Part shown: positions 1 through 34,696 of the stretch, one piece after another
Layout of the letters: every line of letters starts with the position of its first letter
Numbering within the stretch: the first letter of the stretch is position 1
Origin: an uncultured Pelagibacteraceae bacterium
Lineage (GTDB): Bacteria > Pseudomonadota > Alphaproteobacteria > Pelagibacterales > Pelagibacteraceae
Length of the DNA stretch: 34,696 bases
Assembly: GCA_902567945.1 (NCBI GenBank)
Contig: CACFOC010000010.1
Span: forward strand, 1 to 34,696
Reading direction: 5' to 3'
Notes under the pieces: generated by a model
Seen by the model: the letters and a program-made list of their open reading frames with translations, nothing else
What the model was told of the DNA's origin: nothing
The model's database searches: none
Made by a program: the position numbers and the translations under genes

Positions 1-453
1 TTAAAAAAAATTGTATCTGATTTAAATTTTGAATTTGCTTTTGGACAACATTCAGGTGTTATAGATTCCAGTAAAGATTTTCTTGAATTGCCAAGATTTC
101 CAATAAATGAAAAATATGGTGAGTTGAAAAGATTTAAATCTATAATTCAAACTTTGCCTTTTCCTTATGAAAAAATCACACCAGAAAACCGATATATTAA
201 AGGGGATGAAAACCCACCAAAAGTTAAAATTAAATTTTTCAAAGATTTAATCGATGTTAAAAATATCACATGTTATTCAAATGAAGGAAATATTTGGAGA
301 AAATCAGATATTAAATTCACTAATGAAAATGAATTAGAAATCTTACTTAAGGAAAAATTTAAAAGTGAAAGAGGTAGAATTAACTGTTCTCTTTGGGCAG
401 AAAAAAATAGATGGAGATGGTTAGGTATTCAATATGTTATTGCAGAATATTAA
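1..453 (+). CDS. polysaccharide deacetylase family protein, C-terminal part (5' end outside window)
   Basis: The reading frame is open from base 1 and ends at TAA 451-453, so the gene starts upstream of the window; the TTG at 88 is internal. The first visible residues include FAFGQHSG followed by LPRFPINEKYG. From family knowledge this matches the end of the catalytic domain of alphaproteobacterial polysaccharide deacetylases that carry a C-terminal beta-rich extension. Such proteins are usually periplasmic or cell-surface carbohydrate esterases. The N-terminal metal-binding motifs are not in the window, so activity cannot be judged. The gene converges on the glucosaminidase-domain gene with only 5 bp between stop codons. 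Both act on polysaccharide, but they face each other and need not be co-regulated. Confidence 0.7.
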   Translation, partial: LKKIVSDLNFEFAFGQHSGVIDSSKDFLELPRFPINEKYGELKRFKSIIQTLPFPYEKITPENRYIKGDENPPKVKIKFFKDLIDVKNITCYSNEGNIWRKSDIKFTNENELEILLKEKFKSERGRINCSLWAEKNRWRWLGIQYVIAEY

Positions 454-458
454 CAATT

Positions 459-1652
459 TTATAAGGCAACATCATTTCGCATTTTTGTAGTCAATAAATT
501 GGCCCTATCAAAATCTGTTAATGAATTTCTATTTATAATGTCTTCCAGAATTACTACATATTTTTCTCCTATTTGAGCATAATTTTTTAAATATTTTGTT
601 AATTCTAATCCATTAATTATTTTCTTGTCTTGTCTTAATTGAGCTCTTGCTTCTCTAAATTCAGTATATGCTTTATGTGTATTTAAATTATTCTTGTATG
701 CCCTAACTGAAGCTTTGAGTATTTGAAATTGTAATATTTTATGAGTTGAATTTGGATCTGATTTTTTTGGCGAAATACCTTTTTTGCTATATGTCCATTG
801 ACCAAATAATGCATTTCCTTCAAGTGCGAATCTTGATGTTCCCCATCCACTTTCATTTGCTGCTTGTGCTATAGCAAGAGAAACTGGGATAATATCCATT
901 CTTATTTTGAGTTTAGTTAAATCTTGATCTTCAATTTTATATTCTTTAAATCTTCTTTTAAGCCAAACTCTTTCTCCTACAGTATTAAAATTTTTATTTA
1001 TAATTTTAAAAAGTTTTTCTCTGTCTTGGGCAATTTTTTTATTTTCATTAAGTATTAAAGGTAAAATAATTTTAATAAATAATTCTCTTTTTGTCTTTGT
1101 ATCTCCTAGAGTTTTAAGATCTTTGGGTAACTTGGTTAGGTATATTGGTTTTACTTTCTGCCCAGCTCTTACACCTTTTAAATCATATCCCAAATCCTCA
1201 AATAAATTTAAAGTTGTTTGAGCATTTAAGCTTATTGAATTGTCTTGTTTTGTAAACGTTTCAGATTTTTCTACTTTCTTACTTTCAGTTTTTTTTGTTT
1301 TTTTTACTAATTTATATTCTTCAGCAACATAAGTAAATTTAACCTCGTTAACAACGCTTTTGATATAAGGCCTTACCGTAATCATACATCCTATAAAAAA
1401 TATAATAGATAGAGATAAATAAATATTTCTAATCGAGTTTTCTTTTAATTCTTGTTTTGCCATCGCTCTATCACTAGAGCGGTTTATTGGTAATTTAATT
1501 TTATTTTTAATTAATAATAATTCTAACTGAGAAATTGTAAGTCTTTTAGCACTTCTTGCATAACTTTTTATTTCAACCACACCATAAAGTTTTGCTAAAT
1601 GAAGTAGTTGATCTCTATAAGATTTAAAAAGTTTTTCAATTTTTTTTGCCAT
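459..1652 (-). CDS. glucosaminidase-domain (Bax-like) membrane-anchored peptidoglycan hydrolase
   Basis: This 397-residue protein has a basic N-terminal part, one membrane segment at about residues 74-93 (IYLSLSIIFFIGCMI), a Lys/Glu-rich linker at about 112-140, and a C-terminal domain from about 190. The C-terminal motif AQAANESGWGTSRFA, with candidate catalytic Glu267, followed by NALFGQW, is the signature of the glucosaminidase / Bax family, which cleaves N-acetylglucosamine linkages in peptidoglycan. The membrane segment suggests an anchored enzyme facing the periplasm. The roughly 65 cytoplasmic residues before the membrane helix are longer than in many homologues. Met64 would be an alternative start giving a conventional signal anchor. 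It follows the Nfu gene on the same strand with a 3 bp gap, so it is probably co-transcribed with it. Confidence 0.75.
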   Translation of the reverse strand: MAKKIEKLFKSYRDQLLHLAKLYGVVEIKSYARSAKRLTISQLELLLIKNKIKLPINRSSDRAMAKQELKENSIRNIYLSLSIIFFIGCMITVRPYIKSVVNEVKFTYVAEEYKLVKKTKKTESKKVEKSETFTKQDNSISLNAQTTLNLFEDLGYDLKGVRAGQKVKPIYLTKLPKDLKTLGDTKTKRELFIKIILPLILNENKKIAQDREKLFKIINKNFNTVGERVWLKRRFKEYKIEDQDLTKLKIRMDIIPVSLAIAQAANESGWGTSRFALEGNALFGQWTYSKKGISPKKSDPNSTHKILQFQILKASVRAYKNNLNTHKAYTEFREARAQLRQDKKIINGLELTKYLKNYAQIGEKYVVILEDIINRNSLTDFDRANLLTTKMRNDVAL

Positions 1653-1655
1653 TGC

Positions 1656-2213
1656 TTAGACCGCTTCCACACTCTTAACTTCAGTTATATAATGACACAA
1701 AAGATTTTGTACTCCTTGTTTAAGAGTTGCTGTAGAACTTGGACAACCCGAGCAACTACCTTTAAGTTCGACAGTAACTATTCCATCCTTAAATGACTTA
1801 AATGTTATGTCTCCTCCATCTCTAGCAACTGCTGGCCTGATTTTTGCATCTAAAATTTCATTTATTTTTTTAACTACATCGCTTGCTTCGTTTGCAACTT
1901 CAGTCTTATTTTGTTTTTTTGAATCTTTTTTTACAACAACGTTATTACCTTTTGAGTAATAATCATTAATTTCTGAAATAATACCATGTTTTAAATTTTC
2001 CCAACTTAGACTTTTTTCTTTCTTCACAGTAATAAAATCTTCACCAAAAAATACCATTAATGTTCCTTCCAATGATAAGATTTTGTTTGCTAATGGTATT
2101 TCTATATTCTTATCATTTTTTAAAAATTCTAATGACCCGACTTCTGAAACTTTTTTTCCTGGCAAAAATTTTAAAGTGTCAGGATTTGGCGTAGATTCTG
2201 TTTGAATTATCAT
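1656..2213 (-). CDS. NifU family Fe-S cluster scaffold/carrier protein (Nfu type)
   Basis: The protein has 185 residues and the two-domain layout of mitochondrial and alphaproteobacterial Nfu. An N-terminal Nfu_N domain (about 1-88, starting IIQTESTPNPDTLKFLPG) is joined by a charged linker (about 92-110) to a C-terminal NifU domain (about 112-185). The C-terminal domain carries RPAVARDGGDI and the cluster-binding motif CSGCPSS, with Cys154 and Cys157. By family knowledge a dimer binds a [4Fe-4S] cluster through this CxxC pair and passes it to target enzymes in the cytoplasm. The ATG start gives the full N-domain. trpS lies upstream on the same strand with about 30 bp between. Confidence 0.93.
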   Translation of the reverse strand: MIIQTESTPNPDTLKFLPGKKVSEVGSLEFLKNDKNIEIPLANKILSLEGTLMVFFGEDFITVKKEKSLSWENLKHGIISEINDYYSKGNNVVVKKDSKKQNKTEVANEASDVVKKINEILDAKIRPAVARDGGDITFKSFKDGIVTVELKGSCSGCPSSTATLKQGVQNLLCHYITEVKSVEAV

Positions 2214-2244
2214 AGTTATTAATTATTATATCAAATTTTTGTAA

Positions 2245-3261
2245 TCAAGAAAATTTAGCAAGGCCAATAATATCATAAATCTCTTTAAGATTGTGTTTTG
2301 CCAGTATATCAGCTTTTTTTGAACCCTTTTCGAGAACTTTATGTAGGTATTTCTCATCATCCATTAATTTTTTTATTTGTTTTCCAATAGGACAAATTTT
2401 TTCGATGATTGATTCGCTTAATTTACTCTTAAAAGTTGAAAAATTTTTACCTCCAAATTCTTTCAAAACTTTATCTATTTTAACATTATTAATGCTTGCA
2501 TAAATAGATATTAGATTAGTTGCTTCATTTCTATTTTTAAGTCCATTTATTTCTGAAGGAATGGAATCATTATCAGTTTTAGCTTTTTTTATTTTTTGAT
2601 CTATCAAATCTTTATCATCCTTTAAATTTATTCTACTTTGATCAGAATCTTCGGATTTGCTCATTTTTTTTTTTCCATCTCTAAGACTCATGACTCTAGA
2701 AATTTCTTTTGGTATTAAAGGTTCTACGATAGGAAAATATTCACCACATTTAAAATCGTTATTAAACTTTTTTGCTATATCTCTTGTAAGTTCTAAGTGT
2801 TGTTTCTGATCTTCGCCTACAGGAACATGTGTAGCTTTATAAATAAGTATATCTGCTGCCATAAGATTAGGGTAAACCATTAGACCTACGCTGGCGTTTT
2901 CTTTGTTTGCACCCGCTTTTTCTTTAAACTGAGTCATGCGATTCATCCATCCTATTCTTGCTACACAATTAAATACCCAAGCTAGTTCGCTATGTGCTGA
3001 TACGCTTGCTTGGTTAAATATAATATTTTTTTCTGGATTTAGGCCTGAAGCTATAAAACTAGCCACTGTCTCTAAAATATTTGATTTCAACTCTTTAGGA
3101 TTTTGTTTATTAGTTATTGCATGTAGGTCTACTATGCAGTAGATACACTCAAATTTATTCTGTAAATCAACAAAATTTTTTATTGCTCCTAAATAATTTC
3201 CTAAATGTAAGTTTCCGGTCGGCTGAACGCCTGAAAATACCCTTTTTTTATGCATATACAA
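2245..3261 (-). CDS. trpS: tryptophan--tRNA ligase
   Basis: This class I aminoacyl-tRNA synthetase of about 338 residues, the usual bacterial length, attaches tryptophan to tRNA-Trp in the cytoplasm. The N-terminus reads KRVFSGVQPTGNLHLGNYLG, containing the HIGH-type motif (LHLG, residues 18-21), and KMSKS is present at residues 199-203. The tryptophan-pocket region around VGEDQKQHLELTRD (about 148-161) is intact. Two in-frame ATGs lie at 3261 and 3255. Either is possible, and the second gives the more usual N-terminus. murJ ends 6 bp upstream on the same strand, so the two are likely co-transcribed. Confidence 0.97.
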   Translation of the reverse strand: MYMHKKRVFSGVQPTGNLHLGNYLGAIKNFVDLQNKFECIYCIVDLHAITNKQNPKELKSNILETVASFIASGLNPEKNIIFNQASVSAHSELAWVFNCVARIGWMNRMTQFKEKAGANKENASVGLMVYPNLMAADILIYKATHVPVGEDQKQHLELTRDIAKKFNNDFKCGEYFPIVEPLIPKEISRVMSLRDGKKKMSKSEDSDQSRINLKDDKDLIDQKIKKAKTDNDSIPSEINGLKNRNEATNLISIYASINNVKIDKVLKEFGGKNFSTFKSKLSESIIEKICPIGKQIKKLMDDEKYLHKVLEKGSKKADILAKHNLKEIYDIIGLAKFS

Positions 3262-3267
3262 AAATTA

Positions 3268-4794
3268 TTATCTTAATCTAATATCTTTAAATTTAAAAGC
3301 TCCCGAAAAATTTGAAATTAAAAAATAACTTATTAAACTAATTATTACTATAATAAATAAGTAAATAAATTTCCAACTTTCATTATATTCAAATTTATCT
3401 GAGAAAAAGCCTAATAACAAATATAATACTATTCCCATTACAACCACTGATAATAACATACGAGGAAATTTATAAATAAATTTTTGATCAAACTTATATA
3501 AGTCTCTTTTCTTAATAAAATAAAAATGCAGCAAAACATTAATCCAAGAAGAAATAGAAGTTGCCATTGGTATAATTATAAAACCAATTTTATTGAAAAA
3601 AGAAATGCTAATTAAAATGTTTAAAATAACAGATACTACTGACAAATAAAAAGGAGTTTTTGTATCATTCCTTGCAAAAAAATAATTAGAAAAAATTTTT
3701 AAAATAGAAAAAGCTGGTACACCAAATGCAAAAAAAGTGAGAGCTAAAGCAGTGTTGTTAACGCTTTCATTATTAAAGGATCCATACCCGAATAATGAAG
3801 TGATGATTTCTTTCGACGCAAGTATTAAAGCTACTGCTGCTGGTACTGATAAAAATAAACATAATTCTAGAGCTCTATTTTGTAAATTGCTAATTTCATT
3901 AGCATTATTATTTTTCACATATTTTGACAATTGAGGTAACATAACTGTACCAACTGCAATTCCTGCTACCGCAAGATTCATTTGATAAACTCTATCTGCA
4001 TAATAAAGGTAGGATACAGCCCCAGCCTGAAATGAAGCTATAATAGTTCCAACTAAAATATTAATTTGAGTAACTCCAGAAGAAAAAATGCTTGGAAGTA
4101 ATTTTTTAAAAAACAATTTAACTTTGTTATCTATTTTTATTTTAAAATCTAAAATTGGCCTGAAATTTTTTTTTACAAAAAAGAATAGAATTAAAAGTTG
4201 TAAAAGCCCCGATACAGAAACTGCATATGACAATGTTAAAACTTCAGGTGCATCAAATGACTTTGAAAAAAATAAAGCGCCTATTAATACTACATTTAAT
4301 ATAATTGGTGCAGCAGCAGCAGCTGCAAACTTATTATATGAATTTAATATTGCACCAAAAAAAGAAGCCAAACATATAAAAAATAAAAAAGGAAAAGTTA
4401 TTCTGCTTAAGTCTATTGCAAGTTTTAATTTTTCTGGATCCTTATAAAATCCAGGTGCTATAAGAAAAATTAATTTTGGCATAAAAATTTCTGCCAACAA
4501 AACAAAAAATAGTAAAATAATAAAAAGTAAATTAAATACGTTTTTTGCAAAACTGTCTGCTTGTTTTTTATTTTTTGCTAATTCTCCAGCATAGCTTGGA
4601 ATAAACGCTGCATTAAAAGTACCTTCAGCAAATAATCTTCTAAATGTATTTGGTAACCTAAAAGCTACAAAAAAAGCATCAGCAAAAAGGCTAGTTCCTA
4701 AAAAAATTGCTATTAAAATATCTCTTACGTAACCAAGTATTCGACTTATCAACGTAAAAAAACCAAATGTTGAGGTAGAAGCTATTAAGTTCAT
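3268..4794 (-). CDS. murJ: murein biosynthesis integral membrane protein MurJ (lipid II flippase)
   Basis: The protein has 508 residues and many hydrophobic segments (about 14 expected for the family). It starts with an N-terminal stretch typical of MurJ/MviN (TFGFFTLISRILGYVRDILI) and has the motif RRLFAEGTFNAAFIPSY. By family knowledge it flips lipid II across the inner membrane for peptidoglycan synthesis. The ATG start at 4794 lies about 50 bp from the proposed maeB start on the opposite strand, so the two genes share a short divergent promoter region. Downstream on the same strand are trpS, nfu and the glucosaminidase gene, in tight spacing. Confidence 0.96.
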   Translation of the reverse strand: MNLIASTSTFGFFTLISRILGYVRDILIAIFLGTSLFADAFFVAFRLPNTFRRLFAEGTFNAAFIPSYAGELAKNKKQADSFAKNVFNLLFIILLFFVLLAEIFMPKLIFLIAPGFYKDPEKLKLAIDLSRITFPFLFFICLASFFGAILNSYNKFAAAAAAPIILNVVLIGALFFSKSFDAPEVLTLSYAVSVSGLLQLLILFFFVKKNFRPILDFKIKIDNKVKLFFKKLLPSIFSSGVTQINILVGTIIASFQAGAVSYLYYADRVYQMNLAVAGIAVGTVMLPQLSKYVKNNNANEISNLQNRALELCLFLSVPAAVALILASKEIITSLFGYGSFNNESVNNTALALTFFAFGVPAFSILKIFSNYFFARNDTKTPFYLSVVSVILNILISISFFNKIGFIIIPMATSISSWINVLLHFYFIKKRDLYKFDQKFIYKFPRMLLSVVVMGIVLYLLLGFFSDKFEYNESWKFIYLFIIVIISLISYFLISNFSGAFKFKDIRLR

Positions 4795-4795
4795 C

Positions 4796-4825
4796 TTGAC
4801 ATGTAAGCCTTATTTTTGTGACAAT
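4796..4825 (+). promoter_or_regulatory. possible sigma70-type promoter for maeB
   Basis: A perfect -35 hexamer TTGACA lies at 4796-4801, followed after 18 bp by GACAAT at 4820-4825 (4 of 6 matches to TATAAT). A transcript would start near 4832, about 15 nt before the ATG at 4847. This fits the short divergent gap with murJ and argues that codons upstream of 4847 are not translated. The weak -10 box keeps confidence low. Confidence 0.3.
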
Positions 4826-4846
4826 TGTAAGATACTTGCTTTTCAA

Positions 4847-7135
4847 ATGAAGAAAAAGTCCAAAATAGAACGATACACAGACCAAGAAGCTTTGGATTAC
4901 CACAATAGTGGAAAATCTGGGAAAATAGAAATTCTTTCTTCTAAACCAATGACAAGCAAAAGAGATTTGGCTCTTGCTTATTCTCCTGGTGTTGCAGCTC
5001 CTGTTAAACGAATAGCAGATAATCCTGACGCTGCATACGATTATACTACTAAAGGAAATTTAGTAGCAGTTATTAGTAATGGATCGGCAATACTTGGATT
5101 AGGAAATTTAGGAGCGCTAGCATCAAAACCAGTTATGGAAGGTAAAGCAATATTATTTAAACGCTTTGCTGATATTGACTCTATAGATTTGGAAATTGAT
5201 TCATCAAATGCCAATGAGATTGTTAGTTGCATAGCAAGTCTCTCAAAAAGTTTTGGAGGTATAAATTTGGAAGATATAGCTGCTCCAGATTGTTTTGTTA
5301 TAGAACAAAAATTAAGAGAAAAATTAGACATTCCAATATTTCATGATGATCAGCATGGTACAGCAATTATAACTTTAGCTGCGTTAATTAATGCATTAGA
5401 TATATCAGGAAAATCACTTAAAAATATTAAGGTTGTTGTAAACGGTGCTGGCGCATCAGCTATAGCCTGTACAAATTTATTTAAAAGTAGCGGGGTACCA
5501 AATGAAAATGTAATCATGATAGACAGAAAAGGAGTTTTGTATCGAGGAAGAGATAGTCTTGATCAATGGAAATCAACTCATGCAATAGATACTAAATTAA
5601 GAACTTTAAAAGAGGCAATAAAAGGTGCAGATGTATTTTTAGGTTTGTCTACAAAAGATGTACTTACAAAAGATATGGTAAAATCAATGGCAAAAAATCC
5701 AATTATTTTTGCATGCGCAAACCCTGATCCTGAAATTAACCCTGAAGATGTGCATGAAGTAAGGGAAGACGCAATTGTGGCAACTGGTAGATCTGATTAT
5801 CCAAATCAAGTTAATAACTTAATAGGATTTCCATATATTTTTAGAGGAGCTTTGGATGTCAGAGCAAAAACAATTAATGAAGAAATGAAAGTTGCCGCAG
5901 CACACTCAATAGCTGAACTTGCGAGAGAATATGTTCCTGATGAAGTTGTAGCTGCAATGGGTGGGGAAAGACCAACTTACGGAAAAGAATATATAATTCC
6001 ATCAACTTTTGACCCAAGATTAATTAGCGTGATACCAGTTGCGGTAGCTAAGGCTGCAATAAAAAGTGGAGTAGCTAGAAAAAAGATAGAAAATTTTGAA
6101 ATTTATAAAGATCAATTAAAACAAAGACTAGACCCATCAACAACAATTATGCAAGGTGTAAATACTCAAATAAAAAAATCTCAAAAAAAAGTTGTTTTTG
6201 CTGATGGTGAGGATGAAAATACATTAAAAGCAGCAATAGCTTTTAAGAGTAATGGTCTTGGAATTCCAATATTAATAGCAAAAGAAGAAATTGTTAAACA
6301 GAAACTTAAGGAAATTGGTTTGGATGAAAATTATAAAATAAAAATAGTAAACTCCACTGATAAAGAAAAAAGGGAAAAATATGTAAAATTTCTTTACGGG
6401 AAATTGCAAAGAAAAGAAGGTTTGCTTGAAAGAGACTGTGATAGATTAGTTAGAAACGATAGGGTTATTTGGGGAACTTGTATGGTTTCATGCGGAGATG
6501 CTGATGCTCTGGTTACAGGTAACACAAGAAGATATACATCAACTTTGGATAAAGTAAAACGCGTAGTTGATCCCAGATCAGGAGAAATAATATTTGGTTT
6601 AAACATTATGGTTAATAGAGGTAGAACAGTTTTTGTATCAGATATAACTGTTCATGAAATCCCCTCAGCAGAACAACTTGCTCAAATAGCCATATCATCT
6701 GCTAGAGTTGCAAAATTATTTGGTTTTGATCCAAAAGTTGCTCTCTTATCTCATTCTACATTTGGTACTCCAAAAACTAAATCTACAAAAAATATGAGAG
6801 ACGCAGTTGAAATTCTAAAGGAAAAAAAAGTTGATTTTAAATTTGATGGCGAAATGCAACCAGATGTAGCTTTAGATGAAAAATATAGAGATCTTTATCC
6901 ATTTTCAGAAATAGTGGGTAATGCCAATGTTTTAGTTATGCCTGGGAGACATAGTGCTGCTATTTCATTTAAATTAATGAAAAGCTTAAGTGCAGTAAAA
7001 GTAGTTGGTCCTTTACTAGTTGGTCTAGGAGAACCAATCGAAATTGCTCCATTAAGATCATCTACCAGCGATATACTAAATTTAGCTTCGGTAGCTGCTT
7101 ATTCTTCTGATATAATTGATTATAAAAAAAATTAA
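4847..7135 (+). CDS. maeB: NADP-dependent malic enzyme (MaeB type, malic enzyme fused to phosphotransacetylase-like domain)
   Basis: From the ATG at 4847 the protein has 762 residues, the size of MaeB enzymes. The frame is open back to 4796, but the extra 17 residues are not family-like and would overlap the promoter candidate. The N-terminal malic enzyme part has LALAYSPGVAAPVK, the metal/malate region SNGSAILGLGNLG, HDDQHGTAI, and the NAD(P)-binding loop VVNGAGASAIA. The C-terminal part from about residue 415 (KKVVFADGEDENTLKAA onward) is a phosphate acetyl/butyryltransferase domain. In MaeB proteins that domain is regulatory and senses acetyl-CoA rather than catalysing phosphate transfer. 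The enzyme decarboxylates malate to pyruvate and makes NADPH. It stands alone, with the BON/rsmI pair converging on its end. Confidence 0.95.
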   Translation: MKKKSKIERYTDQEALDYHNSGKSGKIEILSSKPMTSKRDLALAYSPGVAAPVKRIADNPDAAYDYTTKGNLVAVISNGSAILGLGNLGALASKPVMEGKAILFKRFADIDSIDLEIDSSNANEIVSCIASLSKSFGGINLEDIAAPDCFVIEQKLREKLDIPIFHDDQHGTAIITLAALINALDISGKSLKNIKVVVNGAGASAIACTNLFKSSGVPNENVIMIDRKGVLYRGRDSLDQWKSTHAIDTKLRTLKEAIKGADVFLGLSTKDVLTKDMVKSMAKNPIIFACANPDPEINPEDVHEVREDAIVATGRSDYPNQVNNLIGFPYIFRGALDVRAKTINEEMKVAAAHSIAELAREYVPDEVVAAMGGERPTYGKEYIIPSTFDPRLISVIPVAVAKAAIKSGVARKKIENFEIYKDQLKQRLDPSTTIMQGVNTQIKKSQKKVVFADGEDENTLKAAIAFKSNGLGIPILIAKEEIVKQKLKEIGLDENYKIKIVNSTDKEKREKYVKFLYGKLQRKEGLLERDCDRLVRNDRVIWGTCMVSCGDADALVTGNTRRYTSTLDKVKRVVDPRSGEIIFGLNIMVNRGRTVFVSDITVHEIPSAEQLAQIAISSARVAKLFGFDPKVALLSHSTFGTPKTKSTKNMRDAVEILKEKKVDFKFDGEMQPDVALDEKYRDLYPFSEIVGNANVLVMPGRHSAAISFKLMKSLSAVKVVGPLLVGLGEPIEIAPLRSSTSDILNLASVAAYSSDIIDYKKN

Positions 7136-7136
7136 T

Positions 7137-7727
7137 CTATTCTTTTTGTCTACTTAAATCTGATACTAATAAAATACTACTCACTAGTTCCTTAAGGTCA
7201 ACAATTTGTTTTGATTCTTGAATTATTTCTTTTTTTTCATTTTCGTCCTGAGCGATTCCAAAAATATAAGTTTTTTGATTAATTGTATCTATATTAAAAT
7301 TAGAAGATTTAATGTTTTTATTTAAAATTAAAGCTGTTCTTAACTGAGAAGTAATTAAAACATCTTTTGCTGTATTTTTAAAAGAAAATTTTTTCTTCAC
7401 TTGAATATTATTCTTAACTGATCGCGCACCTTTAGTTTCCCAAGCCATTTTTGTTATTTTTAATTTTTCTTCCGGTTCATCAACTTTTCCACCTAAAAAA
7501 AATCTGCCATCAAGTACTTTTACAGAAATTGAAATAAGATATTTTTTTTCGGAAAGAGCAAGTCGAGCCTGAAGATTTTTTTGCATAATTGAATCATCTA
7601 TTTGGGTACCTAATGTCCTTGGATCTAAAGCAATACTGACTCCTGATCCAAAAATACCGCTTGTGGACGAACCAACACAAGATGATAAGATAACTGAAAT
7701 AAAAAATAAAATAAAAAAATTTTTCAT
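7137..7727 (-). CDS. BON-domain outer membrane lipoprotein (DolP/YraP-like)
   Basis: Starting from the ATG at 7727 (MKNFFILFF...) the protein has 196 residues with a lipoprotein signal ending in LSSC (Cys17), so it should be lipidated and probably sorted to the outer membrane. Two BON domains follow: about residues 45-110 (QKNLQARLALSEKKYLISI...VDEPEEKLKITKMAW) and about 120-190 (DVLITSQLRTALILNKNI...QDENEKKEIIQE). This double-BON lipoprotein next to rsmI matches the E. coli yraP/dolP arrangement, where DolP binds anionic phospholipid and supports outer-membrane integrity. The start is fixed by a 4 bp ATGA overlap with the rsmI stop; an ATG 8 codons upstream is unlikely. It is co-transcribed with rsmI. 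Confidence 0.82.
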   Translation of the reverse strand: MKNFFILFFISVILSSCVGSSTSGIFGSGVSIALDPRTLGTQIDDSIMQKNLQARLALSEKKYLISISVKVLDGRFFLGGKVDEPEEKLKITKMAWETKGARSVKNNIQVKKKFSFKNTAKDVLITSQLRTALILNKNIKSSNFNIDTINQKTYIFGIAQDENEKKEIIQESKQIVDLKELVSSILLVSDLSRQKE

Positions 7728-8578
7728 ATTTTTTTTTTTAATTTCAAACAAAATTCATAGATCATTTTTTTTGGTAAATTCTCTTTTTTAGAAATAAATT
7801 CCACAACATCTTTATGAGTATATTTTTTTAGCATTTTCTTTATTTCTATCTTAACTGATTCGTTAATTTTTTTATTAATATTTTTTACTTTAATTTTTTC
7901 AGATAAAACAACAGTAAACTCACCTTTCGCATTATCAGGTAATGGTTTAATTGATAATATATCACCCCTAATAAAAACTTCATGCATCTTAGTCATTTCT
8001 TTAGCAATTAATATTTTTCTATCTAGAAAAAAATTTTTAAACTTTGAAATGTAAAAATTAATTTTTGTGCCAGGTATGAAAAAAACTATTGAATAATTTA
8101 AATCACATAAATTATTCAATACATTATTTAATTCATTTTCTTTTTTTGTTAAAAATCCATAAAATAAGTACTTGTCGCTAAATCCACTAATACTAATCGC
8201 TGCTGTAACGGCTGATGGACCTGGAATCGGATATACATTTAAATTTTCTTCAGCACACTTATTAACAAGTATTAAACCTGGATCAGAAATAGTCGGAGTT
8301 CCTGCGTCAGATATTAATGAAACAATTTTATTTTTTTTAATTATATCAACTATCTTATTACTAATTTTTTTTTCATTAAATTTATGATAGGAAATAAGTT
8401 GATTTTTTATGTGAAAATAATTTAGTAACTTGCTTGATCTTCTTGTATCTTCGCATAAAATAATGTCTGATTTTTTTAAAACATTTAAGGCTCTAAAAGT
8501 GATATCTTCCAAATTACCAATTGGCGTAGATACCAAGTAAAGTCCTGGGCTGATTTTTTGATGTTTGCTTTCGTCCAT
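7724..8578 (-). CDS. rsmI: 16S rRNA (cytidine(1402)-2'-O)-methyltransferase
   Basis: The protein has 284 residues, the normal RsmI length. It has the SAM-dependent tetrapyrrole-methylase-type fold, with GLYLVSTPIGNLEDITFRA at the N-terminus, CEDTRRSSKLL, and SDAGTPTISDPG. It methylates the ribose of C1402 in the decoding centre of 16S rRNA. It is first in a two-gene unit with the BON lipoprotein (4 bp overlap) and is divergent from the LpoA-like gene, with 46 bp between. That intergenic region contains TATAAT on the minus strand (8600-8605), a possible -10 box for rsmI, but no good -35. Confidence 0.95.
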   Translation of the reverse strand: MDESKHQKISPGLYLVSTPIGNLEDITFRALNVLKKSDIILCEDTRRSSKLLNYFHIKNQLISYHKFNEKKISNKIVDIIKKNKIVSLISDAGTPTISDPGLILVNKCAEENLNVYPIPGPSAVTAAISISGFSDKYLFYGFLTKKENELNNVLNNLCDLNYSIVFFIPGTKINFYISKFKNFFLDRKILIAKEMTKMHEVFIRGDILSIKPLPDNAKGEFTVVLSEKIKVKNINKKINESVKIEIKKMLKKYTHKDVVEFISKKENLPKKMIYEFCLKLKKKI

Positions 8579-8624
8579 TTGATGCCTAAATTACATTTTA
8601 TTATATTTAAGCTAATTTATATTT

Positions 8625-9803
8625 ATGAAAAAATTATTTACCTTTTTAATACTAACTTATTTATTATTTACAATAAATAGCGTCGCATCCAATCAAAATA
8701 TAAGCGAGGGTAACTCAGAAAATGAAAAAGTCTTAAAAATAGGTATTCTACTTCCGCTATCTGGTGAATTTCAACTAACTGGTCAATCTTTCTTAAATGC
8801 AATTCAATTAGCGCTCTATGATATATCAAATGAAAACATAAAAATTTATCCTAAAGATAGCAAAGCAAACGCTTTGGATGCTTACAAAGCTGGAAAAGAA
8901 TTTGAGGAACTTGGTGTCGAGGTTGTTATAGGCCCTATTTTTTATGATAGTTTAGAAAAACTTAATGAGATAAATAATATAACTTTTATTTCGTTCACTA
9001 ACGAAACACAAAAAATTCCAAAAAATGTAATTGCCTTCGGTATTAACATTGAATCTCAAATGGCTGCTTTGAAGAAGTACTTTAAAAAAATAAAAATTTC
9101 AAAAACTTTATTATTATCACCGAATGCTAAGTTTGTTAATCAATCAGAGTCTATTGCTAAAAAAGATATACTAAAATTTTATAGAACTTATACATATGAT
9201 ACTAATCCAAAAAAAATAACAGGTGAAATAGAAAAAATTACCAATTATAGAGATAGAAAAAAAGATTTAGAAAGAAGAATTAAAATACTTGAAAAATCAG
9301 ATTTGTATAAACATGAACAAGAGTTAAAACAATTGGAACAAATGCATACTTTGGGAAAAGTAAATTTTGATTCTGTTGTTATAATAGATTTTGGGGAAAG
9401 ATTAAAAAGTGTCTTAACCTCTTTTATGTTTTCTGATGTTCCTAGTGATGAGGTAAATTTTTTTACTATAAATCAATGGTTTGATGAAACTTTCTTTAAT
9501 GAAAGTGCTATGCAAAACTTGCATTTTCCATCTATCGATTTTGATAATTTAAATAAATTTAATAAAAAATATATTAGTACATATAAAGAGAAGCCAAATA
9601 AAGTCTCAATATTAGCTTATGATGCACTTGGACTAATTTATTATTGCTGGATAAACAATAATTTTCAATTTGAAAGTAATCAATTGTATAATAAAGAAGG
9701 CTTCAAAGGACTTCATGGTGAATTTGTTATTAGTGAAAACTTTAGTAAGCAAAAATTAAATATTTATAAGATAACAGAAAAAAAATTTAAAAAAGTCTAC
9801 TAA
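8625..9803 (+). CDS. LpoA-like periplasmic ligand-binding-fold protein (penicillin-binding protein activator family)
   Basis: This 392-residue protein has an N-terminal Sec signal (MKKLFTFLILTYLLF, likely cleaved after SVAS at about residue 22) with no lipobox Cys. The mature part begins VLKIGILLPLSGEFQLTGQS, the start of the type I periplasmic binding fold (Peripla_BP_6), and includes VEVVIGPIFYDSLEKL and a second-lobe region ending in YDALGLIYY. In alphaproteobacteria, proteins of this kind beside rsmI are annotated as penicillin-binding protein activators (LpoA/YraM C-terminal domain). The position beside rsmI and a BON lipoprotein supports that reading. A solute-binding role for an ABC transporter is the alternative, but no transporter genes are nearby. 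It overlaps the convergent rdgB by 4 bp. Confidence 0.72.
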   Translation: MKKLFTFLILTYLLFTINSVASNQNISEGNSENEKVLKIGILLPLSGEFQLTGQSFLNAIQLALYDISNENIKIYPKDSKANALDAYKAGKEFEELGVEVVIGPIFYDSLEKLNEINNITFISFTNETQKIPKNVIAFGINIESQMAALKKYFKKIKISKTLLLSPNAKFVNQSESIAKKDILKFYRTYTYDTNPKKITGEIEKITNYRDRKKDLERRIKILEKSDLYKHEQELKQLEQMHTLGKVNFDSVVIIDFGERLKSVLTSFMFSDVPSDEVNFFTINQWFDETFFNESAMQNLHFPSIDFDNLNKFNKKYISTYKEKPNKVSILAYDALGLIYYCWINNNFQFESNQLYNKEGFKGLHGEFVISENFSKQKLNIYKITEKKFKKVY

Positions 9804-10396
9804 TAAAAAAAATCCTTTAGCTGAGAAAACGCTTTAAATCTGTGATCAATTGACATTTTAAGTTTAGAATCCATTTCACCAAAAGTTTTTTCATAACCAT
9901 CAGGTATAAAAATAGGATCATAACCAAAACCATTTTTTCCTTTTTTAGCATTAGAAATTTTTCCCTCAACAATGCCCATGGTTGAATAATTTTTCCCATT
10001 AGGCCAGAAAAGAGTTAAACAACAAACAAATCTCGCACTACTACTATTCTCCCAATTTTTTTTTACTTGATTCATTTTTTTAAAAATTTTTTCTATAGCT
10101 AAATTAAAATCATTTTTTGGACCACTCCATCTTGAAGAATAAATTCCAGGTTTTCCTTTTAATAGATCTATTTCTAGACCAGAATCATCAGATAGACATA
10201 CTAGATTAGTTTTTTTAGAAAAATACGATGCTTTCAATATTGAATTTTCTTTAAAACTTTTTCCACTTTCTGCTGGTGATAAAATTTTAAAATTTTTAGG
10301 GGAATATTTTTGCATTTTTTTAGGTAATAAATCGGATATTTCCCTATATTTTCCAGTATTATTAGTACCTATTAAAATTTTTTTAATTTTATCCAT
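9800..10396 (-). CDS. rdgB: XTP/dITP diphosphatase (non-canonical purine NTP pyrophosphatase)
   Basis: The protein has 198 residues, the expected length for RdgB/HAM1. Motifs are the N-terminal ILIGTNNTGKYREI, the central LVCLSDDSGLEIDLLKGKPG, YSSRWSGP, and GFGYDPIFIPDGYEKTFGEM near the C-terminus. The enzyme hydrolyses ITP, dITP and XTP to monophosphates and so cleans the nucleotide pool of deaminated purines. It is a single minus-strand gene between the LpoA-like gene and grpE. The divergent gap to grpE is 43 bp. Confidence 0.95.
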   Translation of the reverse strand: MDKIKKILIGTNNTGKYREISDLLPKKMQKYSPKNFKILSPAESGKSFKENSILKASYFSKKTNLVCLSDDSGLEIDLLKGKPGIYSSRWSGPKNDFNLAIEKIFKKMNQVKKNWENSSSARFVCCLTLFWPNGKNYSTMGIVEGKISNAKKGKNGFGYDPIFIPDGYEKTFGEMDSKLKMSIDHRFKAFSQLKDFFY

Positions 10397-10439
10397 TTTT
10401 TACTAGTAATTTTTTTTTGAATGACCATATAACATACAG

Positions 10440-11016
10440 ATGACAAAATCAGATAAAAAAAATAAAGACCAGTCTTTACAGGAAGATAAAGACTTATCTA
10501 AGGAAAACGAAAAAGAGCAAATTCCCAAAAAAGAAGAATCAATTGAAGACAAACTTAAAAAAGCTGAAGATAAATTACTTAGAACAATGGCTGAAATGGA
10601 AAATCAAAGAAGAAGATTTGAAAAGGAAAGACAAGAAGCTTTTGAATTCGGTGGATTTAACTTTGCAAAAGAATCATTATCTTTGTTAGATAATATTGAA
10701 AGAGCCACAACATCATTTAAAAAATGATGAAAAATTAAAAAATAATAAAGATTTAGAAAAAATTATTGAGGGGATTGAAGTTGTAAAAAAAGACTTAATA
10801 TCGATCTTTAAAAAAAATGGTATTGAAGTAATTGAATGTGTTAATAAAAAATTTGATCCTAATTTTCATCAAGCAATGCTAGAAGTCGTAGATAGTTCAA
10901 AAGAACCTGGTACAGTTGTTCAAGAAATTCAAAAGGGATACTTAATGAAAAATAGATTGCTTAGACCTTCTTTGGTTGGTGTTACTAAAAAAAACGACAA
11001 AAAGAGTGAAAAATAG
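10440..11016 (+). CDS. grpE: nucleotide exchange factor GrpE, interrupted by a one-base frameshift
   Basis: The N-terminal half (10440-10727, 95 residues) runs through a charged region and the long helix (RTMAEMENQRRRFEKERQEA, NFAKESLSLLDNIERA). It stops at a TGA right after a run of six A at 10719-10724. The C-terminal half continues in the +1 frame to 11016, with KKNGIEVIECVNKKFDPNFHQAM, PGTVVQEIQKGYLMKNRLLRPSLVGV. Removing one A would join them into a 191-residue protein reading ...TSFKNDEKLK..., of normal GrpE size. GrpE releases ADP from DnaK. Since the joined protein is otherwise intact and adjoins dnaK and dnaJ, a sequencing or assembly indel is the likeliest cause. A real mutation or slippage remains possible. 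Upstream, TATAAC (10428-10433) could be a -10 box. Confidence 0.9.
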
Positions 11017-11049
11017 GAGTTTCTAATGATAAAAAAACAACTTTTTAAG

Positions 11050-11079
11050 CTTGTACAAAATGAAAAAACACCCATATAG
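11050..11079 (+). promoter_or_regulatory. heat-shock (RpoH/sigma32-type) promoter of dnaK
   Basis: CTTGTAC at 11050-11056 is followed by 13 bp and then ACCCATATAG at 11070-11079. As I recall the E. coli dnaK P1 promoter it has CTTGATG, 13 bp, CCCCATTTAG, so element sequence and spacing agree closely. It also fits the alphaproteobacterial RpoH pattern of CTTG, about 17 bp, then a C-rich AT box. A transcript would start near 11085, about 15 nt before the dnaK ATG. Purine-rich AGGAAAAGGA (11081-11090) supplies the ribosome binding site. Confidence 0.7.
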
Positions 11080-11100
11080 CAGGAAAAGGAAATAAAATTT

Positions 11101-13044
11101 ATGAGTAGAGTTATAGGAATAGATTTAGGAACTACAAATTCTTGTGTTGCGGTAATGGAAGGAACACAAGCAAAAGTATTAGAAAATGCTGAAGGAGCAA
11201 GAACAACTCCTTCTGTGGTTGCTTTTGGGGAAAATAACGAAAAATTAGTTGGTCAGTCAGCAAAACGACAAGCGGTTACTAATCCAGAAAATACTTTGTT
11301 TGCCGTAAAAAGATTAATTGGAAGAATTTTCGACGATGAAAGTGTTAAGAAAGATATTTCTAAAGTTCCATACAAAATTGTAAAAGCTGATAATAATGAT
11401 GCTTGGTTAGAATCAAGGGGAAAAAAATATTCTCCTTCACAAATATCTGCATTTATTTTACAAAAAATGAAAGAAACTGCAGAAAAATATTTAGGACAGG
11501 AAGTTAAACAAGCTGTAATTACTGTACCTGCTTATTTTAATGACTCTCAAAGACAAGCAACAAAAGATGCTGGTAAAATAGCTGGTTTGGAAGTTCTTAG
11601 AATTATTAATGAACCTACGGCAGCTTCGCTAGCATATGGGCTAGATAAAAAAGGTGGAAAAAAAATTGCTGTATATGATTTGGGCGGAGGTACTTTTGAT
11701 GTATCAATTCTAGAAATTGGTGATGGTGTTTTTGAAGTTAAATCAACAAATGGAGATACTTTCTTGGGAGGAGAAGATTTTGACGATAAAATTGTTAGCT
11801 ATCTTGCTGAAGAATTTAAAAAAGATAATGGCATTGATTTAAGAACTGATAAACTTGCTCTTCAAAGATTAAAGGAGGCTGCAGAAAAAGCTAAAATTGA
11901 ATTATCTTCTGCTGCGCAAACTGAAATTAATTTACCTTTTATAACTGCTGATAAAACTGGACCAAAACATATTAATATAAAATTAACACGAGCTAAATTA
12001 GAAGCTTTGGTAGAAGATCTTATTAAAAGAACATTAAAACCTTGTGAAACTGCTTTAAAAGATTCTGGATTTAGTGCTGCAGAAATAAATGAAGTAGTCT
12101 TAGTTGGTGGAATGACAAGAATGCCAAAAATTGTGGAAACCGTTAAAACTTTTTTTGGAAAAACTCCAAATAAAAGTGTAAACCCAGATGAAGTTGTTGC
12201 AATGGGAGCGGCAATTCAAGGAGGAGTACTCCAAGGAGATGTTAAAGACGTTCTTCTTTTGGATGTAACACCATTATCTTTAGGAATTGAAACTTTAGGA
12301 GGTGTCTCAACAAAACTAATTGAAAAAAACACAACAATACCAACTAAAAAAAGCCAAGTTTTTTCAACAGCAGAAGACAATCAGCCCGCTGTTTCAATAA
12401 GAGTTTTGCAAGGGGAAAGAGAAATGGCTACAGATAATAAACTTTTAGGAAATTTTGAATTAGTAGGAATACCAAACGCACCAAGGGGAGTACCTCAAAT
12501 TGAAGTTACTTTTGATATTGATGCTAATGGTATTGTGAGCGTTTCTGCAAAAGATAAAGGGACAGGAAAAGAACAAAAAATACAAATTCAAGCTTCGGGT
12601 GGATTAAGCGATGAAGAAATAAAAAAAATGGTAAAAGACGCTGAAGCTAATAAAGAAATAGACAAAAAGAAAAGAGAAACTGTTGATGCAAGAAATCAGG
12701 CTGATACAATTATCCATACTACTGAGAAAAATTTAAAAGAACATGGAAGTAAAATTTCAGATACAGAAAAAAAATCTATAGAAACAGGAATTTCTGATTT
12801 AAGAAATGCGCTTAAAGGTACTGATACTGAGGAAGTTAAGAAAAAAACACAAGCCTTAGTTCAATCTTCAATGAAACTTGGTGAAGCAATATACAAAAGC
12901 CAGCAAAAAAATACTGGGCCAAAAAATACGCAGTCAAATCAAAATACAAAAGGTGATGATAAAAATAAAGAAAATGTTGTTGATGCAGATTTTGAAGAAG
13001 TAAAAGAAGACAAAAACGATAAAGATAAAGAAAAAAGAGCCTAG
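11101..13044 (+). CDS. dnaK: molecular chaperone DnaK (Hsp70)
   Basis: The full-length Hsp70 has 647 residues. The ATPase domain starts [18 protein letters not shown] and contains [26 protein letters not shown] and [10 protein letters not shown]. The interdomain linker [13 protein letters not shown] (about 388-400) and the substrate-binding domain follow. The C-terminus has [12 protein letters not shown], the conserved motif, then a short Lys/Asp tail. It folds and protects proteins in the cytoplasm with DnaJ and GrpE. The gap to grpE is 84 bp and holds a heat-shock promoter, so dnaK can be transcribed both from grpE and on its own. dnaJ follows 23 bp downstream. No key residue appears to be missing. 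Confidence 0.98.
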
Positions 13045-13058
13045 GACATTAAAATGTC
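13045..13058 (+). other. small inverted repeat between dnaK and dnaJ
   Basis: Directly after the dnaK TAG, GACAT-TAAA-ATGTC (13045-13058) can form a 5 bp stem (6 bp with a 2-nt loop). It sits 9 bp before the dnaJ ATG and could affect dnaJ translation or mRNA processing in the dnaKJ message. It lacks a T-run, so it is not an intrinsic terminator. The stem is short and may be chance. Confidence 0.3.
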
Positions 13059-13067
13059 GATAAAAAT

Positions 13068-14213
13068 ATGGCAAAAAGAGATTATTATGAAGTCTTGGGT
13101 GTTATCAAATCAGCTTCTACTGATGAAATAAAAAAAGCCTACAGAAAATTAGCATTAAAATATCATCCAGATAGAAATAAAGGCAACAAAGAAGCTGAAA
13201 CAAAATTTAAAGAAGCTAGCGAGGCCTACCATGTGCTATCCAATAAAGAAAGAAAAGAAAATTACGATCAATTTGGCCATGCGGCCTTTGAAGGGGCCGG
13301 TGGTAGAGGTGGTTTTTCAAATTTTGATTTTTCAGGCGCTTTTTCAGATATTTTTGGTTCAGATATTTTTGATGATTTTTTTGAGGGATTTGGTGGTAGC
13401 GCAGGTAGAAAAAGAAGAAATAGAGCTTATGGCTATAGAGGTGAAGATTTAAGATATGATTTATCGGTTACTTTAGAAGATGCATACAAAGGAAAAAAAC
13501 AAGAAATAAATTTTTCATCAACTGAAACATGTAACAAATGTAAAGGAAGTTGTGCTGAACCCGGATCCAAACCAATTTCATGTTCAGTATGTGGAGGTCA
13601 GGGAAAAGTAAGGTCTAGCCAAGGTTTTTTTACTATACAACAAACTTGTCCAGAATGTAGCGGTTCAGGGGAACAAATTTCTAATCCTTGTAAAGATTGT
13701 AAGGGAATGGGTAAAAAACAAACTAAAAAGAAAATATCTACAAATATACCCAAAGGAGTTGATGATGGTACAAGAATTAGGTTGTCTGGAAAAGGTGAGG
13801 CAGGAATAAAAGGTGGGGAAAATGGGGATTTATATATTTTTGTTTCAGTTGATTCTCATAATATTTTTAAAAGATCTGAAGAAAATCTTTTTTATGAATT
13901 TCCTATTTCTTTAGCAGATGCTACACTTGGAACAACAGTTGAAGTTCCAACAATAGATGGTGGAAAAGCAAAAGTAAAAATACCTGCGGGAACTCAGCAT
14001 GGAAAGCAGTTTAGACTTAGGGATAAAGGCATGCCAATTATAAGAAGTAAAGATTATGGAGATTTGTATATAAGAGTTGTAACTGAAGTTCCAACTTCAT
14101 TAACAAAGGAACAAAAAAGTCTCTTAGAAGAATTTAAAAAATTAGAAGACTCAAAATCAAATCCAACCATTAAAAATTTTTTTGAGAAAACAAAAAGGTT
14201 TTGGAAAAACTGA
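13068..14213 (+). CDS. dnaJ: molecular chaperone DnaJ (Hsp40)
   Basis: The 381-residue type I DnaJ delivers substrates to DnaK and stimulates its ATPase. The J-domain (about 1-70) contains [13 protein letters not shown] with the essential HPD. It is followed by a Gly/Phe-rich region (about 75-120, [17 protein letters not shown]). Four zinc-finger repeats come next: [24 protein letters not shown] and CKDCKGMG. The first repeat ends in Cys instead of the usual Gly, while all eight zinc-ligand cysteines are present. The C-terminal substrate-binding domains follow. The stop TGA shares its A with the dapB ATG (TGATG), so translation may be coupled to the biosynthetic gene downstream. Confidence 0.98.
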
Positions 14214-14989
14214 TGAAAAAAATTAATATAACAATCACTGGATGCCTTGGAAGAATGGGTAAACAGCTCATTAAATCATCAAGAAGTGCTAAAAATTTTA
14301 AACTAGTTTCTGTTACAGAAAATAGAACTATAAATAAAAAAATATTTGGTTTGCAACCTCAATTAAATTCAAATGCTGCATTTAAAAATACAAATGTAAT
14401 AATTGATTTTACAGTTCCAAAATGTACGCTTGAAGTACTAAAAATTGCATCTAAATTAAAAAAAAAGGTAGTCATTGGAACAACTGGTTTTTCTAAAAAA
14501 GAAGAAAATTTAGTAAAGAAATATTCTAGAAAAATACCTATATTAAAAGCGGGCAATATGAGCTTGGGTATAAACCTATTGATGTATTTAACTGAAATAG
14601 CTTCTAAATCCCTTGGAAATAACTTTTTAAGTAAAGTTTTTGAAGTACACCATAAACATAAAAAAGATCATCCATCAGGTACAGCTTTAATGCTTGGAAA
14701 AGGTATTGCGATAGGAAAAAAGAAGAATTTCTATAAATTATCAGGAAAAAAATATTTAAATAAAAAAAAATTCCCTTACAGCAAAAAAATTAATTTTAAT
14801 TCAATTCGAAAGGGTGAAATTGTAGGAAATCATAAGGTCTATTTTTCAAGTGGAAAAGAAACTGTTACATTAGATCACGAAGCATTTGATAGAGCTCTTT
14901 ATTCGGAAGGTGCTTTAACTGCCGCTAAATGGTTAATGAATAAAAAACCTGGACTTTACTCAATGAGAGACGTTCTGAATTTTAAATGA
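14213..14989 (+). CDS. dapB: 4-hydroxy-tetrahydrodipicolinate reductase
   Basis: Starting at the ATG in the dnaJ stop (TGATG, 14211-14215), the protein has 258 residues, close to the family norm. The N-terminal nucleotide-binding loop is GCLGRMGKQL, the VIGTTGFS loop is present, and the catalytic region reads EVHHKHKKDHPSGTAL, with the two His and the Lys expected in DapB. It reduces the dihydrodipicolinate precursor with NAD(P)H in the diaminopimelate/lysine pathway, feeding both lysine and peptidoglycan. It is the fourth gene of the grpE-dnaK-dnaJ series and overlaps nth by 4 bp (ATGA). dnaJ-dapB adjacency is common in alphaproteobacteria. Confidence 0.96.
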   Translation: MKKINITITGCLGRMGKQLIKSSRSAKNFKLVSVTENRTINKKIFGLQPQLNSNAAFKNTNVIIDFTVPKCTLEVLKIASKLKKKVVIGTTGFSKKEENLVKKYSRKIPILKAGNMSLGINLLMYLTEIASKSLGNNFLSKVFEVHHKHKKDHPSGTALMLGKGIAIGKKKNFYKLSGKKYLNKKKFPYSKKINFNSIRKGEIVGNHKVYFSSGKETVTLDHEAFDRALYSEGALTAAKWLMNKKPGLYSMRDVLNFK

Positions 14990-15639
14990 ACGAAATTCAA
15001 AGGTCTAAAAAAATATTGGAAATTCTTAATAAGATTTATCCAAAAACACCAATTCCTTTAAAACATAGAAATAAATTTACTCTGTTAGTTTCTGTGTTGT
15101 TATCTGCTCAAACAACAGATGTTAATGTAAATAATGTTACTAAAAATATATATCCAAAATATAATAAACCTGAACACTTTGTAAAATTGGGAAGAAAAAA
15201 AATTGAAAAATTAATAAAAAGTATTGGCATCTTTAGAGTAAAAGCTAAAAGTGTTTATTTACTTTCAAAACAGCTAATTAAAAAGCACAAAGGAAAAGTT
15301 CCTCAAACTTTTGAAGAGCTTGAAAAACTTCCTGGAGTCGGACATAAAACTGCTAGTGTAGTTATGTCACAAGGATTTGGTCACCCGGCTTTCCCGGTAG
15401 ATACGCACATCCACCGGCTAGCCCAAAGGTGGGGATTAACTAATGGAAAAAATGTTACTCAAACTGAAAAAGATTTAAAAAGATTGTTCCCTAAAAAATA
15501 TTGGAATAAACTTCACCTTCAAATAATTTATTATGGAAGAGAAAATTGTAAAGCAAGAGAATGCTATGGTTTAACTTGTAAAATTTGTACTACTTGTTAT
15601 CCTAATAGAAAATCACCAGTTAAAACTAAGAAAGCTTAA
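14986..15639 (+). CDS. nth: endonuclease III (DNA glycosylase/AP lyase)
   Basis: The 217-residue protein, of usual length, removes oxidised pyrimidines from DNA and nicks the abasic site. The helix-hairpin-helix motif is LPGVGHKTASVV with catalytic Lys121, followed by FPVDTHIHRLAQRWG with catalytic Asp139. The C-terminal Fe-S region has Cys188, Cys193, Cys198, Cys201 and Cys204. Compared with the usual C-X6-C-X2-C-X5-C, positions 188, 198 and 204 fit. The expected second ligand (195) is Gly, with Cys193 or Cys201 nearby as possible substitutes. It overlaps dapB by 4 bp, and the PfkB-family kinase starts 1 bp after its stop, so it belongs to the same transcript. Confidence 0.95.
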   Translation: MNEIQRSKKILEILNKIYPKTPIPLKHRNKFTLLVSVLLSAQTTDVNVNNVTKNIYPKYNKPEHFVKLGRKKIEKLIKSIGIFRVKAKSVYLLSKQLIKKHKGKVPQTFEELEKLPGVGHKTASVVMSQGFGHPAFPVDTHIHRLAQRWGLTNGKNVTQTEKDLKRLFPKKYWNKLHLQIIYYGRENCKARECYGLTCKICTTCYPNRKSPVKTKKA

Positions 15640-15640
15640 T

Positions 15641-16570
15641 ATGAAAATTTTAGGAATTGGAAACGCAATTGTAGATGTCATTTGTAAAGTTGAAGACAGT
15701 TTTATAACTAATAATGGATTAACTAAAAGTACGATGAAACTTGTAGATGAGACAGAATTTAAAAAATTGTTATCCAATCTTAAAATTGAAGAAACAATTT
15801 CTGGGGGTTCTGTTGCAAATTCTATAGTTGGGTTGTCTCAACTTGGAAATAGAGTTGGTTTCATTGGTAAAATCAACGATGATGAATTGGGTGTGAAATA
15901 TGAAGTCGGTTTAAAAAAGGAAAATGTAGAATATTTTTATTCTAAAAAAAAGGAAGAATTATCAACTGGAACCTGTCTAATTTTAATTACTCCTGACTCT
16001 GAAAGAACTATGTGTACGTTTCTTGGAATAGCTGGAAAAGTTAATGAAAATGATGTTGATGTAAATGCAGTCAAGAATAGTGAAATAATATTTTTAGAAG
16101 GTTATCTTTGGGATGAAGGTGATCCAAAAAAAGCTTTTGATAAAGCTATCCAAAATTCAAATAAAGTTGCAATGTCATTATCAGATTTATTTTGTGTCGA
16201 AAGACATAAATCACATTTTTTAAATTTAGTAAAAAATAAATTAGATATTACTTTTGCAAATGAACAAGAAATTACATCATTAATTAATGCAAAAAACTTT
16301 GACGAAGTAATTGCATTTTGCAAACAACTTAAAAAACTTATCGTTATTACTCGTGGTGAAAAAGGAAGTATTGCAATCCAAAAAAATGAAGTAATTGAAT
16401 GTGATACCCAAAAAAATTTAAAAATTGTTGATCTTACAGGCGCTGGAGATTTATTCGCTGGTGGATTTTTACATGGTTATATTAATAAATTATCATTAAA
16501 AGAAAGCCTCAAAAAAGGTACGGAAATGTCCTCAAAAATTATTCAAAAGTTAGGGGCAAGATTAAATTAA
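15641..16570 (+). CDS. PfkB/ribokinase-family kinase, adenosine-kinase-like
   Basis: The 309-residue protein has the ribokinase fold. The N-terminus MKILGIGNAIVDVICKV, the glycine motif SGGSVANSIVGLSQLG (about 54-69) and the C-terminal signature VDLTGAGDLFAGGFLHGY, with catalytic Asp270, define the PfkB family. The overall form, including the NAIVDV start and an ERTMCTFLG stretch, resembles the adenosine-kinase-like subgroup common in alphaproteobacteria. The true substrate (adenosine, other nucleosides or a sugar) cannot be told from sequence alone. It ends the dapB-nth series and converges on the tiny arfA-like gene, overlapping its stop by 3 bp. Confidence 0.85.
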   Translation: MKILGIGNAIVDVICKVEDSFITNNGLTKSTMKLVDETEFKKLLSNLKIEETISGGSVANSIVGLSQLGNRVGFIGKINDDELGVKYEVGLKKENVEYFYSKKKEELSTGTCLILITPDSERTMCTFLGIAGKVNENDVDVNAVKNSEIIFLEGYLWDEGDPKKAFDKAIQNSNKVAMSLSDLFCVERHKSHFLNLVKNKLDITFANEQEITSLINAKNFDEVIAFCKQLKKLIVITRGEKGSIAIQKNEVIECDTQKNLKIVDLTGAGDLFAGGFLHGYINKLSLKESLKKGTEMSSKIIQKLGARLN

Positions 16571-16680
16571 CGTTTTTTTCTTTTAAAACTTCCTTTACCT
16601 TTTTTTGGCTTAACTATTCTTTTTCTGTATTTAAGTGAAAATAAATCTTTAGCAATTAAATTACGTGATTTTTTTTTCAT
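16567..16680 (-). CDS. arfA: ArfA-like alternative ribosome-rescue factor (37 residues)
   Basis: A 37-codon frame on the minus strand runs from ATG (16680-16678) to TAA (16569-16567). The protein is very basic, with the segment LFSLKYRKRIVKPKKGKGSF then KRKKR. This resembles the ArfA core of E. coli ([21 protein letters not shown], from memory), including the KKGKGS stretch that precedes the ribosomal mRNA-channel-binding tail. ArfA recruits release factor 2 to ribosomes stalled on truncated mRNA. The start is supported by a 4 bp ATGA overlap with the stop of the upstream regulator. The hydrophobic C-terminal part of E. coli ArfA is absent. A chance basic peptide is the alternative, but overlap, motif and position make that unlikely. 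Confidence 0.75.
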   Translation of the reverse strand: MKKKSRNLIAKDLFSLKYRKRIVKPKKGKGSFKRKKR

Positions 16681-17315
16681 ATATAATAGCCTTTATTTGT
16701 ATTTTTTATAAAATTGTTATCTCCAAACTTACTAGCAATTTTTTTTCTCAATCGGTGTATATGAGTCTCAACTGTATGAGTTTCACTTTCAGATGAGTAA
16801 TTCCAAACATTTTTTAAAATAAAACTTCTAGTAATAGGCTGTTTGTTTTGACTAAAAAGCGTCAAAAAGTTAACTTCTTTTTCTGTAAGTTTTAACTCTA
16901 AATTTTCTTTTATAATTTTCCTTTCATTTTTATCTATTGTATAACCATATAAATTAATCAAGGAACGTTGATTAAACTCATATCTTGCCATAAGTGAAAT
17001 AATCTTTTTTTCTAAATGCAAAATATTGAATGGTACAGTTAATTTTTCAATAAATTCATTACTAAAATTATTTTTTTCTTTAAAAGATTTATCAATAACA
17101 ATTAGTGGGATTGAGTGTTTGATCATTTCTTTCAAATCTTTTTCTTTTAATTTTTGTAGAAATAAAATAATCAAATTATTTTTTTTACTAGCTTCTTTAA
17201 TGCACAAACCTAAATTATCATAACTTTTAATATTATATTTAGAAAATAATTTCACTTCTCTTAATACTTGTAGTAGAATTTTGTTTCCCAAAACTGATAA
17301 AGTTATATTATTCAT
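16677..17315 (-). CDS. OmpR-type winged-helix regulator with degenerate receiver domain
   Basis: The 212-residue protein has an N-terminal receiver-like region (about 1-110) and a C-terminal Trans_reg_C winged helix (about 120-212). The latter contains LTEKEVNFLTLF, RSFILKNVW, the recognition helix ETHTVETHIHRLRKKI and the end wing NTNKGYYI. The receiver lacks the acidic pocket and the phospho-acceptor Asp: strand 3 reads NLIILFLQ where typical regulators have an Asp after the hydrophobic residues. PFNILHLEKKI resembles the degenerate end of a receiver. It therefore probably binds DNA without ordinary phosphorylation. It is co-transcribed with arfA (ATGA overlap) and divergent from the L,D-transpeptidase-like gene, with only 13 bp between starts. 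Its targets are unknown. Confidence 0.8.
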   Translation of the reverse strand: MNNITLSVLGNKILLQVLREVKLFSKYNIKSYDNLGLCIKEASKKNNLIILFLQKLKEKDLKEMIKHSIPLIVIDKSFKEKNNFSNEFIEKLTVPFNILHLEKKIISLMARYEFNQRSLINLYGYTIDKNERKIIKENLELKLTEKEVNFLTLFSQNKQPITRSFILKNVWNYSSESETHTVETHIHRLRKKIASKFGDNNFIKNTNKGYYI

Positions 17316-17328
17316 TAAAATAATTATT

Positions 17329-17820
17329 ATGAATATTAAAATTAAAAACCATTTATTGTACTACAGAGGTTATAAATTAAAATGCAGTATTGGTAAATCA
17401 GGTATAAAAAGAAATAAAAAAGAAGGAGATTCTGCCACTCCCAAAGGCATTTTTAACCTAGGCACCCTTTACTATAGAAAAGACAGAATAAAATTACCAA
17501 AATGTAAAATAAATAAAAAGATAATAAAAAAAAATATGGGTTGGTGCGATGACATTAGAAGTATAAAATATAACCAAGAAATTAAATTTCCGTTTAAATA
17601 TAGTGCAGAACGTTTATACAGGAAAAATAAAAATTATGATATTTTTATTAACATTAAATATAACTTTAATCCTACTATTAAAAAAAGAGGAAGTGCAATC
17701 TTTTTACACATTTCAAATAAAAAATATAAACCTACAAAAGGATGTGTAGCTATATTAAAAAAAGATTTTTTAAAAATAATTCCTAAAATAAATAAAAATA
17801 CAAAAATTTCGATTAATTAG
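17329..17820 (+). CDS. L,D-transpeptidase (YkuD) family protein without signal peptide
   Basis: From the ATG at 17329 the protein has 163 residues; a TTG at 17281 would extend it into the divergent regulator gene and is unlikely. The C-terminal signature FLHISNKKYKPTKGCVAI, with His127 and candidate catalytic Cys139, and GDSATPKGIFNLG near the N-terminus are features of the YkuD family. That family cross-links peptidoglycan through a cysteine nucleophile. No signal peptide or membrane segment is visible (the N-terminus is MNIKIKNHLLYYRGYK), which is odd for a cell-wall enzyme. It may be exported by another route or act on a cytoplasmic substrate. It overlaps the 3' end of yggS by 8 bp. Confidence 0.78.
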   Translation: MNIKIKNHLLYYRGYKLKCSIGKSGIKRNKKEGDSATPKGIFNLGTLYYRKDRIKLPKCKINKKIIKKNMGWCDDIRSIKYNQEIKFPFKYSAERLYRKNKNYDIFINIKYNFNPTIKKRGSAIFLHISNKKYKPTKGCVAILKKDFLKIIPKINKNTKISIN

Positions 17821-18481
17821 TTTTTCTTTTTCCAAAAATTATAGTACCCAGCCTTAAAAAAGAAGAGCCGTTTTCTAGCGCTTTTTCATAATCTTCACTC
17901 ATACCCATACTTGTATGAAGTAATTTAAGATTTTCTGAATTTGTTTTTAAAATATTGAAAAATTTATTAGGATCCAAATTAATTGGAGGTAAACACATCA
18001 AACCTATAATATTTAAGTTTAAATCATTTATACAATAATCATAAAAACTTTTTAATTCACTTAATAAAATACCTGATTTTTGAACTTCAACTCCTAAATT
18101 AATCTGTATAAACACTTTAGTTCTTCTATTTAATTCGTTTTCATATTGGGCAATTTTTTTAGCTAATTTTTCACTATCTAATGAATGAATATAATCAAAT
18201 AATTGCACGGCTTTTTTAGCTTTATTACTTTGAATATTTCCTAACATATGTAATTTAATTTTCTTATATTTCGTTTTAACTCCATTCCATTTAGTTTCCG
18301 CTTCTTGAATTTTATTTTCTCCAAAATGAACATGTCCATAATCAAGAAGTGGAATAATGCTTGTTAATGGAAAAGATTTTGTTACTGCAATAATTTGTGG
18401 ATCAGTTTTTAGTTGTTTTCTTTCAACAATTTCTTTGACTTTATTTTTAACAATATTAAATTTAACTACTGTATCATGCAT
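17813..18481 (-). CDS. yggS: YggS-family pyridoxal phosphate homeostasis protein
   Basis: The 222-residue protein has the single-domain PLP-binding TIM-barrel fold of YggS/PROSC. The PLP lysine motif is IIAVTKSF, followed by HFGENKIQEAETKW, KLHMLGNIQSNK, FIQINLGVEVQKSG, and the phosphate-binding end SMGMSEDYEKAL with RLGTIIFG. It keeps free PLP in balance and has no known catalytic activity. The start codon lies inside an ATGCAT palindrome shared with the divergent ThiE-like gene, so there is no intergenic DNA between them and its promoter must lie in that gene. The 3' end overlaps the convergent L,D-transpeptidase-like gene by 8 bp. Confidence 0.93.
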   Translation of the reverse strand: MHDTVVKFNIVKNKVKEIVERKQLKTDPQIIAVTKSFPLTSIIPLLDYGHVHFGENKIQEAETKWNGVKTKYKKIKLHMLGNIQSNKAKKAVQLFDYIHSLDSEKLAKKIAQYENELNRRTKVFIQINLGVEVQKSGILLSELKSFYDYCINDLNLNIIGLMCLPPINLDPNKFFNILKTNSENLKLLHTSMGMSEDYEKALENGSSFLRLGTIIFGKRKTN

Positions 18482-19033
18482 AAAAATATACCAAATCTAT
18501 TCTTTTTTATAGATCATTACGATAGTTTTATATTTAATCATAACACAAATATTGGAATAATTTATAGAAATTATAATAGTCCAAATAGAGAAACTGAACT
18601 AATCAAAATAGCTAAAGCTTGTAAAAAAAAAAGGTATAAATTATTTATTTCAAATGATCTTAAATTAGCAATTAAATTTAAAGCAGATGGTCTTTATATT
18701 CCTGCATTTAATAAAAAAAGCAGATTTTTAAACTTAGAAAAAAAAAATTTCATTATTTTGGGCTCCGCACATAATCAAAAAGAAGTCCAAGAAAAAATTA
18801 AGCAAAAGTGCAATGCAATATTTTTATCTCCTTTATTCTATTTAAAAAAATCAAAGAATTTTTTAGGGATAAATAAATTTAATATTTTATCACGATTTAA
18901 TAAAATTGATATGTATGCTTTGGGCGGTGTTAACGATCAAAATATCAAAAAATTAAAATTATTATATATCAAGGGTTATGGAGGGATTCGACTAGCCAAA
19001 AAAAAACCGGCCTATAAAAGGCCGGTTTTTTAA
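18476..19033 (+). CDS. ThiE/TenI-like protein (thiamine phosphate synthase family, divergent)
   Basis: From the ATG at 18476 the protein has 185 residues with recognisable ThiE/TenI features in order: IIYRNYNSPNRETELIKIAK, LFISNDLKLAIKFKADGLYIP, IILGSAHNQKEV, AIFLSPLFYLKKSKNFLG, and YALGGVNDQNIKKLKLL. ThiE joins the pyrimidine and thiazole halves of thiamine, while TenI-like members have other roles. Several usual residues differ: YRN replaces the usual LR.K after strand 2, and GLYIPAF replaces GVHLGQ. A classic synthase activity is therefore uncertain. The C-terminal 11 codons are formed by an intrinsic terminator hairpin. Its start overlaps the divergent yggS start. Confidence 0.7.
   Translation: MHKNIPNLFFFIDHYDSFIFNHNTNIGIIYRNYNSPNRETELIKIAKACKKKRYKLFISNDLKLAIKFKADGLYIPAFNKKSRFLNLEKKNFIILGSAHNQKEVQEKIKQKCNAIFLSPLFYLKKSKNFLGINKFNILSRFNKIDMYALGGVNDQNIKKLKLLYIKGYGGIRLAKKKPAYKRPVF
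19001..19031. terminator. bidirectional intrinsic terminator
   Basis: AAAAAACCGGCC (19001-19012), a 7-nt loop (TATAAAA), then GGCCGGTTTTTT (19020-19031) form a 12 bp perfect stem whose GC core is flanked by A and T runs. It works in both directions: for the ThiE-like gene on the plus strand, inside whose last codons it lies, and for the porin gene on the minus strand, 20 bp beyond its stop. It is the only strong GC hairpin seen in the window. Confidence 0.92.
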
Positions 19034-19051
19034 AAATAATTTTTATATACT

Positions 19052-20062
19052 TTAGAACGCTAATGAAAGAGCAACTGTAGTTGCTTCTTTGTCAGTTCCT
19101 GAAGAATATTTGTTATTATCTGCATCAGTCATTGCTGCACTGATTGTTGCTCCACCCATTGTGTAAGCAGCTTGAAGTGATGTATTATCAAGTTCAACAT
19201 CGGCAGTACCACCAAGTACTCTTTTGTTTGATTGGTGCTTACCATATGAGATTGATAAATCATCATTAACAGCAAAGCTAATACCATAAGCGGTATTATC
19301 GTACTCTTCTGTTAAAGCTGTGCTTATAGGGTTATGCATTTCTCTAGATACTTGATATCCAACAGTTGCTGGTCCTACAGCAAAAGTAGCACCTGCTACC
19401 CAAGATTTTTTCTTGCTTTTGTACAGACCGTTTTGCCAGTCAATAGCTGAGTATCCAACAAATACGTTAGTACCGTCAGCTAAACCGCTGTGTGATATAG
19501 CTATATCATAGCCACCACCAACACCATCTGTTGCACTAGATCCTACAGACTTATCATTAACATAACCACCACTTGCTCTAGGTGACCATGCTACGTGAGC
19601 CGTCATACCATCTGGTAACATTGTTGAAGGAATTCCCCACTCTAAGTGGCCAGAACCTTTAACACCAGATACTGTAACTAGACCTGTGCCTAATGAAGTA
19701 CCATCAACTTCTTCCCATGCAGTAGGCATCATATCGTCGAAACGATCAATACCACCACCAGATTGATCAATAGCAATTGTTCCGAATGAAGGCGTCGTCA
19801 TTACGATTTCTCCACCAGAATAAGTACTTGCTTGATCACCGTGAGCTATAGTCATCGCGAATGTTGTTCCATTATCAAGTTCTCCTGAACCTTTAAATGA
19901 TATCGCAGATGCCATACCTATTGGGTTACCAACTTTATCGCCCGAATTTGAAGACCAAGTTGCTGTTGATCCACCAGTAACTGTTAATTCACCTGCTTGA
20001 GATGCTACAGCTACTAGAGAACCGCACAATGCAGTTGCTCCAATTTTCGCTAATTTATTCAT
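19052..20062 (-). CDS. outer membrane porin (SAR11-type)
   Basis: The 336-residue protein has a Sec signal (MNKLAKIGATALCGSLVAVA, cleavage probably after SQA at about residue 23). The mature part is Gly/Ser/Thr/Asp-rich with alternating beta strands, and it ends in TTVALSLAF, the aromatic-terminated outer-membrane beta-signal. It resembles general porins of alphaproteobacteria. Its base composition is clearly less AT-rich than its neighbours, and its ribosome binding site AAGGAG (20069-20074 on the minus strand, 6 nt from the ATG) is the best in the window. A strong terminator follows. These features suggest very high expression, as expected for a major outer membrane protein. It is a single-gene transcript. 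Confidence 0.88.
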   Translation of the reverse strand: MNKLAKIGATALCGSLVAVASQAGELTVTGGSTATWSSNSGDKVGNPIGMASAISFKGSGELDNGTTFAMTIAHGDQASTYSGGEIVMTTPSFGTIAIDQSGGGIDRFDDMMPTAWEEVDGTSLGTGLVTVSGVKGSGHLEWGIPSTMLPDGMTAHVAWSPRASGGYVNDKSVGSSATDGVGGGYDIAISHSGLADGTNVFVGYSAIDWQNGLYKSKKKSWVAGATFAVGPATVGYQVSREMHNPISTALTEEYDNTAYGISFAVNDDLSISYGKHQSNKRVLGGTADVELDNTSLQAAYTMGGATISAAMTDADNNKYSSGTDKEATTVALSLAF

Positions 20063-20136
20063 AACTTACTCCTTTGTGTTTATTATTCATATGAATTACA
20101 GCAAAATTACCATCTAATTGGTTCAATAAAATAAAA

Positions 20137-20142
20137 ATTATA
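20137..20142 (-). promoter_or_regulatory. probable -10 box of the porin gene
   Basis: On the minus strand the hexamer TATAAT is exact at 20142-20137, about 75 bp upstream of the porin ATG, giving a leader of roughly 65-70 nt. No good -35 box is seen at 16-18 bp. The intergenic region 20063-20285 (223 bp) is the largest in the window, consistent with a regulated promoter. Confidence 0.35.
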
Positions 20143-20183
20143 TTGATAATCATAGATTTATAAATGTTGTTGCATATTTACCA

Positions 20184-20201
20184 CTATTTTGCCAAAAATA
20201 G
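20184..20201. repeat. inverted repeat upstream of porin (possible operator)
   Basis: CTATTTT-GCCA-AAAATAG is a perfect 7+7 bp inverted repeat with a 4-nt centre. It lies about 42 bp upstream of the proposed porin -10 box and 85 bp upstream of the DUF3576 lipoprotein gene. It could be a regulator-binding dyad serving either gene. A second palindrome, ATTCATATGAAT (20085-20096), lies in the porin leader. Confidence 0.4.
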
Positions 20202-20285
20202 CTAAAAATAAGGCTTTTTATTATGCCAATTCAGACTTTATTTGTCATATTCCTAAGAAAATTAGTGTAGTAAAATGTCTTATCA

Positions 20286-20843
20286 ATGCATAATTTTAAC
20301 TTAAATTATAAAAAAATTTTTTTTACCATAACCGCTTTAACCCTAATCGGTTTTTTAAATTCTTGCGGAATATATAAACCTGTTGATGCAAGAAAAACAC
20401 CACCAGACGCCGCCTCACGAGTAAAAAAAAATCTTGAAGAAGGCAAAGGTTTTACTCTAATGGGTCCTAAAAATAAAAGTACTAATTTTCAGTTCGCAAG
20501 CTCAAATCCTATGTGGCGAGCAACTTTAGAAATTTTAGATTTTTTACCATTAGCAAATGTCGATTATTCTGGAGGTATAATTACTACCGATTGGTATAAT
20601 GAAGGAACTGCTTCTGAGGAGTCTATTAAAATTACAATAAGATTTTTAACCAATGAAGTAAGATCAGATGGAATAAAAGTTATTGTTCATAAAAAAAAAT
20701 GCAATATTCAACAAAAATGTACTGTTAAGAAAATTTCTTCTGCATTAGAGAGAGAACTACAAGTTGCAATTCTCAAAAAAGCAACAATTTTCGAAAAAGA
20801 TGACATTAAAAAAAATAAAAGAACAAGACCAGAAATACGATAA
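20286..20843 (+). CDS. DUF3576 domain lipoprotein
   Basis: The 185-residue protein has a lipoprotein signal: a hydrophobic stretch at about residues 11-25 followed by LNSC with Cys27. The body shows the DUF3576 pattern, including NPMWRATLEILDFLPLANVDYSGGIITTDWY (residues about 76-106; key residues W79, FLPLA and TDWY). The C-terminal part, IKITIRFLTNEVRSDGIKV, continues the domain, which is common in alphaproteobacteria and of unknown function. It probably sits in the outer membrane facing the periplasm. It precedes leuS by 47 bp on the same strand and is divergent from the porin. Confidence 0.85.
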   Translation: MHNFNLNYKKIFFTITALTLIGFLNSCGIYKPVDARKTPPDAASRVKKNLEEGKGFTLMGPKNKSTNFQFASSNPMWRATLEILDFLPLANVDYSGGIITTDWYNEGTASEESIKITIRFLTNEVRSDGIKVIVHKKKCNIQQKCTVKKISSALERELQVAILKKATIFEKDDIKKNKRTRPEIR

Positions 20844-20890
20844 GCTAAACTATTTATAAAATAAATGAAATTTTAGTTTTCTGAATATCT

Positions 20891-23434
20891 ATGGAGAGAT
20901 ACAACATAAAACTGATTGAGAAGAAATGGCAAAATATTTGGTTAAAGGAAAAGACCAATGCTTCTATCCTGAATAAAAATAAAAAAAAATTTTACTGTTT
21001 AGAAATGTTTCCTTATCCATCGGGCAAAATCCATATGGGACATGTTAGAAATTATACAATTGGAGATGTTCTTGCTAGGTATAAAAAACTACAAGGCTTT
21101 AATGTACTCCACCCAATGGGTTGGGATTCTTTTGGTTTACCTGCAGAAAATGCAGCTCGTGAAAATAATTTACATCCAAAAATTTGGACCAGAAAAAATA
21201 TTCAAACGATGAAAAAGCAATTAAAACTTCTTGGCTTATCATTAGATTGGGATCGAGAAATATCTACCTGTGAACCAGAGTATTACAAGCATCAACAAGA
21301 ATTTTTTATAGAATTGTTTAAAAAAAAGTTAGTTTATAAAAAAGATACTTATGTAAATTGGGATCCTAAAGAACAAACTGTTTTGGCTAACGAACAAGTA
21401 ATAGATGGTAAAGGTTGGCGCTCTGGTGTGGTTGTTGAAAGAAAAAAACTTTCCCAATGGTTTTTTAATATTAAAAAATTTTCTCAAGATTTGCTAGATG
21501 ATTTAAATAAATTAAAAAATTGGCCTGATAAAGTCAAGCTAATGCAAAAAAACTGGATTGGAAAATCTTTTGGTTGTGAAATAAATTTTCAGATAGACAA
21601 AAAAAATAGCAAAGAAAAAATAAAAGTTTTTACTACAAGGCCTGATACTATATTTGGCGCTTCATTTATTGCGCTTTCTATTGATCATCCAATTGCAAAA
21701 AATTTTGAAAATAATAAAAATTTTCAGGATTTTAAATTAAAATGTTCAAAAACTGGAACAACAGAAGAAGCTTTGGCAATTGCCGAAAAAATTGGCTTTA
21801 ACACTGATTTATTTGTTCAACATCCCTTAAAAAAAGAAACTAAACTTCCAATTTACATTGCTAATTTTGTTTTAATGGATTACGGAACCGGGGCTATATT
21901 TGGATGTCCAGCACATGATCAAAGAGATTTAGATTTTGCCAATAAATACAAACTTAATGTTTTACCTGTTGTTAGACCTAGTGATGTTGATCCTGCTAGT
22001 TTTAAGATTAGTAATGAAGCTTATACAGGAGATGGAATATTATTTAATTCAGATTTTTTAGATAATTTAACTGTAAGTAAAGCAATTGAAAAAGCAATAA
22101 AAGTTATAACAAAAAAAAAATTTGGAGAAAAAAAAATAACATTTCGACTAAAAGACTGGGGAGTTTCAAGACAAAGATATTGGGGTTGCCCCATACCAAT
22201 AGTATATAATAGTAAGGGAAAAGCTTTACCAGTTGATAAAAAAGATTTGCCCATATTATTACCTGAGGATGTTGACTTAAATTTAAAAGGAAATCCTCTA
22301 GCAAAGCACCCAACATGGAAATTTACGAAACTTTCTTCTGGAGAGAAAGTGATTAGAGAAACTGATACGCTCGATACTTTTGTCGATTCTTCTTGGTATT
22401 TTTTAAGATTTTGTTCACCTAAATACGAAAAATATGGATATGAATCTAAGGATATTAATTACTGGATGCCTGTTGATCAGTACATAGGTGGTGTTGAGCA
22501 TGCTATTTTACATTTGCTCTATTCAAGATTTTTTATGAGAGCGTTAGCATATAATAATAAAAATTTTGATTATACTGAACCATTTGAAAGTTTATTTACA
22601 CAAGGTATGGTTTGCCACGAAACTTACAAAAATGAATTCAATCAATGGTTATATCCAGATGAAATAGAAAAAAAATCTGAAGGCAATTTTGTAACCAAAA
22701 AAGATAAAAAAAAAGTGATAGTTGGACCTTCTGAATCAATGTCTAAATCTAAAAAAAATATCATAGATCCAGAGGAAATGATTAATATGTATGGAGCTGA
22801 CTCGATTAGATGGTTTATGTTATCAGATAGTCCACCTGAAAGAGATGTTCAGTGGTCTCAGGAGGGGGTTTCAGCTGCATTTAAATTTATTCAAAAACTT
22901 TGGAGGTTGAATAATGAAATATTAGAAAAGAAAGAATCAACTTCGGACTCTGAAGATATAAATTTAAAAAAAGCTGTAAATAAAACAGTTTATAGGGTAA
23001 CCAAAAACTTAGAGAATTTTCAATATAATGTAGTAATAGCAAATTTACATGAGATATATAATTTATTTTGTTACCACATTGCTAATAATAAAACCTCTAA
23101 CCAAACTATGAAAAATGAATGGGAAAAGATCACTATGTTATTAATGCCTCTTACTCCTCATTTAGCTCATGAATGCTGTACAAAAACAAATAAAAAATTT
23201 TATTGGCCTAAGTTTGACTCTAAATTATTAAAAGAACAAAATTGTAAAATTGTCATACAGGTTAATGGGAGAAAAAGAGGTATTTTAGAATTACCTCTAA
23301 ATTCAAAAGAAACATTAGTTATTACAAAATCAAAAAAAATTGATAATGTTTCAAAATATTTAACAGATGTATCGATTGTAAAAAATATTTATATTAAAAA
23401 TAAATTAATAAATTTTATAACAAAAAATGAATAA
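20891..23434 (+). CDS. leuS: leucine--tRNA ligase
   Basis: The 847-residue protein is the full bacterial LeuRS length. The HIGH motif lies in [19 protein letters not shown] (HMGH at 48-51). The CP1 editing domain has [17 protein letters not shown] and a [15 protein letters not shown] segment with the editing Asp region. The KMSKS-type motif is SMSKSKKN (about 616-623). It charges tRNA-Leu and removes mischarged amino acids. It starts the leuS-lptE-holA group, a conserved alphaproteobacterial order, and overlaps lptE by 8 bp. Confidence 0.98.
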
Positions 23435-23915
23435 AAAAATTTACTTCCCTTTATTGCTCATTTTACTATTTTTTTTATACAACTGCGCTGGATATGAGCC
23501 TATTTTTAGTCCAACAAGTACAAATTTTGAGATAAAAAATCACAGTATAGAAGGAGATAAATCAATAGGAAAAAATATTTATTCAAAACTCAATGTTTTA
23601 TCTAAAGCTAACAAGAATAATCCAAATAAAAAAAGTATAAAACTTTCAATTAATGCTTCAAAAGACAAAATAGCGTTTTCTAAAAATAGTTCTGGAAAAA
23701 TTTTGTCATATAAAATTACTATTAATATAAAAGTTAATATAATAGATGAGACAACTAATCAAAATTTATTGAATAAAACATTTATTAATTCTCAGGTATA
23801 TAAAGTTCAAGATCAATACTCAGACACAGTAGTGCTAGAAAATAGAACGATTGAAACTTTAATTGAGCAAACTTATGAAACCCTATTGATACAGATTTCA
23901 GAAATAGTTTTATAA
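23427..23915 (+). CDS. lptE: LPS-assembly lipoprotein LptE
   Basis: The 162-residue protein has a lipoprotein signal (hydrophobic 5-17, then LYNC with Cys20) followed by AGYEPIFSP, the typical start of mature LptE in alphaproteobacteria. The body is predicted mainly beta with a C-terminal helix ([20 protein letters not shown]). LptE plugs the LptD barrel that inserts lipopolysaccharide into the outer membrane. Direct sequence similarity is weak for this family. The main support is the lipobox, size, and position exactly between leuS (8 bp overlap) and holA (1 bp gap). Confidence 0.87.
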
Positions 23916-23916
23916 T

Positions 23917-24936
23917 ATGATTAAAAAAAGCTTTGAAATATTAAATAATACCCTAATTTTTTTAAAGTATAATCTTTTCTTAATTTATGGAGAGAATAAT
24001 GGATTAAAAAAAGATATTATAGAAAATATTAAAAAAACAATTCTTGTCAAAGACTCCAATGTTGAATTTATGTCTTTAAATGAGGCGGATATACAAAATA
24101 ACGAAGAGATATTTAATAACATTTTATATTCAGGATCATTATTCAGTAAAAAAAAAGTACTAATAATTAAAGACGCAAAAGGTAAAATAATAAAACAAAT
24201 AGAGGAAGTTGTAGACAATTATCCTGAAGGAATTAAAATAATAATTTTATCAGATCTACTTGATAAAAAATCAGCACTTAGAAATTTTTTTGAAAAAAAC
24301 ACTAGAACATTAACCATCCCATGCTATCCTGATAATGAAAAAGACTTAGAAATTATTGCTACTTTAGAATTTAAAAAAAATAATATTATTTTATCAAGGG
24401 AGTCAATTAACCTGTTGATAGAAAAATCAAATTTTGATCGAGGAAATTTAAAAAATGAAATTGAAAAAATTATATCATTCTCAAATGGTAAAGGTGAAGT
24501 TACCATCGAGCAAGTCAGATCTCTTATAAACTTTGCTGGAGAATACAAATCAGATAGTCTTATTAATGAATGCTTATGCGGAAATATACAACAATATAAA
24601 AAAATTTTATCTGAAAGTTATTTAAATACTATTAATCAAATACTCTTATTTAGAATACTTAATAAAAAAATTCTAAGGTTATTAAATATGAAAAAAGTAG
24701 AAAAAAATTACAAAGATATAGAAAGCCTAATCAATGCATCTAAACCTCCTATTTTTTGGAAAGAAAAATCAATTGTAAAAAAACAACTATATATATGGAA
24801 AGTTAATGATCTACAAAAAATGATTAAAGAAATAAATAATATTGAACTAATTTGTAAAAGAAAACCTCAAATTTCAAAAATAGTATTTTTTGATCTTTTT
24901 TCAAGAATTTGCACTAAAGCTAATAGTTTTTCTTGA
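23917..24936 (+). CDS. holA: DNA polymerase III subunit delta
   Basis: The 339-residue protein matches HolA in length and in the N-terminal FLIYGENNGLKKDIIENIKK, the (A/Y)GE(N)xx region of the delta subunit, followed by LFSKKKVLIIKDAKGK. The central region (DRGNLKNEIEKIISFS) is the family's helical part. Delta opens the beta clamp within the clamp-loader complex. It is last in the leuS-lptE-holA unit. Its 3' end overlaps the convergent parB by 17 bp, with no terminator visible between the two transcription units. Confidence 0.92.
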   Translation: MIKKSFEILNNTLIFLKYNLFLIYGENNGLKKDIIENIKKTILVKDSNVEFMSLNEADIQNNEEIFNNILYSGSLFSKKKVLIIKDAKGKIIKQIEEVVDNYPEGIKIIILSDLLDKKSALRNFFEKNTRTLTIPCYPDNEKDLEIIATLEFKKNNIILSRESINLLIEKSNFDRGNLKNEIEKIISFSNGKGEVTIEQVRSLINFAGEYKSDSLINECLCGNIQQYKKILSESYLNTINQILLFRILNKKILRLLNMKKVEKNYKDIESLINASKPPIFWKEKSIVKKQLYIWKVNDLQKMIKEINNIELICKRKPQISKIVFFDLFSRICTKANSFS

Positions 24937-25768
24937 TTGCATTAATAATTTTATCAAGCTGGTCCAAATCTTGGTAACTAAAAGATATTGATCCAGAATT
25001 ATCTTTTTTATTAGCGATAGATACATTCAAGCCAGTTTTTTCTTCTAAAGATTTCTGCAAGTCTAAAATATTTGAATCTTTTTTTTTAATTAACTTAAAT
25101 TTTTTATCACGATATTGCTTTACTAAACTTTCAGTCTGTCTTACAGAAAGTTTATTTTGAATTATTTTTTTTGAAATTTCGGTAGCATTATGTAGTCCAA
25201 TTAAAGAACGCGCATGTCCTGCCGTTAAATTTCCTTTTTCGACCAAATATAAAACTTCCTCTGGAAGAGATAATAATCTTATAGAATTTGCTATATAACT
25301 TCTGCTTTTGCCAATAAACTTACTTAATTTTTCTTGATTATAATTAAATTCATCTATTAATCGCTGATAACCTTTGGCTTCTTCTACTGCATTTAAATCT
25401 TGTCTTTGAACATTTTCAACTATAGCAAACTCTAAAGATTTCACATCATCAACATCCAAAATTACAGCTGGTATCTCATGAAGACCTGCATTTTGCGACG
25501 CTAACCATCTTCGTTCACCGGCTATTATTTCATATTTATTTGAATTTGACTTATCGGGTCTAACAATAATAGGCTGAATAACTCCTTGTTCTTTAATTGA
25601 ATTTGTTAACTCTTCTAAATTTTCTTTACTAAAATGTTTTCTTGGTTGAAATCTGTTCCTAGTGATCTCATTTATAGAAATTCTATTTTTTTCAACCTTA
25701 GCTGACGTATCACCTAATAGTGAAGAAAGACCTCTTCCCAAACCTTTTTTTAATCTATTTTCTATCAT
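24920..25768 (-). CDS. parB: chromosome partitioning protein ParB
   Basis: The 282-residue protein has the ParB layout. An N-terminal basic segment has KKGLGRGLSSLLGD (the ParA-contacting type). The CTPase/ParB-N domain carries NRFQPRKHF, EQGVIQPIIVR and IIAGERRWLASQNAG with the GERRW box. A helix-turn-helix region (NYNQEKLSKFIGKSRSYIANSIRLL) and a C-terminal dimerisation segment follow. It binds parS and spreads to organise the origin region. The start overlaps the parA stop by 1 bp (TAATG). A parS match is present in rsmG, about 1.4 kb upstream. Confidence 0.97.
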   Translation of the reverse strand: MIENRLKKGLGRGLSSLLGDTSAKVEKNRISINEITRNRFQPRKHFSKENLEELTNSIKEQGVIQPIIVRPDKSNSNKYEIIAGERRWLASQNAGLHEIPAVILDVDDVKSLEFAIVENVQRQDLNAVEEAKGYQRLIDEFNYNQEKLSKFIGKSRSYIANSIRLLSLPEEVLYLVEKGNLTAGHARSLIGLHNATEISKKIIQNKLSVRQTESLVKQYRDKKFKLIKKKDSNILDLQKSLEEKTGLNVSIANKKDNSGSISFSYQDLDQLDKIINAIKKNY

Positions 25769-26565
25769 TACGCGGCACTATCCATTATATCTTCTTGTTT
25801 CAAAAATTCCTCAGTAAAACTTAAATATGATCTGCTTCCCGAACACATCTTATCATAAATGAGAACTGGTGTACCATGAGATGGTGCCTCGGAAAGCCTT
25901 ACATTTCTTGGTATAACTGTTTCATAAACTTTATTCTTAAAAAATTTACGAGCTTCCTGATCCACTTGATTGGAAAGTTTATTTCTTTTATCAAACATAG
26001 TTAAAAGAACTCCTCTAATATCCAGCGATGGATTTAATTTTATTTTAATTCTATCTATAGTTTTTATTAACTGACTTAAACCTTCAAGAGCAAAAAATTC
26101 GGCTTGTAAGGGAACAATTAAAGATTTGGCAACTACAAGCGCCATAACAGTTAGCAAACTCAAGGAAGGTGGACAATCTATTAATACGTATGAAAAATCA
26201 TTTTTATCACTCAAAATAAATTCCTCAATTTTATCTTTTAATAAAAAAGCTCTTCTATTTTCACTAGCAGTTTCAACTTCTAAACCCGACAAATCAACAT
26301 TTGAAGAAACTATTTTTAAGTTATTAATACTAGTTTCGCTTATAGATTCTTCAAAGTTACAATTTCCATTTAAGACATCATAAATAGTTTTGATGTTATT
26401 ATTTGAAATTCCAAATCCAGTTGTAGCGTTACCTTGTGGGTCCAGGTCTATTACCAAAACTTTTTTATTTTGAAATGTAAGAGCAGTAGCCAAATTAATT
26501 ACAGTAGTCGTTTTACCTACGCCACCTTTCTGGTTGATCACTGAAATAATTTGAGTATTTTTCAA
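25768..26565 (-). CDS. parA: chromosome partitioning ATPase ParA
   Basis: The 265-residue ParA/Soj-type ATPase has the deviant Walker A motif NQKGGVGKTTTVINLA at residues 11-26, the second strand LVIDLDPQGNATTGFG (switch I Asp), and YVLIDCPPSLSLLT. Dimers bind DNA non-specifically with ATP and are released by ParB, driving origin segregation. It starts 1 bp after the rsmG stop and is coupled to parB. The order mnmE-mnmG-rsmG-parA-parB is the conserved arrangement in alphaproteobacteria. Confidence 0.97.
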   Translation of the reverse strand: MKNTQIISVINQKGGVGKTTTVINLATALTFQNKKVLVIDLDPQGNATTGFGISNNNIKTIYDVLNGNCNFEESISETSINNLKIVSSNVDLSGLEVETASENRRAFLLKDKIEEFILSDKNDFSYVLIDCPPSLSLLTVMALVVAKSLIVPLQAEFFALEGLSQLIKTIDRIKIKLNPSLDIRGVLLTMFDKRNKLSNQVDQEARKFFKNKVYETVIPRNVRLSEAPSHGTPVLIYDKMCSGSRSYLSFTEEFLKQEDIMDSAA

Positions 26566-26566
26566 T

Positions 26567-27202
26567 TTATTTTTTTTTTAACCTATTAATTTCTATAACA
26601 ATCGAATCACTGCTAGTAACACTTACCCTTTGCTTATACTCAATATCCCAAATTTTAGAAGCTTGAAGTAACTCGTTTTTTCCCGTTTTTCCAAGAAAAA
26701 CAAAAAATTTTTTCCAATTCGCAGCCTGATTGTGAATAAGTTCTAAAATTATTTCTAATGGCTTAAAGGCTCTAGCTACAAAAACATCTTCAGATAATTT
26801 TTTTGTGTATTCAAAAATATTTTTATCTATCACCTCAACATCAAGATGAAGATCATCAGCTATTTTTTTTAAAAATTTAGTTTTTTTTGAACTTTTCTCT
26901 ATTAGTTTTACTTTTAGAGGAATTTTTCTGTCCTTTAATATAATTGCCAAAACAAGACCAGGAAATCCAGCTCCAGAACCTATGTCTACCAACGTTTTAC
27001 AATTTTTATCAATAAAATCAATGACTTGAGAGCTATCTAGGAAATGTCTAATCCATATTTGGTCTAATGTTGATTTGCCTACCAAATTTAGAGTTTTATT
27101 AGCAATAATTAGATCATTTTCATATTTTTTTAAACTTATGATTGTTTCACGTGAAACTTGAGCAAATCTACTGAAAGTATCTATCTGGACTTCCCTATCC
27201 AT
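26567..27202 (-). CDS. rsmG: 16S rRNA (guanine(527)-N7)-methyltransferase
   Basis: The 211-residue protein is of normal length for RsmG (GidB). The SAM-binding motif is TLVDIGSGAGFPGLVLAI (about 90-107), followed by LIEKSSKKTKFLK and VFVARAFKPL. It methylates G527 of 16S rRNA. The start ATG is directly adjacent to the mnmG stop (no gap). The 5' coding region contains a parS-like site, read here as codons for VSRET (about residues 17-21). This stretch is conserved in many RsmG proteins, probably because of the DNA site. Confidence 0.95.
   Translation of the reverse strand: MDREVQIDTFSRFAQVSRETIISLKKYENDLIIANKTLNLVGKSTLDQIWIRHFLDSSQVIDFIDKNCKTLVDIGSGAGFPGLVLAIILKDRKIPLKVKLIEKSSKKTKFLKKIADDLHLDVEVIDKNIFEYTKKLSEDVFVARAFKPLEIILELIHNQAANWKKFFVFLGKTGKNELLQASKIWDIEYKQRVSVTSSDSIVIEINRLKKK
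27143..27158. promoter_or_regulatory. parS centromere-like site (ParB binding)
   Basis: TGTTTCACGTGAAACT matches the parS consensus TGTTTCACGTGAAACA at 15 of 16 positions, with the 14 bp core palindrome GTTTCACGTGAAAC exact. It lies within the start of rsmG, next to parA and parB. I saw no other copy in the window by eye. Confidence 0.93.
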
Positions 27203-29077
27203 TTAAGCTCTTTTAAGCCTTTTTTGCCCCTTTTTAACATGTGATAGTAAAATATAAGCAGCTGCAGGGGTAACTCCATCTATTCTAAGAGCCTGACCCA
27301 AGGTTTTAGGTTTTATAAGCTTAAATTTGCTCTTCACCTCATTAGATAAGCCACTCAATTTAGAGTAATCTATATCTTTTGGTATTATTAAATTTTCGTC
27401 TCTTCTAAACGCAATAATATCGGCATCTTGTTTTTCTAAATAACCTGAGTAATGAGCACTTATTTCAATTTGTTCCTCCTCATCCTTTGAGGCTTTGGGT
27501 ATATTATTCCAAATCGATCTCAATTTATTAAAAGTTACTCCTTCTCTAGATAAAATTTCAAAAGCAGACCTTTTGATTCCGTCCTTTGCTATCTTAATAT
27601 TAACTTTTCCAGCCTCATTTGGAGATATTTTAAGACTTTTTAAACTATTACTTAACTCGTTGATTTTATTGATTTTTTTACTATATATGCCAGCCCTATG
27701 TGCTTGAACTACACCTATATTAATCCCTATTTGAGTTAGTCTGATATCAGCGTTGTCTGCTCTCAAACTCAATCTGTATTCGGCGCGTGATGTAAACATG
27801 CGATACGGTTCAGCAACTCCTTTCGTAACTAAATCATCTATCATTACTCCAATGTATGCTTGTGCACGATCTAAAATTAATGGTTCTTGTTTTTTAATTG
27901 CTAAAGCAGCATTTATTCCTGCCATAAGTCCTTGGGCTGCCGCTTCTTCATAACCTGTTGTACCATTTATTTGTCCCGCTAAGTAAAGCGATTTTATTTT
28001 TTTTGTTTCCAAAGTAGAATTTAATTCTCTTGGATCGACATAATCATACTCAATAGCGTATCCAGGTCTTATTATACGAGTTCGCTCTAAGCCATTGATT
28101 TTACTAAGTATTTCAGCCTGCACGTCAACTGGTAAAGACGTAGAAATACCATTTGGATAAACCGTCTTATCATTTAAACCTTCGGGTTCTAAAAAAATCT
28201 GATGTCGTGTCCTATCAGAAAATTTTACAATCTTATCTTCTATTGACGGGCAGTATCTTGGACCTACTCCCTTTATACTACCAGAGTACATCGCACTTTT
28301 TTTTAGATTTTTTTTTATAATTTCGTGAACTTTTTTATTGGTGTAAGTAACGCTACATGCAATTTGTTTATTAAAAGTTTTTTTTGTTAAAAATGAAAAA
28401 TATTCTGGATCAGTGTCAGCATCTTGCTTTTCTAAATTTTCATAATTAATTGTAGATCCATCTAACCTTGGTGGAGTTCCAGTTTTTAATCTTCCTAATT
28501 TCATTTTAAATTTTTCTAGTTGTTCACTTAACCCTGTAGATGGTTTTTCATTATGTCGACCTGCTGGAGTTCTTTCATCACCAATGTGGATAAGGCCGTT
28601 TAAAAAAGTTCCTGTAGTTAAAATCATTTTTTTACAATTTATTTTTTTTCCCGACTTTGTGTAAAAGCCAACAACCTGATTATTATCGAAAATAAACTCA
28701 ATTACGGGGTCTGAAAAAACCTTTAAATTACAATAACTTAAGAGCATTTTTTGCATATATTTCTTGTATAAAGTTCGATCTGATTGAGTTCGCGGACCTC
28801 TTACAGCTGGACCTCTGCTTCTATTTAACAATCTAAATTGAATTCCTGATTTGTCAGCCACTATACCCATTACTCCATCTAGAGCATCAATTTCTTTAAC
28901 AAGGTGTCCTTTACCCAAGCCTCCAATAGCTGGGTTACAAGACATCTCCCCTATAGTTTCTATTTTGTGAGTAAACAAACCAGTGTTAACTCCCATTCGG
29001 GCCGAGGCAGCTGCAGCTTCACAACCTGCATGACCTCCGCCTATTACCACTACATCAAATGACAAATCATCCTTCAT
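27203..29077 (-). CDS. mnmG: tRNA uridine-5-carboxymethylaminomethyl modification enzyme MnmG
   Basis: The 624-residue protein is the full MnmG (GidA) length. The N-terminal FAD-binding motif is [21 protein letters not shown]. The signature [16 protein letters not shown] and [11 protein letters not shown], with its conserved cysteine, are present. [22 protein letters not shown] is in the central part, and the C-terminal helical domain ends [17 protein letters not shown]. With MnmE it installs the 5-carboxymethylaminomethyl group at the wobble uridine of certain tRNAs. mnmE lies 47 bp upstream on the same strand. Confidence 0.98.
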
Positions 29078-29124
29078 AGCCTGAATTTATAGATGATATA
29101 TGGATTTACAAGCTGAATGCTGGA

Positions 29125-30456
29125 TTATTTGCCAATGCAAAAATCGTTGAAAATGCTACCTAATAGCTCTTCTACATCAACTTTTCCAACGATCATTCCA
29201 AGATGTCTTGTTGCTAACCTTAAATCTTCAGCCGCTTTATCGAAATCTTGAGCTGATTTTTTCTTTTGGAATTTCTCTAAGTGATGAACACAGTTAATTA
29301 AATTTTGTCTGTGTCTCTCTCTAGTAATTAAAATATCTTCCGTAGTTGTAAATTTATTTTTTAATTTATTTTTTATTTTTGTAATTAGTTTATTTAAATT
29401 TGAAACCTTTTTTATAGATATCAAAACATGTTCATATTTTTTAAATTTACTATTTAACTTTCCATTTACTAAATCAGATTTATTTACGACCAAAATAGCA
29501 TTTTTTTTCAGCAATTTCTTTAAAACACTAGTAAAATTGACGTTTTTTGCAGATATAATCACAAGCTTTAAATCTGCATCTTCGGCTCTTTTTAAAGCTA
29601 TTTTAATTCCTTTTTTTTCTATTTCATTTTTTGAACTTCTAATTCCTGCAGTATCAGAAACTATGACGGGATATCCATCAAGATTTAAATGGGTTTCTAT
29701 AACATCTCTTGTTGTACCAGCTATTTCTGAAACAATAGCAGCATCTCGTTTTGAGAGATAATTTAGTAAGCTAGATTTACCAGAATTAGGAGGTCCCAAG
29801 ATTGCGATTTTAAAACCTTCTCTGATCCTTTCTCCAACTTTTTGATCATTTAATGTTTTTTTAATTTCTTTTAAAACATCGCTTGATTTTTTTTGTATTT
29901 CATTAAAAATATTTTTAGGTAAATCTTCATCAGGAAAATCAATTTTGGCTTCTATATGAGATAAAGCTTTTAAAAGTTTATCTCTCCATGAATTAAATCT
30001 GTCTGAAGATTTACCACTCATAATTTTCAGGGCTTGTTTTCTTTGAATTTCGGTTTCTGATGAAATTAAGTCAGCAATACTTTCAGCTTTTAATAAATTG
30101 ATTCTTCCATTTTGAAATGCTCTTTTTGTAAACTCTCCAGGCTCTGCTAAGCGGCAATTTTTTATTTTTGATATGGCTGAATGCATGGCTTTTACTACTG
30201 CGCGGCTACCATGGACATGAAATTCAGCCAAATCCTCGCCTGTGTAGCTATTTGGGGCTGGAAACCATATAATTACACCCTCATCAATTAGCTCTTTTCC
30301 CCCATTTTTATTGAACTTTTTGAGAGTTGCTACTCTAGGAGAGGGCAATTTTGATCCAGTTAATTTTTTAATTACATAAGCTGTATTTTTACCTGAAACT
30401 CTTATTACAGCTACTCCAGATATTCCTGGTCCACTCGATAGTGCAAATATTGTCAT
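29125..30456 (-). CDS. mnmE: tRNA uridine-5-carboxymethylaminomethyl modification GTPase MnmE
   Basis: The 443-residue protein has the N-terminal folate-binding domain (TIFALSSGPGISGVAVIRVSG, SYTGEDLAEFHVHG), a helical domain, and an inserted G domain. The G domain shows GPPNSGKSSLLN (G1), TTRD (G2), SDTAG (G3) and NKSD (G4). The C-terminal end is CIGK, with the catalytic Cys needed for tRNA modification. It works with MnmG. The TPR-sulfotransferase gene ends 3 bp upstream on the same strand, so mnmE may be expressed from that gene's promoter as well. Confidence 0.98.
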   Translation of the reverse strand: MTIFALSSGPGISGVAVIRVSGKNTAYVIKKLTGSKLPSPRVATLKKFNKNGGKELIDEGVIIWFPAPNSYTGEDLAEFHVHGSRAVVKAMHSAISKIKNCRLAEPGEFTKRAFQNGRINLLKAESIADLISSETEIQRKQALKIMSGKSSDRFNSWRDKLLKALSHIEAKIDFPDEDLPKNIFNEIQKKSSDVLKEIKKTLNDQKVGERIREGFKIAILGPPNSGKSSLLNYLSKRDAAIVSEIAGTTRDVIETHLNLDGYPVIVSDTAGIRSSKNEIEKKGIKIALKRAEDADLKLVIISAKNVNFTSVLKKLLKKNAILVVNKSDLVNGKLNSKFKKYEHVLISIKKVSNLNKLITKIKNKLKNKFTTTEDILITRERHRQNLINCVHHLEKFQKKKSAQDFDKAAEDLRLATRHLGMIVGKVDVEELLGSIFNDFCIGK

Positions 30457-30459
30457 TTT

Positions 30460-32121
30460 TTATCTATACCAACTATAATTAGTTCCATACTTATCTAAAA
30501 ACTTTTTGTAACTATTATGTCTACTGTTTAGATCTTTATATATACCTTTTCTAATCTGCATATTACTGGCTGTTTTAGATATTAAATCTTTTCTTTTATA
30601 GTACTCCAGGCATTTTTTATCCCAAATTAAATTGCAAAATTTCATTAATTTTTTAGACTCCCTCTCTGGATTTTTAATTAAGTTTTCTAATTGTAGATCA
30701 TATAACAAATTAGGATAATTTTTTTTAAAAACTTTAATATTTTTATGATAGATATCAATATAACGAAATATACTCTCTAAATTGTGTGCCCAAGATATAT
30801 CCCCTAAGTCGTTTTTTATAATAGAGACAATTGTCGCCACTATATTTCTCTGACAATTAATTATTTTAGCTTTAGGAAAAATTTTGTTTATGAGACCTAT
30901 GTAAAAAAAATTGTCTAATGATTTATCTGTAAATATAAAGTTATTTTTTTTATTTAAAAAACCTCTCTCTTTGTAATTTTGAATTATTTTTTTTCTTATA
31001 TTAGTTATGTTTAGAGGTTCATTGGTTATAATTCTTTTGTTTATCAAAAAACCAATAATACCTGTTTCCTCTCCAATAGGTATTTTTGTCTTTCCTGAAG
31101 CAATTATTTTTTCAATTAAAGTTGATCCACATCTTGGAACTCCAACTATGAAGATTGGCCTTATATTAGAATATCTATCTTTGGTTAAATTTACTTTTTT
31201 TGTATTTATTATTTTACAAATTTTTGGCAATTCTTTGAACCAGTAAGTAAGCCCCATTTCGAATTCTTCTTTCTTGCTTAGAAAATAATGCGAATGCCCT
31301 TTTAATAGAAAGTTAAACTCTTTTTCTAAGTTACTTTTTTTTGATTCGACTTTGGATAATATGAAATTTGCATAAGCTAAATTTTTTTCGGAAGTTTCTT
31401 TATTTTTTAAAATATTTTTTAATTTATTTTCTAAATCTGCTTTTAAATATTTTTCATTTAATTCTATTAGTAAATTTTTTGTTTCAAGGTTATGGGGCCT
31501 ATATTCTAATGATTTTAAATAATAACTTTCGGCAACTTTAAACTTACCTAGCTGCTTATATGTATTAGCCAAATTATGATAAGCATTAAAATGATCATGT
31601 TCAATTTTAATTGCTTTTTTGTAAAAAATTATCGCTTTATTATAATATCCTAATTCTTTTAATACATTTCCAAGGTTGTTATGAGCCTTAGTATTATTCG
31701 ATTGAATTTGAATTGTTTTTTCATAGTGTAATTTGGCTTTTTTTAAGTCCCTATAATATTTATAAATATTTCCTAAGTTATAATGCGCATCAGCATGTTG
31801 TGGATGAATTTCTATAACTCGAAGTAATAATTTTTTTGCTTTTTCAGTGTCCCCCATTTCAACAAGTGCAGATCCAAGATTATGTAATGCATTAATGTGG
31901 TTAGGATTAATTTTAATAACTTTATCAAAGTATATTATTGCCTTAGGTAGATTTTTTTTTTGCAAAAAAACCATACCTAATAAATACGTCGCATCAATAT
32001 GGTTACAATCTATTTCTAATATTTTATTATAGAGATCTTCGGCATTTTTAAACTGATTTTTTTTATGATCCTCAAGTGCTTGAAAAAAAAGTTTTTTTAC
32101 TTTGGCGTTTGTATTATTCAT
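30460..32121 (-). CDS. TPR-repeat sulfotransferase family protein
   Basis: This 553-residue two-part protein has about six tetratricopeptide repeats in residues 5-220 (for example INPNHINALHNLGSALVEMG and HADAHYNLGNIYKYYRDLKK). A sulfotransferase domain follows from about 320, with the PAPS 5'-phosphosulfate loop FIVGVPRCGSTLIEKI (about 324-339) and a later segment AKIINCQRNIVATIVSI that fits the 3'-phosphate-binding region. Enzymes of this type transfer sulfate from PAPS to peptide tyrosine or carbohydrate. The acceptor here is unknown, and TPRs suggest a protein partner. No signal peptide is seen. It lies between mnmE and rho, where I would normally expect these to be near neighbours. Confidence 0.85.
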   Translation of the reverse strand: MNNTNAKVKKLFFQALEDHKKNQFKNAEDLYNKILEIDCNHIDATYLLGMVFLQKKNLPKAIIYFDKVIKINPNHINALHNLGSALVEMGDTEKAKKLLLRVIEIHPQHADAHYNLGNIYKYYRDLKKAKLHYEKTIQIQSNNTKAHNNLGNVLKELGYYNKAIIFYKKAIKIEHDHFNAYHNLANTYKQLGKFKVAESYYLKSLEYRPHNLETKNLLIELNEKYLKADLENKLKNILKNKETSEKNLAYANFILSKVESKKSNLEKEFNFLLKGHSHYFLSKKEEFEMGLTYWFKELPKICKIINTKKVNLTKDRYSNIRPIFIVGVPRCGSTLIEKIIASGKTKIPIGEETGIIGFLINKRIITNEPLNITNIRKKIIQNYKERGFLNKKNNFIFTDKSLDNFFYIGLINKIFPKAKIINCQRNIVATIVSIIKNDLGDISWAHNLESIFRYIDIYHKNIKVFKKNYPNLLYDLQLENLIKNPERESKKLMKFCNLIWDKKCLEYYKRKDLISKTASNMQIRKGIYKDLNSRHNSYKKFLDKYGTNYSWYR

Positions 32122-32171
32122 AATGCTTTAATATATTTAATTTTTTAAATATTTGGTATGATTAATTAACA

Positions 32172-32618
32172 ATGATAAATAAAATATCTATCAACACAAA
32201 AATGGGGTGGATCTCTGTTTTTGCAGAGGATAACAGAATAACCCAAATTAAATTTGGCAAAACGAAAAAACAAAAAAAAAATAAATTATTAAAAAAATTT
32301 AAAGAAAATATTTTAACTTTTTTTAAGGAAAAAAAATTTAAATATAATACTCCTTACGAGTTAAATGGGACTTTAATGCAAAAAAAAATTTGGAACGAAC
32401 TAAAGGAAATTAAGGTTGGAATGACAAAAACTTATGGCGAAATAGGAAAAAAATATAAAATATCTCCTAGATATGTAGGAAAAATTTGTAGTCAAAATAA
32501 ATTAGTATTATTAATCCCTTGTCATAGAGTCATTAGATCTGATGGATCACTTGGCGGATTCACATCAAATGGCGGGATAAAATTAAAAAAGAAATTGTTA
32601 CAATTTGAAAAAATATGA
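32172..32618 (+). CDS. ogt: methylated-DNA--protein-cysteine S-methyltransferase
   Basis: The 148-residue protein has the alkyltransferase active site IPCHRVIRSDGSLGGF with acceptor Cys117. The DNA-binding helix segment SPRYVGKICSQN carries Arg100, the arginine-finger position, preceded by TKTYGEIGKKY. It removes alkyl groups from O6-alkylguanine by a suicide reaction. Such proteins can be Ogt or the C-terminal half of Ada; the short length and lack of an Ada N-domain favour Ogt. It overlaps the LON-domain gene by 4 bp (ATGA) and is divergent from the TPR-sulfotransferase. Confidence 0.92.
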   Translation: MINKISINTKMGWISVFAEDNRITQIKFGKTKKQKKNKLLKKFKENILTFFKEKKFKYNTPYELNGTLMQKKIWNELKEIKVGMTKTYGEIGKKYKISPRYVGKICSQNKLVLLIPCHRVIRSDGSLGGFTSNGGIKLKKKLLQFEKI

Positions 32619-33241
32619 AAATTAAAGACTTTCCAGAACAGATACCAATATTTCCCTTAAGTAACGCTATATTTTTTCCAAGGACGACTTTGCCTTTGAA
32701 TATATTTGAAGATAGGTACATTCAACTTGTTAATGATTGTATGAAGGGGGATCGACTCTTTGGTATGGTCCAACCTAAATTTAAAACAGACGTATATAAT
32801 ATTGGTTGTTTAGGAAAAATTATAAATTTCGAAGAAACTGCAGATAGGAGATTTATAATTTTACTTTCCGGCATTCTTAGATTTAAAATAAAGAATGAAT
32901 TAAAGATAGATAAATTATATAGAAAATTTACGGTAGATTATTCAAATTTTTCTGATGATTTAAATTTGAATAGTAATAAATATCAAAAAGTAACAGACGA
33001 TCAGTTAATGAAAAAAATAAAAATTTATTTACATAAAAAAAATATTTTTATTAAATTTAGTGAGTTAAAAAATCTAAATTTTGAACAAATAGTAAATACA
33101 GCATGTATGATTTCTCCTTTCTCAAAAGAAGAAAAACAGAAATTGCTTGAAACGCAAAATATAAAACAAAAAATTAAAATACTTGATGAAGTTTTAAACT
33201 TTAATTTACTAGATGATTTTGAAAATAAAACTGTTCAATGA
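32615..33241 (+). CDS. LON peptidase substrate-binding domain protein
   Basis: The 208-residue protein matches the N-terminal substrate-binding domain of Lon without the ATPase and protease parts. Features are IPIFPLSNAIFFPRTTLPLNIFEDRY at the start (residues about 10-35; key residues PLFPL-like PIFPL and PLNIFE), GDRLFGMVQPK, and GCLGKIINFEETADRRFIILLSGILRF. Stand-alone LON-N proteins are common in alphaproteobacteria, and their function is not well settled. It starts within the stop of ogt (ATGA), so the two are translated together, and it converges on rho with a 17 bp gap. Confidence 0.88.
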   Translation: MKIKDFPEQIPIFPLSNAIFFPRTTLPLNIFEDRYIQLVNDCMKGDRLFGMVQPKFKTDVYNIGCLGKIINFEETADRRFIILLSGILRFKIKNELKIDKLYRKFTVDYSNFSDDLNLNSNKYQKVTDDQLMKKIKIYLHKKNIFIKFSELKNLNFEQIVNTACMISPFSKEEKQKLLETQNIKQKIKILDEVLNFNLLDDFENKTVQ

Positions 33242-33258
33242 AACAAATTTCTACTTCA

Positions 33259-34530
33259 TTAATTAGGTTTATTCATTGATATAAAAAAATCGGTATTATT
33301 TTTTGTATTTCTAAGTTTGGAAAGCAGGAATTCAATCGCTTCCATTGTTCCCATGGAGCTTAAAATTTTTCTAAGTACATTCATTTTTAATAAATCATCT
33401 TTTTTAAATAATAGTTCTTCTCTTCTTGTTCCCGATCTAGTTATGTCAATTGCTGGAAATATTCTTTTGTCTGAAATTTTTCTATCTAAAATTAATTCGC
33501 TGTTACCTGTGCCTTTAAATTCTTCAAAAATAACCTCATCCATTCTACTACCAGTATCAATTAAAGCTGTTGAAATAATTGTAAGTGAACCCCCTTGCTC
33601 AATATTTCTTGCGGCACCAAAAAATCTTTTGGGTCTTTGTAGTGCGTTTGCATCAACTCCCCCTGTTAAAACTTTACCTGAACTTGGTACTACTGCGTTA
33701 TAAGCTCGTCCTAAACGGGTGATAGAATCTAAAAGGATAACCACATCTTTTTTATGTTCGGTGAGTCTTTTTGCTTTCTCAATAACCATTTCTGCTACTG
33801 CAACATGTCGAGATGCAGGTTCATCGAACGTAGAGCTTATTACCTCACCTTTAACAGATCTTTGCATATCTGTAACCTCTTCTGGTCTTTCATCAATAAG
33901 CAAAACCATTAAATAGCATTCGGGATGATTTTCTGCAATTGAATGAGCAATATTTTGTAAAATAATAGTTTTTCCTGCCTTGGGTGGAGATATAATTAAT
34001 GATCTTTGTCCTTTACCAATTGGGCTAACCAAGTCAATTAGTCTTGCAGTTTGATCTGGTTTTTTTTCAACTTTGCTTTTCTCTATTTCCATTACGAGCT
34101 GCTTATCAGGATATAAAGGGGTTAAGTTATCAAATGCAATTTTTGTTCTAACTTTTTCTGGATTGTCAAAATTTATTTTATCTACTTTCAGTAAAGCGAA
34201 ATATCTCTCATTATCTTTAGGTGCTCTAATTTCTCCTTCAACCGAATCACCTGTTCTTAGTCCAAATCTTCTAATTTGACTAGGACTAATGTAAATATCA
34301 TCTGGCCCAGGTAAATAATTTGATTCAATAGCTCTTAAGAAACCAAAACCATCCTGTAGTACATCTAAAACCCCACCGCCTGTAATTTGCTCATTTTTAA
34401 GAGCAAGTTTTTTCAATATAGCAAATAAAATATCTTGTTTACGAAGCGTACTAGGATTTTCAATTTCTAGTTTTTCTGCTTGTTCAATAAGCTCCGCGGG
34501 TGTTTTTTTCTTGAGTTCTTGTAGGTTCAT
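33259..34530 (-). CDS. rho: transcription termination factor Rho
   Basis: The 423-residue protein is the full Rho length. An N-terminal helical part ([19 protein letters not shown]) is followed by the cold-shock-like RNA-binding fold with GFGFLR and [15 protein letters not shown]. The ATPase domain has the P-loop [11 protein letters not shown], the Walker B region [16 protein letters not shown], and the Q/R-loop region [21 protein letters not shown]. It is the RNA-dependent hexameric helicase that ends transcription. It follows hemJ on the minus strand, with 63 bp between that are very AT-rich and may hold its own promoter, though no clear box pair is seen. Confidence 0.98.
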
Positions 34531-34593
34531 GTTTGATTGTTTTTATAAAGAGACTTAATTCCAATATAATATCTTTTATATAAATTACAAGTC

Positions 34594-34696
34594 TCATAAT
34601 GGTTTAAATACTACAACAAGAATTATACCTATTAGCAAAACAGTAGGTATTTCGTTGATAATTCTATAAAATTTAGGTGAATAAGAGTTATTATTT
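34594..34696 (-). CDS. hemJ: HemJ-type protoporphyrinogen oxidase, C-terminal fragment (5' end outside window)
   Basis: On the minus strand the last 34 codons before the window edge read SPKFYRIINEIPTVLLIGI then ILVVVFKPL and stop (TGA at 34596-34594). A final membrane helix, preceded by a FR.INE(I/V)PT(V/L)LL motif and ending near KP, is the C-terminus of the HemJ membrane protein that oxidises protoporphyrinogen IX in haem synthesis. The position next to rho matches the hemE-hemH-hemJ-rho order known in alphaproteobacteria. Only the C-terminus is visible, so confidence rests on motif plus position. Confidence 0.8.
   Translation of the reverse strand, partial: NNNSYSPKFYRIINEIPTVLLIGIILVVVFKPL

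Follow-up and report, generated by a model that had tools for sequence, protein, structure and literature searches.

In an uncultured Pelagibacteraceae bacterium, the gene for GrpE (PF01025), the nucleotide exchange factor of DnaK, precedes dnaK and dnaJ as two adjoining halves that lie in different frames. The locus raises the question of whether this split exists in living cells, and how it could be borne there, or whether it arose on the way to the assembly. The window, meaning the whole stretch of DNA analysed here (34,696 nucleotides), is contig 10 of draft G000, which comprises 44 contigs and 869,001 bases and is rated 71.6% complete; among the genus-mates of the draft are metagenome bins and Pelagibacteraceae records from the AG- series.

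The frame junction in grpE

The gene occupies positions 10440-11016, and its two frames meet at the run AAAAAA at 10719-10724. The N-terminal half (10440-10727, + strand) starts with the ATG at 10440 and consists of 95 codons and a 0-frame UGA, giving a product of 95 aa whose last residues are TTSFKK. Directly after the A run the 0 frame holds a tandem UGA UGA (10725-10730, + strand), and the C-terminal half continues in frame +1, where it extends from the first post-junction codon to its stop (10723-11016, + strand). Both halves score above the Pfam cut-off for PF01025, with 45.2 bits over profile positions 5-81 for the N-terminal half and 103.6 bits over positions 82-165 of 165 for the C-terminal half. 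The profile is covered by the two together, but not in a single continuous frame. A first-pass annotation, made from the letters of the window, had described two conserved grpE halves that differ in frame and join at an A6 run followed by TGA, and the open reading frames and profile matches agree with it. The halves are not a chance overlap of open reading frames; outside the junction both are well conserved, other signs of decay are absent, and the sole difference from GrpE here is a single extra base.

Reading the sequence with one A fewer gives an uninterrupted GrpE of 191 residues, in which SFKNDEK spans the junction, as the same annotation had proposed. Its further point, that repair of the frame needs a +1 (or -2) shift and that -1 slippage would be useless, also holds: a -1 shift after AAA AAA, read by hand, leads into ATG ATG AAA AAT TAA and so to a stop. 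Production of a split GrpE by re-initiation was considered and seems unlikely, given that the ATG at 10724 lies in the third frame and the only upstream start of the C-terminal frame in that open stretch is the TTG at 10696.

The direction of the required shift and the slow UGA directly after the A run are what programmed +1 ribosomal frameshifting at AAA AAA UGA, as in prfB, would use. Against this, a search of the 34 bases that close with the run gave no hit for any of six short purine-rich words resembling a Shine-Dalgarno sequence, the fold on the downstream side does not stand out (-7.9 kcal/mol, z -0.85, with 41 of 200 shuffles as good), and the AAA AAA UGA arrangement is missing in 15 relatives. 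With these six words and these relatives, the locus shows neither the upstream Shine-Dalgarno-like stimulator nor the conserved site of the prfB type, and word search, fold and conservation gave no sign of a recoding signal at the junction. We give programmed frameshifting almost no credence.

grpE in related genomes

A GrpE match is present in 16 of the 23 genomes of the genus, this draft included. The other 15 loci are open through the site, where they read TTT or TTC, then AAA, then AAT (12 loci), AGT (2) or AAC (1). These in-frame codons imply a run of A5 in 13 relatives and of A4 in 2, so that the A6 of the window is one base above the commonest state. In the comparison with related grpE genes that the first-pass annotation had named as a check, all 15 same-genus loci are in frame at the site with a shorter A run, and the shift of the window occurs in 0 of these 15 relatives carrying GrpE.

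Across the family, 347 of 397 genomes have a GrpE match, and the gene is split by one base in at least 2 of the 347, at different codons; this count is a lower bound drawn from the matches listed. The 13 family genomes inspected were chosen for having either two matches or a top match whose E-value was weaker than about 1e-36; splits near the gene ends may therefore be missed. The second split, in G337, is a +1 one-base gain at an A run (L200, G337:C23:60226-60705 with flanks) near the codons for EKEKEDA, about 30 residues upstream of the site in the window. Five further genomes (G161, G173, G304, G326 and G417) have partial GrpE hits, which we read as cut by contig ends, and the only hit in G227 is weak and lies in a frame of 245 aa. 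Two full copies are present in G260, and one full copy with a weak second hit in each of G259, G303, G405, G418 and G435. Among the named genome-contig loci, GrpE was found in 55 of 55 in the matches listed and in more than one frame in none, with partial matches at L235 (a contig edge) and L266; the record of the window itself may not be among these loci. In viral contigs, 345 stretches fit a pattern and none of them encodes a relative.

One-base shifts elsewhere in the draft

The draft, over 34 of its 44 contigs or 843,896 of 869,001 bases, was compared with 1,054,381 bases of its genus-mate G002, using ATG-started open reading frames of at least 90 codons and seeking proteins whose best match passes from one frame into another. 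Under the looser settings, alignments to the draft DNA were obtained for 581 G002 proteins, over 182,658 residues. They revealed 10 frame changes, 9 of which are exactly +1 and lie beside A or T runs of 6-9 bases, grpE included. This corresponds to 1.64 one-base shifts per 100 kb of aligned coding DNA. The tenth change, in a nucleotide-sugar dehydrogenase (contig C33, about 1648-2776), has an offset of -17 and is not a one-base shift. In-frame stops numbered 5 in this draft, 4 in G002 and 1 in each of two comparisons with G026.

The nine shifted genes are homologues of GrpE, SecA, SMC, PriA, CcmF/NrfE, UbiB, ThiG, XdhC and one unassigned protein; the names SMC and XdhC rest on scores below the NCBIfam cut-offs, in the case of SMC because the query is a 637-aa piece. 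The junctions lie at A6 in grpE and priA (the latter also at T7), at T7 in the ccmF/nrfE family gene, at A8 in secA, thiG and the gene for the unassigned protein, at T8 in smc and xdhC (the latter also at A7) and at T9 in ubiB, and the eight outside grpE are spread over contigs C1, C3, C6, C12, C15, C16, C21 and C25. The event in grpE is not exceptional in this draft, where eight others like it were found. An adaptive loss of grpE function was considered and rejected, because neither half is otherwise decayed and the same type of shift is present in further housekeeping genes of the draft.

Coding-strand A runs and T runs are hit alike, as an error blind to strand would do. The run lengths before the gain, judged by eye, are 5, 5, 6, 7, 7, 7, 7, 7 and 8 for the nine events, and the open reading frames contain 6153, 3180, 1737 and 890 runs of length 5, 6, 7 and 8, respectively. 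Runs of length 7 were struck most often per run, and a peak of this kind is what slippage of any origin would give.

In the reverse comparison there were 4 frame changes in 567 G002 proteins, of which 3 are +1, at A6, A7 and A9. The single-contig control G026, covered over 400,000 of 1,160,202 bases, had no one-base shift in 157 proteins, and the one frame change found there has an offset of 19. This zero is weakly informative, since only about 2.5 shifts would be expected at the rate of the draft (chance of zero about 0.08). For rpoC, matched in 111 of 128 genomes, at least two splits were seen by eye among the matches listed, one in G027 (L267; +1, at an A7 run) and one in G040 (L268; -1, at an A8 run). 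Of the 15 single-base shifts collected altogether, 14 add a base and 1 removes one (p about 0.001 in a two-sided binomial test), the 15 having been gathered in three ways and not as a random sample.

Origin of the extra base

We favour a sequencing, amplification or assembly artefact as the source of the extra A in grpE, at odds of roughly three in four, because the same draft has eight more such slips in other genes. The one-base gain at the A run would date from whole-genome amplification, library preparation, sequencing or assembly, and would be absent from the genome of the living population, in which the grpE that precedes dnaK and dnaJ would be ordinary and intact. All nine shifts would then share one technical cause, and the draft would presumably be a single-cell or similar assembly. 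The grpE shift is private to one assembly, and similar errors occur elsewhere in it. Like homopolymer indel errors in single-cell and metagenome drafts, the shifts are one-base changes at A and T runs in unrelated genes, are private, and come at about the published rate. A single-cell workflow is described in a passage of PMC8443664 as leaving 3.0 indels per 100 kb, and the approximately 1.6 per 100 kb of this draft lies within that benchmark, which is one average; passages of PMC1560136 contained nothing on indel rates. The strong bias towards gains (14 of 15) sets the present shifts apart, as it is not described in the passages on such errors that were consulted. It counts against an artefact, and we cannot name a technical step that would force gains.

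The main rival, which we consider possible but doubtful, is that the sequenced cell or strain really did gain one base recently, with grpE broken or soon to be purged. Replication slippage at A and T runs would go uncorrected in a cell without MutS, and none of 60 genomes, this draft and 59 relatives, gave a match to MutS (TIGR01070); control genomes were positive in 11 of 14 cases. In addition, mutS and mutL are missing from two SAR11 subclades according to passages of PMC12374537. With MutS not found, real mutations of run length gain in plausibility compared with most bacteria, and both the homopolymer at the grpE junction and the preference for runs of length 7 fit such an origin. However, nine simultaneous shifts that include homologues of secA, smc, priA and grpE would hardly leave a viable cell, which makes it unlikely that all are true losses in a living one, and each half of grpE is otherwise well conserved with no further decay.

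A real extra A could also be tolerated if RNA polymerase or, less likely, the ribosome slipped at the run and some full-length GrpE was made. The halves are conserved and adjoin without loss, the genome has 29.3% G+C and many long A and T runs, several other junction runs in the draft are A8, T8 or T9, and rescue of homopolymer frameshifts is described for genes of Blochmannia and Buchnera, endosymbionts of ants and aphids, in passages of PMC3017870. Those genes resemble the present ones in that the genomes are AT-rich and reduced, the genes otherwise intact and the shifts one base long in A or T runs. In contrast to the unshared A6 of grpE, some of the shifts described there are shared by lineages, and they lie in long runs (those of at least 9 bases were counted). 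A run of six is short for the purpose, as the polymerase of Escherichia coli is reported in passages of PMC6260861 to slip detectably in reporters only from seven Ts or eight As, a threshold from which the SAR11 polymerase may differ; the same passages give 0.82% insertion at a T6 run. The fix needed here is the loss of one base in the RNA, whereas insertion is about threefold commoner than deletion (PMC6260861). The shift is also absent from the other members of the genus with grpE, and the split in G337 lies at another codon. Among the matches listed in a literature search, no paper had a title on slippage in SAR11, and a search on Pelagibacter single amplified genomes with frameshifts or indels gave none. 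On these comparisons rescue of grpE by slippage appears unlikely, and we regard it as less probable than a plain mutation.

A broader version, to which we attach about as little probability, holds that SAR11-type bacteria lacking MutS carry standing one-base gains in essential genes and tolerate them through an RNA polymerase slippier than that of E. coli. Under such a load grpE and the eight other genes might still give full-length protein, and the lean towards gains in 14 of 15 shifts would be a bias of mutation or of tolerance. The extra bases are either not in the cell or tolerated in it, and the former is the simpler reading, because the shifts are private and lie in unrelated genes, A runs and T runs are hit without distinction, and the rate is near the benchmark. 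The ranking given by the first-pass annotation, which put an indel artefact before a recent mutation and both before slippage, is supported by the genome-wide comparison, which favours the same order. The absence of MutS and the unexplained lean towards gains keep the rivals alive.

The split of grpE is thus confirmed and an ordinary explanation is the most likely one, the noteworthy part being the set of nine +1 shifts in a lineage that lacks MutS. If they are artefacts, one-base errors can affect about 1-2% of compared genes in drafts of AT-rich uncultured bacteria, judging from 9 of 581 in this draft and 3 of 567 in its genus-mate G002. With such an error load, an essential gene that seems lost from a draft needs to be checked for shifts at A and T runs before the loss is believed. 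If the shifts are real, frameshifts tolerated by slippage would be extended from endosymbionts to very abundant free-living cells.

An element upstream of dnaK

Just upstream of dnaK, at 11050-11078, lies CTTGTA - 15 bases - CCCATATA, which resembles the consensus of heat-shock (sigma-32) promoters. The pattern has one match in the window and 0 in 100 shuffles. On account of this promoter-like element, dnaK may be expressed independently of grpE. Of 15 genus loci, a dnaK-start pattern selected 11, and in these a similar sequence precedes dnaK.
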